Shown in pieces: positions 1-64,000 of a stretch of DNA of 64,000 nucleotides. Every line of letters begins with the position of its first letter. The first letter of the stretch is position 1. The position numbers and the translations under genes are program-made. The notes beneath the pieces are model-generated. The model did no database searches. It worked only from the letters and a program-made list of their open reading frames with translations, and was not told where the DNA came from. The DNA is from an uncultured Bacteroidales bacterium (lineage in GTDB: Bacteria > Bacteroidota > Bacteroidia > Bacteroidales > Muribaculaceae): NCBI GenBank assembly GCA_949289215.1, contig CASENC010000018.1, forward strand, positions 28,445 to 92,444. Direction: 5' to 3'.

Positions 1-929
1 AATGTGGCTATGCTCTCGCCTTTTTCTATGATTAACAGCGAAAGTGTTCCTATGACATTGAATGTGGCTATCACCATTATAAAGCCGAGCAACAGGAAAG
101 ATACCCATTTTTCGATGTTGACCATGCGGAAGGCGTAATCTTGTTGCATCAGGCGGTTTTTCACTGTGTAATCGCTGCCGAGCATGGCCGATATTTTCCG
201 CATCATGCGGGTTTCGTCGATGCCGGGAACCAATGCTATTTCCACGCCGGTGGCCTCGGTGCGGTAATTGAACAGGAAGCGTGCAGTCTCGATGGGCACT
301 ATTATCATGTCGCGGTCATATTCGTTTTGTTCCACCTGATACACTCCTGCTGCATATACCGTGTCGCAGCGGAATGCCCCGGCGGGATTGGAAAGGTTGA
401 TGTTTCCCATGCGTTTGGGTGCGAAAAGCCTTATGCCGGCTACAAATCCCGGTCGTACCCGCAACTGCAATGCCGCGCCGACGCTGAGCACGGTGTAATG
501 CGCTGCGCCGTCGGTGAGGCGGAATTCGCCGTCGATTATCACATCATCGATGCTTGACAGCAGATTGTAATCATAAGGTACCCCCTTTATGAGTACCGGC
601 ATTTGGAAGTCGTCGAATACGGCAAGGCCATGGTCGGTTATGGTGGGCAATGCCATTTCCACGCCGTCGATTGCGGTTATTGCGGCGGCAATGCTGTCGG
701 CATTGGTTATGGTTTTCCCATGGGCGGCATTAACCACAAGTTGCGGGTCGAGTTTCGACAATTTGTCGCCGATAAGCCCCGAGAAGCCGTTGAATACCGA
801 CAATACGCACACCATGGCGGCAGTGGTCACCATCACGCCGCACACAGCCACAATCGATATGATGTTGACTGCACTGTGGGTCTTTTTCGATTTCAGGTAG
901 CGGAGTGCTATTTTCAGGACGAAGTTCAT
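1..929 (-). CDS. ABC transporter permease, LolC/LolE (FtsX-MacB) type, partial
   Basis: The gene starts at 929 (MNFVLKIALRYLKSKKTHSA) and runs off the left edge, leaving about 309 codons. It has the layout of an FtsX/LolC-type permease: a short cytoplasmic start, one membrane segment at about residues 20-45 (NIISIVAVCGVMVTTAAMV), a periplasmic domain of about 220 residues, and a second hydrophobic segment beginning near residue 275 (WVSFLLLGFIMVIATFNVIG) followed by the polar IIEKGES turn common in this family. Such permeases work with an ATPase to extract lipoproteins or move lipid-linked substrates from the inner membrane. The start ATG overlaps the rbfA stop as ATGA, so the two are translationally coupled, an arrangement I believe is common in Bacteroidales. 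The ATPase partner is not in the window. Confidence 0.85.
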   Translation of the reverse strand, partial: MNFVLKIALRYLKSKKTHSAVNIISIVAVCGVMVTTAAMVCVLSVFNGFSGLIGDKLSKLDPQLVVNAAHGKTITNADSIAAAITAIDGVEMALPTITDHGLAVFDDFQMPVLIKGVPYDYNLLSSIDDVIIDGEFRLTDGAAHYTVLSVGAALQLRVRPGFVAGIRLFAPKRMGNINLSNPAGAFRCDTVYAAGVYQVEQNEYDRDMIIVPIETARFLFNYRTEATGVEIALVPGIDETRMMRKISAMLGSDYTVKNRLMQQDYAFRMVNIEKWVSFLLLGFIMVIATFNVIGTLSLLIIEKGESIAT

Positions 930-1321
930 TCTGCCGCTGTTTCGCTGTCTTCCTTGTTTTCGGGGTTGCCCGGGTGCTTTTTGCGGTCGTCTTCGAGCAA
1001 TTGGTCGATGTGCTCGATGTAGTCGAGCGAGTCGTCGAGGTGGAATAGCAATTCGGGTGTCTTGCGTAACTGGAAGCGCACCTTTTGTGCAAGGTCGTAG
1101 CGTACCGTCTTGGCGTTACGGGTGATGTTCTGTAGCAACAGTGCGGCCTGGGCCGACGGGAAAATGCTCAGATACACGTGGGCTATGCTCAAGTCGGGTG
1201 ATATTCTTACGGTGCTCACCGAAACTATAACATTGCCGAGTTTTGCCGTTTGCAGACGGAATATTTCGCTCAGTTCTTTTTGTATGAGCCGTGCTATGCG
1301 TGATTGTCGAGTCGATTCCAT
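926..1321 (-). CDS. rbfA: 30S ribosome-binding factor A
   Basis: A 131-residue cytoplasmic protein of the RbfA family (single KH-like domain). RbfA binds the 30S subunit late in assembly and helps 16S rRNA 5'-end maturation, especially in the cold. Visible signatures are the N-terminal helix MESTRQSRIARLIQKELSEIF, the KH core around VIVSVSTVRISPDLSIAHVYLSIF, and the C-terminal RFQLRKTPELLFHLDDSLD stretch that is strongly conserved in RbfA. I chose the start at 1321 (MESTRQ); a longer reading frame reaches 1375 but adds an atypical N-terminus. It is the first gene of a minus-strand unit whose stop overlaps the ABC permease start. Confidence 0.95.
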   Translation of the reverse strand: MESTRQSRIARLIQKELSEIFRLQTAKLGNVIVSVSTVRISPDLSIAHVYLSIFPSAQAALLLQNITRNAKTVRYDLAQKVRFQLRKTPELLFHLDDSLDYIEHIDQLLEDDRKKHPGNPENKEDSETAAE

Positions 1322-1463
1322 AATATGCGATTTTGTCGTTTTAGTGTTTTGCAAAATTAGCCATAATAACTTCAATTCCCAAATTTAGTCCTGTGCCTTA
1401 GCGAAGCGCAATCCCATTGTCGCACAAATTTTATATTTAATGTTGCAATAAAAATAACGAATT

Positions 1464-2441
1464 ATGAAAAGTAAAAGGACAATTAAAACAAACAAAATGG
1501 CAATGATGCTATTGGAATGTATCAAAGAGGGCGACATTATCAAAGAGGGTAGGAAGAAAAAATCGCTTATGAACTTTATGTGCAACATTATTGTGCAGTT
1601 GCGGCAGCTGGGAAAAGACCGCACTTCTGAAACATACACCTCGGCACTGAAAAGTTTCATGATGTTCCGTAATTGGCGCGACTTGTCGATAGGGCGGTTG
1701 ACGCCGGTGGTGGTGCAGGAGTATGAGGCTTGGTTGAAGATGAAAGGGATTTCGATGAACACAACGTCGTTTTATATGCGCATTCTTCGCGCAGCATACA
1801 ACAAAGCCGTGGATAACGGACTTGCAAAGCAACTTTATCCGTTCAGGTACGTATATACCGGTATAGGGAAAACCGTCAAGAGGGCGGTGTCGATCGATGA
1901 CATAAAAAGGATAAAACAGCTTGATTTGTCGGAGCGCAGGGCTCTTGATTATGCACGCGATATGTTTTTGTTCTCATTTTACACGCGAGGAATGTCGTTT
2001 ATCGACATGGCTTATTTGAAGAAAACCGACTTGCACAACGGCGTGCTGTGTTACCGCCGCCGTAAGACGGGGCAGTTGCTGTATATCCGTTGGGAACGAT
2101 GTATGCAGCGCATAATCGACAAGTATCCCGATAATGACACGTGTTACTTGCTGCCCATAATACGTGCCGAGGGTAACGACCGCTTGCAATATCAGACTGC
2201 CATGAGATTTGTGAACAACAAATTGAAGCGGGTGGCCGCATTGGCCGGTATGCACGGCGACCTGACGATGTACGTCAGTCGCCACAGTTGGGCATCGATA
2301 GCCCGTGCCAAGCATATACCCATATCGGTGATAAGTGAAGGAATGGGGCATGACAATGAAGTCACCACCCAAATCTACCTTGCCTCGCTCGACGCAGCCA
2401 CCATCGACCGCGCCAACAGGCTCATTCTGCGAAATCTGTAA
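1464..2441 (+). CDS. Tyrosine recombinase/integrase, Bacteroidetes solo type
   Basis: A 325-residue site-specific recombinase with an N-terminal SAM-like core-binding domain (about residues 35-135, LTPVVVQEYEAWLKMKGIS) and a C-terminal catalytic domain. Catalytic residues can be placed: Arg175 (YTRGMS), Lys201 (RRRKTG), Arg273 (YVSRHSWAS), His296 (GMGHDNEVTTQIY) and nucleophile Tyr305. The usual first His of the HxxR box is Tyr270, as is common in Bacteroides relatives. This type includes shufflon and invertase enzymes (Mpi/Tsr-like) as well as transposon integrases. No excisionase, mobilisation genes or flanking direct repeats were seen, so it stands alone between rbfA and a helicase gene. 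A long inverted repeat lies just downstream at 2465-2527. Substrate is unknown. Confidence 0.9.
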   Translation: MKSKRTIKTNKMAMMLLECIKEGDIIKEGRKKKSLMNFMCNIIVQLRQLGKDRTSETYTSALKSFMMFRNWRDLSIGRLTPVVVQEYEAWLKMKGISMNTTSFYMRILRAAYNKAVDNGLAKQLYPFRYVYTGIGKTVKRAVSIDDIKRIKQLDLSERRALDYARDMFLFSFYTRGMSFIDMAYLKKTDLHNGVLCYRRRKTGQLLYIRWERCMQRIIDKYPDNDTCYLLPIIRAEGNDRLQYQTAMRFVNNKLKRVAALAGMHGDLTMYVSRHSWASIARAKHIPISVISEGMGHDNEVTTQIYLASLDAATIDRANRLILRNL

Positions 2442-2464
2442 CCCCGGTGTACTACAGATGCTTT

Positions 2465-2527
2465 AAATAGCCGAATGGGGCCAAAATCAGGGGATAAAAT
2501 TCCGATTATAGCTCCATTCGGCTATTT
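2465..2527. terminator. Long bidirectional hairpin between convergent genes
   Basis: AAATAGCCGAATGG (2465-2478) is the exact reverse complement of 2514-2527, and the stem extends to 17 pairs with one G-U; the 29-nt loop contains a small GGGA/TTCC hairpin. It lies between the convergent integrase and helicase genes, so bidirectional transcription termination is the simplest reading. The stem is followed by T-rich sequence on both strands, but short. A recombination site for the adjacent integrase is an alternative. Confidence 0.6.
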
Positions 2528-2559
2528 TGCCATTGCATATTTTGGTGGTTATTTAATGG

Positions 2560-3891
2560 TTATTTGAGCATGGTTATTTTCAGGCGTTTGTTTTTGATTT
2601 TCAGCGGGGCTATTTGTTGCAGCACGGCTTGGGCTTTGGTTGCGGTGACGGCTGCTATGGCATAGTGGTCGTGAAGGTCGATGCTGCCGATTTCTTCGGC
2701 AGTGAGGTCGCTGTTTTTCAGCAAGAAGCCGACTATGTCTCCGCGCGATATTTTTTCTTTTTTCCCTGCATTGAAATATATCGAGGCCATGTCGGGCTTT
2801 AATAGGCCGTTACCCGGCGTTGCCGGTATAAGGTGTTTTTCCTCGTCGATGGCTATGAATTCCGGCAATTGTTCTTCGGGACCGGTAATCACATATACTT
2901 CGCCCGAGGCATCGATGCGGGCCGTGCGCCCGTTGCGGTGAGTATAAACTTCGGTGCTCGATGGCAGGTGGTAGTGTATGATGTTTTTTACATCGGCGAT
3001 GTCAAGGCCGCGTGCGGCCAGGTCGGTAGTGACAAGTATCTTAAAAGTTCCGTTGTTGAACAGGGCCACGGCCTTTTCACGGTCGATTTGTTCAAGTCCG
3101 CCGTGGTATATTTCCACAGGAACGTTATGTTCTGAAAGGAAATCATAGACACGTTCTGCCGATTCGCGGTAATTGACAAATATCATGGTGCGTCCGTCTG
3201 TGATATTGCCAAGCAAGCAAAGCAGTGTTCCCAATTTGTCTTTTTCGGGTGATTGCACTTGCCACACTTTCAGCCGCCGGTCAATACGTTTTTTCGTGTC
3301 GAGGAAGTTCAGTTCCATCGGTCGGTTTAATCGCAGGAATGTGGGCATCTCCTTTATTTCGGTGGCAGAAGTGAGCAGGCGGCGAGAGATGCGAGGCATT
3401 TGCCTGATGATTTTCTCCATTTCGTCATGGAACCCGAGTTCGAGCGACTTGTCAAATTCGTCAAGCACCAGCAGGCGCACTGTTTCCACGTCGATGTGCT
3501 TGCGGTTGATGTGGTCGAGCAGTCGCCCAGGTGTGCTTATCACTATTGCCGGAGTGGCGGCCAACGAATTTTTTTCATCGATGACGTTATGCCCGCCATA
3601 GCAGCAGGTGATTTTCAGCTCTCCGCCGGTCAAGGCTCGTGCCACGCCGTCGATTTGCTGCACCAGTTCGCGCGATGGTGCGATGATGGCACATTGCACC
3701 GTGCCGTTATCGCCCTTGATGGCTTGCAACACAGGCAGCAGGTAGGCTATGGTTTTGCCGGTTCCGGTGGGTGACAGCAATACCATGTCGCCACCCTCGC
3801 GTGAACGGTCGTTTACTGCCTGTTGCATATCATTCAGGTGGTCGATGCCAAGCCGTTCTTGTAAGCGTGTGAGTATTTCGTTTTCTTTCAT
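2560..3891 (-). CDS. dbpA: DEAD-box RNA helicase, DbpA-like
   Basis: A 443-residue superfamily 2 RNA helicase. Motifs in order: Walker A SPTGTGKT (about residues 40-47), PSREL (Ia), TPGRLLD (Ib), motif II DEFD (144-147, instead of canonical DEAD), SAT (175-177), then the helicase C domain with DLAARGLD and HRNGRTAR (motifs V and VI). The last 75 residues (YFNAGKKEKISRGDIVGFLL onward) match the DbpA RNA-binding RRM, which in E. coli recognises hairpin 92 of 23S rRNA, so a role in 50S assembly is likely. It starts 15 nt downstream of a small membrane-protein gene and is probably cotranscribed with it. Confidence 0.9.
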   Translation of the reverse strand: MKENEILTRLQERLGIDHLNDMQQAVNDRSREGGDMVLLSPTGTGKTIAYLLPVLQAIKGDNGTVQCAIIAPSRELVQQIDGVARALTGGELKITCCYGGHNVIDEKNSLAATPAIVISTPGRLLDHINRKHIDVETVRLLVLDEFDKSLELGFHDEMEKIIRQMPRISRRLLTSATEIKEMPTFLRLNRPMELNFLDTKKRIDRRLKVWQVQSPEKDKLGTLLCLLGNITDGRTMIFVNYRESAERVYDFLSEHNVPVEIYHGGLEQIDREKAVALFNNGTFKILVTTDLAARGLDIADVKNIIHYHLPSSTEVYTHRNGRTARIDASGEVYVITGPEEQLPEFIAIDEEKHLIPATPGNGLLKPDMASIYFNAGKKEKISRGDIVGFLLKNSDLTAEEIGSIDLHDHYAIAAVTATKAQAVLQQIAPLKIKNKRLKITMLK

Positions 3892-3906
3892 TATGCAATA
3901 GTTGTT

Positions 3907-4197
3907 TTATAAAAAACATAGTGCACCAAACGACATCCACAGCAGTGCTATGAGTATCACAGCAAGATATGGGCGGTCGCCGATGCAGCGGTAAGAGAGG
4001 TATATCGACAGTACTGCATATACGGGGAATGTTATCAGCAACAAGTTAATAATGTTGCCAGGGTCGTCGAGCGCATCGGACGAGGCTATCAGCCACGGCC
4101 ACAGCAGCACCGGGATGAATGAAGCCGCCGCCGTGATGCCGAACCAAAACGGCAGGCGCGGCCGCCGGTGGTTATGTTTTGGGGTTATATCTTCCAT
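3907..4197 (-). CDS. Small membrane protein of unknown function
   Basis: A 96-residue protein, starting at MEDITPKHNH (4197). It has a basic N-terminus (HNHRRPRLPF) followed by three hydrophobic segments: FGITAAASFIPVLLWPWLIAS, NIINLLLITFPVYAVLSIYLS and YLAVILIALLWMSFGALCFL. This suggests a three-helix inner membrane protein. I do not recognise the family. It ends 15 nt before the DbpA-like helicase and probably shares its transcript. An in-frame ATG ten codons earlier is possible but gives a less typical N-terminus. Confidence 0.6.
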   Translation of the reverse strand: MEDITPKHNHRRPRLPFWFGITAAASFIPVLLWPWLIASSDALDDPGNIINLLLITFPVYAVLSIYLSYRCIGDRPYLAVILIALLWMSFGALCFL

Positions 4198-4242
4198 AAT
4201 GAGCCAAAGGTACTGATTTATTTGCAAACAGACAAAATGAAA

Positions 4243-4273
4243 GGAGGCGCATACACAATGTGTGTGCGTCTCC
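4243..4273 (-). terminator. Rho-independent terminator of the BspA-like gene
   Basis: A 13-bp stem (4243-4255 with 4261-4273, including G-U pairs) and a 5-nt loop, followed on the minus strand by TTTCATTTTG. It lies about 35 bases past the stop codon of the LRR protein gene. Confidence 0.7.
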
Positions 4274-4308
4274 TCTTTAAAGTGATAATAGCTGTCGGGG
4301 GTGATGTG

Positions 4309-6687
4309 TTACTTTATGATAACCTTGAATGTGCGGTTGTCGTTACCCGACTTGATGTTAACAAGCAATATTCCATTGGCCGGAGCGTCAACCGTTACGT
4401 TTCCGCTTGCACCATAAACAGAGTCGAGCAATTGTCCTGTGGTATTGAAAATGCGTATGTCGCAATTTTCAAGAGAGCCAAGGCGTATGTCGATGGTGTT
4501 GCCGCTGGTGAGTATCATGCAGTTGTCGGCGATGGCATCGTTTATGCCTACGGTCTGCTTGCCCACGTAATGGATTGTGAATGCTGCATTTTCGTCACCG
4601 TTGTCGTTGCGGATTATGCCGGCCGGAATGTTCAGATAATAGTTTTCACCACCGTCAAGTGCGATTGGAGCAGTGTATCCGTCCATATCGGCTGCAAAAA
4701 CGGTAAGGATTTGCCCGTTTGCGTTCATCATCCAGCGGTCGTCGGGTTGGATTTCTTCTCCGGTCTCGGCATCGCCCTTACGCAATACGATATCGGGGTT
4801 CGGGTCGATTGACGTGATATTTTGCCCGAAGTCTATTTCTATTGCCCCAAGTTGTTCCAATTCCGAACCGTCGGCCGGGTCGATGCTTTCATATGTTATG
4901 GCAACGGGGGTGTATCCTACGAAGTGCAATACTATTTTTTGGTTTTTGTCACCTGTTGCATTCTGGAATGTTCCTGCCGGAATAACAAAGGTGTATTCTT
5001 CACCGGCTTCAAGTGAGAACGACTGGTTGTAACTATCATAGTCCAGACCCACTATGCCCACGGTGTTGTCGCCTTCGTCGGTGGCAAGCCAGTTGCTGTC
5101 GGGCTCAATGAGGTCGCCTGTCAATTCTGAACCTTTATAAAGACGGGCCTCGGGGTTTCTTTCTGCTATAGTAACTGCCTCGGGGAAAGTAATCAAGATC
5201 TTTTCAAGCGTTTTGAGTTCGGCACCGTCGGCCGGATTGAATGTTGTCGGAACAAATATAGCCGGCATATCATCGACAACCTCGCTGAAACCGTCGGTCC
5301 AACCCGCACTGCGATAAGCATCGGCAGTGCCTGCCGGCACGTGCAATACGGCATCTTCACTGATTTGGTAGAACGGATAGTCGTAACTTTCGTAATAGTT
5401 GAGTTCAGCCGGGATGGCACCAAGGCAGGTTACATTGGCGAGCTTTTCACTTGCCCGGAATGCATACATATCTATTATTTCGATTCCCGAAGGAATTGTA
5501 ACCTTTGTCAGGTTGGGGCATTGAGCCAAGAGGCCCTCGTAAATTATGTTCATGCCTTCGGGCAATGTGACTTCGGTAAGGCCGCTGCCTGCAAGGGCAT
5601 AAGTACCCATATATACAAGCGATTCGGGGAAGTTTATTTCGGTAAGGGATACACAGTTGAGGAATGCGTTATCGTCGAATGCGCGGATACCGTCGGGCAA
5701 AGTTACTTTTGTGACAGCTGTCGCGCCATCGAATGCGCCGCCACTGATGCCAAGGCAACCGTCGGCTACGGTCACTTCGGTCATTGTCGATTTCGGTGGG
5801 AATGCATAAAGCAGTGATTTGTCGGCACTGTACAGTATGCCGTCAATGGCTGTTAATGCCGTATTGCCGTCGGCAACCGCAAATTCACTTATACCGGTAC
5901 CGCCAAATACGCCCAAACCGAGACTTTCAACGCAAGCCGGTATGGTGATGGTGCCTGTGAGCGATGTGCATTGGTCGAACAGGAAGTCGGGCAATTTTTT
6001 CAGCTTGGTAACGGCACTCCAATCAACCGTGGAGAGGGATTCGCATTGACGGAATATACCTTCACCCATCACACGAATATTGGCATTGAACGTGACTTTT
6101 GTCAATTGAGCATATTGGAATAAATTGTTGCCCAGGCTGTCGCACGCTTCGGGGAAAGTAAATTCGGTGAGTCCGGCTTTATAGAAACAGCCACTGCCTA
6201 TCGATTTTATGCCGTCGGGGAGTGATAAGGTTTTCATTGATTTGTTCATGTAGAAGCAACTTCCCGGTATTTCGGTGACACCATCGGGGATGGTTATCGA
6301 AGGAATACTCTCCATATATGCAAACGCATAGTCTCCCAGTTTTGTAAGGTTTTCGGATATTTGCATTTCGGTAACGGCCTCGGCACCATACATTCCGCAA
6401 TAATCGATCTCGGTAATTGTGTTTGGCATGACCACTTTGGTGGTGACATCGTTATAATTGAAGCTGTGATCCATGATACTTGTCACCGTGTAGGTTTTGC
6501 CTTCATAAGTCACTGTTTCGGGGATAATCACTTCGGGCAGATCGCAAGCATCGCTCAGCCCTACGGTGTTTTCACCTGTAACCGTGTATTCAAGTTCATT
6601 GTATATGAATGTCTGGGTTTCGGATGTTTGGGCTTGTGCATAGTTGAATAACCCTAAAGCACCCATAAGAAGTAAAATTTTTTTCAT
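4309..6687 (-). CDS. BspA-like leucine-rich repeat secreted protein with C-terminal sorting-like domain
   Basis: A 792-residue exported protein. A signal peptide (MKKILLLMGALGLFNYAQAQ) is followed by about ten LRR_5/BspA-type repeats (pattern LxxVTIPxGVxxIxxxAFxxC, residues about 30-450), then two similar Ig-like beta modules, each opening with a proline/aspartate motif (FNPADGAELKTLEKILITF and IDPADGSELEQLGAIEIDF), and a C-terminal block of about 75 residues ending NGILLVNIKSGNDNRTFKVIIK. That end resembles the type IX secretion type A sorting domain; porQ in this window fits a working T9SS. BspA-like proteins are surface adhesins or host-interaction proteins in oral and gut Bacteroidales; the ligand here is unknown. 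A TATATTTG -7 element lies at 6722-6729 on the minus strand. Confidence 0.85.
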   Translation of the reverse strand: MKKILLLMGALGLFNYAQAQTSETQTFIYNELEYTVTGENTVGLSDACDLPEVIIPETVTYEGKTYTVTSIMDHSFNYNDVTTKVVMPNTITEIDYCGMYGAEAVTEMQISENLTKLGDYAFAYMESIPSITIPDGVTEIPGSCFYMNKSMKTLSLPDGIKSIGSGCFYKAGLTEFTFPEACDSLGNNLFQYAQLTKVTFNANIRVMGEGIFRQCESLSTVDWSAVTKLKKLPDFLFDQCTSLTGTITIPACVESLGLGVFGGTGISEFAVADGNTALTAIDGILYSADKSLLYAFPPKSTMTEVTVADGCLGISGGAFDGATAVTKVTLPDGIRAFDDNAFLNCVSLTEINFPESLVYMGTYALAGSGLTEVTLPEGMNIIYEGLLAQCPNLTKVTIPSGIEIIDMYAFRASEKLANVTCLGAIPAELNYYESYDYPFYQISEDAVLHVPAGTADAYRSAGWTDGFSEVVDDMPAIFVPTTFNPADGAELKTLEKILITFPEAVTIAERNPEARLYKGSELTGDLIEPDSNWLATDEGDNTVGIVGLDYDSYNQSFSLEAGEEYTFVIPAGTFQNATGDKNQKIVLHFVGYTPVAITYESIDPADGSELEQLGAIEIDFGQNITSIDPNPDIVLRKGDAETGEEIQPDDRWMMNANGQILTVFAADMDGYTAPIALDGGENYYLNIPAGIIRNDNGDENAAFTIHYVGKQTVGINDAIADNCMILTSGNTIDIRLGSLENCDIRIFNTTGQLLDSVYGASGNVTVDAPANGILLVNIKSGNDNRTFKVIIK

Positions 6688-6721
6688 GAGATATGTTTTT
6701 TAGTTATTAGTTGTATGGTGG

Positions 6722-6729
6722 CAAATATA
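6722..6729 (-). promoter_or_regulatory. -7 element of the BspA-like gene
   Basis: Minus-strand TATATTTG matches the Bacteroidetes -7 consensus TAnnTTTG, about 35 bases before the start codon. No good TTTG partner is seen at the usual 19-21 base spacing. Confidence 0.5.
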
Positions 6730-6848
6730 CAATAAAATTATAGAAATAAAATAAATAAGTTGCATTTTGTGTATTTTTCGTTTGAGTTATTCTGTTTTTA
6801 TTCATTAAATACGGAAAATCGCCATAATTAAAATTGCGAGGAGATTGT

Positions 6849-6878
6849 TTTGCTTTCATGGAAATTGATGTATATTTG
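6849..6878 (+). promoter_or_regulatory. Bacteroidetes promoter for the small membrane protein transcript
   Basis: TTTG (6849-6852), 18 bases, TATATTTG (6871-6878), near-consensus for the major Bacteroidetes sigma factor. It would start transcription near 6885 and give a leader of about 160 bases before the ORF at 7048. The leader has three short hairpins: GTGCC/GGCAC (6900-6918), TGTTCC/GGAACA (6967-6987) and CCTGC/GCAGG (7004-7018). Confidence 0.6.
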
Positions 6879-7047
6879 CAGCGGAAAAGATTGTTTGGAG
6901 TGCCTTGATAATTGGCACGAAAATTGAAATAGTACAAGGGAAAGACAGTTTTTAGGTTTATAAATGTGTTCCCTCGGAGGAGGAACAGAGAATTGAAAAA
7001 ATGCCTGCCATGTGCAGGATGGTAGTAACTTAATTTTTTATGAGGTT

Positions 7048-7278
7048 ATGAAAAAGATTGTGAAAGATGTTTTAGGTTTTGTGTCGTTAGTGCTTGTGTT
7101 GCCGTTTATAATCCCATCCGGACTGATGGTATTGGCAGGTCTCTACATTGCACAATTGCTGGTAAAGATTGCCGGTACCGGTGGCGAAAGCGACAAATCG
7201 GCTGAAGGGCAACGGCTTGAAAACGACAAATGGAGTGGTGTGAGTGCTCCGCTTAGTTGGAATTGCTTAAATGCTTGA
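7048..7278 (+). CDS. Small single-helix membrane protein, unknown
   Basis: A 76-residue protein beginning MKKIVKDVLGF, with one or two closely spaced membrane segments between about residues 8 and 41 (FVSLVLVLPFIIPSGLMVLAGLYIAQLLV) and a polar tail (GGESDKSAEGQRLENDKW). I do not recognise a family. Support that it is a real gene: a near-consensus promoter at 6849-6878, a start codon context typical of the window, and a bidirectional terminator at 7370-7404. An alternative start 12 codons upstream exists. The long structured leader raises the possibility of a regulatory RNA overlapping the gene. Confidence 0.5.
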   Translation: MKKIVKDVLGFVSLVLVLPFIIPSGLMVLAGLYIAQLLVKIAGTGGESDKSAEGQRLENDKWSGVSAPLSWNCLNA

Positions 7279-7369
7279 AAGGAGTAGAATTTTATTGATG
7301 CTTGCAGCAAGAATTTGGTGCAAGTTTTTTTATTTTTAGGATATAGGAAGCCGATTATATATGACAAAT

Positions 7370-7404
7370 AAGGCTGATTGGTAAGGACTTGACCAATCAG
7401 CCTT
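7370..7404. terminator. Bidirectional terminator
   Basis: AAGGCTGATTGGT (7370-7382) pairs perfectly with 7392-7404 around a 9-base loop. It sits between the small membrane protein gene (+) and the acyl-CoA ligase gene (-), which converge. Confidence 0.8.
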
Positions 7405-7427
7405 GTTCGTTTTTATTGAGTACGGGG

Positions 7428-9080
7428 TTAACAGTGCTTGTTGCGGATTTCCACGCGGCGTATTTTGCCGCTGATGGTCTTGGGTAACTCATCGACAAAC
7501 TCTACCACTCGCGGGTATTTGTAAGGAGCGGTGGTGTGCTTCACGTGGTCTTGTATTTCTTTCACGAGTTCGGGGCCTTCTTTGCCTTTATATTCTTTCG
7601 ATAGCACAATGGTGGCTTTTACCACTTGCCCGCGTATCTCGTCGGAAACGCCGGTGATGGCGCATTCCACCACGGCGGGATGCGTCATCAGTGCCGATTC
7701 CACCTCGAAGGGGCCTATGCGGTATCCGCTCGACTTGATGACATCATCTTTACGCCCTATGAACCAGTAATAGCCATCTTCGTCGCGCCAGGCCACATCG
7801 CCGGTGTGGTAAATGTCGTCGTGGTATTGTTGGTGCGTCAGTTCCGGGTCGCGGTAGTATTCTTTGAATAGACCTACGGGTCGCTTGCCGTGTGTCTTCA
7901 CCACTATTTCGCCCTCTTCGCCGTCTTCGGCCCAGCGGCCGTCGGATGTGAGCAGCGCGATGTCGTAAACAGGGCCTTTTTTCCCCATCGAGCCGGGACG
8001 CGGTTCCACCCAAGGGTATGTGCCTATGGTTACCGTGGTTTCGGTTTGCCCGTATGCTTCCATCAGTTTTATCCCGGTGAGCTTGTACCACTCGTCATAC
8101 ACGCTTGGGTTCAATGCCTCGCCTGCAATGGTGCAATACTTCAGGGTGGAGAGGTCGAATTGGGTGAGGTCTTCACGAATAAGGAAGCGGAACACCGTGG
8201 GTGGAGCGCAGAACGATGTGATGCCGTAGTTGTGTATCATGTGCAGCACGTCCACGGGCTTGAATTTTTCGAAATCATATACAAACACGTTGGCACCCAC
8301 GAGCCATTGTCCGTAGTATTTGCCCCACACGGCTTTTCCCCAACCGGTGTCGGCAAGAGTGAAGTGCAGGCTGTCCTCATCGAGGTTGTGCCAATATTTT
8401 GCGGTGATTATGTGCCCTAACGGGTAGGTGAAGGTGTGCGCCACCATCTTCGGTTCACCGGTTGTGCCCGATGTGAAATACATCAATGAGATGTCGTCGT
8501 TGTCATTGACAAATTCCGGGCGCACAAATTCCGGAGCTTCTTCGCAGCCCCGGTTGAAATCTTCCCATCCTTCGGGTATTTCAGGGCCTATCGATATGAC
8601 CCGTTTCACCGACGGAGATTGCGGCAGGGCGCGGTTGATGTGTTCCACCACTATGTCGTCGCCCACGGCCACTATGGCCTTGATGTCGGCGGCGTTGGCG
8701 CGGTAAATGATGTCTTTCTCGGTGAGCAGGTGCGTTGCGGGTATCACCGTCGCCCCAATCTTGTGTAAGGCTGTGATGGCAATCCAGAACTGGTAACGGC
8801 GTTTCATTATTAGCATCACCATGTCGCCGTGGCCTATGCCGAGTTGCGTGAAATATGATGCTGCCTTGTCGCTTTCGCGCTTTATGTCGGCAAAGGTGAA
8901 TTGCCTTGACTCTCCTTGTTCGTTCACCCATAGCAGGGCTTTCTTTTCGGGAGCTATGCGCGCCCATTCGTCAACCACGTCATATGCGAAATTGAAATTA
9001 TCGGGCACATTGATGTGGAAGTTCTGCATGAAGTCCTCATAGGAACTGAAGTCTATTTTGTCAAGAAATTTTTCTAACAT
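7428..9080 (-). CDS. AMP-forming acyl-CoA synthetase
   Basis: A 550-residue adenylate-forming enzyme of the acetyl/medium-chain acyl-CoA synthetase type: carboxylate + ATP + CoA gives acyl-CoA + AMP + PPi. Visible motifs: P-loop-like YFTSGTTGEPKMVAH, the A5 motif EAYGQTETT, the hinge region TGDVAWRDEDGYYWFIGRKDDVIKSSGYRIGPFEVES and the A10 lysine motif LPKTISGKIRR. Length fits the family. I start it at 9080 (MLEKFLDKIDF); the frame stays open to 9140. The XRE-cupin regulator gene lies immediately upstream in the same direction, a pairing I recall from Bacteroides genomes, which suggests that regulator controls this enzyme. Confidence 0.9.
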   Translation of the reverse strand: MLEKFLDKIDFSSYEDFMQNFHINVPDNFNFAYDVVDEWARIAPEKKALLWVNEQGESRQFTFADIKRESDKAASYFTQLGIGHGDMVMLIMKRRYQFWIAITALHKIGATVIPATHLLTEKDIIYRANAADIKAIVAVGDDIVVEHINRALPQSPSVKRVISIGPEIPEGWEDFNRGCEEAPEFVRPEFVNDNDDISLMYFTSGTTGEPKMVAHTFTYPLGHIITAKYWHNLDEDSLHFTLADTGWGKAVWGKYYGQWLVGANVFVYDFEKFKPVDVLHMIHNYGITSFCAPPTVFRFLIREDLTQFDLSTLKYCTIAGEALNPSVYDEWYKLTGIKLMEAYGQTETTVTIGTYPWVEPRPGSMGKKGPVYDIALLTSDGRWAEDGEEGEIVVKTHGKRPVGLFKEYYRDPELTHQQYHDDIYHTGDVAWRDEDGYYWFIGRKDDVIKSSGYRIGPFEVESALMTHPAVVECAITGVSDEIRGQVVKATIVLSKEYKGKEGPELVKEIQDHVKHTTAPYKYPRVVEFVDELPKTISGKIRRVEIRNKHC

Positions 9081-9127
9081 TTTTATAGAAAGTATAATCA
9101 AATAAGTAAATTGGTAAGGTAGGCAGT

Positions 9128-9155
9128 GGAGACGCAGCACGCCACGTCTCTACAG
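9128..9155. repeat. Short palindromic element
   Basis: GGAGACG...CGTCTCT with GCAGCACGCCAC between the arms. The GAGACG/CGTCTC arms around a GTGGCGTGC-type centre recall the short palindromes scattered in many bacterial genomes. It lies in the 113-base gap between the XRE-cupin and acyl-CoA ligase genes. Copy number cannot be judged from one window. Confidence 0.4.
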
Positions 9156-9193
9156 CCATCGTATAAACAAAATTGATGTTTATGCCCGGAATA

Positions 9194-9751
9194 TCATGAA
9201 ATTATGGCGAGGAAACGCACCGGCTTGTTGTCGAGGGCGCGCATACGGTGGGGCAGTGCCGAGTTGAAGATGATGCTGTCGCCGGTTTCGAGCGTGAAAG
9301 TGTTTCCGGCTATTTGTATCTCCATGCGTCCTTCCACCACATAGTTAAATTCCTGCCCGTCGTGGGTGTTGTAGTTGCCGCGAGGCTGTTCGCTCGGTTC
9401 CACGGTTACCATGTAGGGGTTGATTACCTTGTTTGAAAATCCGGCGGCAAGGGCTTCGTAGCTGTAAGCCTTTGAGCGTTCCACGCTCACGCCGTTGCCG
9501 CGGCGGGTGACGAAGTAGCTGCTCATCTTGGGTTCCTCGCCGAAGAGTATTGCAGGCAGTTCCACCCCGAACTTGTGGGCGAGAGTGCGCACAAAGCTCA
9601 CCGGAATGTCGGCAGTGCCGTTTTCATAGGCGCGGTAAGTGTCGCAGTCGATGCCACACACGTTGGCCACTTCCTCGGCACTCATGTCCAAAGCCTCGCG
9701 CAGTCCCTTGAGCCGCTTGGCCACATCTTCGATGTTTTCGATTTTTGTCAT
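9194..9751 (-). CDS. XRE-family transcriptional regulator with cupin sensor domain
   Basis: A 185-residue regulator. Residues about 10-65 form a lambda-repressor-type helix-turn-helix (LREALDMSAEEVANVCGIDCDTYRAYENG). Residues about 110-185 form a cupin_2 barrel (HDGQEFNYVVEGRMEIQIAG, GDSIIFNSALPHRM), the usual small-molecule-binding half of these proteins. It lies directly upstream of, and codirectional with, an AMP-forming acyl-CoA synthetase, so it probably senses a carboxylate or acyl-CoA related to that enzyme and regulates the pair. A CAAATATA (minus-strand TATATTTG) -7 element at 9838-9845 may start the transcript. Confidence 0.9.
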   Translation of the reverse strand: MTKIENIEDVAKRLKGLREALDMSAEEVANVCGIDCDTYRAYENGTADIPVSFVRTLAHKFGVELPAILFGEEPKMSSYFVTRRGNGVSVERSKAYSYEALAAGFSNKVINPYMVTVEPSEQPRGNYNTHDGQEFNYVVEGRMEIQIAGNTFTLETGDSIIFNSALPHRMRALDNKPVRFLAIIS

Positions 9752-10138
9752 ATCTGTAATATGTTATTTTGTTTCTTTGTTAACATTTTAAGTGTTAAAC
9801 AGTAGCTTGAAAACCGTGTTTCTTAACTGCTTTGAAGCAAATATATTGAAAATGGAAACACATAGGAAAACAATTTAAGAAAAAAGAATATTTTTTTACC
9901 TATTTATGGCACGCATTGCCCTCAAGTGTGCAAAAATATGCACATAACCGCCTGATGTGTGCTGATTTAAGTGCGGTTTTTATCGTTCCGGTCAGGTTAA
10001 AAATAGGTTTTATAAAAATTGCAATAAATGCAAAGAAAACAACAAAATAGTCGCAAAGAAAAATTGATAAAAATTATAAAAATAAAGATATTAATTCATA
10101 TCTTTGAATGAAATTAATCCAATAAAAAGGATTTTGTC
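9752..10138. other. AT-rich divergent intergenic region
   Basis: 387 bases between the XRE-cupin gene (-) and the RHS gene (+). It holds a minus-strand -7 element TATATTTG (9838-9845) and a plus-strand TATCTTTG (10099-10106) 33 bases before the RHS start. Runs of A between 10020 and 10090 are pronounced. I see no RNA gene or repeat. Confidence 0.5.
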
Positions 10139-13100
10139 ATGAAAAAGCCCGGTTTTATATTACATTTGTTGTTTGTGGTGCTGCCGTTGCTTGCAAGCGG
10201 GCAGCAGGCCGGGCATAATTACGTGATGGCGCGAACCATGCTCAGCGAGGATGGCACGGATTATTATGACGAAATTACGTATTACGACGGATACGGCTAC
10301 CCGTATGAGACCGTCAAGAAAGGTGCGGCAGGCGGCGGTGGCAACATAGCGGCGGTGCTGCGATACGACCGCAGCCGTCGGGTTGCCGAGGAGTGGCTGC
10401 CGATGGCCGTCAGCCAGGATTACGTGACACCGGCGGAGTTCTATTCCGCCGCCCGCTCCTCGACGGGCGACAGCTACCCATACGCCCGTTACGGCTATGA
10501 AAATTCGCCGTCGGGCCGCCTCACAAGCCTGCATACCCCGGGAGAGGACTACGTTCAATGCCCGGCACTGGTAGCATACGGCACCAACACCACCTCGGGC
10601 GACTACAGCTGCACCCGTTACGAGGCAACCGACGGAGAGGTGAAAGCTTGCGGGAACTACCCGCCGGGGCTGCTGCGCACCGTCACCGCCACCGACGAGG
10701 ACGGGCGCGTGGCCATATCGTTCACCGACCACACGGGCCGCAAGGTGCTCAACCGCCGCGTGACGCGCGAGGGTAACCTCGACACATATTACGTGCATGA
10801 CCGGTGCGGAAGGCTCGCATTCGTGCTGCAGCCCATGTACTCGCTGGAGCCCGACCTGGAGCGGTACGCCTTCGCCTACGAGTACGACTCCAGGGGGCGC
10901 TGCACCTCAAGCCGCCTGCCGGGGGCCGAGCCAGTGGCATACGTCTATGACAGCGGCACACAGCCGGTGTTCACGCAGGACGGCAACCGCCGCAGGCACG
11001 GGGTGTGGCTATTCACCTTCCGCGACGGGGCCGGGCGGGTGGTGCTCACCGGCGAGTGCGCCTCCGTTCCCGACGGCATCTCGGACATGGCTGTCAGGGC
11101 CGAGTGGGATGCGTCGGGCGGCATCGACGGCTCGGGCTACAGCGTGAACGTGACCCTGGAAGATGCCACGGTGCTGACCGCCGACTACTACGACAGCTAC
11201 TATTTCACCGGCCTGCCGCGGTTCAAGGGCAAGCGCAGCATATTCAAGACGAGGGCGGAGGAGGCCGCTGGGCTGCGCACCGGCGGCATGACGCGCATCC
11301 TTGGCAGCGACTCGGTGCTGCTGCAGCTCGTGGAATACGATGCCAAGAGGCGACCAATAAGAGAAATAGCCACCAACCACCTGTCGGGACACGACATGAC
11401 GCGGACTACATACACCTTCAGCGGCAGCCCAGCCACGGTCAAGCGTGTCCATAGCAGCCGCTACCTGCCGCAGCCGGTGACGCACACCGTCGCCTACACC
11501 TACGACGGCGTGGGCCGCCCGGCGACGGCCATGCTGACGCTGCCCGACGGGACCATGCGGCAGCTTGCCGCATACGGCTACGACGGCCTCGGGCGCACGG
11601 GCTCGGAACGGCTCGGCGGCACGGTGGAGACCGCCTACGGCTACACTTTGCAGGGCTGGCGGCAGACGTCGAGCAACGCTGTGCACTACCAGCGGCTCGC
11701 CTACGGCCCCGACGGGTACGTCACGCAGAAGTCCGACACCTACCGCCGCGCGAGCGTCGCCGAGAGCTACAGCTATGACGATGCCGGCCGTCTGGTGGCC
11801 TTCGAGAGCGAATATAAGGGTCACCCCGGCCTGCTGCCCGATTTCGGCAGTACCTTCGACGGGGCCGTCTGGTGGCCTGTTCTCAGTGAAAATGTCGAAC
11901 TGCGTGTTGATGGCAGCTACATCTACGACGCCAACGGGAACATCACGCATTACAGCCGCCTACACTCCAATAAGCCGGAGGGCGCATCGGGCTACTTCGT
12001 CTCGAACTGGCAGGTCGAAGACCTGCTCATGGTTTACGACGGCAACCAGTTGAAGTCGGCCGACAACCATGCCGAGTTCCCAGACAGCCTGTACGTACGC
12101 ACCCAGTTCCAGGACCGTGTGCAGAACGAGGTCGAATACGCCTACGATGCCAACGGCAACATGACTCGCGACGCAAACAAGGGGATAACCCAAATAACTT
12201 ACAACAGCCTCGGCCTGCCCAGTTGGACATACTTCGGCCTTAGCAACGCCGTCGCGGCGGAATACGATGCCCGCGGGCGAAAGCTCGCAGCGGTTCATAG
12301 CACCGGCAAGCCATACGATTTTATAAAATACCCCGGCCTGCGCGACTCCCTGCCACTTACGCTTGAACCCATCGACACGATAATTTTTCGACCGCCGTTC
12401 TTTGGGAAAAAGAGCATCGGCGGTATCGGCAGTGACATTATGTTATGGCCAATGGGGCAGCCATATATACCCGCCGACACCACCCTTGAACGCCACTACT
12501 GCGGCGGATACGTGTACGAGAACGGGCGGCTCGACCGGCTGGAGCTGCCGCCATGGGGTTACGTGCGCCACGACAGCCTGTATAGCTACGTCCGAGACTT
12601 CCGCGGCGACGTGGTGGCGGTAGTCGGCCCCGGCGGCGAGCCGGTGGAGACGACCGGCTACGACCCCTACGGCGCGATGGCGTGGGCCGATGGCGACGTG
12701 CAGCCACGCAAGCACGCCGGCAAGGAGTGGGACTCGACCCACGGCCTCGAACTCTACGACTTCGGCGCGCGCCACCTCGACCCGGTCCTGGGCCGCTTCA
12801 TCACGCCCGACCCCGCCGCACACCAGTACCCCTCCATCTCCCCCTACGCCTACTGCGCCGCCAATCCTCTCCGCTACTCCGACCCCACGGGGAAATATAT
12901 AGTAGGTATTGACGGATTACCGATAGATTATGAAAAAGAAACTGGATGGTCAGAAAACACTACTCAAGATATGATAACGGTAGGTAATGCTATGATGATG
13001 ACTAATACAGGAACACAAGTTCTAAATGATATGCTCGTAAGACCGTATCCAATAACTGTAATGCTTGACCCCAACAGATATATTCCGAAAATGGGGGAAA

Positions 13101-13444
13101 CCAATACAGTAACACAAACAATTGATGGGAAAAGATACTTTTACAGTGCTGAGATTAGATTGTTTAACAATGTAATCTCCGATGAGACCAAAGAATACAA
13201 TGACCCTCAGTATAATGCATCGGTAGATCCTGACAATGTTGCAGCAAATGCACTATATAAGGATTTAAAACCTACATTTGAGCAAGTGCTAGGAGCTGTT
13301 TCTAGTCATGAAGGTACACATGCGACACAAGAAAGTGCCAATTCATTGTATGTGAACAAAAAAGATGCGGAAAAATCTGCACAACAGATAGAAATAAAAG
13401 TTATAGAGGAACTCTTAGATGAAGAAAATGAACAATTAAAATAA
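10139..13444 (+). CDS. RHS/YD-repeat polymorphic toxin with C-terminal HEGTH (zincin-like) domain
   Basis: A 1101-residue exported protein: signal peptide (MKKPGFILHLLFVVLPLLASG), an N-terminal domain of the type that precedes RHS repeats in Bacteroidetes, many YD repeats (for example YDGLGRTGSERLGGTVETAYGY, YDANGNMTRDA), and the RHS core ending DFGARHLDPVLGRFITPDP...NPLRYSDPTGKY at about residue 918. By family knowledge the shell encloses the toxin tip, which follows this motif. The tip (about 180 residues) carries HEGTH at residues 1057-1061, a match to the zincin HExxH motif. Base composition changes abruptly at the boundary near 12895, from very GC-rich to AT-rich, as expected for exchanged toxin tips. 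Two small secreted proteins follow directly and are candidate immunity proteins. The exact activity is inferred. Confidence 0.85.
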   Translation: MKKPGFILHLLFVVLPLLASGQQAGHNYVMARTMLSEDGTDYYDEITYYDGYGYPYETVKKGAAGGGGNIAAVLRYDRSRRVAEEWLPMAVSQDYVTPAEFYSAARSSTGDSYPYARYGYENSPSGRLTSLHTPGEDYVQCPALVAYGTNTTSGDYSCTRYEATDGEVKACGNYPPGLLRTVTATDEDGRVAISFTDHTGRKVLNRRVTREGNLDTYYVHDRCGRLAFVLQPMYSLEPDLERYAFAYEYDSRGRCTSSRLPGAEPVAYVYDSGTQPVFTQDGNRRRHGVWLFTFRDGAGRVVLTGECASVPDGISDMAVRAEWDASGGIDGSGYSVNVTLEDATVLTADYYDSYYFTGLPRFKGKRSIFKTRAEEAAGLRTGGMTRILGSDSVLLQLVEYDAKRRPIREIATNHLSGHDMTRTTYTFSGSPATVKRVHSSRYLPQPVTHTVAYTYDGVGRPATAMLTLPDGTMRQLAAYGYDGLGRTGSERLGGTVETAYGYTLQGWRQTSSNAVHYQRLAYGPDGYVTQKSDTYRRASVAESYSYDDAGRLVAFESEYKGHPGLLPDFGSTFDGAVWWPVLSENVELRVDGSYIYDANGNITHYSRLHSNKPEGASGYFVSNWQVEDLLMVYDGNQLKSADNHAEFPDSLYVRTQFQDRVQNEVEYAYDANGNMTRDANKGITQITYNSLGLPSWTYFGLSNAVAAEYDARGRKLAAVHSTGKPYDFIKYPGLRDSLPLTLEPIDTIIFRPPFFGKKSIGGIGSDIMLWPMGQPYIPADTTLERHYCGGYVYENGRLDRLELPPWGYVRHDSLYSYVRDFRGDVVAVVGPGGEPVETTGYDPYGAMAWADGDVQPRKHAGKEWDSTHGLELYDFGARHLDPVLGRFITPDPAAHQYPSISPYAYCAANPLRYSDPTGKYIVGIDGLPIDYEKETGWSENTTQDMITVGNAMMMTNTGTQVLNDMLVRPYPITVMLDPNRYIPKMGETNTVTQTIDGKRYFYSAEIRLFNNVISDETKEYNDPQYNASVDPDNVAANALYKDLKPTFEQVLGAVSSHEGTHATQESANSLYVNKKDAEKSAQQIEIKVIEELLDEENEQLK

Positions 13445-13450
13445 TAGCTT

Positions 13451-13969
13451 ATGAAACTAATCACAATATTTCTATTGACCATTGCCATTGCCTTTGGAAT
13501 GGCATCGGCAAAAGGTGCAACATCGGAGGTGGGACAAACATCACTTCCAGAGCTAAAGGAGTATGACCATCCTGTTTTTCAGGACTTGCTGATAATACTT
13601 AAAGAGTATCAGCATGGCAGAGATTTGCAACCGTACATCCTTTTTTATGATTTGCTGAAACAAAAGGACGTGAGCTTTGACGAAGTGCTGGCAAATAATT
13701 TTGGCATATACCAATTTCAGTATGCAGGTTTGATGGACGGAGGCAACTTTATTCTCATACGTGATAATAACTCTTACGATGTGTTTAATGAATTTGACAC
13801 ATATTCCATTGTAAAGCACTTGTATGAAGTAAAGGGTAACTATCCTGAACTAATGACTACCTCTACTATGAAAAAGTACCTTAAAGCCTTGGACGGAGTA
13901 TCGGGCTCTCGTTCATTTTTCAAATATATTTTCTTTGGCCGGTTTAGGTTTCAGATTATCAATTACTAA
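13451..13969 (+). CDS. Secreted candidate immunity protein 1
   Basis: A 172-residue protein with a signal peptide (MKLITIFLLTIAIAFGMASAKG), starting 6 bases after the RHS toxin stop. No family recognised. It shares a pattern with the next gene: FGIY, about 18 residues, ILI, then a D-x-YS box and a leucine-rich helix (FGIYQFQYAG... FILIRDNN... DTYSIVKHLYEV), so the two look like diverged paralogues. Position after a polymorphic toxin tip, AT-rich composition like the tip and a periplasmic destination suggest an immunity protein protecting against a toxin acting outside the cytoplasm. This is inferred from context only. Confidence 0.7.
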   Translation: MKLITIFLLTIAIAFGMASAKGATSEVGQTSLPELKEYDHPVFQDLLIILKEYQHGRDLQPYILFYDLLKQKDVSFDEVLANNFGIYQFQYAGLMDGGNFILIRDNNSYDVFNEFDTYSIVKHLYEVKGNYPELMTTSTMKKYLKALDGVSGSRSFFKYIFFGRFRFQIINY

Positions 13970-13982
13970 CAGCCTCATTTAT

Positions 13983-14471
13983 ATGAAACAAATATTTGCA
14001 TTATTATTAATCATATTTGGCATAACTTCAAGTTACGCCGAATTGAGAGACTCTGCCATATACAGCAACTTGTATAAGGCCTTGCGATATAAAGAGATTA
14101 TTGGCAACAGATACGATGATTTCAAATCAGAAAATGATTATCAACAAATAATATATATATCCTCTTTGGAAAGCCCCAATGTGAGGCTATACGATTTCCC
14201 CGAAAAAACAAGATTTGGCATATATCGCATAAGTGCATATAATTTATCGGTCAATTTAGATCATCTTATATTAATAAAGTACAGAGATGAATGTGTCTTG
14301 TACTATTACTATGACTTATATTCAATGTTAAGGCAATTATTGCATATAAATGAAACAGACAACAAGACTTTGCCTGATGACAAATTATTATATTATGTAG
14401 AATTATTGGTAAAAGACAATGATTCATTTAAAATCGGCACTATAAACATACATAATATGATAACTCGATGA
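13983..14471 (+). CDS. Secreted candidate immunity protein 2
   Basis: A 162-residue protein beginning MKQIFALLLIIFGITSSYA, a clean signal peptide ending in a SYA cleavage site. A longer open frame begins at 13935 but overlaps the previous gene, so I use 13983. It lies 13 bases after candidate immunity protein 1 and keeps the same core pattern (FGIYRISAYN, HLILIKYRDE, DLYSMLRQLL), implying duplication and divergence. Duplicate immunity genes behind RHS tips are known from other polymorphic toxin loci. No known domain was recognised. Confidence 0.65.
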   Translation: MKQIFALLLIIFGITSSYAELRDSAIYSNLYKALRYKEIIGNRYDDFKSENDYQQIIYISSLESPNVRLYDFPEKTRFGIYRISAYNLSVNLDHLILIKYRDECVLYYYYDLYSMLRQLLHINETDNKTLPDDKLLYYVELLVKDNDSFKIGTINIHNMITR

Positions 14472-14640
14472 CAAATGAATCTTACCGCATAGCGGTTATT
14501 GCAGTAATTATGACTGCTAAATGAAAATATTGTCAAACCACTTTCCGCAATTTGGCAGCATACTATAGAACCTTATCGTGGCAAACAAAAAATATTATTG
14601 CCGGATTGATGTATAATCATTAACAATTTAATAAACCTAT

Positions 14641-14886
14641 ATGAACAGAGCGTTTTTGACATTGATTTTGGCCTTGATGGCTGTTACGAGTTTCGCGCAG
14701 GTTCCTGTGCTGACGGCTGGCGGCCATTTGCCGCGAGGCGGAGACAGAATTGAACGGTACTGCATAGATTATGTGCTGCCGGGCGACAGCGGACGCAATG
14801 TGCTGTGGGACAAGAGCGGGCTGGACGCGGAATATACCTTGAGCCGAGATGTGGATGGTGGTGCAAACGGTTTGATTGTTTTATAA
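14641..14886 (+). pseudogene. Truncated secreted ORF next to the RHS locus
   Basis: An 81-codon ORF with a signal peptide (MNRAFLTLILALMAVTSFAQ) followed by GGHLPRGGDRIERYCIDY and PGDSGRNVLWDKSGL. Such a segment looks like the exported N-terminus of a longer Bacteroidetes secreted protein, but the frame stops after about 60 mature residues and the composition drops to AT-rich around the stop. I read it as the 5' remnant of a longer gene, perhaps cut when the downstream region recombined. It could also be a real small exported protein. Confidence 0.5.
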
Positions 14887-14961
14887 TGGTCATTTTTACA
14901 GGTTTAATTATAATGATGCTGTTTTTAACGTTTTTGTCTTAGGGAATTAGATTATTATACA

Positions 14962-14998
14962 TATCTTTGCCAAAATGAATTGCCCGCCGGCAGGCGGG
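14962..14998 (+). promoter_or_regulatory. -7 element and GC-rich leader hairpin of the hybrid kinase gene
   Basis: TATCTTTG (14962-14969) matches the -7 consensus; a TTTG at 14933-14936 is further upstream than usual (25-base gap). A strong hairpin CCCGCC-GGCA-GGCGGG (14983-14998) would lie at the very 5' end of the transcript, 37 bases before the start codon. Confidence 0.5.
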
Positions 14999-15034
14999 GT
15001 GCTACTGATTTACTACTGATACTATTTGCGAATA

Positions 15035-17668
15035 ATGAAAAAACGATGTGACACTTATACCCGTGTAAAGGGTGTAATGTATCTGTGTATTAATGATATG
15101 CGCAGAGTTGTCGTCATATTGTTATTATTGAGTATGTCGGCTGTCGGGAATAGCATGGTGGCCGGAGAAGAGTTGGGTGGTGTTTTTTCGGTGTCGGTTG
15201 TGTGGTTGTATTTTGCAGTTGCTATTGCTGTGGTGGCGATAGGCCTATTGATATTTGCGGCAGCAAGGCTCAAAGCCGTAAAACGGCGCAATGCAGGTAT
15301 CGCCGACACAATCAAGCGCCAGGAAACCGAGAAGCGTCATATGTTGGCTTCGTTGAAGGCTACGGGTGTGCAGGCCTGGAGGTATGAGTCGGCATCGCGC
15401 CGCTTCTTTAACGTGTGCGGCATGGATGAGATTAACGGTTGTCGCATTGCCGAGATGCGCAAATTGATAGCCCCCGATGATTTCCCGACATTCCTTAATT
15501 ATCTTGATTTGGTAGAATCGGGTGAGCAGGCCGGTGCCTCGGTGAAACTGCACCGCACCACTGCCCGAGGCGAAAAGCAGGTTGCCGAATTTGAAATGGT
15601 GCCTGTGGTCACCGATGCTGTGATAACCGATGTAATAGCCACCATAAAAACAATAGCCGAGCCGCAAATAGTGATTTATCAAAAATCTCCCGAGAAAGAG
15701 GAAGAGTGCGCGGAACCAGAAGGTAGCGGCATTGTTCCTCCGTCAGGAGACGATCTGCAAAAATCAGAAGGCATCACCACCGGTGACCTTATTCTTGAAA
15801 ATATGCCGCCGATGATTGCTTATGTAAAGGTCGGGAATTGTGTGGAGTGGGAAAATGTGGCACGTAAACTCGAAGCAAGTGAAATTTGTTTTAACCCGTT
15901 TGCCACGGGCGACAATGGGAAGAAAGTTGTCGCCGACAAGGAGTGCGCCCGCCTTGTGGATGAGACTGTCGCCAAGCAAAAAAGTTTCACGTGCATCAAG
16001 AATATAGGCGACCTTCACAGCCTGAAAATCACATCAAGCCCGGTTGCCGATAAATCGGGGGAATGTTGTGGGTCGATACTTTATTTTACTGACATCTCTG
16101 ACTTGCAAGGCATTCAGAAAAGCCTGTCGAATGCCGAGAACAAGGTTGTGGAAACATCGAGGTTGCTGCAACATATCATTGACAACGCCCCGTTGTCGAT
16201 ATTCGTAAAAGATGCAAGCAACGAGCATCGTTATATTTGGGTAAACAAGCAATTTGGAGAGTTGATGCATTATTCGGTTGACGAGATTATCGGGCATAAC
16301 GATTTCGAGTTGATTTCCACCGAACGGGCAAAACAGTTCTATGATTCGGATTGTGAAGCCATTCATTCGCCGATACCGGTGATTACAACCGAATCTCCGT
16401 CGGCCGAGGATGAGGAAGGACGTTTTTGGCGGACGCAAAAGACTTCGATAACACTGCACGATGGCAGGAAAATAATCGTGGGAATATCGTCCGACATATC
16501 AGAATTACAGCAAACCAACATCGCGCTGGTCAAGGCAAAGGAGCGTGCCGAGCAGAGCGACCGACTTAAATCGGCTTTCCTTGCCAACATGAGCCATGAA
16601 ATCCGTACACCGCTAAATGCAATAGTCGGTTTCTCCCAATTATTGCAAGAAACGTCGGACAAGGAGGAAATGGCCGAATACATTAAAATCATCAATGACA
16701 ACAATGAACTGCTGTTGCGCTTGATAAACGATATACTGTACTTGTCGAAAATCGACGCAGGTGTGGCCGAACTGTATGTGTCGCGTACCGAGGTCGCCGA
16801 TATGCTCGATGATATAGCCACTATTGCGGCGCATCATAATCAAAATCCCAACGTGAAGATTATTTGCGACCGTCGTTATCGTTCGTGTGTGTGCAATATC
16901 GATCGCGAGCGTGTAATGCAGGTGTGGCTCAACTTTACCACCAATGCCCTTAAATACACACAAGAGGGCTATATAAAGGTGGGGTTCGATTATCGTGACG
17001 AGGGGTTGTATTTTTATGTGCAGGATACCGGTATAGGCATTGCCGAGGAGAAGCAGGACCGCGTGTTCGGTCGCTTTGAAAAATTAGACAGTTTTGCCCA
17101 AGGTAACGGGTTGGGCTTGTCGATTTGCAAGGCAATTATCGATTTGTGCAAAGGGAAAATAGGATTTACTTCAAAGAAATTCGGCGGATCGACGTTCTAT
17201 GCGTGGATACCTACAAGTGCCGAAGTGGAATTGATAAATGATGAAACACCAAGACCGGTAACGGTAAAGCCCGCCAAACCTGATGCCGGAGCACAAGCCG
17301 ATACCGGCAATAAGTTGAACATACTTGTTGCTGAAGATAACGAAAACAATTACTTGCTAATTAAAAAAATACTTGGGTTCTGCAATATATTCCACGCAGC
17401 AAACGGTTTGGAATGTGTGAATATGTTGAAGCAAGGCAAATATGACGCTGTGCTGATGGACATAGTGATGCCGGTAATGGATGGGCTTGCTGCAACTCGT
17501 GAAATACGTAAGTTTAATACCGAGGTACCTATCATAGCCGTGACTGCCAATACTTTCGATACCGACAGTGCCAAAGCCATCGATGCCGGTTGCAACGAAT
17601 ACCTGCCCAAGCCCATCAATCGCCCTTTGTTGCTCAATGCCATAGCCAAAGTTATCCACACCCTTTAA
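15035..17668 (+). CDS. Hybrid sensor histidine kinase / response regulator
   Basis: An 877-residue membrane sensor. One or two hydrophobic segments near the start (VVVILLLLSMSAVG and VVWLYFAVAIAVVAIGLLIFAAA) are followed by PAS-like modules (one around NAPLSIFVKDASNEHRYIWVNKQFGELM), a HisKA domain with phospho-acceptor His521 (LANMSHEIRTPLN), an HATPase domain (NFTTNALKYTQEGY, DTGIGIAEEKQDRVFGRFEK, GNGLGLSICK) and a C-terminal receiver with Asp809 (DAVLMDIVMPVMDG) and conserved Lys in YLPKPI. No DNA-binding output domain is present, so signalling must pass through an Hpt protein or remain internal. It is monocistronic. A TTG nine bases upstream and ATGs further in are alternative starts. Confidence 0.9.
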   Translation: MKKRCDTYTRVKGVMYLCINDMRRVVVILLLLSMSAVGNSMVAGEELGGVFSVSVVWLYFAVAIAVVAIGLLIFAAARLKAVKRRNAGIADTIKRQETEKRHMLASLKATGVQAWRYESASRRFFNVCGMDEINGCRIAEMRKLIAPDDFPTFLNYLDLVESGEQAGASVKLHRTTARGEKQVAEFEMVPVVTDAVITDVIATIKTIAEPQIVIYQKSPEKEEECAEPEGSGIVPPSGDDLQKSEGITTGDLILENMPPMIAYVKVGNCVEWENVARKLEASEICFNPFATGDNGKKVVADKECARLVDETVAKQKSFTCIKNIGDLHSLKITSSPVADKSGECCGSILYFTDISDLQGIQKSLSNAENKVVETSRLLQHIIDNAPLSIFVKDASNEHRYIWVNKQFGELMHYSVDEIIGHNDFELISTERAKQFYDSDCEAIHSPIPVITTESPSAEDEEGRFWRTQKTSITLHDGRKIIVGISSDISELQQTNIALVKAKERAEQSDRLKSAFLANMSHEIRTPLNAIVGFSQLLQETSDKEEMAEYIKIINDNNELLLRLINDILYLSKIDAGVAELYVSRTEVADMLDDIATIAAHHNQNPNVKIICDRRYRSCVCNIDRERVMQVWLNFTTNALKYTQEGYIKVGFDYRDEGLYFYVQDTGIGIAEEKQDRVFGRFEKLDSFAQGNGLGLSICKAIIDLCKGKIGFTSKKFGGSTFYAWIPTSAEVELINDETPRPVTVKPAKPDAGAQADTGNKLNILVAEDNENNYLLIKKILGFCNIFHAANGLECVNMLKQGKYDAVLMDIVMPVMDGLAATREIRKFNTEVPIIAVTANTFDTDSAKAIDAGCNEYLPKPINRPLLLNAIAKVIHTL

Positions 17669-17688
17669 TGGAAAATTTAAGTCATAAG

Positions 17689-17720
17689 AAAGGCTGCCTG
17701 TTTAAAAAATGGCAGCCTTT
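17689..17720. terminator. Bidirectional terminator
   Basis: AAAGGCTGCC (17689-17698) pairs perfectly with GGCAGCCTTT (17711-17720) around a 12-base A/T-rich loop, between the convergent kinase and nucleotidyltransferase genes. Confidence 0.85.
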
Positions 17721-17735
17721 GTCCTATGGTATCGG

Positions 17736-18809
17736 TTATGTATTTGCCTTTTTGTCAAATAAGGGGCGACGTTTCATCAGCTCTTGGGCGGCACGGTAGT
17801 CATCGGGAGAACCGATGTCAATCCATGTGCCGTCGATTATATATTGCCTGACTTTGCCGCCGTCGGCTATAAGAGCCTCGATAAAGTCGGTGGCATCGTA
17901 ATATGTGTCCTTGGGTATTAAATCAAGACACCGGCGGTTAATCATGTAAATGCCGGCATTGGCATAATAGTTATATGTGGGCTTTTCTTCGAGCCCCTGC
18001 ACGGCATTGCCGGCGGTATGGAATATGGCATAAGGCACCGATACCACATAGGGGATAACGGCAGCCGTCATGTCGGCACCTCCTTCCACGTGGGTCATAT
18101 ACATGGCCTCATAGTTGATATTGGTAAGCAGGTCGGAATTCATCAGCAACACTGTGTCATTGTCGCCCGGCTCGACAAGCGTGAGCGACCCTATGGTTCC
18201 CAGGCGGCGTGGTTCGCGCACACATTTTACCATGACACCTGCAACGGGAGTGGCGAAGTGGCGTTCAATCTGTTCGGCAAGGTAATTCACCGTTACACTT
18301 ATGTCGGTAATGCCATTGCGGGCAAGAGCCTCGATGTTATAATCGATTATGCAACGGTCGCCAACGGGCAGCAGCGGCTTTGGTGTTTCGAGTGTCAACG
18401 GGCGTAACCGTTCGCCGCGTCCGCCGGCCATAAGCACTGCGTCGATAGGTAAGATTGAATGATATACCGAGAAGTCGTAAATGCGGCGTATAGAGCCATC
18501 GGCATCAAGATGCGGCACGAGCGAAATACGCAAGCGACGTATTTTGCGTATGTCGGCAATGTCGGGGTGGTCGCCACGGAAAGCAATGAATGCAGTGTGC
18601 ATCACATCGGCAACCGTCGAATGTAACGTGTAGCCGTCGATAAGGGCACGACGAATGTCACCGTCGGTGAGAGTTCCGGCCAAGCGGCCTGCCTCGTCGG
18701 TGGCAAACAGCGTCATTGTGCGTCCCGACAGGCTGTTGAGTTTGCGCAAGGCATCGAGTACCGTGGCATTGATGCTTATTACATAATCATTGATGCTTAT
18801 TTCTTCCAT
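17736..18809 (-). CDS. CBS-domain sugar nucleotidyltransferase
   Basis: A 357-residue cytoplasmic enzyme with two CBS motifs (about residues 1-115; LTDGDIRRALIDG is typical) fused to a GT-A nucleotidyltransferase domain starting LPIDAVLMAGGRGERLRPLTLETPKPLLPVGD. The GGRGERLRP and KPLLPV motifs bind NTP and metal; MNSDLL supplies the metal-binding Asp. Relatives activate sugar phosphates (such as the mannose/heptose guanylyl- or hexose nucleotidyl-transferases of capsule or glycan pathways); the substrate cannot be read here. The gene begins 1 nt after the porQ stop, so it is coexpressed with porQ although no functional tie is obvious. Confidence 0.85.
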   Translation of the reverse strand: MEEISINDYVISINATVLDALRKLNSLSGRTMTLFATDEAGRLAGTLTDGDIRRALIDGYTLHSTVADVMHTAFIAFRGDHPDIADIRKIRRLRISLVPHLDADGSIRRIYDFSVYHSILPIDAVLMAGGRGERLRPLTLETPKPLLPVGDRCIIDYNIEALARNGITDISVTVNYLAEQIERHFATPVAGVMVKCVREPRRLGTIGSLTLVEPGDNDTVLLMNSDLLTNINYEAMYMTHVEGGADMTAAVIPYVVSVPYAIFHTAGNAVQGLEEKPTYNYYANAGIYMINRRCLDLIPKDTYYDATDFIEALIADGGKVRQYIIDGTWIDIGSPDDYRAAQELMKRRPLFDKKANT

Positions 18810-18810
18810 G

Positions 18811-19836
18811 TTATCTTAACATTTCACTCACCGAAGCCGTGAGATTAAACATAAACGTGGTTCCTCCCACATGGGGCTGTGCAAATGCAACTCCGAATCC
18901 CATGGCCTTGACCTTCAATCCGGCTCCGGCCGAGAAGCCCGAAAGGAAATTCCGGGCATAAGTGCTCATGTCGGTACGTGTCTTGTAGTTGTAGCCGAGT
19001 GCTATATAAAATTTCTCCGACGGAACATATTCAAGTCCGAATATCAAGTGACGGAACAGGTTGCCCATGAATTTATCGTGTTTCTCAAGATTGTCCGAAA
19101 CGTTGCCATCGTCCACGCTGTAATATGGCAAGTTCCACTTGTTGAGGTTATAAGCCGTTATGGATAACCGCAGCGGAGTGGTTCCGAGCGACTTGCCGAA
19201 GCCCACCTGTATATCCCACGGCAGACGGTCGTATTTCTCGTTGAAACGTTTCACTTGTCCACCAAGGTTTTTCAGCACCACCGAAAACGAGAAATCCTTG
19301 TCGGGGTTGTAATAATTCACCCCGAGGTCGGCGCAAATTGCAAGGGCCTTGTAAATTTCGTAACTTGAATGTACAAACTTCAGCGTTATTCCGCCACGCC
19401 ATCGATCGGAGATGTCATGGGCGTATGTTCCTGAGAATGCAATATCCGACGGGCTGAACGATGCCCCGGTGTAATTGCCTTGTTCGTCGTAACCGTCGAT
19501 GCTGCCATAACCGAAGTATTGTATTCCCACCGCCCATGCCGCATGGTCGCCTGCCGGAGCCGTAAACCGCGCCCCCATGAAGTTGCTGCCGCCAAGGTAG
19601 CGCATATAGTTAAGGCCGGCCTGCATTTCATATTCAGGTCCCAGTAATCCTGGGTTTTGGTCGATGAGGTTCACATCGTCGTCGATGGTGGTGATATTGG
19701 TGCCGCCAAGGGCATACACGTGTGACGATGCCGACACATTCAAGAACTCATAAGCAGTGGTTCCGTCTTGTGCCTCGACGGTCGATACCGCCTGCAATAC
19801 GATTATAAATATAATTATGTAACGCTTAAAAATCAT
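18811..19836 (-). CDS. porQ: Type IX secretion system protein PorQ
   Basis: A beta-barrel outer membrane protein of about 341 residues with a signal peptide (MIFKRYIIIFIIVLQAVSTVEAQ). The start could also be 7 codons upstream at 19857. Features matching PorQ: the mature start TAYEFLNVSASSHVYALGGTNI, ANPLL-like DQNPGLLG, repeated aromatic-rich strands (GIQYFGYGSIDGYDEQGN, LGYNYKTR) and the C-terminal VGGTTFMFNLTASVSEML. PorQ is one of the attachment-complex proteins of the Bacteroidetes T9SS that act at the cell surface on CTD-bearing cargo; the BspA-like protein in this window may be a cargo. A promoter with TTG-N19-TATCTTTG lies at 19922-19951. Confidence 0.85.
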   Translation of the reverse strand: MIFKRYIIIFIIVLQAVSTVEAQDGTTAYEFLNVSASSHVYALGGTNITTIDDDVNLIDQNPGLLGPEYEMQAGLNYMRYLGGSNFMGARFTAPAGDHAAWAVGIQYFGYGSIDGYDEQGNYTGASFSPSDIAFSGTYAHDISDRWRGGITLKFVHSSYEIYKALAICADLGVNYYNPDKDFSFSVVLKNLGGQVKRFNEKYDRLPWDIQVGFGKSLGTTPLRLSITAYNLNKWNLPYYSVDDGNVSDNLEKHDKFMGNLFRHLIFGLEYVPSEKFYIALGYNYKTRTDMSTYARNFLSGFSAGAGLKVKAMGFGVAFAQPHVGGTTFMFNLTASVSEMLR

Positions 19837-19921
19837 TCTAAAAGTATCGATACCCATTTATTGCATAAAACGGAATAAAGCTGCAATTAGTGTGCAGTCA
19901 TGCACCGCTTTTTGATTTTCA

Positions 19922-19951
19922 CAAAGATAGCGACTCTTTGAGAAACTTCAA
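19922..19951 (-). promoter_or_regulatory. Promoter of porQ
   Basis: On the minus strand: TTG (19951-19949), 19 bases, TATCTTTG (19929-19922). Good match to the Bacteroidetes consensus, with transcription start near 19915. Confidence 0.6.
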
Positions 19952-19969
19952 TTAATACTTTTCGATAAA

Positions 19970-20171
19970 GATTATTGTGTGCGTGCAGGATAATCTTTCA
20001 TTTTTGTGTGATAAAAACGTATGTGCATGGTTTTAACTATTCCTTCCCCCAATTATGAGAGATTTATGAATTTCGTATATTAATTTTATTCAACAAAACG
20101 GCGTGGCTGCAAGGCATTTGCAAAAAAATGCCTAAACATTATTAAGCAATACCAAATAGGCGGCATCGGGA
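19970..20171. other. Intergenic region without recognised content
   Basis: Between the porQ promoter and the TonB-domain protein promoter (total gap between the genes is about 400 bases). AT-rich; I see no ORF, RNA gene or repeat in it. Confidence 0.4.
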
Positions 20172-20203
20172 TTTGATTAGTATGTTATAAGCGGCTATAT
20201 TTG
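20172..20203 (+). promoter_or_regulatory. Consensus promoter of the TonB-domain gene
   Basis: TTTG (20172-20175), 20 bases, TATATTTG (20196-20203), followed by CCATAAA; a full match to the Bacteroidetes consensus. It lies about 50 bases before the start at 20256. Confidence 0.75.
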
Positions 20204-20255
20204 CCATAAATCTGCCGGAATATACCATCGGCTGAGACTGAAAACCAAAATATCT

Positions 20256-20702
20256 ATGAATCGAAATCTACAATATTTGTTACTTTGCATTGTGATGCTG
20301 GTCATTGCCGCCGCAGGCGGAGCAACGGCTCAAGTGAGCCGTGTATCGACGGTAAACCCGATGACGGGTGCGCCTTATGACAAAGTGTATGATTACGATT
20401 ATGTTGATGAAAAACCGCAATTCCCGGGAGGAAATTGCGGGCTGTTCAACTTTATAAGTGAGACCAGGGAATACCCGTATGAGGCTTATGAGAAAAAAAT
20501 AGAAGGGCGCGTGTTCTGTACATTCATTGTCAACACCGACGGCTCGGTGGGTGGCATATCGATTGTGCGCGGTTCGGGCAACGAACAGCTTAACCGCGAG
20601 GCAATGCGTGTCATAAGCATGATGCCGAAATGGAAAGCCGGGAAGCAAGGTAACAAGCCGGTGCCGGTGCGTTGTTACCTGCCCATAGCGTTTCACTTGT
20701 GA
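20256..20702 (+). CDS. Exported TonB C-terminal domain protein
   Basis: A 148-residue protein with a signal peptide (MNRNLQYLLLCIVMLVIAAAGGATAQ) and a TonB C-terminal-like fold: EKPQFPGGNCGLFNFISETREYP, EGRVFCTFIVNTDGSVGGISIVRGSG, REAMRVISMMPKWKAGKQGNKPVPVRCYLPI. This PxFPGG...V.F.V...G.V....V pattern is the common Bacteroidetes energy-transducer TonB domain, here without the proline-rich linker, so it is probably a free periplasmic module rather than a full TonB. It ends a few bases before the helicase gene and may be cotranscribed. Confidence 0.8.
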   Translation: MNRNLQYLLLCIVMLVIAAAGGATAQVSRVSTVNPMTGAPYDKVYDYDYVDEKPQFPGGNCGLFNFISETREYPYEAYEKKIEGRVFCTFIVNTDGSVGGISIVRGSGNEQLNREAMRVISMMPKWKAGKQGNKPVPVRCYLPIAFHL

Positions 20703-20711
20703 TTGTTCACG

Positions 20712-22178
20712 ATGCCTGCCAAAGGAAGCAACCTTATCGTAGGTCGCAACGGGGAGCTTGAGTTTGCTTCCACAATTTTGCAATTTTTGGATTACGACCC
20801 CAATGAAGAGCAAAACGAGCTGATTGCAGGTTTTGCGAGGTTTTGTGTGTCGTGCCGCGGCGAGCAATTGCTATTGCTTAACGGGTATGCAGGAACGGGT
20901 AAAACATCACTGACAGGTGCATTGGTCAAAGCTCTCACGCACTTTGGCATGAAGTCGATGTTGCTGGCTCCGACGGGGCGTGCGGCAAAAGTGTTTTCGG
21001 AATATGCAGGCCATCCGGCCTATACCATACATCGCAAAATTTACCGCCAGCGCAGTTACAGCCCCGAGGAGTATGGCGGATTTAACATTGCCGAGAATAA
21101 GCACACCGATACTGTTTTTATAGTTGATGAAGCATCGATGATAGCCAATTCTACTACTGATGGTGCGATGTTCGGTTCGGGGCGGCTGCTTGACGACCTT
21201 ATTCATTACGTTTACAGTGGCACGGGGTGTCGCCTGATTATGCTTGGCGACAGTGCCCAGTTGCCGCCTGTGGGGCTTGATGAAAGTCCGGCACTCAATG
21301 AGCGCGTCCTTGCCGGCTATGGATTGCAGGTAATGAGTTTCACGTTGCGCCATGTGGCACGTCAACGCGATAGTTCGGGAATACTGGAAAACGCTACCAT
21401 GTTGCGCCGCTCGATTGAAGCATACAGCCGTAAAGAAATACAGGCACTCGACCCGCCGGTACTGCACTTGGACGGGTATGACGACATAAGCAATATTTCA
21501 AGCGAATATCTCATCGACAATCTTTCAAGCAGTTATGGCCGACTGGGAATGCGCGGTACCACCCTTATCACACGTTCAAACAAGCGTGCCGCCGGGTTCA
21601 ACCTGGGCATTCGCAACAGTATAATGTTCTATGAGGAAGAACTTGTAAACGGCGACCTGCTTATGGTGGCGAAAAACAATTACTTGTGGAGCGAGAATTA
21701 TGAAGGGCTCGATTTCATTGCCAACGGCGAAATGGCACGGGTGGTGCGTACACGCGGCATGGAGGAATTGGCTTACGGGTTGCGGTTCATGCGGCTTGAA
21801 CTTGAATTGCCCGACCTTGACATGGAAATCGAAGCCACGGCCGTGCTTGATGCATTGTATAGCGAGGCGGCTGCATTGACACGGGCACAAAGCGAGCAAC
21901 TTTATGTGGGCGTGATGTCTCAACTCACAGGAGATAAGCGCACTCGTTACAGGGCATTGAAGAAAGACCCCCATTATAATGCGTTACAGGTGAAATATGG
22001 TTATGCCGTAACCTGCCACAAGGCTCAAGGCGGGCAATGGGAAGAGGTGTACATCGACATGGGCGGCATTCCCGAAGATGCGTTCACCGACATTCAATTC
22101 TATCGCTGGCTTTACACGGCCATCACCCGTGCCCGCACCCGGGTATTTCTCATCAATTCACCACTTCCCACCCGATGA
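20712..22178 (+). CDS. RecD-like superfamily 1 DNA helicase
   Basis: A 488-residue SF1B helicase: Walker A NGYAGTGKTSLTGALV (about residues 60-70), motif Ia LAPTGRAAKVFS, Walker B VFIVDEASMI, motif III MLGDSAQLPPVG, and the UvrD_C_2 C-terminal block YGYAVTCHKAQGGQWEEVYIDM...FYRWLYTAITRARTRVFLI. This is the short RecD/ExoV-alpha-like ATPase common in Bacteroidetes, a 5'-3' helicase probably in recombination or repair; no RecB or RecC partner lies nearby. I start at the ATG at 20712 (MPAKGSN); a TTG at 20703 would add three residues. It is followed by a promoter for the restriction-modification genes. Confidence 0.88.
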   Translation: MPAKGSNLIVGRNGELEFASTILQFLDYDPNEEQNELIAGFARFCVSCRGEQLLLLNGYAGTGKTSLTGALVKALTHFGMKSMLLAPTGRAAKVFSEYAGHPAYTIHRKIYRQRSYSPEEYGGFNIAENKHTDTVFIVDEASMIANSTTDGAMFGSGRLLDDLIHYVYSGTGCRLIMLGDSAQLPPVGLDESPALNERVLAGYGLQVMSFTLRHVARQRDSSGILENATMLRRSIEAYSRKEIQALDPPVLHLDGYDDISNISSEYLIDNLSSSYGRLGMRGTTLITRSNKRAAGFNLGIRNSIMFYEEELVNGDLLMVAKNNYLWSENYEGLDFIANGEMARVVRTRGMEELAYGLRFMRLELELPDLDMEIEATAVLDALYSEAAALTRAQSEQLYVGVMSQLTGDKRTRYRALKKDPHYNALQVKYGYAVTCHKAQGGQWEEVYIDMGGIPEDAFTDIQFYRWLYTAITRARTRVFLINSPLPTR

Positions 22179-22182
22179 AAAA

Positions 22183-22214
22183 TTTGTTGATTAATGCGAT
22201 TTATATTACTTTTG
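22183..22214 (+). promoter_or_regulatory. Consensus promoter of the restriction-modification genes
   Basis: TTTG (22183-22186), 20 bases, TACTTTTG (22207-22214). It overlaps the end of the helicase gene region and lies about 28 bases before the endonuclease start. Confidence 0.7.
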
Positions 22215-22241
22215 AGCAGTTCATTTAAAGCAACGTAACAG

Positions 22242-23339
22242 ATGAATTATTTCGATAGAATAAGCAATCTTACAAAAAATATATCAAGTGAGTTGGTCGA
22301 TTTTTCGCAACCAAGGGATATTGCCAGGATACCCACACAGGCGAGTTCTAATTTTATAACAAATAAAGAGCAAGGAGACTGGGCCGAAAATCTTATTCTG
22401 AATGCAATTAATGAAAATTCGCATAATTACGTTGCAGTAAAATATGGGAAGTCTGATGATTTGGTTGCCGGAGAAGATGGCTTCGATAAATTTTTTCAAG
22501 AATTTCAGGACGAGTTGGATACAATAGGCAAACGTCCGGATATTCTAATTTTTAGCAAAGAAGATTTTATTATAGATTTGGGATATGACATCAGCCATAT
22601 CCCACATGGCGATATTGATGAATATGTAAAGAAAGCTGTAGCCGGAATAGAAGTACGTTCAAGTGCATTTTTGATAGGTCGTTACGAAGAATACATGCAA
22701 CAGCGTACATTGAAATTTACGCACCTTGCAATGGATATCAAAGATGAGATTTTGAGAAATTATTCATCATTGTTAAATACTTCTGCACGGAAACGATATT
22801 TACGGTTGTTGGAAAGTCTAACTCCCGATACTATACATATTATCGACTTTAAGGCACCCGGTTGGCGTTCATCGGCCGATTTAATTCAAGCTAATAACTT
22901 ATTTAAACAATTGAACACGGCTATAAAGAAAGTGCAGCAACGTGATTATTTGTCAATTACTCCGAAAGTCGAGGATTTGAAAGTGGTTTACAAGTGGATT
23001 GAGACATTCAATGTACCACATTTTTATTTTCAAGTTTTCTTTGATAAAATTTATGGTATTTCATTTGAAAATATTCTGAGTATTATATCCAATCCGGACA
23101 ATGAAGGAGTGATTTTTTCGGTAGAGAATGATGCAAAAAATCAGAACAAGACAACAATAAAAATAAAATCTACCGAAGGGGTTGAAATAGCGTCGAAAAT
23201 CGAAGAACCGTCGCATAAAAGTGTACGTAAAGAAATGGGGAGGGGCAGACTGTTGTTTTATGTAACTTTTAACGGAGGTTGTGCTTACTTAAATGCAGGG
23301 AATTTAAAATCGATTTTAAATCTCAATAAGGAATTATAA
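22242..23339 (+). CDS. Probable type II restriction endonuclease (AccI-like, tentative)
   Basis: A 365-residue protein, AT-rich, directly upstream of an adenine methyltransferase. It has a plausible PD-(D/E)xK nuclease core: Glu49 in [13 protein letters not shown], Pro99-Asp100 in GKRPDILIF, and Glu137-Val-Arg139 in [12 protein letters not shown] (an ExR variant of ExK). The C-terminal third ([10 protein letters not shown]...[22 protein letters not shown]) looks like a recognition or dimer part. I lean towards the AccI family from the EVRSS block and the gene order, but this is memory, not a search. Cleavage site is unknown. Low GC compared with its neighbours suggests horizontal arrival. Confidence 0.65.
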
Positions 23340-23364
23340 TGGACGTTCTTATTTTCACGACGGT

Positions 23365-24933
23365 ATGACACCCGAATTTATTTATAATCAGACAACATCG
23401 TTGGCACACCGTAAAAAATTCGCACAATTTTTTACGCCACAGTTTATTGCCGATTTGATGGTAGATTGGCTGTCGGGTAACGATGGTTTGTATAATGTCT
23501 TGGAGCCTGCTTTCGGTTTAGGAATATTTTCAAGGACATTACTATCGAGATCAAGCAACTTGTTCATAAAAGGTTTTGAGGTTGATAAAAAAATATACGA
23601 TTATGCGCAAACCGAGTTTTCGGGGTGCGAGAATGTAAACTTGCAACTGCAAGATTATATGTATAATGATTGGGAAAACAAGTATGATGGTATTATTTGT
23701 AATCCTCCGTATTTTAAATTTCATGATTATGACAATAAAAAAATAATTGCCGAGATTGAAGATCGTTTGTCTTGTAAACTAACGGGATTCACTAATCTAT
23801 ACACACTTTTTCTCTTAAAGTCGATATATCAATTGAACCCTAATGGCAGATGTGCTTATATTGTTCCTTCTGAGTTCTTTAATTCCGATTACGGAAAGTT
23901 GGTAAAAGCTCATCTTATAAAAACAAACACCTTAAGATATATTTTGGTTTTTGATTTTGAAGAAAATATATTTGATGATTCAATAACCACTGCATGTATT
24001 ATACTGTGTGCAAACGATACTGCAACCGACAAATTACAATTTGTCAATATTCATTCCTCCGGTGATTTGGAACGGTGTTATAACATAATAAAGGGTTATC
24101 CTGCAACATCGAATTATGCAAAAGTTTATTCTATCGATGAAGTACGTCCCGATGATAAGTGGAAAACATATTATCAATGTCAAGATAGTAAAGCTACATT
24201 TAACCACTTAGTTCCTTTTTCATCGTATGCTAAAGTAATGCGTGGCATTGCAACCGGTGCCAATGATTATTTTACTTTTAATATAAGTAAAGCTAAAAAA
24301 TACGGTATCAATGAAAAATACCTGCTTCCTTGTGTATGCCGGAGTGCCGATGTTAAAGGGTGCATATTTACTGATTTGAATTTTAAAGCGTTAAAAGATT
24401 TCGATAAAAAAGTTTTTCTTTTAAATGCTGAAAATGCCGATGATAAATATGTGAACGATTATATTAAGAAAGGAGAGGATGAGGGGGTTGATAAAAAGTA
24501 TCTTACGGCAAGCCGTAACCCGTGGTATGCATTGGAAAAACGCCCTTCATCCCCAATATGGGTATCGGTGTTTAACCGCAATGGATTACGGTTTGTCAGA
24601 AATGAGGCAGGAGTATCAAATCTCACGACTTTTCATTGCATTTATTTGCATAATAATATTTTTTCTAATGTTTCTATTGATTTGTTTTTTGCATATCTGT
24701 TAACCGATACGGCGCGGCATATCTTTGAAGAAAATGCCCGAGAATATGGAAACGGATTACAAAAATTCGAGCCCAATGATTTGAACCGTAGTATGATGTT
24801 AAATGTTTCTTTGTTACCTGAAGTTGTAAAAACACAAATTGTAACATTGTATGGACAATATGTACAAGTAGAAGGTGATACTGCTATTATAAAGCAAATA
24901 GACGATATTTTGGCTGAACATTTTATGAGGTAA
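23365..24933 (+). CDS. Type II N6-adenine DNA methyltransferase (gamma class)
   Basis: A 522-residue methyltransferase. Motif X region TTSLAHRKKFAQFFTPQFIADLMVDWL, AdoMet motif I LEPAFGLGIFS (about residues 46-56), and catalytic motif IV NPPYFKF (113-119) come in the order of gamma-class N6-adenine enzymes such as those of the HincII/AccI group. The remaining 350 residues would hold the target recognition domain (FNRNGLRFVRNEAGVSNLTTFHCIYL is shared with TaqI-type relatives). It follows the candidate endonuclease by 25 bases, forming one R-M transcript. AT-rich relative to the surrounding genes. Confidence 0.88.
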   Translation: MTPEFIYNQTTSLAHRKKFAQFFTPQFIADLMVDWLSGNDGLYNVLEPAFGLGIFSRTLLSRSSNLFIKGFEVDKKIYDYAQTEFSGCENVNLQLQDYMYNDWENKYDGIICNPPYFKFHDYDNKKIIAEIEDRLSCKLTGFTNLYTLFLLKSIYQLNPNGRCAYIVPSEFFNSDYGKLVKAHLIKTNTLRYILVFDFEENIFDDSITTACIILCANDTATDKLQFVNIHSSGDLERCYNIIKGYPATSNYAKVYSIDEVRPDDKWKTYYQCQDSKATFNHLVPFSSYAKVMRGIATGANDYFTFNISKAKKYGINEKYLLPCVCRSADVKGCIFTDLNFKALKDFDKKVFLLNAENADDKYVNDYIKKGEDEGVDKKYLTASRNPWYALEKRPSSPIWVSVFNRNGLRFVRNEAGVSNLTTFHCIYLHNNIFSNVSIDLFFAYLLTDTARHIFEENAREYGNGLQKFEPNDLNRSMMLNVSLLPEVVKTQIVTLYGQYVQVEGDTAIIKQIDDILAEHFMR

Positions 24934-25003
24934 ATGGTTGAGTGAAGTTTGGTGGTGGGAAAAAATATTAGATAAATTTGCGGTAATTATAGAAAATGTT
25001 TGT

Positions 25004-25011
25004 TATATTTG
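25004..25011 (+). promoter_or_regulatory. -7 element of the his operon
   Basis: TATATTTG, then CAGCATAGA; predicted transcription start about 25018, so the leader peptide ATG at 25033 sits close to the RNA 5' end. A TTTG at 24977-24980 is 23 bases upstream, slightly beyond the usual spacing. Confidence 0.6.
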
Positions 25012-25032
25012 CAGCATAGATATGAAATAATA

Positions 25033-25110
25033 ATGAGCCGATACACATTATACCTGCATCTTCATCACCACCGTAACCATAAGGGCTGTGGCGCGATGAT
25101 GTATGTGTGA
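25033..25110 (+). CDS. hisL: Histidine operon leader peptide (His-rich, 25 residues)
   Basis: A 25-codon ORF beginning MSRYTLYLHLHHHRNHKG and ending MMYV. It has five histidine codons within eight codons (H-L-H-H-H-R-N-H, 25057-25080). It sits between a -7 promoter element and a terminator hairpin (25151-25193), with hisG starting 78 bases past the hairpin. This is the standard layout for ribosome-mediated attenuation: low charged tRNA-His stalls the ribosome on the His codons and lets transcription continue into hisGDCB. A hairpin over the His codons (CCAC 25068-25071 with GTGG 25088-25091, flanked by TCATCA/TGATG) may be the pause structure. The alternative antiterminator pairing was not resolved by eye. 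Confidence 0.8.
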   Translation: MSRYTLYLHLHHHRNHKGCGAMMYV

Positions 25111-25150
25111 AAGTATAAGCCGTAACAAAATAATTATTATACAGAATATT

Positions 25151-25193
25151 AACGCCGACTTGCCCGATGTTGAGGAATGGGGGAGTCGGCGTT
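25151..25193 (+). terminator. his operon attenuator hairpin
   Basis: AACGCCGACT (25151-25160) pairs with AGTCGGCGTT (25184-25193), 10 perfect pairs, with a loop whose CCC/GGG may pair further. It is followed by TTCAAGTTAATT, a weak U-tract. Position between the His-rich leader and hisG makes it the attenuator. Confidence 0.7.
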
Positions 25194-25270
25194 TCAAGTT
25201 AATTGATGGCCTTCACACCTTCCGAGATGCCGGGTGGGTGCATTGTTGAACATAAAACCGATAAAACGAA

Positions 25271-26125
25271 ATGCTTAGGATTGCTGTCCAGTCGAAAGGA
25301 CGACTTTATGACGAAACTATGGAGCTTATTGCGCAGGCAGGAATAAAATTCCCGGCTGTGAAACGTACTTTGCTGGTTCCGTCCCGTAATTTCCCGGTGG
25401 AGATACTTTATTTACGCGATGACGATATTCCCGACTCGGTGGCTACAGGTACAGCCGATGTGGGTATTGTGGGGTTGAACGAGGTGCTTGAAAAAAGACA
25501 AAGGGTGAAAGTGCTGCATGAGCTTGGTTTCAGCAGGTGCCGTTTGTCGCTTGCCATTCCTCGTGATGTCGATTATACGGGTGTCAGGTGGTTTAACGGT
25601 AAAAAGATTGCTACTTCTTATCCTGTCATATTGAAAGATTTCCTTAATCGCAACGGTATAACTGCCGACATTCACGTTATAAACGGCTCGGTGGAAATTG
25701 CTCCGGGAATAGGCCTTTCCGATGGGATTTTCGACATTGTGTCGTCGGGGGGCACTCTGGTAAGCAACAATCTCGTGGAAGTTGAGAAAATAATAGATTC
25801 GCAAGCAGTGCTGATAGGCGGTACCGGACAGTTGCCCGAAGATAAGCAAGCAGTGCTCGATGAATTGATTTTCAGGTTTAAGGCTGTAAAAGCCGCCGAC
25901 AGCAAAAAATACTTGCTAATGAACGTGCCTCGCACTAAGCTCAAGGAGGTGGTTGCCTTATTGCCGGGTATGAAAAGCCCCACCGTGTTGCCTCTTGCCG
26001 ATGCCGATTGGTGTTCGGTTCACACGGTGATTGAAGAGTCGCAATTTTGGGACATTATAACTCGGCTGAAGGAAACCGGCGCCGAAGGCATACTTGTCCT
26101 TGACATAATGAAAATGGTTCCATAA
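25271..26125 (+). CDS. hisG: ATP phosphoribosyltransferase, long form
   Basis: A 284-residue cytoplasmic enzyme joining PRPP and ATP, the first step of histidine synthesis. MLRIAVQSKGRLYDETMELIAQAG opens the catalytic domain; the PRPP site is in EIAPGIGLSDGIFDIVSSGGTL. The C-terminal 75 residues (KYLLMNVPRTKLKEVVALLPGMKSPTVLPL) form the HisG_C regulatory domain of long-form enzymes, which bind histidine as feedback inhibitor and need no HisZ. It is the first structural gene of hisGDCB, controlled by the leader peptide upstream. Confidence 0.97.
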   Translation: MLRIAVQSKGRLYDETMELIAQAGIKFPAVKRTLLVPSRNFPVEILYLRDDDIPDSVATGTADVGIVGLNEVLEKRQRVKVLHELGFSRCRLSLAIPRDVDYTGVRWFNGKKIATSYPVILKDFLNRNGITADIHVINGSVEIAPGIGLSDGIFDIVSSGGTLVSNNLVEVEKIIDSQAVLIGGTGQLPEDKQAVLDELIFRFKAVKAADSKKYLLMNVPRTKLKEVVALLPGMKSPTVLPLADADWCSVHTVIEESQFWDIITRLKETGAEGILVLDIMKMVP

Positions 26126-26142
26126 AAATAAATTCAGCAATA

Positions 26143-27429
26143 ATGGTCGAAGTGATAAAATATCCGCAACGGGCCGAATGGCCGAAGTATGTGCAACGAG
26201 CTGCCGTAGCCGATACCGCAACGCGTTCAAGCGTGGCCGGTATTATTGCCGATGTGGAGAACCGCGGCGATGCGGCATTGAAGGAATTGTCGTTGAAATT
26301 TGACGGCTACAGCCCTGAAACATTAAAAGTAAGCCGCGAAGAAATCGACAACGCCTGCCGTGAAGTGGACGATAGATTGAAGAATGCCATAGAAACAGCT
26401 GCGGCTAATATAGAAAAATTCCATGCAGCCGAACTGCCGCAGTCGGTTACCGTGGAAGTGATGCCAGGAGTCAGTTGCAGCCAGCGTGCCGTGCCCATTT
26501 CACGTGTGGGGCTGTATATACCGGGCGGAAATTCGCCGTTGTTTTCAACTGTGTTGATGCTTGCCATTCCGGCTCGTCTTGCCGGATGTCGCGAGATTGT
26601 GTTGTGCACACCGCCGCGGCGCGACGGAACGGTACATCCTGCAATATTGTATGCAGCTCATGTGGCAGGAGTAACTGATATTTTCAAAGTCGGCGGTGCG
26701 CAGGCCATAGCTGCAATGGCCGTGGGAACCGGGAGTATAAAGCCTGTGTATAAGATTTTCGGCCCCGGCAATCGTTATGTGACCGAGGCCAAGGTGCAGG
26801 CAGCGGCACGTGGCGTGGCCATAGATATGCCTGCGGGGCCGTCGGAAGTGATGGTCGTTGCCGACGGCCGAGCCGACCCGTTGTTTGTCGCAAGCGATTT
26901 CTTGTCGCAAGCCGAGCACGGAGCGGATAGCCAATCGATATTGCTTACTTCCGATGCAGGTCTTGCCGACCGTGTAACCGCAGCCATAGACACCCTGCTC
27001 GCAGGGCTGCCAAAGCGAGAACTTGCCGAGAAGTCGCTCAGTCACAGCCATATTATATTATTGCATGACGATGATGAGATTATGCAATTTGCCAATTATT
27101 ACGCTCCCGAGCATCTTATCATAAATCACACCGATGCCGACCGGCTTGCCACAATGGTCGAGAACGCTGGCTCGGTGTTCCTGGGGGCTTATTCACCCGA
27201 AAGTGCCGGCGATTATGCATCGGGAACCAATCACACCTTGCCCACGGGTGGCCATGCACGTTGTTACAGCGGTGTGAATATCGACAGTTACATGAAAAAA
27301 ATCACTTTCCAGCGGCTTTCACGCGACGGCCTTGCATCAATAGCCCCCACAGTGATAACCATGGCTCGCGAAGAAGGGCTTGTTGCACACAGTCTTGCAG
27401 TGGAAGTGAGGATTAACCGAAAACTTTGA
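26143..27429 (+). CDS. hisD: Histidinol dehydrogenase
   Basis: A 428-residue enzyme oxidising histidinol to histidine in two NAD-dependent steps, the last of the pathway. Diagnostic stretches include VGLYIPGGNSPLFSTVLMLAIPA, KVGGAQAIAAMAVGT, IFGPGNRYVTEAK, IDMPAGPSEVMVVADG, FLSQAEHGADSQSILLTSD and YAPEHLI. It lies 17 bases after hisG and 7 bases before hisC. Confidence 0.97.
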   Translation: MVEVIKYPQRAEWPKYVQRAAVADTATRSSVAGIIADVENRGDAALKELSLKFDGYSPETLKVSREEIDNACREVDDRLKNAIETAAANIEKFHAAELPQSVTVEVMPGVSCSQRAVPISRVGLYIPGGNSPLFSTVLMLAIPARLAGCREIVLCTPPRRDGTVHPAILYAAHVAGVTDIFKVGGAQAIAAMAVGTGSIKPVYKIFGPGNRYVTEAKVQAAARGVAIDMPAGPSEVMVVADGRADPLFVASDFLSQAEHGADSQSILLTSDAGLADRVTAAIDTLLAGLPKRELAEKSLSHSHIILLHDDDEIMQFANYYAPEHLIINHTDADRLATMVENAGSVFLGAYSPESAGDYASGTNHTLPTGGHARCYSGVNIDSYMKKITFQRLSRDGLASIAPTVITMAREEGLVAHSLAVEVRINRKL

Positions 27430-27436
27430 AATAATT

Positions 27437-28477
27437 ATGGATTTGCAACAACTTGTGCGCCCCAATATTTGGAATTTAAAACCCTACAGTTCGGCGCGGA
27501 ATGAATTTAAAGGCAATGCGCTGGTGTTTATCGATGCCAACGAAAGCCCATTTAACGAGCCTTATAACCGTTATCCCGATCCCATGCAAACGCAACTGAA
27601 ATTGCGCTTGTCGGAGTTGAAGGGGGTACAACCGCAACAAATTTTCCTCGGCGTTGGCAGTGATGAGTGCATCGACCTGGTGTATCGCATATTTTGTGAA
27701 CCGGCAGCCGATAACGTTGTGGCAATTTCTCCTTCATATGGTATGTATGAAGTGTGTGCCGATATCAACAATGTGGAATACCGCACAGTGAGCCTGAATG
27801 AGAATTTTGAACTTGATGCCGACCGGTTGCTTGCCGCAACCGATGAGCATACCAAGGCCATTTGGCTGTGCTCGCCCAATAACCCCACGGGGAATGCCTT
27901 CGACCCCGATTTGCTTGCCGATGTGTGCCGCCGTTTCAGGGGAATAGTTGCCATTGATGAAGCGTATGTCAATTTTTCGGAATGTGGCTCGATGTTGCGT
28001 CGCCTTGCCGACTTGCCCAACTTGATAGTGATGCAAACATTTTCAAAGGCTATGGCAAGTGCATCGGTAAGGCTTGGTATGGCATTTGCATCGAAAGAAA
28101 TCATAGGCCTGTTCAATAAAGTCAAGTATCCTTATAACATAAATCTGCTCACACAGCGTTATGCACTCGACTTGCTCGACCGCATAGGGGATATAACCGA
28201 CGAGGTGGCTCAAATAATAGCTCGCAGGCAGGTGCTGGCCGATGAGTTGAAGCAATTGCGCTGCGTGCAACGTGTGTATCGTTCCGATGCCAATTTCCTA
28301 CTTGTGCGTGTTGACAATGCCGACGGGCTGTATGAATACTTGCTTGAACGGGGGATTGTGGTGCGAAACCGCAATCGTGTGCCAGGTTGCCGTGGCTGCC
28401 TGCGCTTTACGGTAGGAAGTACTAAAGAGAATGAATTGCTTATCAAGACACTTAAAGATTATGACAACCGACTGTAA
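27437..28477 (+). CDS. hisC: Histidinol-phosphate aminotransferase
   Basis: A 346-residue fold-type I PLP enzyme. The N-terminus [18 protein letters not shown] is typical of HisC; the substrate loop [12 protein letters not shown], and the PLP lysine in [19 protein letters not shown] are present. It transaminates imidazole-acetol phosphate with glutamate. Its end overlaps the hisB start by 17 bases, indicating tight coupling. Confidence 0.97.
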
Positions 28478-29603
28478 AAAAACGGCACTGTTTATCGACC
28501 GTGACGGCACGCTTGTGGTGGAGCCGCCCGTTGATTATCAACTCGACAGCCTTGGCAAATTCAAGTTCATTCCGGGCGTGATTAGAAATCTCGCCTTCAT
28601 TGCCGAAACATTGGATTATGAGCTGGTGATGGTGAGCAACCAGGATGGTCTGGGCACACCGTCGTTCCCGATGGAAGATTTCCTGCCACCACAACAATTG
28701 TTGCTTGAAACGTTTGCCGGGGAAGGTGTGCGGTTTGACGACATCATTATCGACACCTCATTCCCTCATGAAAACAAGCCTACGCGCAAACCGGGCACTG
28801 CATTGCTTGGGAAATACATGACCGGTGAATACGACCTTGCTGCATCGTATGTGATAGGCGACCGGCTTACCGATGTGATGCTTGCACGCAACCTTGGTGC
28901 CCTGGCTATATATTTTGCTCCGGCTTGTCGAGGCCGGGAAGAGGTGGACAAGGCCGGGCTTGCCGAATGCACGGCATTGATTACCGACGACTGGTGCAGT
29001 ATTGCCGATTTCCTGCGCGGCGGCTCGCGCACTGCACACATGCATCGCCGCACAGCCGAAACAGATATAGAAGTAAGCGTGGATCTTGACGGCGATGGCA
29101 AGGCCGATATCGGCACGGGGCTTGGCTTTTTCGATCATATGCTTTCGCAAATAGCACGCCATTCGGGTATCGATTTAACAATAAAGGTAAAAGGAGACTT
29201 GTGGGTTGATGAGCATCACACCATCGAAGATACTGCCATAGTGCTTGGTGCGGCATTGAAAAAAGCCCTCGGCGACAAGCGCGGCATTGAACGTTATGGA
29301 TTTGTGTTGCCTATGGACGATTGTGACTGTACGGTGGCAATCGACTTTGGCGGTCGCAGCTGGCTGCTGTGGGATGTGGAATTTAAGCGCGAACGGATAG
29401 GCGATGTTCCCACCGAGATGTTTCTCCATTTTTTCAAGAGTCTGAGCGATGCCGCAAGTACGAATTTATACATCAGTGCGCACGGCGACAATGAACATCA
29501 CAAAATTGAGGGCATTTTCAAAGCCTTCGCCCGTTCCATTCGCGCAGCCTTGCGTCGCGACGTGTTCCACTATAGCCTTCCCTCCACCAAGGGGATGCTG
29601 TAG
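28461..29603 (+). CDS. hisB: Bifunctional histidinol-phosphatase / imidazoleglycerol-phosphate dehydratase
   Basis: A 380-residue fusion of two pathway enzymes. The N-terminal HAD phosphatase (about residues 1-165) has the DxD nucleophile motif [10 protein letters not shown] and the later [17 protein letters not shown]. The C-terminal IGPD domain has [17 protein letters not shown] and [14 protein letters not shown], supplying the manganese-binding histidines, and ends with [23 protein letters not shown]. The start at 28461 ([11 protein letters not shown]) overlaps the end of hisC. Other his genes (hisH, A, F, I) are not in this window. Confidence 0.97.
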
Positions 29604-29900
29604 CAGTTGGGTCGGTCGTGGATTTTTCGTAAATCGGTATAGGAATATACCTCTTTGAAATCAAGGGAGTTAGAAGAATTACCTCGTTTCCGGGTAATGA
29701 GTTGGCAACCGTTCCAATTGCCGAAATCTGCATCGCTTTGCTTATTAGGGTAACTCTTACGGATGCAAAAATATGAAACGAAATTGATTATCTATTTTTG
29801 CGTTCAATTTTATTCAACCAAATAATGACAAAAACGGCTGTTTTGTCGTTATTGCCTTATCAATTTCATGTCATTTGTCAATGAATTATTATAGAAAAAT
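29604..29900. other. Intergenic region after hisB
   Basis: 297 bases. A plus-strand TATTTTTG -7 candidate lies at 29793-29800, about 100 bases before the AraC-type regulator. On the minus strand, 29604-29733 stays open but overlaps hisB antisense and has no start context; I do not call it. I see no clear terminator for the his operon. Confidence 0.35.
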
Positions 29901-30749
29901 ATGCAGCAACTTCCGCAACATAGGGCTTTTACACTTTCCGAATTTGGCATACGCCTTCATAAAATCACTCCCTCGCAAGACGAAGATGCCCCAAAAGCAT
30001 ATACTCATCAAGATGACTATTATATCATTGGGGTAGTTGAGAAAGGGGTAGGACATTGTGTCATAGATTTCAAAGAAATTGCCGTTACCCAAGGAGATTT
30101 GTTTCTTATTCAGCCAAAGCAAGTACATCGTTTCATCAGTTCAAAAGATGCAGTCGGATGGGTGCTTTTCGCTGACAGTAGTTTTGTCGGTTGTGAAGCG
30201 AAACGGATTTTTGACGAGTTCCGGTTGCTTGCTTCATCGGTTAAGGCAGATGAACGAAAAATGAACGAGCTGACGCAGATGGCGTTGATACTTGCAGCCC
30301 GGATAAATGATATGACGGACGTGCTGACAAAGGTAACGGTAAGAAGGCTGGCGGAAGCTTATATAAACATTGTGGCTGAATCAGTACGGGAAATCGGATT
30401 GAAACAGGTAAGGTACAGCCATCGGCATATTGAAATCGTTTTGTCGTTTTTTCATTTGTTGACCGAGCATATTGCCATCAGCCGCTCCCCGTCTTATTAC
30501 GCCTCTTTGATGCACATTTCACCTGTTTACCTGAATGAAGTGGTCAAGGAAGTCACAGGAACCAGTGCTACCTCCTATATAAGAAATGAACTGATATTGC
30601 AAGCCAAACGTTTGCTTGTCCATACGGATTATACCATAAAAGAAGTGTCCAACAACCTTGGTATAGATGACTATGCCTATTTCTCACGCATATTTACACA
30701 AACGACAGGTATAAGCCCAAGTGCATTCAGGGCAAGAAACCTTGAATAA
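29901..30749 (+). CDS. AraC-family transcriptional regulator
   Basis: A 282-residue regulator with an N-terminal cupin-like sensor (HQDDYYIIGVVEKGVGHCVIDFKEIAVTQGDLFLIQPKQVHRFI) and a C-terminal AraC DNA-binding domain with two helix-turn-helices (SPSYYASLMHISPVYLNEVVKEVTG and IKEVSNNLGIDDYAYFSRIFTQTTGISPSAFR). The next gene, 72 bases downstream on the same strand, encodes a ferredoxin-membrane protein; the two likely form a regulated unit. The ligand cannot be inferred. Confidence 0.9.
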   Translation: MQQLPQHRAFTLSEFGIRLHKITPSQDEDAPKAYTHQDDYYIIGVVEKGVGHCVIDFKEIAVTQGDLFLIQPKQVHRFISSKDAVGWVLFADSSFVGCEAKRIFDEFRLLASSVKADERKMNELTQMALILAARINDMTDVLTKVTVRRLAEAYINIVAESVREIGLKQVRYSHRHIEIVLSFFHLLTEHIAISRSPSYYASLMHISPVYLNEVVKEVTGTSATSYIRNELILQAKRLLVHTDYTIKEVSNNLGIDDYAYFSRIFTQTTGISPSAFRARNLE

Positions 30750-30821
30750 TCCAAGTATAGCCTCGTTCTGCCCATATCCTTTTCGTGCCAAACCACTTAA
30801 ATTTGCAGAAAAATAAAGGCA

Positions 30822-31472
30822 ATGAAAAGAATAACAACTGCGTATGTCGCAATGAACCCACACTTATGCATGGCATGTTGGGAATGTGTGGAAAAATGTC
30901 CGAAACAAGTAATAGGCAAAACAGGTTTCTTTTTGCATAAACGTGTGATATTTGAGAATGCCGATGCTTGCATCGGGTGTGGCAAATGTATAAAAACCTG
31001 TCCTAACGGTGTGTTTTTAAAACTGGATAAAACCGTTTTTGACCGCAAAATAAATAGACGGACATCGTTTTGCATAGAACGGCTATTGCCGATGGCGTTT
31101 TTAGCTTCAGCCATTACCGGAATCGGTCTGCACATCGCCGGACAGGGTACAAGTCATGAAGTATGGCATAACTGGGGAGCTGCCCATACATTAGCATCTT
31201 TCCTTTGGTTGTTGTCAACAGCAATTCATGTAAAACGTCACAGGCTTTGGTACAAAACACTTGTATCAAAAGGAATTGCTAACCATCGCTGGATAACTAT
31301 TCTTTTGTCCGTGCTTTTCCCAATAGTGACAATTACGGGTATCTGGTTAATTGCATGTGTAAAGGGAGCACACACGTCCATCGGATTGTTGCATTACAAG
31401 CTCGGCATATTATTGTTGGTATCTTCCTTGATTCATGTCCTCTGGAAAAGCCACCAAATTTCACATTGGTAA
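30822..31472 (+). CDS. 4Fe-4S ferredoxin domain fused to a four-helix membrane (DUF4405-like) domain
   Basis: A 216-residue membrane protein. The first 60 residues hold two 4Fe-4S cluster motifs: CMACWECVEKCPK and CIGCGKCIKTCPN (CxxCxxCxxxCP). The rest has about four hydrophobic helices with conserved histidines (GIGLHIAG, HNWGAAHTLASF, STAIHVKRH, SLIHVLWKSHQ), a pattern of b-type heme ligation as in DUF4405/cytochrome b561-like proteins. It therefore looks like a small electron-transfer unit moving electrons between a cytosolic ferredoxin site and membrane heme. Preceded by an AraC regulator. Confidence 0.8.
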   Translation: MKRITTAYVAMNPHLCMACWECVEKCPKQVIGKTGFFLHKRVIFENADACIGCGKCIKTCPNGVFLKLDKTVFDRKINRRTSFCIERLLPMAFLASAITGIGLHIAGQGTSHEVWHNWGAAHTLASFLWLLSTAIHVKRHRLWYKTLVSKGIANHRWITILLSVLFPIVTITGIWLIACVKGAHTSIGLLHYKLGILLLVSSLIHVLWKSHQISHW

Positions 31473-31495
31473 AAAACGCCGAGATTTGCAGTGGT

Positions 31496-31936
31496 TCACT
31501 GCTTGCGCTCGCGCAGCAAGTCGCGGATTTCGGCCAGCAGCTTGGCCTCGGCACTTGGCTCGGGTGGGGCGGCCGGTTTTGCTTCTTCGGCTTTCTTGCT
31601 TTGGGTGAGGCGCGTGAATAATTTTACAAACAGGAATATGCAGAATGCAATAATAATGAAGTCAAATGTGTTTTGAATGAATATTCCATATTGCATGGTC
31701 ACCGCTTCGCGTATCACCGTGCCGTCGGCATCGGTCTTCGCAGGCGACAGCACCAGTTCGAGCGAAGTGAAGTCGATGCCGCCTATGAGCATACCCAGCA
31801 AAGGCATCACTACATTATTAACAAGCGAGGATACAATCTTCCCGAAAGCCCCGCCTATAATCACACCCACAGCCATGTCGAGCACATTGCCGCGCATGGC
31901 AAACGCTTTGAAATCTTTTAAAAACTTCCAATTCAT
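31496..31936 (-). CDS. mscL: Large-conductance mechanosensitive channel
   Basis: A 146-residue inner membrane channel that opens under hypo-osmotic shock. The first helix segment [34 protein letters not shown] is the MscL pore signature; the second helix is [22 protein letters not shown]; the cytoplasmic bundle ends [13 protein letters not shown]. It converges with the ferredoxin-membrane gene (23-base gap). Confidence 0.96.
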
Positions 31937-32046
31937 AATTCATTAACTATTAGTGTCGAAACCGACCGTTAAAATTGTAAATCAAAATTAAGGAAATTTT
32001 TCCATTATTTTACTATGCTGCATGACTATTTTCCAAAAAAAAATAT

Positions 32047-32054
32047 TACTTTTG
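32047..32054 (+). promoter_or_regulatory. -7 element of gapA
   Basis: TACTTTTG followed by CGGTG; transcription start near 32061 would give a leader of about 150 bases before the ATG at 32215. No clear -33 element. The rest of the 278-base gap back to mscL shows nothing I recognise. Confidence 0.5.
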
Positions 32055-32202
32055 CGGTGAATATAACAGAGGGTTGCCGCACACATCTTTCAGTGCCGCA
32101 CCAAGTTTGCAGGAAGAAAGTTGAAAAAACGGCACAAATGCCCGAAAGAGTTACAGCAATAACCGTAAAAACTTGAAACGAAATATATTTTAACCAAACT
32201 AA

Positions 32203-33225
<1,023 letters not shown>

Positions 33226-33255
33226 TTAATTTAGTCAGACACTAAAGATATGAGC

Positions 33256-33292
33256 AGGTGCGCTTCTCGTTGATGAGAGGCGCACCTTTTTC
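33256..33292 (+). terminator. Terminator of gapA
   Basis: A 13-bp stem (33256-33268 with 33275-33287, one G-U) with 6-base loop, followed by TTTTTCAT. Confidence 0.85.
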
Positions 33293-33369
33293 ATATTCAC
33301 TCGATAAATCGCAATTTGGTTTTCTCGGGCAGGATTGCTATTTTTGTATGAATAAAAAATTCATGGTTT

Positions 33370-34071
33370 ATGGAACGGAAACGCATCATCATAGCTATCG
33401 ACGGGTTTTCTTCGACGGGGAAGAGTACCATGGCAAAGGCTTTGGCCCGGCACATAGGTTATGCTTATATCGACACCGGGGCAATGTACCGAGCAGTCAC
33501 TCTTTACTGCCTTGAAAACGGGCTTGTAAACGCCGACGGTTCTATTGACGAACCGAGGCTCGTCGAGCGGCTTGGCGGGATAAAAATCACATTTGGCGTG
33601 AATGCCGAAACAGGACAATCCGAGACATACCTGGATGGCCGCTGCGTGGAGCGTGAGATACGCGATATGCGTGTTTCGGCCGTGGTGAGCCAAGTGGCAA
33701 AAATCCCGGCTGTGCGCCATGCCCTCGTTGCCCAACAGCAAGCCATGGGGCGAGAAAAGGGAATAGTAATGGACGGCCGTGACATAGGTACGGTGGTGTT
33801 CCCCGAGGCCGAAATGAAAGTGTATGTGACGGCTTCGGCCGAGACTCGCGCGCGCCGACGCTATGACGAGCTTGTGGCAAAAGGCGATACCACGGTAACA
33901 TATGAAGAGGTGTTGCATAACGTGACCGAGCGCGACCGCATCGACACCACTCGCTCGGAAAGCCCGTTGCGCAAGGCCGACGATGCGCATACGCTCGATA
34001 ATTCACACATGACCATCGATGAGCAAAACCGATGGCTGTATGACTTATATTGCAAAATTTCAGAAGGATAA
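33370..34071 (+). CDS. cmk: Cytidylate kinase
   Basis: A 233-residue nucleoside monophosphate kinase phosphorylating CMP/dCMP. P-loop [17 protein letters not shown], then [16 protein letters not shown], the insert region ending [17 protein letters not shown], and [26 protein letters not shown] are all characteristic. Its stop overlaps the ispH start by one base (TAATG). Confidence 0.97.
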
Positions 34072-34937
34072 TGGCTACCATAGAAATCGACAGCGAGTCG
34101 GGCTTCTGCTTCGGGGTGGTGACTGCCATTCGCAAGGCCGAGGAGGAACTGGCTAAGTCGGGACGGCTTTATTGCCTGGGCGATATCGTACATAATTCAA
34201 ATGAAGTAGAACGGCTGCAATCGAAAGGGTTGCAAACCATCACCCACGACGAGTTGCGCCGGTTGCACGATGTTACCGTACTGTTGCGGGCGCATGGCGA
34301 ACCGCCTTCGACCTACCGCACCGCGGCCGATAACGGCATAACCATAGTGGATGCCACTTGTCCGGTAGTGTTGCAATTGCAACGCCGCATCCATGCACGT
34401 TACAACGAGCTGCAATCCGACGGCTCGCATCCGCAAATCGTAATTTACGGTAAGAAAGGCCATGCCGAAGTAAACGGGCTTGTGGGACAAACCGACGGGA
34501 ATGCCATAGTGGTGGAAAGTATCGACGAGCTTGACCGTGTGGACTTTTCGCGAGATATCTACCTTTATTCCCAAACCACCAAGTCGCTTCAGGGGTTTTC
34601 TGCTATGGTTGAAGAAATATCGCGCCGCCGTAAGGCCGGGTTTGAATATTTCGACACCATTTGCCGCCAAGTAGCCAACCGCATACCTCGCATACGCGAA
34701 TTTGCCCGTTCGCACGATCTTATCTTGTTTGTATGCGGCAGCAAGAGCAGCAATGGTAAAATTCTTTATGAAGAATGTAGGCAGGCCAATCCCGAGTCAT
34801 ACCAAATATCGTCGGCCGATGAAATAGACCCTTCATGGCTCTCGGGAAAAGAAAATATCGGAATTTGCGGTGCCACTTCCACCCCTCGTTGGCTTATGGA
34901 AGATGTGCGTCGGGTTGCATCAGGCATGGTACAATGA
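34071..34937 (+). CDS. ispH: 4-hydroxy-3-methylbut-2-enyl diphosphate reductase
   Basis: A 288-residue 4Fe-4S enzyme, last step of the MEP isoprenoid pathway. Cluster cysteines are visible in SGFCFGVVTAI, VDATCPVVLQL and GICGATSTPRWL; substrate histidines are in DIVHNSNEV and LLRAHGEPP. Start at 34071 ([10 protein letters not shown]) follows cmk by direct stop-start overlap. The cmk-ispH pairing occurs in several Bacteroidetes. Confidence 0.97.
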   Translation: MATIEIDSESGFCFGVVTAIRKAEEELAKSGRLYCLGDIVHNSNEVERLQSKGLQTITHDELRRLHDVTVLLRAHGEPPSTYRTAADNGITIVDATCPVVLQLQRRIHARYNELQSDGSHPQIVIYGKKGHAEVNGLVGQTDGNAIVVESIDELDRVDFSRDIYLYSQTTKSLQGFSAMVEEISRRRKAGFEYFDTICRQVANRIPRIREFARSHDLILFVCGSKSSNGKILYEECRQANPESYQISSADEIDPSWLSGKENIGICGATSTPRWLMEDVRRVASGMVQ

Positions 34938-34999
34938 GGCCGGTGCGATGGTATCGCCGTTTCCGGGGCATATAGTCAACTTATTTGGCAATATTAATT

Positions 35000-35036
35000 A
35001 ACAATATGGCAGTGTTTTTGCCATATTGTTTTTTTG
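35000..35036 (+). terminator. Terminator after ispH
   Basis: AACAATATGGCA (35000-35011) pairs perfectly with TGCCATATTGTT (35019-35030), followed by TTTTTG. Confidence 0.9.
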
Positions 35037-35129
35037 TATATTGCCGAATATTTGTGTTTTTTAATATGCCTGTGGATATTTGGACTAAAAATAAGAGAAA
35101 AAAGTACAAAACAAACAGGCCATAATTAC

Positions 35130-35137
35130 TAATTTTG
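35130..35137 (+). promoter_or_regulatory. -7 element of the RND efflux operon
   Basis: TAATTTTG followed by C, about 100 bases before the adaptor start at 35238. No matching TTTG upstream. No repressor gene is adjacent, so how the operon is regulated is not visible. Confidence 0.45.
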
Positions 35138-35237
35138 CATCAAAATTTCATTGCGGCAATCTACACTCTGTAAAGAAAGAGAATTAGAACAGTAAACGCA
35201 TTAAATTGTATAACAATAAAATTTAAATCAATTCATT

Positions 35238-36401
35238 ATGACGAAAAAAGAGTTGTTATTATCGCTCGTCAAGCCGTGTGCTTTCTTCGTTGCGATAACA
35301 GGATTTTTGACTTCTTGTGGATGCGGCAGCCAACAGCAAGGCGCGATGCCGACGCAGGTTGAAACTTTCACAGTCGCTCTCGACAGCATGACATTATATG
35401 AGAGCTATCCTACTACAATCAAAGGTAAGACTGATATCGAAATTCGTCCTCAAATCTCGGGTTTTATTACAAAGGTACACGTTGACGAAGGGCAAGTGGT
35501 AAGCAAAGGCCAATTGTTGTTTACTATCGACCAAGTACAATATGAGGCAGCAGTGCGTTCGGCCGAGGCTGCCGTGGCAGCAGCCGAAAGCCAAGTTGCA
35601 ACTGCCCGTCTCACCGAAGAAAATCAAAAGAAGCTGCACGACAAGAACATCATCAGTGACTATGAATATGAAACAGCAGTGCTGAATTTGCGTTCGGCCG
35701 AGGCTGCGCTTAACCAGGCTCGCGCCAGCCTTGTAAATGCACAGCGTAATCTTGATTATACCGAGGTGGTTGCTCCGTCGAACGGTGTGGTGGGAACTAT
35801 CCCCAACCGCGAAGGCTCGCTTGCAAGTCCGTCATCGGCTCAGCCGTTGACCACTGTTTCCGACATATCGGAAGTGTATGCATATTTCTCGCTCAATGAA
35901 AAAGATATCATTGCAATGAGCGACAAGGGCACCAGCACCATTAACGAGGCCATCAAGAAGATGCCCGAGGTATATCTTGAACTTTCCAACGGCACTCGTT
36001 ATCCGCTTCCCGGCAAGGTTTCTACCGTTTCGGGTGTGCTCGACAGCTCTACGGGTACTGCATCGGTGCGTGCTTTGTTCAAGAACACCAACGGGATGCT
36101 CCGTAGCGGCCTCACCGGTCAAATCCTTATCCCGCAACCGTCGAAAGATCTCATTATTATTCCGCAAAAGGCAACTTACGAGATTCAAGACCGTGTTTAT
36201 GTTTACCTCGTAAACGACTCAAGCAAGGCTGTTTCGACCAATATTACCATTTCGCCGGTGAACGACGGACAAACCTACATAGTTACTTCGGGATTGAAAG
36301 TCGGTGACGTGATTGTTACCGAGGGCGTAGGTACGTCGGTTCGTGCAGGCACACTTGTTGCCCCGCGCAATGCCCAGGCAACCACCCAGGCACAACAATA
36401 A
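35238..36401 (+). CDS. RND efflux periplasmic adaptor lipoprotein
   Basis: A 387-residue AcrA-type membrane fusion protein. A lipoprotein signal (FFVAITGFLTSCGCGS, lipobox LTSC) anchors it to the inner membrane. Then: barrel-sandwich DIEIRPQISGFITKVHVDEGQVVSKGQLLFTID, a coiled-coil hairpin (AAVRSAEAAVAAAESQVATARL to EAALNQARASLVNAQRNLDY), lipoyl return APSNGVVGTIPNREGSLAS and beta-barrel/membrane-proximal domains. It links the inner membrane pump (next gene) to the outer membrane channel. First gene of a four-gene operon. Confidence 0.93.
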   Translation: MTKKELLLSLVKPCAFFVAITGFLTSCGCGSQQQGAMPTQVETFTVALDSMTLYESYPTTIKGKTDIEIRPQISGFITKVHVDEGQVVSKGQLLFTIDQVQYEAAVRSAEAAVAAAESQVATARLTEENQKKLHDKNIISDYEYETAVLNLRSAEAALNQARASLVNAQRNLDYTEVVAPSNGVVGTIPNREGSLASPSSAQPLTTVSDISEVYAYFSLNEKDIIAMSDKGTSTINEAIKKMPEVYLELSNGTRYPLPGKVSTVSGVLDSSTGTASVRALFKNTNGMLRSGLTGQILIPQPSKDLIIIPQKATYEIQDRVYVYLVNDSSKAVSTNITISPVNDGQTYIVTSGLKVGDVIVTEGVGTSVRAGTLVAPRNAQATTQAQQ

Positions 36402-36447
36402 TCACGTCCCGTTTGCAGGGTAGTTTAACTTAACCAATTATCGAGAA

Positions 36448-39400
36448 ATGAATTTAAGTACATTTATAAAACGACCTGTTCTGTCCACCGTAATATCGGT
36501 ATTCATCGTTATACTCGGTGGCATCGGGCTTGCTGCACTCCCATTGGAGCAGTATCCTAACATTGCACCGCCTACAATCTCGGTGTCAACCTCTTACACG
36601 GGTGCCAATGCACAAACCGTGCTCAACTCGGTGATCGCGCCTCTTGAAGAACAAATCAACGGTGCGCTCAATATGACCTACATGACATCATCGGCAACCA
36701 ACACCGGTAGTGCCACCATCACCATTTACTTTAAGGAAGGTTATGACCCCGACATGGCTGCCGTGGATGTGCAGAACCGCGTGGCTCAGGCACAATCGCA
36801 GTTGCCTGCCGAGGTTACGCGTGTGGGTGTGATCACACGCAAGCGGCAAAGTTCAATGCTTGTGGGCGTGACACTTTCCGACCCCGAAGGACGTTACAAC
36901 CAGGAGTTTGTAGAAAACTATATGTCGATCAACGTTCTTCCCGAAATCAAGCGTATTGCCGGTGTGGGTGAGGCATTTGCATTGTCGTCCGACTACTCGA
37001 TGCGTATATGGCTCAAACCCGATGTGATGGCTCAATATAACCTTGAACCGAGCGACATCTCGGCAGTGCTTGCCGAGCAGAACATCGAGGCTGCGCCGGG
37101 TCAATTCGGTGAACGAGGCAATCAAAGCTTCCAGTATGTGATGCGTTATAAGGGTCGCCTTGCCACAGCCGAAGAGTTTGGTGACATTATTATCCGTGCC
37201 GACAACGATGGCAATATACTTTACCTGAAAGATGTGGCCGACCTTGAACTGGGTCGTCTTGATTATGGTTTCTCCAACCGCGTAAACGGTGCGCTTGGTG
37301 TTACCTGTATCGTGTTCCAGTCGGCAGGCTCCAATGCATCGGAAGTTATCAACAATGTGCTTGCAGTGGTTGACGATGCCGAGCAGAGCCTTCCCGAAGG
37401 TTTACGCTTCGACATACCTATGAATACCAACGAGTTCCTCGACGCTTCAATCAACGAGGTTGTGAAGACTCTTATCGAGGCATTCATTCTCGTGGCAATC
37501 GTGGTTTATATCTTCTTGCAAGACTTCCGCTCCACACTTGTGCCCATCATCGCCATTCCTGTGGCTCTTATCGGTTCGTTCTTTGTGATTTACCTCATCG
37601 GGTTCTCGCTCAACCTCCTCACCCTTTCGGCTCTTGTGCTTGCGATTGCCATTGTGGTGGACGACGCGATTGTGGTCGTCGAAGCGGTCCATGCCAAACT
37701 CGATGAAGGCTACCATTCGCCGCGTCAGGCATCTATCGATGCCATGGGCGAAATAGGTAGCGCAATCGTCTCGATTACCCTTGTCATGATGCTTGTGTTC
37801 ATTCCTGTGTCGTTCATGCCCGGCACTTCGGGTGTGTTCTACCGCCAGTTTGGTTTGACTATGGCAGCGGCCATCGGTATTTCGGCCATCAACGCATTGA
37901 CACTTTCTCCGGCACTTTGTGCGCTGTTCCTTAAACCACACAAGGAAGGTGAGGGCAAAAAAATGTCGTTCATCGACCGTTTCCATGCCGGGTTTAACGC
38001 CGGTTACAGCGTTGTCCTGAAGAAATATTCCGGAGCCGTGCGCTTCTTTATCAAGGCCAAATGGCTTTCAGGCGCTATTGTTGCTGCATCTATCGGCGTA
38101 TTGGTATGGCTTATGTCAACCACGCCAAACAGTCTTGTGCCCGATGAAGATACTGGTACTATCATGGCCGTTGTTTCAATGCCCCCGGGTACTTCACAGG
38201 AACGCACTCAGGAAGTGCTTGACAGCCTTGACGTAATCATTGGCCAAATGCCGGGTGTGCAGATGCGTACTCTTATCCAGGGCTACAACTTCATCGCAGG
38301 CCAGGGCAGCAGCTACGGTTCGGCCATCATCAAGATGAAGAACTGGGAAGAACGTACCGAAGAAGAAAGTGTTGCCAATACCATCAAGAAACTTTATGGC
38401 GCAACAGCCATGAAGATAAAGGACGGAACCATCATGTTCTTTGCTCCGCCTATGATTTCGGGTTACTCGGTATCGAGCGGTTTCGAGTTCCAGTTGCAAG
38501 ACAAGACCGGTGGCGACTTGAACAAGTTCTTCGGCATACAACAGCAGTTCCTTGCTGCACTTAACCAGCGTCCTGAAATTCAGATGGCATACTCGGCTTT
38601 CAACCCCACTTATCCGCAATATCTTGTTGATGTTGATGTGGCAAAGGCCAAGCGTGCCGGCATATCGCCGTCGAATGTGCTCACCGTGCTGCAAGGCTAC
38701 TATGGTAGTATGTACATCAGCAACTTCAACCGTTTCGGTAAGCTCTACCGTGTGATGATGCAGGCTTCGCCCGATGCACGTGTGTCGCCCGAAACACTGA
38801 AAAATGTGAAAGTTCGCACTTCGTCGGGTATGGCACCCATCAGCGACTTTATCACACTGTCGCGTGTTTACGGCCCCGATGTAATCAACCGTTTCAATAT
38901 GTACACTTCAATGGCTGTGAACGGTACGCCCAATGCCGGATACTCTTCGGGTCAGGCAATCGAAGCCATTCGTGAAGTTGCATCGCAAGTGTTGCCGCAA
39001 GGTTACGACTACGAGTTCTCGGGTCTTACCCGTGAAGAGGCAGGCACATCGAGCGCCGCCACGGCTATAATTTTCGTGCTCTGCTTGGTATTCGTTTACC
39101 TTATCCTGAGTGCCCAGTACGAAAGTTACATTTTGCCGCTGTCGGTAATCTTGTCAATTCCGTTCGGCTTGTTCGGTACATTCGTCTTTGCACGCATGTT
39201 CGGCATCGACAACAACATTTACCTCAAGATTGCGCTCATCATGCTTATCGGTCTTCTTGCCAAGAATGCCATCCTTATTGTGCAGTATGCGCTTGAACGC
39301 CGCATGACGGGTATGTCAATCGTCGGTTCGGCAGTGTCAGGAGCATCGGCTCGTCTGCGTCCTATCTTGATGACCTCGTTGGCACTTATCATCGGTCTGT

Positions 39401-39618
39401 TGCCGTTGATGTTTGCCTCGGGTGTAGGTGCCAATGGTAATCGTGCGCTCGGTACCGGTGCCGTGGGCGGTATGTTGATAGGTATGATATTCCAGCTGCT
39501 CATCGTTCCTTGCCTGTTCGTAATGTGCCAGGCTCTGCAAGAGAAGTTCTCGCCCATCAAGTGGAAGGATACCGACAACTCGGGCATGAAGAACGAACTC
39601 GAACAATTTTCAATCTAA
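36448..39618 (+). CDS. RND multidrug efflux transporter, HAE1 (AcrB) type
   Basis: A 1056-residue proton-driven efflux pump with 12 predicted membrane helices and two large periplasmic loops. N-terminus FIKRPVLSTVISVFIVILGGIGL; proton-relay aspartates in LAIAIVVDDAIVVVEAVHA; late helices GLLAKNAILIVQYALERR. Typical HAE1 markers such as EQYPNIAPPTISVSTSYTGA and FEFQLQDKTGGDLNKF are present. Substrates probably include hydrophobic drugs, bile salts or detergents; not determinable here. Confidence 0.95.
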   Translation: MNLSTFIKRPVLSTVISVFIVILGGIGLAALPLEQYPNIAPPTISVSTSYTGANAQTVLNSVIAPLEEQINGALNMTYMTSSATNTGSATITIYFKEGYDPDMAAVDVQNRVAQAQSQLPAEVTRVGVITRKRQSSMLVGVTLSDPEGRYNQEFVENYMSINVLPEIKRIAGVGEAFALSSDYSMRIWLKPDVMAQYNLEPSDISAVLAEQNIEAAPGQFGERGNQSFQYVMRYKGRLATAEEFGDIIIRADNDGNILYLKDVADLELGRLDYGFSNRVNGALGVTCIVFQSAGSNASEVINNVLAVVDDAEQSLPEGLRFDIPMNTNEFLDASINEVVKTLIEAFILVAIVVYIFLQDFRSTLVPIIAIPVALIGSFFVIYLIGFSLNLLTLSALVLAIAIVVDDAIVVVEAVHAKLDEGYHSPRQASIDAMGEIGSAIVSITLVMMLVFIPVSFMPGTSGVFYRQFGLTMAAAIGISAINALTLSPALCALFLKPHKEGEGKKMSFIDRFHAGFNAGYSVVLKKYSGAVRFFIKAKWLSGAIVAASIGVLVWLMSTTPNSLVPDEDTGTIMAVVSMPPGTSQERTQEVLDSLDVIIGQMPGVQMRTLIQGYNFIAGQGSSYGSAIIKMKNWEERTEEESVANTIKKLYGATAMKIKDGTIMFFAPPMISGYSVSSGFEFQLQDKTGGDLNKFFGIQQQFLAALNQRPEIQMAYSAFNPTYPQYLVDVDVAKAKRAGISPSNVLTVLQGYYGSMYISNFNRFGKLYRVMMQASPDARVSPETLKNVKVRTSSGMAPISDFITLSRVYGPDVINRFNMYTSMAVNGTPNAGYSSGQAIEAIREVASQVLPQGYDYEFSGLTREEAGTSSAATAIIFVLCLVFVYLILSAQYESYILPLSVILSIPFGLFGTFVFARMFGIDNNIYLKIALIMLIGLLAKNAILIVQYALERRMTGMSIVGSAVSGASARLRPILMTSLALIIGLLPLMFASGVGANGNRALGTGAVGGMLIGMIFQLLIVPCLFVMCQALQEKFSPIKWKDTDNSGMKNELEQFSI

Positions 39619-39639
39619 CGAAACATTCACTCAACTGAT

Positions 39640-41022
39640 ATGAACATTAAAAACATACGGTTGCTCCTCGTCACTGTGGTTATTGCCACAGTGATGGGCA
39701 GCTGCCACATCTACAAGAAATATGACCTGCCCGACGACAGTACCCAATCGGCCAAGTACAAAGAGGCTTTGGAACAACCTGTCGATTCGTCGGCACTTGG
39801 CAACTTGCAGTGGGATGAAATTTTCACCGACCCGCAATTGCAAGCCCTTATCACGATGGCACTCGACAACAACGTCGATTTGCAAAATGCAAAACTCAAC
39901 GTTGACATTGCCCATGCTCAATTGCTTGGTGCACGTCTCTCTTACCTGCCTTCACTCACCTTTGCCCCCAACGGTTCGGGCTCGAAGATTTTCAAGGTCA
40001 ACGACCTTGATTGGGGTTATCAATTGCCGCTGTCGGTAAGTTGGGAAATCGACATTTTCGGGCAAAAGTTGAACAGCAAGCGCCAGGCTCAAGTGAACCT
40101 GAAGCAAACCGAGGCTTACGAGCAGGCAACTCGCTCGCAAATCATAGGTGCCGTGGCCAACTGTTATTACTCGCTGGTTTCCTATAACAAGCAATTGGCT
40201 TTGTATCGCGAAACAGCCGACCTGTGGAAGCAAACCGTGCAAGTAATGCGCGACATGAAGGAGGCAGGCCGTTTCAACGAAGTTGCCATAGTACAAAGCG
40301 AGGCCAGTTACTACAGCGTGTTGTCGGCAATTCCGCAAGTGGAAATGGCCATCAACGAACTTAACAACACCATGTCGCTGCTGCTCAATACCGAGCCGCA
40401 AGTGTGGGAAATCAACACCGAATCGATGGTTGTGTTGCCTGCCGAACTCGAATTCGGTGTTCCCATGAGTTACCTTGCAGCACGTCCCGACGTACGTGCC
40501 GCCGAGTACCAGTTTGCAGCCGCATATTATGCAACCAACCTTGCCCGCACGGCATTCTATCCCAATATCACCTTGTCGGCAACGGGTGGTTACGGCACAC
40601 TTGTGGGCAGCGCCATCCTTGACCCGGCACGTTGGTTCATCAACCTTGCAGGCCAGTTGGCTTTGCCGTTGTTCAACAGCGGGCAAAACATTGCCACGCT
40701 GAAAGCGCAAAAGGCAGCCCAGCAGCAGGCGTTGAACACATTCGAGAACACAGTGCTCAGCGCATCGGCCGAGGTAAGCAACGCACTTGTTACAATGGAG
40801 AAATCGCAAGAAATGCGCCAAAATATCGCATTGCAAGTAGAAAAATTGCAGAAAGCCGTGGAATACAACGAAGACCTTCTTCGCTTGAGCACCACTACCT
40901 ATCTTGAAGTGTTGACGGCACAGCAATCGTTGCTTAACAGCCAAGTGTCGCTGCTGAACACCGACCTGACCATCAACCAGGCAGCCATCAACCTGTACCA
41001 GGCTTTGGGTGGCGGACGTTAA
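39640..41022 (+). CDS. Outer membrane efflux channel (OprM/TolC-type, lipoprotein)
   Basis: A 460-residue outer membrane factor. A lipobox (TVVIATVMGSC) implies lipidation. The two repeats of the OEP family can be seen (LQALITMALDNNVDLQNAKLNVDIAHAQLLGARLSYLPSLTF and ARPDVRAAEYQFAAAYYATNLARTAFYPNITLSATGGYGT). It completes the tripartite pump 22 bases after the transporter gene. Confidence 0.93.
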   Translation: MNIKNIRLLLVTVVIATVMGSCHIYKKYDLPDDSTQSAKYKEALEQPVDSSALGNLQWDEIFTDPQLQALITMALDNNVDLQNAKLNVDIAHAQLLGARLSYLPSLTFAPNGSGSKIFKVNDLDWGYQLPLSVSWEIDIFGQKLNSKRQAQVNLKQTEAYEQATRSQIIGAVANCYYSLVSYNKQLALYRETADLWKQTVQVMRDMKEAGRFNEVAIVQSEASYYSVLSAIPQVEMAINELNNTMSLLLNTEPQVWEINTESMVVLPAELEFGVPMSYLAARPDVRAAEYQFAAAYYATNLARTAFYPNITLSATGGYGTLVGSAILDPARWFINLAGQLALPLFNSGQNIATLKAQKAAQQQALNTFENTVLSASAEVSNALVTMEKSQEMRQNIALQVEKLQKAVEYNEDLLRLSTTTYLEVLTAQQSLLNSQVSLLNTDLTINQAAINLYQALGGGR

Positions 41023-41053
41023 CATAAACTAAACAATTAAATTACAAGAAACC

Positions 41054-41848
41054 ATGATCAGTCCTTTAGCACACGTCGATCCCGAAGCCAAATTAGGGAA
41101 AAACGTAACTATCCACCCGTTCTCGTTTATAAGCAAGAACGTTGAGATTGGAGACAATTGCACTATTTATCCTTTTGTGAGTATCCTTAACGGTACGCGC
41201 ATAGGTAATAATTGCAAAATCTATAACGGAGCCATCATTGGTGCCGAACCGCAAGACCTGCGTTGGAAAGGTGAGCCGTCGTTTGTAATCATCGGCGACA
41301 ATTGCCGTGTGCGCGAACACACCATCATTAATCGCGGCATATACAACGGCAGTGCAACGCGTATAGGCAGCAATGTGTTTATCATGGCCGAGTCGCATAT
41401 CATGCATGATGCCCAAATCAACGACAATGTGATTTTGGGCAACGGCAGCAACATAGCTTATGACAGCAAAGTGGGTTCCTGCGTGATACTCGGCTCGTCG
41501 GTGATGCTGCATCCCGGCAGCGAAGTGGGCGAATGGGCAATGGTGAAGAGCGGTTGCCGCGTCAACGGCAATGTGCCGCCTTACGTCATCATGGCGCATA
41601 ACCCCATCAGTTACTATGGCGTAAATGCTTATATCATGCGCCACAAAGGATTTTCTGACGAGACCATCGATGATGTGGCAAAGGCTTATCGCCACGTTTA
41701 CCAGTGCAACACATCGGTGTTTAACGCGCTGCGACGCATCGAAACCGATGTGAAGCCGTCGCCGGAACGCGAGAAAATCATCGAATTCATTCGCAACCAC
41801 GAGTTGCGAATAGTGGCAGTACCGAGCCACGAAGATGTGCTTGACTAA
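41054..41848 (+). CDS. LpxA-like UDP-GlcNAc O-acyltransferase (probable paralogue)
   Basis: A 264-residue left-handed beta-helix acyltransferase with LpxA architecture. N-terminal hexapeptide repeats (ISPLAHVDPEAKLGKNVTIHPFS), AEPQDLRWKGEPSFVIIGDNCRVREHTIINRG (matching the QDLKY.GEPT and R.E...I.RG of LpxA), His-bearing ESHIMHDAQI where LpxA has its catalytic AHDC, and a helical C-terminus. It follows the efflux channel gene by 31 bases, without LpxC or FabZ nearby, and the hexapeptide section differs from E. coli LpxA at several positions, so it may be a second enzyme acylating a different UDP-amino sugar. Canonical lpxA usually sits with lpxC-fabZ in this order. Confidence 0.8.
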   Translation: MISPLAHVDPEAKLGKNVTIHPFSFISKNVEIGDNCTIYPFVSILNGTRIGNNCKIYNGAIIGAEPQDLRWKGEPSFVIIGDNCRVREHTIINRGIYNGSATRIGSNVFIMAESHIMHDAQINDNVILGNGSNIAYDSKVGSCVILGSSVMLHPGSEVGEWAMVKSGCRVNGNVPPYVIMAHNPISYYGVNAYIMRHKGFSDETIDDVAKAYRHVYQCNTSVFNALRRIETDVKPSPEREKIIEFIRNHELRIVAVPSHEDVLD

Positions 41849-41913
41849 TATAAAACAGACACACAATTATATACATAGCACACACTGATTTTTATTGTTA
41901 CGCATAAATGCAG

Positions 41914-41957
41914 AAAGGATACCCCGGGCGTGAGCCTATGGTATCCTTTTGTTTTTT
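41914..41957 (+). terminator. Terminator of the efflux operon
   Basis: AAAGGATACC (41914-41923) pairs with GGTATCCTTT (41940-41949), 16-base loop, followed by TGTTTTTT. Confidence 0.8.
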
Positions 41958-42005
41958 ATGTGCGTATATTTGTGTGCCGCTTGGAGCAACTTATTGTCAT
42001 AATCT

Positions 42006-42036
42006 TTTGAAATAACAAATGTTCTCGCTATATTTG
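42006..42036 (+). promoter_or_regulatory. Consensus promoter of the four-gene small-protein operon
   Basis: TTTG (42006-42009), 19 bases, TATATTTG (42029-42036), 45 bases before the first ATG. Confidence 0.7.
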
Positions 42037-42081
42037 TAATAGATAAATAATTCGAGTACTAAACCCTTAAACAACTGTCTT

Positions 42082-42432
42082 ATGAATAACGAAAGCAATG
42101 GTATGAGTGCAGGACAAAAGCAAATCATAAACGGTAATTACCGAATTGAGGTCGAGGCGCAAAACTGGACGCGCAGCCTTATCCCGGAAACAATTGACGA
42201 AGGAAGCCTTGCTATTACAGGGCTGAAAGGTGCCGGAGATGTTTGCGGGCTCACGTTGGAGTATGAAGTAATGCGCGATGGAAATGTGGCGGTGAATGTG
42301 CTGGTGGCAAATCACTGCGATTGCTCTTCACACTTGTGCAACATTGTTATCTGCGAGAATAAAAGTGAAACTGTGCAAGGAAGTCATGGTGTATATTACA
42401 GGATATATCTTTGGTCAACAAATAATGCTTGA
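42082..42432 (+). CDS. Hypothetical protein, first of a four-gene module
   Basis: A 116-residue protein without signal peptide or membrane segment. Predominantly beta-like sequence (NGNYRIEVEAQNWTRSLIP, GLTLEYEVMRDGNVAVNVLVAN) with a CDCSSHLC cluster of three cysteines and a histidine in the second half. No family recognised. It follows a consensus promoter and runs into the next gene with a 5-base gap, so it is the first gene of the module. Confidence 0.65.
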   Translation: MNNESNGMSAGQKQIINGNYRIEVEAQNWTRSLIPETIDEGSLAITGLKGAGDVCGLTLEYEVMRDGNVAVNVLVANHCDCSSHLCNIVICENKSETVQGSHGVYYRIYLWSTNNA

Positions 42433-42437
42433 TTGGT

Positions 42438-43022
42438 ATGGCAAAAACTAAACGCATATGGGACTTGCTGCGCATGACGCTGCACCCCGAGGATGGTGGC
42501 TCGGTGACATTGACTTATGACCGGGAAGAAACGACAGTCGGCGATGAGCTTATGAGCGAGCGGCAGGTTTACCGCACCGACTACTGGCCGCGTGTGGAAG
42601 TTATGTCGTTCGATGAAGACGGCATAAGGCTAAATATCAAGTATGAGGACGATGATATGAACTTGTTCTCGCTCGACATTGCCGAAAACCGGCAATTGGC
42701 CATTGCCGTGGGTACGCCCGAGGAGCCTGCCACACTTGAATTTGAGTTATGGTCGTTCACATTGAAAGTGGAAGAGTATGACGACTTCGAGGAAGTCACC
42801 AAGTATTTCTATATTGATGACCGTGACTGGGAAAATGCCCAAAACGGCGACCCCAAAGCCGCCCAGGCTGTGGCCGATGCAATAGCAGAACAGTCGCCCG
42901 AATCGCTTGAAATAATAGCCCGGTATATGGCCGATGCCGCCGAACTTGGCAGCAAGGACGCTATCGATTGGCTGAAAGAGTATTATAATGGCGATGACGG
43001 ACGTTATGACGCATATGTTTAA
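42438..43022 (+). CDS. Hypothetical protein with a C-terminal Sel1-like motif
   Basis: A 194-residue acidic cytosolic protein. The N-terminal 120 residues look like an all-beta domain (SVTLTYDREETTVGDELM, RVEVMSFDEDGIRLNIKYEDDD, ATLEFELWSFTLKVEEYDDFEEVTKYF). The C-terminus (NGDPKAAQAVADAIAEQSPE...MADAAELGSKDAIDWLKEYYNG) resembles one Sel1-like helical repeat. Start at 42438 (MAKTKRIWDLL). Function unknown; the company of a YwqG-like protein two genes on suggests a contact-toxin defence or cytosolic stress module, but this is only context. Confidence 0.65.
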   Translation: MAKTKRIWDLLRMTLHPEDGGSVTLTYDREETTVGDELMSERQVYRTDYWPRVEVMSFDEDGIRLNIKYEDDDMNLFSLDIAENRQLAIAVGTPEEPATLEFELWSFTLKVEEYDDFEEVTKYFYIDDRDWENAQNGDPKAAQAVADAIAEQSPESLEIIARYMADAAELGSKDAIDWLKEYYNGDDGRYDAYV

Positions 43023-43043
43023 CTCTCACTATAACTTATATTT

Positions 43044-43718
43044 ATGGAACAAGAAATCGACATCAGGAAAGAATTGGAGGCTGCACGTTCAAAAGCGCGG
43101 CAAATACCAAAGTTGAGTGGCGACAGTGATGAAATTGATGCATACTGGGAAGTGGTGTGTGGCGATGTGCTTGCGGCAGAACAAAATTTGCGTGAGCAGG
43201 ACCGCGGTTGGGAGATAGCATCCCTCACACGTGAGTTCTTGCAATATGCCAAGCCGCTCGAAGGCTATGACCATATGCTGAATTCGCTTTACAGTGCAGT
43301 TTCAAGAATGTCTAAAACCCTCAGCGACCACCCTCGGCTTAAGATTGAATTGCTTGATTTCTTTTTGTTGGTGGTTAACCGCATCGAATGTCAAGTGGGG
43401 CATGAACTTGGTGCTTCGGAGGATTTGCCGATTGAAATTAACCGGTTGCATCGCAATTGCAGGTATGCCGACAATGGTGAATTTGACAGAATCGACGATG
43501 ACAGAATGTTGAAATACGACCCGGTGGAGTGGACTTCCAAGTGGGAAGAAGTTATTGACGATGCCGATAAGATTGTCTATGAACGACTTGCCGACCATCC
43601 TCGCGGTATGGGATTTTGCCATGCTTACTGGTATGAACGCGCACAGGTGCTTGAAGAAAACTTCGGAATAGTGTGGCGCAGTCCGGCAATAATGAATCCC
43701 GGTGTAAAGTTTGATTAA
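43044..43718 (+). CDS. Hypothetical protein, third of the small-protein module
   Basis: A 224-residue, probably all-helical, cytosolic protein (DIRKELEAARSKARQIPKL, DAYWEVVCGDVLAAEQNLREQDRGWEIASLTREFLQYAKPLEGYD). No signal peptide and no recognised family. The tail GFCHAYWYERAQVLEENFGIVWRSPAIMNPGVKFD resembles the ends of proteins encoded beside SUKH/immunity-like genes in other bacteria, which I cannot confirm. Spaced 21 bases from the previous gene and 14 bases from the next. Confidence 0.6.
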   Translation: MEQEIDIRKELEAARSKARQIPKLSGDSDEIDAYWEVVCGDVLAAEQNLREQDRGWEIASLTREFLQYAKPLEGYDHMLNSLYSAVSRMSKTLSDHPRLKIELLDFFLLVVNRIECQVGHELGASEDLPIEINRLHRNCRYADNGEFDRIDDDRMLKYDPVEWTSKWEEVIDDADKIVYERLADHPRGMGFCHAYWYERAQVLEENFGIVWRSPAIMNPGVKFD

Positions 43719-43732
43719 ATTTTTCGGTCACA

Positions 43733-44383
43733 ATGAAACCCATATATTTGATACTGTCGATGCCGTTTGACAAAGTTGAAACTTGCGGCTCTCGTTTTTG
43801 GGGCAATCCCGACCTCCCTCATGGCGTGGATTACCCGACGTATGTCGATGATGAAGGTGATGACTACCCGTATTACTTCATTTGCCAGATAAACCTTGAG
43901 CAATTGGCTCCGTTTGACACCGAGAATCGGCTGCCACACAAAGGGTTGCTGTCGTTTTTCGCGAAAATAGACCACTACATGGGCTATTTTGCCGCAACCG
44001 GCGGAATTGGAGGCTGCATAAGTGACCCCGATGACGTGAAAGTGTTGTATTTCCCCGAATGCAACGACGATTTCCGTGAGGTGGTGCTGGTTGATGATGA
44101 CGGAGAGCCTACCTCTCCTAAGGAGATGGAAATAAAATTTGCCCATGCCATTGAGCGATATTCCGACGAGCACGCCTTGTTTGCTCCACCCACGCACCGG
44201 GAATGGGAAACTTGGGATCCGCCATACGAGAATTGGGAGATATTGTTGCAAATAGATTCTTTCTGCGGCATGGATTTCAATCTTAATTTCATGGATTGCG
44301 GCGTGCTCGATTTCTTGATTGACCCCGACGACTTAAAGAAGCACCGGTTTGACAACGTTCGTGCCATTGTGTTATCGACGTAA
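43733..44383 (+). CDS. YwqG-like protein (DUF1963)
   Basis: A 216-residue cytosolic protein with the DUF1963/YwqG pattern: KVETCGSRFWGNPDLPHGVDYP (G-S-x-x-G-G/N-x-P-xLP), YYFICQINLEQLAPFD, LPHKGLLSFFAK, KVLYFPECNDDF, LLQIDSFCGMDFNLNFMDCGVLDFLIDPDDLKKHRFDNV. YwqG homologues have no firm function but often sit with polymorphic toxin immunity genes. Its last 12 bases overlap, convergently, the end of the RiPP cluster methyltransferase. Confidence 0.8.
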   Translation: MKPIYLILSMPFDKVETCGSRFWGNPDLPHGVDYPTYVDDEGDDYPYYFICQINLEQLAPFDTENRLPHKGLLSFFAKIDHYMGYFAATGGIGGCISDPDDVKVLYFPECNDDFREVVLVDDDGEPTSPKEMEIKFAHAIERYSDEHALFAPPTHREWETWDPPYENWEILLQIDSFCGMDFNLNFMDCGVLDFLIDPDDLKKHRFDNVRAIVLST

Positions 44384-44935
44384 CCGACAATCGGCCACAT
44401 ATACATTATATGCCGTGCCATAATGTGGCAGAGTGGCGATATCGTAAATTCCGGAAACGCTAATGCCGCTTTGGGATGCCGCAATGATTAATTCCTCGTG
44501 CGAGAAACCGTCGTGCGGGGAATAATCGTTTTTATGGAACGGTTTGCCCGGAACCGGTTCATATTCGCAAATAAGCAATTGCCCCGACGGGCGTAACAAT
44601 AATCGCCGTGCTGCCGACAATTCGGCCACGGTATTGGTAATATGGTGCAGTGAAAGGAAATAATAAATTACATCGAAGCTCCCCTGCACGGCAAGAATGT
44701 CGCATTGTTTTATGGCGACGTTCTTATCTCCCGGCCAACGTCCGTCTAATGTCGCGATGGCGGTTTTGTCAACATCGATAAGCGTAAGCCGTCTGGCGAG
44801 GGAACGCATATAACCGGCAGCCACACCATGTCCGCACCCCACTTCAAGCATCGCGGGCGAAGCGGCGGTAATGAGCGAGGCAGATTTTTCAGCAAATAAC
44901 CGCCCGGTTTCCAAGTCGGTAGCCGATGCAGCCAT
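44372..44935 (-). CDS. Class I SAM-dependent methyltransferase, last gene of the RiPP operon
   Basis: A 187-residue cytosolic methyltransferase: AdoMet motif I MLEVGCGHGVAAGYM (about residues 29-43), acidic motif II LTLIDVDKTAI, CDILAVQGSFDVIYYFLSLHHI (motif IV region) and a ubiE-like later part (RRLLLRPSGQLLICEYEP). The substrate cannot be read. The start codon abuts the M42 peptidase stop without a gap, so it is coexpressed and may methylate the peptide product or an intermediate; alternatively it is a passenger. Confidence 0.8.
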   Translation of the reverse strand: MAASATDLETGRLFAEKSASLITAASPAMLEVGCGHGVAAGYMRSLARRLTLIDVDKTAIATLDGRWPGDKNVAIKQCDILAVQGSFDVIYYFLSLHHITNTVAELSAARRLLLRPSGQLLICEYEPVPGKPFHKNDYSPHDGFSHEELIIAASQSGISVSGIYDIATLPHYGTAYNVYVADCRLRR

Positions 44936-45982
44936 TTACAAGGTGAATGTCGGCAATTCGTCATTGCCGTTGTCAAGTCTTTTGATGAAAGCGGCAAGCA
45001 AGCCTATGCATCCTTTTACATCGCGTAGCGAGCATTTCTCGTTATGGGTGTGCATATATTTGCATGGAATGGCAATGTCCATAACTGCAGTTTTGGGGGC
45101 AAAAAGTTGTATTCGTGAGGCATCGGTGCCGCCTGTCACGTTTCTCCCTACAGCAGTCTGTATAGGTATGCCGTTTTCCCTGCCGGTCTGTTCCACCATG
45201 CGTCGCAGAGCCGGATTACTGTCGGCATTGCGGTAAACCACGCATCCTTTGCCCACCTCGGGCAGGTCTTTCTTGTCAAGTTCTACGGCATCGGTCACAT
45301 CGATGTTTATGCATACGTCGGGTTGCACGTTTTGTGCCAGCACTGCCATTCCACGCAGGCCAATCTCTTCTTGCGTGGTTGCAGCAACCCACAAGCGCAC
45401 GTTTTTAAGTTTGCCGGCCAATTGTAAAAACACCTGCGACATGATATACACACCTATGCGGTCGTCAATCGATTTCGACGTGAGTATATCGTTAAATCCT
45501 ATATTGACATTCCTGTCGAAAGTCGCAAAGTCGCCCACGGCCACGCGCCGTGAGGCATCTTCACGACAGGTGGCGTCGATGTCGATGTAGCAGTCGCTTA
45601 TGTCGGGAATCACATTATTGTTACCCTGTTGTTTGCACACTACCACGCCGCACGTCAATGCACCCGATTCGCTGCGCAATTCCACTCTTTGACCTATGAT
45701 ATTCAACGTGTTCAGGCCGCCTATGCGGCGCACACGCAGCAGTCCGTTGTCGCAAATTGCCGTTACTTGAAGGCCTATTTCATCAATATGGGCCGAAAGC
45801 ATCACACTGTATCTTCCGGCAATATTTGTAGTCAGCAGAGAGTTGCCCATTTGGTCGGTGTGGATTTCTTCGGCCTTGTTACCCACATACTGCCTGAAGC
45901 GTTCCACCGGTTCGCGTTCGTTGCCCGAGGTGCCTCCCGCAATCAACAGCGATTGCAGGAATGTTTCATCTAATTCACTCAT
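44936..45982 (-). CDS. M42-family metallo-aminopeptidase
   Basis: A 348-residue dinuclear metallopeptidase of the M42 (PepA/glutamyl aminopeptidase/endoglucanase M) family. Metal ligands are complete: SAHIDEIG, KSIDDRIG, TTQEEIG (catalytic Glu and ligand), CINIDVTDA and YMHTHNEKC. TSGNEREPVERFRQY is the typical opening. The start at 45982 overlaps the SDR stop as ATGA; a longer frame reaches 46024. In this operon it could trim leader fragments or recycle the modified peptide, an inference from position. Confidence 0.88.
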   Translation of the reverse strand: MSELDETFLQSLLIAGGTSGNEREPVERFRQYVGNKAEEIHTDQMGNSLLTTNIAGRYSVMLSAHIDEIGLQVTAICDNGLLRVRRIGGLNTLNIIGQRVELRSESGALTCGVVVCKQQGNNNVIPDISDCYIDIDATCREDASRRVAVGDFATFDRNVNIGFNDILTSKSIDDRIGVYIMSQVFLQLAGKLKNVRLWVAATTQEEIGLRGMAVLAQNVQPDVCINIDVTDAVELDKKDLPEVGKGCVVYRNADSNPALRRMVEQTGRENGIPIQTAVGRNVTGGTDASRIQLFAPKTAVMDIAIPCKYMHTHNEKCSLRDVKGCIGLLAAFIKRLDNGNDELPTFTL

Positions 45983-46704
45983 AATATCCCGGCATTTATG
46001 TGAATATTTTCTCCCGTTATGCAATGGCTTTTGTCGCTTGTGAGGTAATCGATGGTGTTGACTACCGAATCGGCATCGATGAGACGGCGCAATGCCGAAA
46101 TCGATTTCAGTTGCTCGGTAAGTCGCTCGTTGACGGTTTCTTTCATGCCTATTTCCATAAGGCCTATGACGACAGTGTTGGAACGTATCCCGAAGCGTCC
46201 GTATTCATATGCCGTGTCTTGCGAGAATGTCTCGATGGCAGCTTTTGTTGCCCCTATCATCGACAACCCGTAAAACGAGCGGTGTGCGCAAATCGACGAG
46301 ATGTGCACGATTATGCCCTTGGTTTTGTTACGCATGAAATTATTCAGCACCATTTTAGTCACAATCATGGGCGATGTCACGTTGATGGCCACCATCTTGG
46401 CAAGTTCTTCGCCCTTGATGCGGTGTATCAGGTCTTTATATAGAATGGCGGCATTGTCGATGAATATGTCTATCTTTTCCGATGCAAGCGACAATGTTTC
46501 TTCGAGCCTGGTGTCGAGGTCGTCGATATTGCCAAGGTCGAATTGCTTCCACACCAGTCTTTCGGGGTATTGCTCTATCAAATCGGCAAGTTGCCGGCTG
46601 CACGTGCGACTTACGCCTATCACCCGGTAGCCCATACGCAGATAATGTTCGGTAAGTTTCAACCCGAGTCCGCGTGAAATTCCGGTTATAAATACGGTTT
46701 TCAT
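45979..46704 (-). CDS. Short-chain dehydrogenase/reductase
   Basis: A 241-residue SDR. The cofactor motif VFITGISRGLGLKL (TGxxxGxG), DNAAILYKD (NNAG-like), catalytic Ser in VHISSICAHRSFYGLSMIGATKAAIETF with the YxxxK region changed: here Tyr (FYGLSMIGATK) is followed five residues later by other residues, with Lys in ATKAA, so the Tyr-Lys spacing should be checked. It lies 18 bases after a radical SAM gene and overlaps the peptidase gene by ATGA, so it probably acts in the same pathway. Confidence 0.8.
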   Translation of the reverse strand: MKTVFITGISRGLGLKLTEHYLRMGYRVIGVSRTCSRQLADLIEQYPERLVWKQFDLGNIDDLDTRLEETLSLASEKIDIFIDNAAILYKDLIHRIKGEELAKMVAINVTSPMIVTKMVLNNFMRNKTKGIIVHISSICAHRSFYGLSMIGATKAAIETFSQDTAYEYGRFGIRSNTVVIGLMEIGMKETVNERLTEQLKSISALRRLIDADSVVNTIDYLTSDKSHCITGENIHINAGIL

Positions 46705-46722
46705 AGCTATGGTTTTTTTCGT

Positions 46723-48042
46723 TTAAATAAGTTTCTCAATGTATTCTTGCAGGTTGCTCCCCGATTCGTCCAGGCAACGTTCATTCAGGCGTTCGAGCAA
46801 CGTCTGCTTCACCATTTCGCATGTGAAACGGCACACTTCGTCGAGGTGCTTGTCGTCATATAAATCATTGGGACACATACAACCGCCTCCGCAATGCCAC
46901 TTGGCATAGCAGTGTGTGCATTTCTCGAATGAATACACATTTATGCCATGTATCATATTGAACTTGTCATCGTCGATATGCACACCGGCAGTATCAATGT
47001 GGCCGTAGGTGCGTGCGGCATATTGCTTTTCGCGTGGCGACGATGTGCAATAGCAAATGGAAATGTCGCCCTGCGGAGTGAGCGTGAATTTGCTCGGGCA
47101 GCCGCGTTCAAGCAGCGAATCGATATTCTTGTAGATGCGGCAGGTGACTGTTTTCCCCTTTTGGGCAGCATGGCGGCGCACACGCATGAAACCATCGAGG
47201 TATGCAGCATAAAAATCACGCAAATCTCGCGGGGTGGGAAATATGGCGTCAGACACTACCGGTTCAAACACCATGTTAACAATCCTCGGGAAACGGGTGT
47301 CCATGAAATCGAGCATTTCGTCCATGCGGTTTGCCGTGTCGGGAGTGATGGTGGCATTGACCGATGGTACCAAGCCAGCATCGCAAAGCATATCGAGCGT
47401 GCGGCACACTGCATCAAAGTGGCGGCGGTTTTTGTTTTGAGCATCTTCAAGTATGTCAAACGATACATCGGGCAGCACTTCGTATTGCTTCAGGCAACCT
47501 ATGATTTCATCATTCATTATCGACCCATTGGTGATGAGCGTCATGAGCAGGTTGAAGCCATGCCTGTGAGCCAGTTCCGATGCATATTCAATGCCATAGC
47601 GCACCAAATCCCACGACAATAACGGTTCACCACCGCCTATGAATGAAATGCTTATGTTGCGCTCCCGCAAGCGGCCTGGATTGATGAAATATTCAAGCCC
47701 TGTGCGCAATTTGTCTTTTTCAAGCACTGTGTTGCTGCGTCCGCGGGCCGAGTAGCAATATGAGCAGCTGAAGTTGCACGTGTGGTTGGGAAGTATCGAC
47801 ATTTTCTGCAAGTCGGCGGCACACCCGACTTTGCTGAAAAATCGTTTCGGGTCGCCTGAAACCGTCAATTCATCGACAACAGCATCCAACTGCCTGGATA
47901 TGCCTTCCTCGTCGGCAACAAGCATTTTGCCCGCAAGTGGTGCATACACTATGTAAAACTCTTTGCCGGCCGCCGGATTGCCAAGGCAGTCGCTGACAGG
48001 TATAAGGAAAATATTTTTCTCGTTGAGTGCTATTTCGTCCAT
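46723..48042 (-). CDS. Radical SAM/SPASM peptide maturase (E)
   Basis: A 439-residue enzyme. The N-terminal 85 residues hold an IVYAPLAGKMLVADEEG block shared with the other four; then the radical SAM core with C89xxxC93xxC96 (PNHTCNFSCSYCYSARGR), FIGGGEPLLSW (GGE motif), and a C-terminal SPASM domain (CYCTSSPREK, KCTHCYAKWHCGGGCMCPNDLYDD) for two further Fe-S clusters. Radical SAM/SPASM enzymes modify ribosomal peptides, commonly by thioether or C-C bond formation at Cys. Start at 48042 (MDEIALNEK) lies one base after the stop of the unknown 181-residue gene. Fifth and last maturase of the operon. Confidence 0.9.
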   Translation of the reverse strand: MDEIALNEKNIFLIPVSDCLGNPAAGKEFYIVYAPLAGKMLVADEEGISRQLDAVVDELTVSGDPKRFFSKVGCAADLQKMSILPNHTCNFSCSYCYSARGRSNTVLEKDKLRTGLEYFINPGRLRERNISISFIGGGEPLLSWDLVRYGIEYASELAHRHGFNLLMTLITNGSIMNDEIIGCLKQYEVLPDVSFDILEDAQNKNRRHFDAVCRTLDMLCDAGLVPSVNATITPDTANRMDEMLDFMDTRFPRIVNMVFEPVVSDAIFPTPRDLRDFYAAYLDGFMRVRRHAAQKGKTVTCRIYKNIDSLLERGCPSKFTLTPQGDISICYCTSSPREKQYAARTYGHIDTAGVHIDDDKFNMIHGINVYSFEKCTHCYAKWHCGGGCMCPNDLYDDKHLDEVCRFTCEMVKQTLLERLNERCLDESGSNLQEYIEKLI

Positions 48043-48043
48043 A

Positions 48044-48583
48044 TCAATTGTTCCGTTTTTGTACCGACTTAAATTCCATATATTTTTGCCTGATTTCATC
48101 GTCGGAAAGGCTGTTCCCCTTGCTTACAAGAATAAAAGCATTGGCATCGAGCATGTCAACCGACCGCAAATCCAGTTCATCAAGTAAAGGCATGAAAAAA
48201 TACCGGTAAAGTTTTAATTTCCTCGACATTCCTTCGGCCGGTTCACCGGGGGCATAGCTGCCGCTTATCACCATTGCGCTGTCGGGGTCTTGTGCAATGA
48301 AGTGGTTGACAAATATCACCACACATGTCACCGAGAGCCGTCGCATATTCACTGCCAGCCCTTCGTGGCTGGTAAATCGCTTGAAGCAATTGTTGTCGTT
48401 TTCATACATTTGTGGGAAGATGTCGGTCACATACAGCCAACTTCCATACCTGTAGGAGCGGAAAATGTAATCAAGCATCACATCGCGTCCTGTGCAGGGC
48501 ACTTTAAGCCCATAATCGATGACGGCATCAAATGGTGCACGGTCGGTGGCAGTCTTGATATATTTGTAGTCATATATCTGCAT
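48044..48583 (-). CDS. Unknown protein embedded between radical SAM genes
   Basis: A roughly 180-residue soluble protein (start MQIYDYKYIK at 48583; MPM two codons earlier is possible). No cysteine motif for Fe-S clusters and no signal peptide. Recognisable stretches: DYGLKVPCTGRDVMLDYIFRSYRYGSWLYVTDIFPQMYEND and GMSRKLKLYRYFFMPLLDELDLRSVDMLDANAFILVSKGNSLSDDEIRQKYMEF. It overlaps the upstream radical SAM stop by a few bases and lies one base before the next radical SAM start. Not a familiar RRE; it may be a peptide-binding chaperone or another enzyme. Function unknown. Confidence 0.75.
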   Translation of the reverse strand: MQIYDYKYIKTATDRAPFDAVIDYGLKVPCTGRDVMLDYIFRSYRYGSWLYVTDIFPQMYENDNNCFKRFTSHEGLAVNMRRLSVTCVVIFVNHFIAQDPDSAMVISGSYAPGEPAEGMSRKLKLYRYFFMPLLDELDLRSVDMLDANAFILVSKGNSLSDDEIRQKYMEFKSVQKRNN

Positions 48584-49874
48584 CGGCATTCTCTTTAAAG
48601 CGTTTAAGCAATATTCGGCGCGTGAAATCGCGTGTCCAGTGGCAAATCACATTTATGTGTGCAGGGCTATATATCTCTGATTGGGCAAGGCAGCCGCCAC
48701 CGCAGTGCCACTTGGCAAAGCAGTTGCGACATTCGGCACGTGAATTTATGTCATGGGATATGAGTGCTTGGAACTTGGGTATATCGACGGTAACTTTGCC
48801 TGTATCATCGATTGAGCCGTAAACAAAGTGTTCATATCCCTCTTCGAGTGGCGACGACTTGCGGTGGCAAATGGTAATAGTGCCTTCAGGGTTGAGGCAC
48901 ATTTCGCCGCCGCAGTAATGCTCGATGAGCATATCCACATATTTTGAAGCAAGCACATATACATCAATGCCAAGGTCGCGTCCAAGTTGCTCGGCATCGA
49001 AAAAATGCGCCGTGAAATCACGGTAAAATTGTTCCATGACTGCCGTATCGGCAAGCATCACCGGGTCTTCCACTATTTGCAACTTGTATTTTTTCACAGC
49101 CGGGAACAGGCGGTGCAATTCTTCCACCATTTCGCCGAGGCGGTTGACGTTGGCCGGGGTTATGATTGACTTGACGGTTATGTCCACGCCATCGTCCATA
49201 TATTGTGTCACCACCGGCACTACACGCTCGTAATGCCCGCGTTGGCTGTTTTGTATATCTTCGAGTACTTCAAACGATACTCCGAGCGATACCTTGTTGC
49301 GTATCATTATGCCCGACAGGGTACGGCTGTAAACCGACCCGTTGGTAGTAAGGCCTATTCCAAGGTTGAACCCCTGTTCCGCGGCTCGCTTTTGTGCGTG
49401 GGTGATTATTTCTCCGGTAAATTCGGGCGAAAGGAACGGTTCGCCGCCTCCAAGTATGGCAAGCCATAGGTCATGCAGAGTGGTTCGGCGACGGTCGATG
49501 AAATAATCTATCATGCCGATAGCCTTTTCCCGTGACATGATTTTACTTTGTCGTCCCTCGGCCGAATAGCAATAACTGCACTTGAAATTGCAACGGTAAG
49601 TGGGCAATATGCTCAATTTGTGTATTTGCGAAGGGTCGTTTTTTGATGGTATGGTTCGGTGACTTTTACGCTCCGAGTTCACATAATCAAGCAATTCCTT
49701 TATCTCCTTATCAATCTCGCCTGTGGCGATGCAATTATCCACCTTTGCCGTGTCGGCAGCAGGCATGGGAAACATAAGCCCTGATAACGGTGCATATATC
49801 AGATAGTTGCCATCGTCTATCGGCAAGGGGTATAATTCTTTCTCCTTCAAGTGGGAAAATTGCTGTTCATTCAT
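48570..49874 (-). CDS. Radical SAM/SPASM peptide maturase (D)
   Basis: A 434-residue paralogue. N-terminal part with YLIYAPLSGLMFPMPAADTAK; radical SAM cysteines C95, C99, C102 (PTYRCNFKCSYCYSAEGR); AILGGGEPFLSPEF; SPASM end ECRNCFAKWHCGGGCLAQSEIYSP...VICHW. The start codon overlaps the previous maturase stop (ATGA), and its stop overlaps the following unknown gene, so expression is coupled. Diverged enough from its neighbours that separate substrates or positions on one peptide are plausible. Confidence 0.9.
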   Translation of the reverse strand: MNEQQFSHLKEKELYPLPIDDGNYLIYAPLSGLMFPMPAADTAKVDNCIATGEIDKEIKELLDYVNSERKSHRTIPSKNDPSQIHKLSILPTYRCNFKCSYCYSAEGRQSKIMSREKAIGMIDYFIDRRRTTLHDLWLAILGGGEPFLSPEFTGEIITHAQKRAAEQGFNLGIGLTTNGSVYSRTLSGIMIRNKVSLGVSFEVLEDIQNSQRGHYERVVPVVTQYMDDGVDITVKSIITPANVNRLGEMVEELHRLFPAVKKYKLQIVEDPVMLADTAVMEQFYRDFTAHFFDAEQLGRDLGIDVYVLASKYVDMLIEHYCGGEMCLNPEGTITICHRKSSPLEEGYEHFVYGSIDDTGKVTVDIPKFQALISHDINSRAECRNCFAKWHCGGGCLAQSEIYSPAHINVICHWTRDFTRRILLKRFKENADADI

Positions 49875-51220
49875 GGCTGCATCATATTTTCGATTATTGT
49901 TTCTATGCCGTTTCCTTCTTCCGACGCAAGCGATGCATCAAGGCGGCGCAACATTATGCCGCCAATCATAAGTCGCATGAAACGGCACCACTCGTCAAAT
50001 TCGGTCGGAGTGTAGTTCATGTTATACATCATGCAACCGCCTGCACAGTGCCACCGGGCTATACATGAGCGGCATCCGTCGTGTACATATGATGTGGTAT
50101 CGACAAGCCTGTTAAAGTGCTCGGTGTCAAATTTCACACAGCCGTTTTCCACGCACCCGTATATTGCCGTGTCGTATCCTCGGTCATGGGGCGACGATAT
50201 GCTGTGGCACATCGATATTTTCCCTTCAGCCGTGAGGCATAATTTCCCTTGGCAATAGCGCGGGAACAGTTTTTCGGCTCGGCGCACGGCATTGCAGTCG
50301 AGTGTGAGGCCGTGCAAACGGGCATAATCCTTGGCTTTGAAGAAGTTGCCGGCAAAATCGTTGTAAAATTGCCTCATCTTGCATGTGTCGCCAAATGACT
50401 TCATTGCCGGGTCGAAATTCAAGTGCCTTATCCCCGGGAAACCTTGCACCACGGCATCGACCATATCTTGCATACGCCCCACATTAAGCTCGGTAATGAC
50501 TGAACTTAAGGTTGGTACAAGTGCGCAGTCGAGCATCAGCCGCAGGTTGCTTGCCACACGGTCGTAATGTCCGCGTTGGCTGTTTTGTACCTCGGGCAAT
50601 ATTTCAAACGACACGCCCACCTGCACGCGTTGCCGTTTAAGCGTGTCGATGATTTCACGGGAAATGAGAGTGCCGTTGGTCATCAAGTAAATGTCGAGGT
50701 TAAATCCCTGTTCCGAGGCCCGGCATCGGCTGTATTCTACTATGAATTTTACTTTTGCCCACGAAACGGTAGGTTCGCCGCCGCCCGATATGAATATGGA
50801 AATATCATTGTCGTTGTTGATGCGCCGGTTATCGATGAAATAATCGAGCATCGTGTGCATGGCCTCTATTGATACTTCGGTCTTTGACCTGCCACGGGCC
50901 GAGTAACAATAACTGCATGACAAGTTGCACATCAGGTTGGGCAAGATGCTCAGTTTTGTGTATTGCGACGGGTGTGATATTATGCGTTTCGAGAAATCGC
51001 CTTCCGACTTGTCTTTTAACTGTGCGGCAAGTGTGGCAAGTTCCTCATCATCGGCATTGCCGGCCATTGCACGGTCAAGCCGTTCTGCCTCGTCGGCATC
51101 GGCAAGGAAATATATTCCGGCAAGTGGTGCATAAACAAGGAACACCTTACCTTGCGGAATATCATAATAGTGGCACAAGTCGGCCAACTGAACGTCGTTA
51201 TTATTCAGGTTTCGGTGCAT
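49871..51220 (-). CDS. Radical SAM/SPASM peptide maturase (C)
   Basis: A 449-residue paralogue (start MHRNLNNND at 51220; the open frame extends to 51292 but would overlap the upstream gene heavily). N-terminal FLVYAPLAGIYFLADADEAER; cluster C98, C102, C105 (PNLMCNLSCSYCYSARGR); FISGGGEPTVSW; SPASM DGCRSCIARWHCAGGCMMYNMNYTP. It overlaps maturase B by 16 bases and maturase D by ATGA. Confidence 0.9.
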   Translation of the reverse strand: MHRNLNNNDVQLADLCHYYDIPQGKVFLVYAPLAGIYFLADADEAERLDRAMAGNADDEELATLAAQLKDKSEGDFSKRIISHPSQYTKLSILPNLMCNLSCSYCYSARGRSKTEVSIEAMHTMLDYFIDNRRINNDNDISIFISGGGEPTVSWAKVKFIVEYSRCRASEQGFNLDIYLMTNGTLISREIIDTLKRQRVQVGVSFEILPEVQNSQRGHYDRVASNLRLMLDCALVPTLSSVITELNVGRMQDMVDAVVQGFPGIRHLNFDPAMKSFGDTCKMRQFYNDFAGNFFKAKDYARLHGLTLDCNAVRRAEKLFPRYCQGKLCLTAEGKISMCHSISSPHDRGYDTAIYGCVENGCVKFDTEHFNRLVDTTSYVHDGCRSCIARWHCAGGCMMYNMNYTPTEFDEWCRFMRLMIGGIMLRRLDASLASEEGNGIETIIENMMQP

Positions 51221-52530
51221 CTGGCTTGTCGGTCTAAATATTCTGCCTTGTTGAGCAATGCAATGAGCGAGAATTTGCGCTGGAAGTTGCACATCACATC
51301 AAGCATCTCGGGCGTATATGATTTCATGTGATAAAGACATCCGCCACCGCAATGCCACCTTATGAAACAATGGCGGCACTCGTCGCGGCGGTTTTCACTC
51401 GCTTCGACAAGGTCGCGGAATTTCTCGCGGTCGAATTCGAGCCGGCCATCGCCGTTCACTTTCCCGTAAATAAAATCGTCATATAGCAGTTCTTGTGGCG
51501 ATGAGACAAAAAAGCACATACTGAACCGACCCTGTGGAGTGAGGTCGAAACCACCGGCGCAGGCTCGCGTCTTTATTTGTTCAAGGTTATGGTATTTGAT
51601 GCTGCTCACCGATATGCCGTATTGCATTCCAAGTTTTTGTGCTTGGAAAAAATTGTCGATGTAAGTGTCGTAGAACTTTTTCAATTCCTCGACAGCCTCA
51701 AATAAATTGCCATCTACCACATAATCGAAACTCAAGCGGCGCAATCCGGGAAACCTGTCATGCACGCGTTCAACCATTTCGCATTGCCTTACCACATTGA
51801 GCGGTGTGATTACCGAATTGATAGTGGGTGTGATGTCATGCGCAAGCAGTGTGTCGAGTGTATGGCACACCCGCTCGTAGTTGCGCCGTTGCGCGTTTTG
51901 CACATCTTCAAGAATGTCAAATGATATGTTTGTCTTTATATTGTACCGGTGAATGGCATTGATGATTTCATCGCTCATGATCGACCCGTTTGAGGCAAAC
52001 GAGTATCGTATCGTGAACCCGTGCTTCAGTGCAAGGGCGTCGCTGTATTCGAGTGCGAGCTTCATCTTTGGCCACGACAGCAACGGTTCGCCACCGCCGC
52101 CAAATGAGATGTACAAGTCGCGCCGTGACAACCGTTCAGGGTCGATGAAATAATCAAGTACGGCCCGAATGGTGCCGTCGCTCAATTCATCATGCCCATG
52201 CCCGCGTGCCGCGTAACAGTAGCTGCACGAGAAGTTGCAAATGTTATTGGGCAATATTGTCAGTGCAAACACATCGTGAGGGTCGGTGACAAAATTCGGG
52301 CGCGGCGGGTTGTAATGTAGCATAGCCTGTTCCTCGCCGTAAATCACGCCATGTTCCCCAAGTTCGCGGTTCATGCGGTCAACGTCACTGCCGTCAGCCA
52401 CAGCCATCACCCCGGCCAGCGGTGAATACAGCAGGTAACGGTCGTTGCAATATCCGCGAAGATAGTCGGATATATGCACCGGATATATGTTATGGCTGTA
52501 TAATGCTTCGTACCTGTCCATGATTGTCAT
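51205..52530 (-). CDS. Radical SAM/SPASM peptide maturase (B)
   Basis: A 441-residue paralogue, starting MTIMDRYEA at 52530 so that it overlaps the maturase A stop as ATGA. N-terminal YLLYSPLAGVMAVADGSDV; C98, C102, C105 (PNNICNFSCSYCYAARGH); YISFGGGGEPLLSW; SPASM ECRHCFIRWHCGGGCLYHMKSYTPEMLDVMCNF. Shares its plan with the other four enzymes but is not a recent duplicate. Confidence 0.9.
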   Translation of the reverse strand: MTIMDRYEALYSHNIYPVHISDYLRGYCNDRYLLYSPLAGVMAVADGSDVDRMNRELGEHGVIYGEEQAMLHYNPPRPNFVTDPHDVFALTILPNNICNFSCSYCYAARGHGHDELSDGTIRAVLDYFIDPERLSRRDLYISFGGGGEPLLSWPKMKLALEYSDALALKHGFTIRYSFASNGSIMSDEIINAIHRYNIKTNISFDILEDVQNAQRRNYERVCHTLDTLLAHDITPTINSVITPLNVVRQCEMVERVHDRFPGLRRLSFDYVVDGNLFEAVEELKKFYDTYIDNFFQAQKLGMQYGISVSSIKYHNLEQIKTRACAGGFDLTPQGRFSMCFFVSSPQELLYDDFIYGKVNGDGRLEFDREKFRDLVEASENRRDECRHCFIRWHCGGGCLYHMKSYTPEMLDVMCNFQRKFSLIALLNKAEYLDRQARCTET

Positions 52531-53894
52531 GCTTGTTCCACGGCCTCTCTGAGCGAGATGCCACATTCCTGGCGGTACTTCTTGTCGAGTCCGCGCAGCA
52601 GCATACGCTTGGTGAACGCCCGCATATAATTGCATATTTCATCCCTTATGGCCTCGTTGTAGGTGTATTTGTGTATCATGCAACCGCCCGCGCAGTGCCA
52701 TTTTGCCCAACAATCCTTGCATTTGGGGTAATGATAAACATTCAGGCCTATCAGGTGGAAAAACTTGTCGCGGTCGATGTCAACTGTGCCGTCGGTGTGG
52801 TAGCGGCCATATATGCTGTCGTTGTACCCCACGTCGGCCGGAGCGCCTATGCGGCTGCACACGCTGATTTCGCCATCGGGTGTAAGCGTGTTGTCGCCAG
52901 GGCAAAAGCGTTGTATAAGCAAATTGAAGTTACGGTAGGCCGAGCAATCAAGCAGCAGGCCGTGTTCGGCAGCATAATCGTGAGCCTCGAAGAAGTTTTC
53001 CAAATATTGTTCATAGAAATGCCGCACCTGCATGGGGTCGGTCATCTTTTCGGGGTCGGTCACGTATTCCATCATCACCTCGCGAGTGCCGGGGAAGCGG
53101 GTAAGCACCTCCTCGATCATGCGTTTCATGAGCGAAATGTTGGCTTCGGTGATGCAGGCACGCAATTGCGGGCGTATTCCCTCGGATATAATCCAATCGA
53201 TGTTCTGGCACACTTTTTCGTAATGGCCTCGTTGCAGGTTCTGCATCTCTTCGAGTATCTCAAATGAAATCGATACGGGCACCTTGTATTTCTTGAGCGT
53301 ATCAATCATTTCTTGCGTGAAAATCGAGCCGTTGGTTACAAGGTTGATGTCCATGCCGCGGAAACCCATTGCCGTGCTGCGCTCGTTGGAATATTCGATT
53401 ATGAATTTCACCAGGTCCCACGACAACATCGGTTCTCCACCGCCAAGTATCGAAATTGCCAATTTGTTGGATGGCTCCACGCGGCGGTTGTCGATAAAAT
53501 GGTCGAGTGCGGCCTTGAGCATCTCTTTGGAAATCACTTTTCCCGAGCGGCCATGTGCCGAGTAGCAATAGCTGCAACGGAAATTGCACACGTTGTTGGG
53601 CAAAATTGCCATGCGCGTGTAGTGCAGAGGGTCATCGGCAAGCGGGGCGGGTTTCAGCCGGTGGTCGAAGTCGGTGAGTGCATCCATGGCTTCCACCACG
53701 TCGCCGGGCAGCTCTGTGCGTTTTTCCGGTGTCGCCAAGTATTGTTCCATCATTTCCACATATTCCCGGGTCACCATTAAGGCATTGTCGGTAAATGGGG
53801 AATATACTATATAAAGTGATTCGGCGTCTTTGCCGAAGTATTCCCCTGCTGGAATGGGGAATATTTCATTTTCAATAAGTTCAGGGTATTGCAT
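52527..53894 (-). CDS. Radical SAM/SPASM peptide maturase (A)
   Basis: A 455-residue enzyme, the first maturase after the precursor. N-terminal LYIVYSPFTDNALMVTREYV (a variant of the YAPLAG block); C103, C107, C110 (PNNVCNFRCSYCYSAHGR); SILGGGEPMLSW; SPASM domain with KCKDCWAKWHCAGGCMIHKYTYNEAIRDEICNY. It begins 111 bases after the precursor stop and lies just past a hairpin that may reduce read-through, giving more precursor than enzyme. Confidence 0.9.
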   Translation of the reverse strand: MQYPELIENEIFPIPAGEYFGKDAESLYIVYSPFTDNALMVTREYVEMMEQYLATPEKRTELPGDVVEAMDALTDFDHRLKPAPLADDPLHYTRMAILPNNVCNFRCSYCYSAHGRSGKVISKEMLKAALDHFIDNRRVEPSNKLAISILGGGEPMLSWDLVKFIIEYSNERSTAMGFRGMDINLVTNGSIFTQEMIDTLKKYKVPVSISFEILEEMQNLQRGHYEKVCQNIDWIISEGIRPQLRACITEANISLMKRMIEEVLTRFPGTREVMMEYVTDPEKMTDPMQVRHFYEQYLENFFEAHDYAAEHGLLLDCSAYRNFNLLIQRFCPGDNTLTPDGEISVCSRIGAPADVGYNDSIYGRYHTDGTVDIDRDKFFHLIGLNVYHYPKCKDCWAKWHCAGGCMIHKYTYNEAIRDEICNYMRAFTKRMLLRGLDKKYRQECGISLREAVEQA

Positions 53895-53952
53895 TGGGGG
53901 GAATGACTGTGGTATTATAATAAGTGTTATTTATATGTTGCATTTAAAATTA

Positions 53953-53984
53953 GAAGGCACCTGCCATTGGAAGCAGGCACCTTC
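53953..53984 (-). terminator. Hairpin between precursor and first maturase (partial terminator)
   Basis: As minus-strand RNA: GAAGGTGCCTGC pairs with GCAGGTGCCTTC (12 pairs, two of them G-U) over an 8-base loop, followed by TAATTTTAAAT. As plus-strand RNA the two G-U positions become C/A mismatches, so the stem is only strong on the precursor's strand. It is placed 22 bases past the precursor stop. Confidence 0.7.
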
Positions 53985-54005
53985 CGTTTACCTTATGGCC
54001 GGTTC

Positions 54006-54095
54006 TTAGTTGTTGCATTGGCAACCTCCACATTGGTCGCAGCAACCGTAAGCGTTAGCCTTGGTTTCCTTTACTTTGAAAACTTTAGTTATCAT
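54006..54095 (-). CDS. Cys-rich RiPP precursor peptide (29 residues)
   Basis: A 29-codon ORF missed by usual length cutoffs. The N-terminal 15 residues (MITKVFKVKETKANA) are lysine-rich, cysteine-free and would be the leader; the last 14 are YGCCDQCGGCQCNN with five Cys at 18, 19, 22, 25 and 27, a glycine- and polar-rich core. Five radical SAM/SPASM genes follow, so it is the expected substrate, with Cys-based thioether or other crosslinks likely. It lies 111 bases before the first maturase, separated by a hairpin, and behind a plausible promoter. No other short Cys-rich ORF was seen in this intergenic region. Alternative: a ferredoxin-like or metal-binding mini-protein, less likely by context. 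Confidence 0.82.
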   Translation of the reverse strand: MITKVFKVKETKANAYGCCDQCGGCQCNN

Positions 54096-54264
54096 AGTAA
54101 TTCTCGTTTGTAATATGCTCCTACTCTGTTTGGGCTTTTCGGATTCCGCCATTTATTTGTCACAGACGTATTATATTTATAGGTTTAAGTTAATGAATAG
54201 CAACTCGTGTAATCATGCGGACGTTAAGTCCAAACAAATTGCGACATTACCATTTATGCAAGTA

Positions 54265-54296
54265 CGAAAGTAATACATACTTGGCTTTTTTGCAAG
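54265..54296 (-). promoter_or_regulatory. Putative promoter of the RiPP operon
   Basis: Minus strand: CTTGC (54296-54292), 20 bases, TACTTTCG (54272-54265), one base off the TAnnTTTG consensus, at correct spacing. It would give a leader RNA of about 160 bases before the precursor ATG at 54095. Confidence 0.5.
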
Positions 54297-54422
54297 AAAA
54301 TAAGTCGCAATTTTTTATTTTGAACGAAAAAGTATAGAATTGACAATTTGATGGCGTAAGTCGTTTCCCTCGAAAAAGCCGGCAGCGTCTGGGCAATGCT
54401 AAAAAAATCAGCAAGCTGTTTT

Positions 54423-54454
54423 TTTGCCATTGCGCTCGACTTGCACTATCTTTG
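54423..54454 (+). promoter_or_regulatory. Consensus promoter of def
   Basis: TTTG (54423-54426), 20 bases, TATCTTTG (54447-54454). It shows that translation of def cannot start at the TTG at 54452, which lies inside the -7 element. Confidence 0.75.
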
Positions 54455-54502
54455 CACAAATATTCCATTCCTTTGTTTTTTAGAAATCTTAACTATACAA
54501 GA

Positions 54503-55063
54503 ATGATACTTCCCATTTATCTTTACGGGCATCCTGTGCTTAGGAAACAGTCGCCCGACATCACCCCCGATTTCCCGGGATTGAAGGAGCTGGTGGAAAA
54601 CATGAAAGCCACGATGTATGCGTCGGACGGCATTGGCATTGCCGCGCCGCAGGTGGGCGTGAATGCCCGTGTGGTGTATATCGACGTGTCGGTGTTTAGC
54701 GACACGTTCCCCGAACTGGCCGACAGCAAGTATGTGCTCATCAACCCGCACATCGAGGTGCTCGACGACGGGGAGAAATGCTCTCGCGAGGAGGGCTGCC
54801 TGAGCCTGCCGGGAATACACGAGCCGGTGAGCCGCATAGAGAAGATACGCATCAAGTACCTCGACGAGGAGTTCAATCCGCATGAGGAAGTAATAAGCGG
54901 CTACCTGGCCCGGGTGATGCAGCACGAGTGCGATCACCTCGACGCGGTGCTGTTCATCGACCACCTCTCCCCTATCCGCAAGCAGCTCATCAAGGGAAAG
55001 CTGAACAATATAATTAAGGGAAAAGTGTCGTGCGACTACCGCACTAAGGGTTACAAGAAATAA
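54503..55063 (+). CDS. def: Peptide deformylase
   Basis: A 186-residue iron-dependent enzyme removing the N-formyl group from new proteins. All three motifs are present: [10 protein letters not shown] (GxGxAAxQ), EEGCLSLPG (EGCLS, metal Cys) and [12 protein letters not shown] (HExxH). Start at 54503 ([14 protein letters not shown]), about 45 bases downstream of the predicted transcription start. Confidence 0.97.
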
Positions 55064-55086
55064 ACGAAACAGACACACATACGCAA

Positions 55087-56772
55087 ATGGCCGACGACAA
55101 GAAAGTTATATTCTCGATGGTGGGCGTGAACAAGATTTACCCGCCGCAGAAACAGGTGCTGAAGAACATTTACCTGTCGTTCTTCTATGGTGCGAAGATT
55201 GGCATCATAGGCTTGAACGGCGCTGGTAAATCGACGTTGCTGAAGATTATTGCCGGTATCGACAAGCAGTATCAGGGCGAAGTGGTTTTCTCGCCCGGAT
55301 ATACAGTGGGATACCTTGAACAAGACCCAAAACTCGACCCGGAGAAAACCGTGAAAGAGGTGGTGCAAGAAGGATTGAAACATATTACCGACCTTATTGC
55401 CGAGTATGACCGTGTGAACGAAAGTTTTGCCGACCCCGAGGTGCTTGAAAATCCCGACAAGATGGATTCGCTCCTTGCCCGTCAGGCCGAATTGCAAGAC
55501 AAGCTCGATGCCGTGGACGCATGGAACCTTGACAACAAGCTCGACCGTGCGATGGACGCGTTGCGATGCCCGCCCGAGGACCAGGCGATAAAAACGCTGT
55601 CGGGTGGAGAACGCCGCCGCGTGGCACTGTGCCGCCTGCTGTTGCAGCAACCCGATGTGCTGCTGCTTGACGAGCCTACCAACCACCTTGATGCCGAGTC
55701 GATTGACTGGCTCGAACAACACTTGCAGCAATATCCCGGCACTGTGATAGCCATCACGCACGACCGCTACTTCCTTGACCACGTGGCCGGATGGATACTT
55801 GAACTTGACCGCGGAGAAGGTATTCCATGGAAGGGCAACTACTCGTCGTGGCTTGAACAGAAGACCAAGCGCATGGCTCAGGAAGAGAAGCAGGCAAGCA
55901 AGCGGCGCAAGACGCTCGAACGCGAGCTTGAATGGATACACATGGCTCCTAAAGCCCGTCAGGCCAAGGGGAAGGCCCGCCTTTCAAGTTATAACAAGTT
56001 ACTCAACGAGGACCAGAAAGAGCGAGAAGAAAAACTCGAAATATTCATACCCAACGGTCCGCGCCTTGGCAACAAAGTCATCGAGGCAATCGGTGTGGAG
56101 AAGGCCTTTGGCGACAAACTGCTGTTTACCGACCTGAACTTCATGCTGCCGCCCAACGGCATAGTGGGCGTGATAGGCCCTAACGGGGCAGGCAAGTCCA
56201 CTCTGTTCAAGTTGATAATGGGTATAGAGCAACCCGACAAGGGTACCTTCGACATAGGCGAGACGGTAAAAATAGCCTACGTCGATCAGAACCATAAAGA
56301 CCTGCATCCCGACAGCTCGGTTTATGAGGTGATTTCGCAGGGCAATGAGACTTTCCGCATGGGTGGCCGTGACGTGAATGCGCGTGCATACTTGTCGAAA
56401 TTTAATTTCACCGGAGCCGATCAGGAAAAGAAGATTGCAATGCTGTCGGGTGGCGAGCGTAACCGCTTGCACCTTGCAATGGCTTTGAAAGAAGAAGGCA
56501 ATGTGTTGCTGCTCGACGAGCCGACCAACGATATCGACGTGAACACGCTGCGGGCGCTCGAAGAAGGTCTTGAAAATTTTGCGGGCTGCGCGGTGGTAAT
56601 TTCGCACGATCGTTGGTTCCTCGACCGCATATGCACTCATATCCTTGCTTTTGAAGGTGACAGCCAGGTGTTCTACTTCCAAGGTTCATACTCGGAATAT
56701 GAAGAAAACAAGCGTGCCCGTACAGGAGAAACCGAGCCGCACCGCATTCGTTACAGGAAAATCATGGTGTAA
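55087..56772 (+). CDS. ettA: ABC-F ATPase, energy-dependent translational throttle (EttA)
   Basis: A 561-residue cytosolic ATPase with two ABC domains: Walker A GLNGAGKSTLLK and GPNGAGKSTLFK, signatures LSGGERRRVALCRLLL and LSGGERNRLHLAMAL, Walker B DVLLLDEPTNHLDAES and NVLLLDEPTNDIDVNT. The N-terminus YPPQKQVLKNIYLSFFYGAKIGI and the arm plus linker (EWIHMAPKARQAKGKARLSSY) are those of EttA, which binds the ribosome E site and regulates translation by the ADP/ATP ratio. It follows def by 24 bases. Confidence 0.95.
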   Translation: MADDKKVIFSMVGVNKIYPPQKQVLKNIYLSFFYGAKIGIIGLNGAGKSTLLKIIAGIDKQYQGEVVFSPGYTVGYLEQDPKLDPEKTVKEVVQEGLKHITDLIAEYDRVNESFADPEVLENPDKMDSLLARQAELQDKLDAVDAWNLDNKLDRAMDALRCPPEDQAIKTLSGGERRRVALCRLLLQQPDVLLLDEPTNHLDAESIDWLEQHLQQYPGTVIAITHDRYFLDHVAGWILELDRGEGIPWKGNYSSWLEQKTKRMAQEEKQASKRRKTLERELEWIHMAPKARQAKGKARLSSYNKLLNEDQKEREEKLEIFIPNGPRLGNKVIEAIGVEKAFGDKLLFTDLNFMLPPNGIVGVIGPNGAGKSTLFKLIMGIEQPDKGTFDIGETVKIAYVDQNHKDLHPDSSVYEVISQGNETFRMGGRDVNARAYLSKFNFTGADQEKKIAMLSGGERNRLHLAMALKEEGNVLLLDEPTNDIDVNTLRALEEGLENFAGCAVVISHDRWFLDRICTHILAFEGDSQVFYFQGSYSEYEENKRARTGETEPHRIRYRKIMV

Positions 56773-56868
56773 CTTGTGTGTAATTGCAATGCAATAAGAT
56801 GTAATTTTGCGATTTACAGGCGGTTGTGTGGCATAATAACCGCGCCGTAATATGATTTTTTGAATATG

Positions 56869-56906
56869 GCAGGAATGCACCACCGTGCATTTCTGCTTTT
56901 ATTTTT
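56869..56906 (+). terminator. Terminator after ettA
   Basis: GCAGGAATGCAC (56869-56880) pairs with GTGCATTTCTGC (56885-56896), one G-U, 4-base loop, followed by TTTTATTTTT. Confidence 0.85.
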
Positions 56907-56973
56907 TGCAACGGCGAAAATTACAGGGGATTAAAAAACGGGTAAAAGTGTTTTTTATTTTGCTGAAAACTAT

Positions 56974-56981
56974 TACTTTTG
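56974..56981 (+). promoter_or_regulatory. -7 element of the TPR membrane protein gene
   Basis: TACTTTTG followed by CAAAT, about 50 bases before the start codon. No clear -33 element. Confidence 0.45.
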
Positions 56982-57031
56982 CAAATCCAAAATCGAAATA
57001 AATTCAATAAAGAAATATCATAGTTAGTAAA

Positions 57032-57706
57032 ATGGCTAAGAAAGAAAGTACGCGCACGTCGATCGACGAACTCAACGAGTCGCTGTCATCGATAGAACAA
57101 AAGGTTGAAAACAATAAGAATTATATCTATTGGGTGTGTGGCGCAATCGTGGTTATTGCTGCTGTCATTGTAGGTTACATATATGGTATCCGCAATCCGG
57201 GTTTGGAAGATGCAAGAAATGAAATATCGCAGGCCGATATGCAGCTTGCACAAGGTAATGATTCAATTGCGCTGGTGCAATATATGGCTGTCGCCGAGGG
57301 TTACAGCAATTCGGTTGCCAATCGTGCCAACTTGAACGCCGCTATTTTGCTTTACAATGATGGTAAGTATGAAGAGGCTATAAGCTGCATCAGCAATTTT
57401 GACCCCGAAGGTGTGATTGTCGGTCCGGCATCGCAATCATTGCTTGGCGACTGCTACGTGAACACAGGTAAGCTTGACGAGGCTCTTTCAGCTTATGACA
57501 AGGCGATAGCCCTTTCAGCCGACAACAGCTACTATACGCCACTTTTCATGGTGAAGAAAGCCACTATTTACCGCGAGCAAAAGAATTATGCCGCCGAGGC
57601 CGATGTTTTCCAATCGATAAAGGATAAATATCCTGATTTCTCGCGCAACTATAATTTCGACGTTGACAAATACCTTGATCGCGCCAAAGCAATGGCTGGC
57701 AAATAA
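57032..57706 (+). CDS. Membrane-anchored tetratricopeptide repeat protein
   Basis: A 224-residue protein: a cytosolic coiled N-terminus (DELNESLSSIEQKVENNKN), one membrane helix (IYWVCGAIVVIAAVIVGYIYGI), then TPR repeats in the periplasm (NLNAAILLYNDGKYEEAISCI, SLLGDCYVNTGKLDEALSAYDKAIAL, KKATIYREQKNYAAEADVFQSI). This matches the YfgM-like tetratricopeptide protein found across Bacteroidales, probably a periplasmic chaperone or complex-assembly factor. The ribH gene that often follows it is absent here. A terminator follows at 57740-57785. Confidence 0.85.
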   Translation: MAKKESTRTSIDELNESLSSIEQKVENNKNYIYWVCGAIVVIAAVIVGYIYGIRNPGLEDARNEISQADMQLAQGNDSIALVQYMAVAEGYSNSVANRANLNAAILLYNDGKYEEAISCISNFDPEGVIVGPASQSLLGDCYVNTGKLDEALSAYDKAIALSADNSYYTPLFMVKKATIYREQKNYAAEADVFQSIKDKYPDFSRNYNFDVDKYLDRAKAMAGK

Positions 57707-57739
57707 AAAGTCGAATCGAGAAAAATAACTTATCACACA

Positions 57740-57785
57740 CGATGGCGCAGAATTCCGTGATATGGAGTTTGCGCCATCGTTTTTG
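57740..57785 (+). terminator. Terminator after the TPR gene
   Basis: CGATGGCGCA (57740-57749) pairs with TGCGCCATCG (57770-57779) around a 20-base loop, followed by TTTTTG. Confidence 0.8.
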
Positions 57786-57829
57786 TTTTTGGGGAAAATT
57801 TCAGATATGCTATTTATTAATGAGACTAT

Positions 57830-59161
57830 ATGAGAACTGTTTACACGAATAAGGAAATTTGGAAGATTGCTTACCCTTGCCTTGTGAGCCTTGTGATGGA
57901 GCAGTTGATTGGGGTGACCGACACGGCTTTCCTGGGGCACGTGGGCGAGGTCGAACTGGGGGCATCGGCCCTTGCGGGTGTGTATTACGTGGTGATTTTC
58001 ATGCTTGGTTTCGGGTTTAGCACCGGGGCACAGATTATCATGGCACGGCGTAATGGCGAGCAGGAATACCGACGCATGGGGCAACTGTTTTATCATGGCA
58101 TATATTTCCTGATGGTGCTTGCTGCTGTGGCATTTATATTGACAACGGCCTTTACCGAGCCGATATTGGGCAGCATGATTTCCGACCCCGATATATTGGA
58201 TGCCGCTTGCGACTATATGCAATGGCGCATTTACGGGTTGTTTTTCGCATTTCCTGCGGCTATGTTCCGTGCGTTTTACATAAGTAGCACTCAGACCAAG
58301 ACGCTTACGCTCAATTCGGTTGTGATGGTGCTGTCGAATGTGGTGTTTAACTATATCCTCATTTTCGGAAAACTGGGTGTTCCGGCAATGGGCATCGGTG
58401 GTGCGGCGCTTGGGTCGTCGTTGGCCGAGATGGTTTCGCTTATATTCTTCGTGGTTTACACATCTCGCCGAATCGATTGCCGCAAGTATGGGCTTAACCG
58501 GTTGTCGCCGTTCCATTTTGCCACTTTGAAGAAAATATTCCCTGTGTCGTTCTGGACTATGATACAGAGTTTTATTTCATTGTCAACGTGGTTCTTGTTT
58601 TTCTTGTTCATCGAGCACCTTGGCAAGGAAGCGTTGGCAATAACCAATGTAATTCGCAGCATATCGGGCTTGTTGTTTATGGTCGTAGCGGCATTTGCCG
58701 CCACATGCAGCTCGCTTGTGAGCAACCTCATAGGTGCCGGCAAGGGTGATTATGTGTTACCCACTGTTTGGCAACACATACGCCTTGCTTATTTATTCGT
58801 TCTTCCATTGGCACTGCTGTTGTCGTTGTTCCCCGATGTGATATTGGGCATATACACCGATATCCCCAATGTGCGGGCAGGTGCCGTGACTTCGTTGTGG
58901 GTGTTGTGTTCGTCTTATTTGTTCACGGTTCCTGCACAAGTGTTTTTCCAGTCGATTTCGGGTACCGGTAACACGCGCACGGCGTTTTTGCTTGAATTGA
59001 GCACGCTTGTCTTATACGTGGCTTATTGTGCCGTGATAATCGGTTGGTTGCGGTTGGATGTGGCCGTGTGTTGGACTGCCGAACACGTGTATAGTGCCAT
59101 AATCACGTTGTTCTGTGCTGCATACCTGTATAGCGGTCGCTGGATAGGCAAGCGCATATAG
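57830..59161 (+). CDS. MATE-family efflux transporter
   Basis: A 443-residue protein with about 12 membrane helices. Typical MATE features: IWKIAYPCLVSLVMEQLIGVTDTAFLGHVGEVELGASALAGVYY at the N-terminus, MGIGGAALGSSLAE in the middle, and ISGTGNTRTAFLLELSTLVLYV in the second half. It exchanges cations for drugs or metabolites. Substrate unknown. Probably monocistronic. Confidence 0.93.
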   Translation: MRTVYTNKEIWKIAYPCLVSLVMEQLIGVTDTAFLGHVGEVELGASALAGVYYVVIFMLGFGFSTGAQIIMARRNGEQEYRRMGQLFYHGIYFLMVLAAVAFILTTAFTEPILGSMISDPDILDAACDYMQWRIYGLFFAFPAAMFRAFYISSTQTKTLTLNSVVMVLSNVVFNYILIFGKLGVPAMGIGGAALGSSLAEMVSLIFFVVYTSRRIDCRKYGLNRLSPFHFATLKKIFPVSFWTMIQSFISLSTWFLFFLFIEHLGKEALAITNVIRSISGLLFMVVAAFAATCSSLVSNLIGAGKGDYVLPTVWQHIRLAYLFVLPLALLLSLFPDVILGIYTDIPNVRAGAVTSLWVLCSSYLFTVPAQVFFQSISGTGNTRTAFLLELSTLVLYVAYCAVIIGWLRLDVAVCWTAEHVYSAIITLFCAAYLYSGRWIGKRI

Positions 59162-59242
59162 TGTATGGTGTGTGGTTGCCGGTTTTTATTTTGCGCTTTG
59201 AAATTTAATTTGTTACTTTGCGTTATTATTTGACTAACTTTC

Positions 59243-59563
59243 ATGGCAGACAAATCTTCTAATTCTTCCTCGGGGTATCCCATGTGGGTAAGGGTATTGT
59301 TTAACTTGCCACTGTTGATTGTGGTGGGTGCGATACTCTTTTCCATAGTGTGGGGTGACAGCAGCTATATAAAGCGCATAGGCTATCAGGAACGCATAGG
59401 CCGGCTTGAAAGCGAAATAAAGCAATATAGCGACTCGGCGGCATTTTATGCCAGGAAGGCCGAGGAATTGAATACCGCCCCTGAGACGCTTGAAAAAATT
59501 GCCCGTGAGCAGTATGGCATGAAGCGCGATAATGAGGAAGTATTTGTTACCGATATAAAATAA
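59243..59563 (+). CDS. Septum formation initiator, FtsB/DivIC-type
   Basis: A 106-residue bitopic membrane protein: short cytosolic end, one membrane helix (LFNLPLLIVVGAILFSIVW), then a coiled coil (YIKRIGYQERIGRLESEIKQYSDSAAFYARKAEELN) and the DivIC/FtsB tail LEKIAREQYGMKRDNEEVFVTDIK. By family it links FtsL and FtsQ/DivIB in the divisome. A second small membrane protein gene follows after 11 bases. Confidence 0.88.
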   Translation: MADKSSNSSSGYPMWVRVLFNLPLLIVVGAILFSIVWGDSSYIKRIGYQERIGRLESEIKQYSDSAAFYARKAEELNTAPETLEKIAREQYGMKRDNEEVFVTDIK

Positions 59564-59574
59564 ATTTAAACAGA

Positions 59575-59970
59575 ATGGACAAAAAAAGTCGGATATTGGG
59601 CATAGTGCTATCAGTTGCCATGCTCATGATTATGATACCCGTGTTGCTTAATCTATTGCTTTTCCGCCAGCCATGGCTCAATTTTGTGTTTGCAGCCGGT
59701 GCAATCGGAACGCTTGTGGTGCGTATTCTTGATAAGTATCCCGGCAGCAATCTTCGCATCAAGCGGCTTTACCGCATCTCTCAGGTATCGGCCTTTTGCT
59801 ATTGCTTGTCGGCTTTCTTGAAGTTCTCGGCCGAATGTTATTTTTTCCCGTATGCCTCGGGATATGACTGGCTAGGCTTTTTAATGGCAGGTGCCGCATT
59901 GCAGATTTACACGGCTTTCATGATAGGGCATGAAGAGAAGAAAGAGGTGAAAAGGAAATTAACCAAATAA
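59575..59970 (+). CDS. Hypothetical four-helix membrane protein
   Basis: A 131-residue protein with four likely membrane segments (ILGIVLSVAMLMIMIPVLLNLLLF, LNFVFAAGAIGTLVVRIL, VSAFCYCLSAFLKFSA, WLGFLMAGAALQIYTAFMIG) and a basic C-terminus (EEKKEVKRKLTK). Cotranscribed with the DivIC-like gene. I do not recognise a function; I recall a similar gene beside divIC in related genomes. Confidence 0.75.
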   Translation: MDKKSRILGIVLSVAMLMIMIPVLLNLLLFRQPWLNFVFAAGAIGTLVVRILDKYPGSNLRIKRLYRISQVSAFCYCLSAFLKFSAECYFFPYASGYDWLGFLMAGAALQIYTAFMIGHEEKKEVKRKLTK

Positions 59971-60168
59971 TAGCCGTGCCGATATATGCGCTTGCAGGAA
60001 AATATGTGGCAATGTCGTCAAAAAAGCACTTTTATGCTATGCAAAGTGCTAAAAAATAGCAAACATTCATTACAATTGCCGTGTAATTTGTAATTTTGCG
60101 GCACGATGCTGCACGGGTCGGCCTGCCGTAAGGCGAGCGTCGCGCGGTTTCCAAGAGAAACAGTTTGT

Positions 60169-60903
60169 ATGAATCTCACTATCGATCAAGGTAATTCGTC
60201 GGCCAAGGTGTCGGTGTTTGATGGCAACGACATTGTTGCTGTTGCACGGTTCGACTTGTTGTCGATATCGGCTCTGGCTCGCATTATAAAGGTTTATGGA
60301 GTGGGAGCGGCCGCTTATTCGTCGGTCGTGCGCAAGCCCGATACACGCATAATGGAATTGTTGCGCAAGAGGGTGAAACGCTTCATCTACCTTGATGAAA
60401 ACACCCCGTTGCCGGTGACGATAGAATATGATACGCCTCACACGCTTGGGCACGACCGCATAGCGGCTGCAGTGGGTGCCGCCACTTGCGCTCCAGGGCG
60501 CAACATACTGATTGTGGATGCCGGAACAGCTGTGACACTTGATATTGTTACTGCCGATTGCCGTTTCCTTGGTGGAAATATCTCGCCGGGGTTGCATATG
60601 CGTTTCGAGGCGTTGAACAATTATACAAGCCGTTTGCCGTTAGTAGATTACACGGGCGACATTCCGCTTATAGGTCATGACACGGTGACTGCGATACGGG
60701 CCGGTGTAGTCGGGGGATTGGTGTCGGAAATAGAAAGTTACATCGACAAGATTGCCGCACGCATGGGCGACGAGTTGGCTGTTATCTTTACCGGCGGTGA
60801 TTGCAAGTTCCTTGCTTCGCAAGTGGCGCGCAAGGTTATGGTTGTCGATAATTTGTTATCGATAGGGTTGAATAGAATATTGTCATATAATGAAAACATA
60901 TAG
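60169..60903 (+). CDS. coaX: Type III pantothenate kinase
   Basis: A 244-residue kinase, first step of coenzyme A synthesis. The ATP loop LTIDQGNSSAKVSVFDGND, GHDRIAAAVGAA, and the second phosphate motif LIVDAGTAVTLDIV match CoaX (ASKHA fold). I start at 60169 (MNLTIDQGN); the frame is open back to 60106 but with an atypical N-terminus. Its end overlaps the following outer membrane protein gene by 14 bases. Confidence 0.93.
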   Translation: MNLTIDQGNSSAKVSVFDGNDIVAVARFDLLSISALARIIKVYGVGAAAYSSVVRKPDTRIMELLRKRVKRFIYLDENTPLPVTIEYDTPHTLGHDRIAAAVGAATCAPGRNILIVDAGTAVTLDIVTADCRFLGGNISPGLHMRFEALNNYTSRLPLVDYTGDIPLIGHDTVTAIRAGVVGGLVSEIESYIDKIAARMGDELAVIFTGGDCKFLASQVARKVMVVDNLLSIGLNRILSYNENI

Positions 60904-62152
60904 CAAATTACTGATAGTTGTTGCCTTGTTGTCTCCGTTGTTTACGGTTGCGGCATTGGCGCAAAATGGGGAGTCAAGCCCTTACTCGATGTTTGGCTTA
61001 GGCTCGTTGAGCGATTACACCTCGGGTGCGCAACGTTCAATGGGCGGAGTGGGATATGCCATGAACAACGGGCGGCAAATCAATGTCAAGAACCCTGCAT
61101 CGTATGCTCATTGCGACTCGTTGACCTTTTTGCTCGATTTCGGCCTTGATTTTACCGGATTGAAGATGACCGAGAATGGCAATAGCGGCACAAATTTTGG
61201 CGGTGGGCTTGATTATGTGACCATGCAATTTCCGTTGAGCAAGACTGTCGGCGGTAGTATAGGTCTCATTCCTTATTCGTCGGTGGGCTATTCGTTTGGC
61301 TCTTCTACCGATGGCGAAGGTGACTCGCGTGGCGGTTCGGGAGGCATAAATATGTTGTATTTGGGCCTTTCTTATATGCCGTTCAAGAATTTTTCGATTG
61401 GTGCCAATGTGTCGTATAATTTCGGTACCATAACCCACGATACATATGTGTCTTCCTCATCGGGAGGTGTTGCGGTGCAATCGTTATATGAGCGGGAACT
61501 TGAAATACGTGACTGGGGGATACAATTTGGTGCGCAATACACCATCGACATTGACGAGCGCAACAGCTTTACGCTTGGTGCCGTGTATGTCCCGGCAAAA
61601 TCGTTTCATGGAACTGCGCTTGCCCGGCAATACGATGCGCAGAACGATGCAACCGCGTTGATTGATACTGTGAGCAATGTGGCGATGAAGGATCGTTTTT
61701 CGTCGCCTGCGACATATGGTGGGGGTGTGGCTTGGAATTTTGAAAACCGTTTGACTGTGGCTGCCGATTTTACATATCAAAACTGGGCTGATGCGAAATA
61801 TGATAATTTGACCAATTTTGAAAGGGTGGTTTACGATAACCGTTGGAAAGTGGCTGCCGGTGCCTCGTTTACGCCTAATTCCAGAGGAAATTACCTGCAA
61901 CGCGTGACCTACCGTGTGGGTGGACATTTCAATCATGATTACATAATGGTGCGTGGCAATAACGTGCGCGATTATGGTGTGTCGGTGGGTTTCGGCTTGC
62001 CTGCCCCGTCGAGTAAGACGGTTATCAATATCGGTTTCGAGTACAAGCATCGTGCCGCTTATCCCAATAACTTGATTGCCGAGGATTATTTCAATATCAC
62101 GGTTGGGATTAATTTCAATGAGATGTGGTTCTGGCAAAATAAAATTAAATAA
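60890..62152 (+). CDS. Outer membrane beta-barrel protein
   Basis: A 420-residue exported protein with a signal peptide (MKTYSKLLIVVALLSPLFTVAALAQ) and a FadL-like opening (NGESSPYSMFGLGSLSDYTSGAQRSMGGVGYAMNNGRQINVKNPASYA). The rest is amphipathic strands, ending with an aromatic strand VGINFNEMWFWQNKIK. I recall this gene between coaX and lptC in Bacteroidales; the substrate is unknown. It overlaps coaX by 14 bases. Confidence 0.8.
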   Translation: MKTYSKLLIVVALLSPLFTVAALAQNGESSPYSMFGLGSLSDYTSGAQRSMGGVGYAMNNGRQINVKNPASYAHCDSLTFLLDFGLDFTGLKMTENGNSGTNFGGGLDYVTMQFPLSKTVGGSIGLIPYSSVGYSFGSSTDGEGDSRGGSGGINMLYLGLSYMPFKNFSIGANVSYNFGTITHDTYVSSSSGGVAVQSLYERELEIRDWGIQFGAQYTIDIDERNSFTLGAVYVPAKSFHGTALARQYDAQNDATALIDTVSNVAMKDRFSSPATYGGGVAWNFENRLTVAADFTYQNWADAKYDNLTNFERVVYDNRWKVAAGASFTPNSRGNYLQRVTYRVGGHFNHDYIMVRGNNVRDYGVSVGFGLPAPSSKTVINIGFEYKHRAAYPNNLIAEDYFNITVGINFNEMWFWQNKIK

Positions 62153-62190
62153 TTTGCTTATGGCCGCATTATGGTGCGGCGAGTGTTGCA

Positions 62191-62802
62191 TTGGAGAAGG
62201 CTCGTAACATATTTTTTGTAATTGTGGCTTGTCTTGTTTTCATGGCTTGCCGCGACGAGGTGAAAAGTGTGGTGGAACATGCCACAGATCCGGAAACGAC
62301 TCCTACCATGGCTACCGACAGCGTGCGTACGCTTGTGAGCGACTCGGGAATAACCAAATATCGCATTACGGCGCAAACGTGGCTCATGTATGAGGAGGCG
62401 AAGAAGCCGTTTTGGCGTTTTCCCGATGGGTTGTTGCTTGAACAGTTTGATTCGGTGTTTAGTGTAGTAGCATCGATAATATGTGATTCAGCCACTTATT
62501 TTAAAGATGATCAATTATGGCGGTTGGATGGAAATGTCAATATCGAGACGGCACGGCGTGAACTTATTCTCACCAACCAGTTGTTTTATTCGCAACGCCG
62601 TAACGAGATTTATTCCGATTCGTTTGTGCATATAGAAAAGACCGACCGTATTATCGAGGGATATGGTTTCGTGTCGAACGACCGTATGACGACTTATACA
62701 CTCGACAGTGTGAGTGGTATTTTCCCGATGGAAAGACGGGAGCGGCGCGACTCGGTGGCAGCCGACAGTGTGCAAACTGATACCTTGGCCGCCGATAATT
62801 AG
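62191..62802 (+). CDS. lptC: LPS export periplasmic protein LptC, TTG start
   Basis: A 203-residue LptC-like lipoprotein. The N-terminus MEKARNIFFVIVACLVFMAC gives a lipobox (VFMAC); the rest is a single LptC beta-jellyroll (YRITAQTWLMYEEAKKPFWRFPDGLLLEQFD...ICDSATYFKDDQLWRLDGNVNIETARRELILTNQLFYSQRRNEIYSDSFVHIEKTDRIIEGYGFVSN). No ATG or GTG lies in frame upstream before the signal, so translation should begin at TTG 62191; a small sequencing error is an alternative. It links LptBFG to the LptA bridge. Lies about 40 bases after the outer membrane protein gene. Confidence 0.82.
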   Translation: MEKARNIFFVIVACLVFMACRDEVKSVVEHATDPETTPTMATDSVRTLVSDSGITKYRITAQTWLMYEEAKKPFWRFPDGLLLEQFDSVFSVVASIICDSATYFKDDQLWRLDGNVNIETARRELILTNQLFYSQRRNEIYSDSFVHIEKTDRIIEGYGFVSNDRMTTYTLDSVSGIFPMERRERRDSVAADSVQTDTLAADN

Positions 62803-62810
62803 AATTCCAT

Positions 62811-63770
62811 ATGGACGATGTGATTGTTGACAAATTGCTCGAAGCGGCAATTAAAGCCCCTTCGGGGCATAATGCGCAGCCTTGGCTTTTCAGTGTGTTG
62901 CCGGGTGGCGGCATTCTTGTGCTGCCCGATGCCTCACGCAGCCTCCCGGTACTTGACCCTCAAGACAGGGAGTTGCATATATCAATTGGTTGTGTGGTTG
63001 AGAATATATGTGTTGCAGCCACGGGTTTCAGCTTGTCGGCCAAAGTGAGTGTGCGAAGTGACGATAGTGGTGTAGAAATATATTTCAATCATGATGAAGA
63101 TGTGGTGCCGTCGCCATTGATGCCGGCAATCGGACGCAGGCATACTAATCGTAATATGTATGACGGTTCCGAAATTCCGCAATCGGTGGTCGGGCAGCTT
63201 TCGGCTTGCGGAGCCGGGATATATATGCGAGGTTCGATGCAGTTTGATGCAGTGAAGGATGGCATAATTGAGGCCAATAAGGTTATTTATGGAAGCAACA
63301 GGAGCAAGGCTGAACTTTCTGAATGGATAAGATACAATCGTCGTGAAGCCGATGGCCATATGGACGGCCTTGGTTACGATATTCTGGGTATTCCCGATAT
63401 GCCGGCATGGGTTTCACGCATTGCCACATCTATGGCTTTGCGGTCCTCGATACAAAGCAAGGGAGACATTCGTAAACTGATATCGTCGCCGGCTGTGGCG
63501 GTGTTTGAAGCTCCTGACGATATTCCCGGGCGGATACAGTGTGGCCGCCGACTTGAACATTTTTTGCTTACGGCAGCCATGCACGATGTGGCTTGCGCAT
63601 TTATCGGCCAGCCGTGTGAAGTGGAGAATGTAGCTATTGGATTGGCTTCTCGATTGGGGATACCATATCGTCTGCAAGTGTTGCTGCGTATAGGTTATGC
63701 TGCACCGCCGCGGGCTTATTCCCGCCGTCGTCCTCTTGCCGATTTCAAGAAATTTAAGTCTGTGACTTGA
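62811..63770 (+). CDS. Acg-type nitroreductase-fold flavoprotein
   Basis: A 319-residue enzyme of the nitroreductase superfamily with the layout of the Acg/Rv2032 group: AAIKAPSGHNAQPWLFSV at the N-terminus (FMN-binding), RRHTNRNMYDG in the middle, and AMHDVACAFIGQPCEVENVAIGLASRLGIPYRLQVLLRIGYA near the end. These proteins bind FMN, sometimes with altered activity. Function unknown; it follows lptC by 8 bases and may share its transcript. Confidence 0.8.
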   Translation: MDDVIVDKLLEAAIKAPSGHNAQPWLFSVLPGGGILVLPDASRSLPVLDPQDRELHISIGCVVENICVAATGFSLSAKVSVRSDDSGVEIYFNHDEDVVPSPLMPAIGRRHTNRNMYDGSEIPQSVVGQLSACGAGIYMRGSMQFDAVKDGIIEANKVIYGSNRSKAELSEWIRYNRREADGHMDGLGYDILGIPDMPAWVSRIATSMALRSSIQSKGDIRKLISSPAVAVFEAPDDIPGRIQCGRRLEHFLLTAAMHDVACAFIGQPCEVENVAIGLASRLGIPYRLQVLLRIGYAAPPRAYSRRRPLADFKKFKSVT

Positions 63771-63796
63771 TAGATAATTGAGTAATTGCATAAATT

Positions 63797-63845
63797 AACG
63801 CCGTCACCTCATGCAGGTTGTCCTCATGGGCGGCGGCGTTTTTAT
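63797..63845 (+). terminator. Terminator after the nitroreductase gene
   Basis: AACGCCG (63797-63803) pairs with CGGCGTT (63834-63840), followed by TTTTAT; the inner loop may pair further. Confidence 0.65.
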
Positions 63846-63860
63846 ACATTCTTACTTATT

Positions 63861-64000
63861 TTTTATTGGTGTCCGGTAAAACTTTTTATGTCCAATAAAA
63901 ATTAGGGCAGGCTTCCTCGCTTGGAAGTCTGCCCTTTTCGTTACCTTTGTTTCTACCACAAAACTATAATAACGATGAGCAAAGGTACACATTTTCTCGG
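63861..64000 (+). mobile_element. Probable left end and first codons of an insertion sequence (IS4-like), partial
   Basis: An inverted repeat TTTTATTGG/CCAATAAAA (63861-63869, 63892-63900) contains two near-identical 12-base direct repeats TGTCCGGTAAAA (63870-63881) and TGTCCAATAAAA (63889-63900). Next comes a terminator-like hairpin GGGCAGGCTTCC/GGAAGTCTGCCC (63905-63934). An ATG at 63975 opens MSKGTHFL, which resembles the start of Bacteroidetes IS4-family transposases with an N-terminal DUF4372 domain. The element continues past the right edge, so this is tentative. Confidence 0.4.

Follow-up and report, generated by a model that had tools for sequence, protein, structure and literature searches.

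Background

Why should five full-length radical SAM/SPASM enzymes stand behind a single Cys-rich peptide of 29 residues? Known radical SAM RiPP pathways usually employ one or two maturases. The question is raised by a locus of an uncultured Bacteroidales bacterium (Muribaculaceae), lying in a stretch of 64,000 nucleotides that was analysed as a whole and is hereafter called the window. According to passages of PMC10352776, SPASM enzymes usually modify peptides.

Operon organization

The minus strand of the window carries, from 54,152 to 44,372, a single compact operon of ~10 kb, whose order from 5' to 3' is a DUF805b RNA leader, the peptide gene, a hairpin, the enzyme genes r1-r4, the gene u181, r5, an SDR, an M42 aminopeptidase and a methyltransferase. 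All gene positions in a preliminary description of 44372..54296 were re-found, and Pfam-type models bore out the domains that it had assigned to the SDR, M42 peptidase and methyltransferase. It had made no mention of the RNA leader, the hairpin or the absence of a transporter from the operon. The features are as follows.

54118..54152, minus strand: DUF805b RNA motif (RF02914), 5' leader (44.8 bits, E 2.1e-11)
54006..54095, minus strand: putative precursor peptide gene, 29 codons, MITKVFKVKETKANAYGCCDQCGGCQCNN (ORF; conserved in 12 array loci)
53952..53985, minus strand: terminator-like hairpin in the gap between precursor and enzyme genes (folding against shuffles; consensus scan)
52527..53894, minus strand: r1, predicted radical SAM/SPASM maturase (family models, motifs, tree; orthologues in L048, L136 and L049)
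51205..52530, minus strand: r2, predicted radical SAM/SPASM maturase (family models, motifs, tree)
49871..51220, minus strand: r3, predicted radical SAM/SPASM maturase (start inferred, ORF open from 51292; models, motifs, tree)
48570..49874, minus strand: r4, predicted radical SAM/SPASM maturase (family models, motifs, tree)
48044..48589, minus strand: u181, 181-residue orphan protein and putative partner (relatives fused to a radical SAM C-terminus in L136 and L058)
46723..48099, minus strand: r5, predicted radical SAM/SPASM maturase (alternative start 48042; models, motifs, tree)
45979..46704, minus strand: SDR-family oxidoreductase (domain models)
44936..45985, minus strand: M42-family aminopeptidase (Peptidase_M42, 212 bits)
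44372..44935, minus strand: SAM-dependent methyltransferase (domain model; L048 relative 39% identical)

The r2 start was set at MTIMDRY, giving a 4-nt overlap with r1; a longer ORF starts at 52635. At the position that we take, from the usual SDR motif, to be that of the active-site Tyr, the window and L048 have Ile and L049 has Tyr. Plasmid-borne spread was considered and rejected: all 61 plasmid records fell below 60% identity, and the best 20 of the 61 reached at most 26.2%. Standard sigma-70 promoter signs were uninformative (16 found, 15.6 expected).

The leader scored 44.8 bits against an Rfam gathering threshold of 35.6. The DUF805b motif combines a hairpin with a covarying pseudoknot (UCC with GGA), by pair counts on 36 copies, and a description of its function was not found in the open-licence PubMed Central literature; here, it may regulate the operon. 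DUF805b was also found ahead of several peptide/radical-SAM loci. In a sister operon, a peptide is paired with a second RimO-like enzyme. The hairpin at 53985-53952 (z -4.28, with 0 of 200 shuffles as stable) was the strongest of the 18 terminator-like sites that a consensus scan gave in the region, where 12.4 were expected, and a stable hairpin was present in 9 of the 11 loci folded. It is plausibly a partial terminator, and would allow more peptide than enzyme to be made.

The 181-residue protein, previously described as an unknown, stayed without a family above any cut-off (NCBIfam, Pfam, PHROG and a further scan). Its best PHROG match had E 0.011, and its PDB profile matches were weak and to unrelated proteins (best E 0.0092). 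Since in two loci (L136 and L058) an array radical SAM enzyme carries a u181 relative as a C-terminal fusion, u181 is predicted to be a partner of the array enzymes.

Precursor peptide

The unannotated 29-codon ORF that had been proposed at 54095-54006 (minus strand) is real and kept in all 12 array loci described below. A 48-codon alternative reading starting at 54152 was rejected: its ATG lies within the DUF805b RNA (54152-54118), and the matching frame in G042 hits TAA after seven codons. The 29-codon start is therefore likely to be the correct one. The peptide would consist of a leader of ~16 residues, short and lysine-rich (MxTKVxKVK...), and a five-Cys core that reads GCCDQCGGCQCNN in the window and GCCDCFGGGCRCND in a sister group of loci. 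C18, C19, C25 and C27 are invariant and D20 near-invariant across the peptide relatives of the 12 array loci, giving the scaffold CCD...C.C; the window core has only one acidic residue. Between the window and L048, its nearest relative, all base changes in the last 15 peptide codons are silent.

Ten of the 12 precursors, all but those of L142 and L057, were scanned against precursor models. None matched in NCBIfam, and one (L136) gave a sub-threshold Pfam match to the Cys-rich FeoB_associated model (E 0.2). This match and the dense Cys motif are features that might be shown by a metallothionein-like, metal-binding mini-protein whose part would be to regulate or supply the enzymes and not to be modified by them. 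We consider such a role very unlikely, given that SPASM enzymes usually modify peptides and that a leader-core layout with a conserved lysine-rich N-terminus, when SPASM enzymes are adjacent, is a typical RiPP arrangement.

Conservation of the peptide with enzyme arrays

A census covered 108 loci in two collections. The peptide was found in all ten census loci with at least two enzyme relatives scoring over 200 bits, and in the window and L136. In these 12 array loci, hosted by Bacteroidota, Akkermansia, Lentisphaeria and one IMG/VR contig, peptide relatives lie before or within arrays of two to six close enzyme relatives, so that every array shows the short conserved precursor gene beside tailoring enzymes by which RiPP clusters are recognized. 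The synteny suggested in the preliminary description thus held wherever at least two close enzyme relatives occur. Enzymes found apart from the peptide, which would have counted against it, were looked for as well, and the outcome did not refute it: the loci that lack the peptide hold single, distant or fused relatives. Single relatives occur without the peptide in Mediterranea, G138, Odoribacter and Streptomyces, those of Mediterranea and G138 adjoining a different small peptide; a Chloroflexi locus without it has three more distant relatives (153-181 bits); and G023, also without it, has one relative fused to another radical SAM protein. A strong r1 relative is present in 4 of 297 genomes of the family, a patchy distribution.

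Exactly five array-family domains are found in 6 of the 12 arrays (in L057, one pair is fused) and six in 3 of the 12. The smaller arrays L052, L055 and L058 have two, three and four enzymes, respectively, and cores with 5-6 Cys, and L049, L054 and L056 have six enzymes and five core Cys; a rule of one enzyme per cysteine was discarded, being contradicted by all of these. Arrays of 2-4 enzymes with 5-6 Cys imply that one enzyme can perform multiple steps, or that some enzymes may act elsewhere. Carried further, the latter option would leave one or two enzymes acting on the peptide and the rest on other substrates, co-kept by history. That two to four enzymes serve similar cores speaks for this, but sets of five and six domains are kept across families, and a Cys-peptide scan of the window operon turned up no other convincing candidate, and we regard it as unlikely. 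One orthologous enzyme group follows the core Phe, occurring in all 8 loci that have this residue and being absent from the 4 that do not, a pattern confounded by ancestry.

Motifs and phylogeny of the five enzymes

The enzymes are five intact radical SAM/SPASM proteins, as first described: CxxxCxxC and GGE are present in each, and all score above the Pfam cut-off for Radical_SAM. Among 48 aligned relatives, C331, C346, C392, C395, C401, C405 and C421 (r1 numbering) are invariant; we take these seven, from the usual spacing rule, to be SPASM cysteines, and all five enzymes carry them along with CxxxCxxC. An RRE search of the kind suggested in the preliminary description, for which 11 sequences were made into a profile of their N-terminal 95 positions and compared with the PDB, gave no meaningful chain (best E 3.2).

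r1-r5 are paralogues with 33-39% identity to r1. In a careful tree of 54 enzymes, starred clades supported at 100/98 or better were recovered for r1, r2, r4 and r5, each with exactly one copy from the window, L048, L136 and L049, while the orthology of r3 is secure with L048 only and weak beyond (87/68). The sister group (L051, L057, L054 and L056) has in common five sets of its own, three supported at 100/99 or better, one at 100/97 and one at 92/88. The order r1-r5 is identical in the window, L048 and L136, with r3 of L136 weakly placed. Because one-to-one clades are supported across four loci, the tree indicates that the paralogues diverged before the host lineages did and were retained. 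A separately retained paralogue set is what non-redundant maturases would be expected to look like. The tree in this way lends support, short of proof, to the earlier proposal of several distinct modifications on one peptide. A strict correspondence of one enzyme to one modification does not hold, given that 2-6 enzymes accompany cores of 5-6 Cys.

Proposed pathway and product

On the strength of these sequence comparisons, the operon probably makes a RiPP family without a named match, its five SPASM paralogues acting on one core. We infer that all five enzymes act on the 29-residue peptide, and each would form a single specific bond, or a few, on the core by radical chemistry. The M42 aminopeptidase would trim the leader from the N-terminus, halting at the cross-linked core, and the SDR and methyltransferase would finish the product. 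M42 genes lie near 6 of the 12 arrays and were not found near L049, L136, L054, L056, L055 or L058, so that a local M42 gene cannot be a requirement of every array. A scan of all the window operon genes revealed neither an exporter nor a C39 peptidase, and none was noticed by eye in the ORF lists of the other loci, some of which were scanned. With no exporter encoded in the operon, the product may function intracellularly or be released by a general route.

Peptide-scaffold logic is known from PQQ, mycofactocin and 3-thiaglutamate, and the peptide could likewise serve as scaffold in the making of a small cofactor, redox carrier or metal ligand for use within the cell, with the modified core excised by M42 and finished by the SDR and methyltransferase, and not yield an exported antibiotic. 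The lack of an exporter fits this, as do an aminopeptidase presumably of cytosolic type and finishing enzymes at the array loci of oxidoreductase, methyl-transfer and formyl-transfer type. However, export by distant genes is compatible with no local exporter, half of the arrays have no M42 gene found nearby, and the patchy presence in the family is unlike that of a core cofactor; we think a scaffold of this kind possible but rather improbable.

Within the reading of a RiPP family, a bolder version may be put forward, tentatively and as a whole. It would be an assembly line, in which five non-redundant SPASM enzymes act in turn, each making a different bond, until the 13-residue core is nearly all locked, the product being an intracellular ligand or cofactor and not an exported bacteriocin. 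The set would have grown by duplication (2, 3, 4, then 5-6 enzymes) on the conserved CCD...C.C scaffold, and would match the core, as with the Phe-linked orthologous group.

The paralogous five-enzyme sets have stayed with one putative 29-residue substrate across bacterial families, and the natural arrays, in which the enzyme number ranges from 2 to 6 while the scaffold is almost constant, amount to a natural experiment on how look-alike SPASM enzymes pick different residues on the same peptide, which is short enough for synthesis. The DUF805b link offers a handle on that RNA motif and a marker for more peptide operons.

Comparison with known systems

The preliminary description could match the operon to no described class, and no named family with another substrate was matched here: among NCBIfam models, PapB (NF047865) scored best with each of the five enzymes, below its cut-off (112, 96, 101, 108 and 102 bits for r1-r5 against 340). 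The window operon resembles PapA/PapB in having radical SAM/SPASM maturases and a Cys-rich precursor. It differs in missing the cut-off by 228-244 bits, in a precursor that fits no curated model, and in having five maturases against the one of the PapB system described in passages of PMC9413430. In those passages, PapB makes Cys-Asp/Glu thioethers with relaxed spacing, tolerating Cys-Xn-Asp with n of 0-6, and a single PapB makes all six PapA links. Among solved structures, 5wgg/5why is the closest in sequence (E 5e-36); it is named CteB in passages of PMC10352776. By analogy, the bonds on the core cysteines are most likely Cys-anchored, thioether-type cross-links such as PapB and CteB make; this chemistry rests on distant kinship, because the cut-offs of PapB, SCIFF and the other listed models were not reached.

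The operon might then be an elaborate ranthipeptide system, adding a branch to an established class and not founding a new one, in which five enzymes perform the same Cys to non-alpha carbon thioether reaction at different positions. The PapB model and 5wgg point in this direction, and the core has Cys beside Asp (CCD) and C-N, PapB being tolerant of Cys-Xn-Asp spacing. Yet the cut-off is missed widely by all five, the window core has its single acidic residue, and it would be unusual to devote five same-reaction enzymes to about five Cys where one PapB makes six links (PMC9413430). We consider it a genuine possibility, if somewhat less than an even one.

The proposed RiPP family also stands apart from other curated systems. 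The SCIFF/CteB and QhpD-type models (TIGR03974, TIGR03906) have the SPASM architecture in common with the window enzymes, which score 64-93 bits against cut-offs of 425 and 453 (74-93 bits for TIGR03974). Such systems have one maturase, and the SCIFF precursor is longer, with six Cys. Clo7bot and CcpM (TIGR04334, TIGR04068) are named Cys-rich peptide maturases, as is proposed for the window enzymes, and gave 41-71 bits among the best 25 matches (Clo7bot for three of five enzymes, CcpM for all five) against cut-offs of 600 and 500. Prokaryotic viperin, a defence protein, was rejected (NF038283, 41-52 bits against 180; PADLOC best 46-58 bits, radical SAM core only).

A multi-radical-SAM array on one precursor was not found described in the open-licence PubMed Central literature, and the string CCDCFGG is absent from passages of PMC10352776. 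Like the window, the clusters in those passages are from Bacteroidales and have radical SAM genes beside small peptides. They differ in that 7 of 9 selected clusters have a C39-type exporter, which the window operon does not, and in that the largest radical SAM count named there is two plus a pseudo-radical SAM protein, against five in the window.

Results

We consider the operon of the window quite likely to direct synthesis of a RiPP, which is its best reading, and the co-conservation of its enzymes with one small peptide strongly suggests that five maturases would serve a single core. The operon lies in a 2.58 Mb genome of 52 contigs and runs from 54,152 to 44,372 on the minus strand in the following order:

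54118-54152, minus: DUF805b RNA motif (Rfam RF02914), its 3′ end 22 bases upstream of the peptide start
54095-54006, minus: 29-codon ORF for the Cys-rich peptide, the candidate precursor
minus: hairpin
minus: r1 to r4, radical SAM/SPASM enzymes
minus: 181-codon gene (u181)
minus: r5, the fifth radical SAM/SPASM enzyme
45979-46704, minus: SDR
minus: M42 peptidase
minus, to 44,372: methyltransferase

Genes overlap, abut or lie no more than 20 bases apart, with the exception of 111 bases 3′ of the peptide, and the closely packed, one-strand layout of the preliminary description was recovered in full. Its account of five intact enzymes was likewise upheld: CxxxCxxC and GGE are kept in all five, and seven spaced C-terminal cysteines, whose spacing we take to be the SPASM-domain pattern, are invariant across 48 aligned relatives. 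Identity of r2-r5 to r1 is 33-39%.

Strong relatives of r1 (E 1e-40 or better) occurred in 4 of 297 genomes of the family, while 393 genomes of the order yielded matches at E 1e-55 in three, the window's own genome being counted in both searches. With a sister enzyme as query against 395 genomes of the phylum, the sole match at E 1e-60 was the query's own genome. One of the four family genomes with strong r1 relatives, G042 of a different genus, carries five enzymes in a row with MKIVKVKKAQSKAAGCCDCFGGGCRCNH upstream of them. Named genomes scanned with ten enzymes gave at least 191 relatives in the stretches examined, of which 80 were kept, and viral contigs gave 28 loci. Ten loci in a census of 108 from two contig collections had at least two relatives above 200 bits; together with the window and L136 they form twelve distinct arrays (window, L048, L049, L136, L051, L142, L057, L054, L056, L052, L055 and L058; L137 is close to a copy of L049, and L051 and G042/L014 are one contig). 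The IMG/VR contig L142, although catalogued as viral, may be bacterial DNA; it holds a complete array of the sister type together with the peptide and DUF805b.

The peptide was found in all twelve arrays. Their alignment shows invariant C18, C19, C25 and C27 and a near-invariant D20 (Glu in L058). Peptide codons of the window and L048 differ by eight silent and four replacing changes, the latter confined to the first 13 codons. The peptide gene comes first in every array besides L049, where it sits between enzymes 2 and 3, and L055, where it is upstream of two of three enzymes on the same strand and the third is on the other strand. Judged by this conservation, the 29-codon ORF is a real gene, in agreement with its earlier designation as a precursor. 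The proposed tie of enzymes to peptide held at 10/10 census loci with two or more relatives above 200 bits, but did not extend to single relatives (L050, L053, L059 and L060, without the array peptide) or to a Chloroflexi locus, L061, which lacks the peptide and has three remoter relatives scoring 153-181 bits.

In a tree of 54 enzymes (L059 and L060 left out), r1, r2, r4 and r5 each grouped with exactly one enzyme from L048, L136 and L049 with support of at least 100/98; a quick tree of 51 enzymes gave the same groups, and L142 is absent from both. The window array is five lineages rather than five copies, r3 being secure with its L048 counterpart (100/100) and weakly placed with L049 and L136 (87/68). 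Sister-type arrays L051, L057, L054 and L056 have five enzyme groups in common, one of which is doubled in L054 and L056 to make six enzymes each. Since the two enzymes of L052, the three of L055 and all but one of the four of L058 fall within two neighbouring groups, the pattern fits growth in enzyme number by duplication; the exception, L058 r4, is on a long branch whose position is uncertain. One group (L051 r4, L057 r3, L054 r5, L056 r5, L052 r2, L055 r2 and L058 r3; support 99/96), to which L142 r4 was assigned by best match outside the tree, occurs in all eight loci with Phe in the core and in none of the four without it, a link that may reflect descent alone.

Joined enzymes were also seen. 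L057 (7299-9971) encodes two array enzymes as a single fusion protein of 890 residues, in which CxxxCxxC occurs twice. A further variant in G023, of the window's genus (L016, 3746-6097), is a 783-residue protein of two radical SAM halves, the second related to the array family, and adjoins a 177-residue neighbour.

Relatives of u181 occur in L048 (60% identity), L049 (37%), L136 and L058; those of L136 and L058 are fused to the C-terminal end of an array enzyme, and this links u181 to the enzymes. Sequence-based family and structure-profile searches gave u181 no family above cut-off and no credible structural relative. Partner genes in the stretches examined were as follows, the L142 contig stopping within its M42 gene and the counts being blind to later genes there.

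Partner genes at the twelve arrays
M42 peptidase: 6 (window, L048, L051, L142, L057, L052)
SDR: 4 (window, L048, L049, L058)
Methyltransferase: 2 (window, L048)
B12-binding radical SAM and formyltransferase-like gene: 6 (L051, L057, L054, L056, L052, L055)
RCK-like membrane protein: 5 (L051, L142, L057, L054, L056)

The window SDR has Ile at what is presumably the usual catalytic Tyr site (Ile also in L048, Tyr in L049), and for this reason its activity may differ from that of ordinary SDRs. No exporter or C39 peptidase was present among the window operon products, all family-scanned, and none was noticed by eye in ORF lists elsewhere, where the family scan covered some ORFs.

DUF805b exceeded the Rfam gathering score upstream of the peptide in seven of the twelve arrays (window, L051 as G042, L048, L052, L054, L057 and L142) and not in L049, L056, L136, L055 or L058. 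Folding of all arrays but L142 gave a stable hairpin no more than 61 bases 3′ of the peptide in 9/11 loci, L055 and L136 being the exceptions; it would cause partial termination and thus yield more peptide than enzymes. The DUF805b alignment (36 copies, 35 distinct) was made without L042, where the motif is shifted, without the duplicates L032 and L038, and without L142. Its second helix, in which loop NCC pairs with GGN after AGAGUA, forms a pseudoknot, with 99% of cells paired and 17 double changes at one pair. Sliding the partners of both helices together left no more than 55.5% of cells paired, against 91.8% before, and a covariation of no more than 0.188, against 0.491; two of five measures, double-change pairs and additional pair types, did not rise above shuffles. 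DUF805b matched in 48 of 297 family genomes, over the cut-off in 34. Among the 30 loci listed, ten have a radical SAM gene on the same strand within the downstream stretch examined, two being the window and G042 arrays, and one has such a gene upstream on either strand. A small Cys-bearing ORF often intervenes (e.g. L018, L019, L025, L030, L031, L036 and L040). Other loci of the set L018-L047 have DUF805b upstream of porin-like, DUF805/TM2-like (by eye) or uncharacterised genes.

A second DUF805b-led peptide operon was found:

L015 3592-12345: G138, same genus as the window genome
L050 5826-16357: Mediterranea massiliensis

Both encode a conserved 39-residue peptide with C-terminal CDMCWGDLSL, different from the array peptide, alongside one array-family enzyme, another radical SAM, MiaB/RimO-type genes and an M42 peptidase; an S9 peptidase was confirmed in G138. 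In each genome a better-scoring RimO (457 bits in G138, 462 bits in Mediterranea) lies elsewhere, and a second gene scores 374 and 372 bits, this being the operon copy in G138 and, as coordinates fit, in Mediterranea. The operon may be a peptide methylthiolation system, possibly for a RiPP with methylthiolated Asp.

At the window's chromosomal site, G044 of the same genus has the same flanks (93% and 92% identity) around about 10.5 kb of other genes. Because a broken methyltransferase 3′ remnant (L180 12720-12912) remains at one join, G044 probably used to carry the operon, or at minimum the methyltransferase, and has since lost it. The stretches examined from G082 and G064 each contained just one flank.

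Discussion

The preliminary description proposed a probable new RiPP class. The RiPP assignment stands, with the peptide co-conserved with its enzymes, but the claim to novelty is limited: we met no description of a five-radical-SAM array RiPP in open-licence literature, and one is possible in subscription papers or preprints. The portions consulted of a survey of Bacteroidales RiPP clusters (PMC10352776) hold nothing resembling the five-enzyme array. Nor was a named family with another substrate matched, as r1-r5 miss family cut-offs by far. The nearest named NCBIfam family is PapB, a ranthipeptide maturase that is thioether-forming, as parts of PMC9413430 describe, and the nearest structure, PDB 5wgg, is likewise of a thioether-forming relative. 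Through these distant relatives r1-r5 show thioether-forming kinship, and by analogy they may make such bonds.
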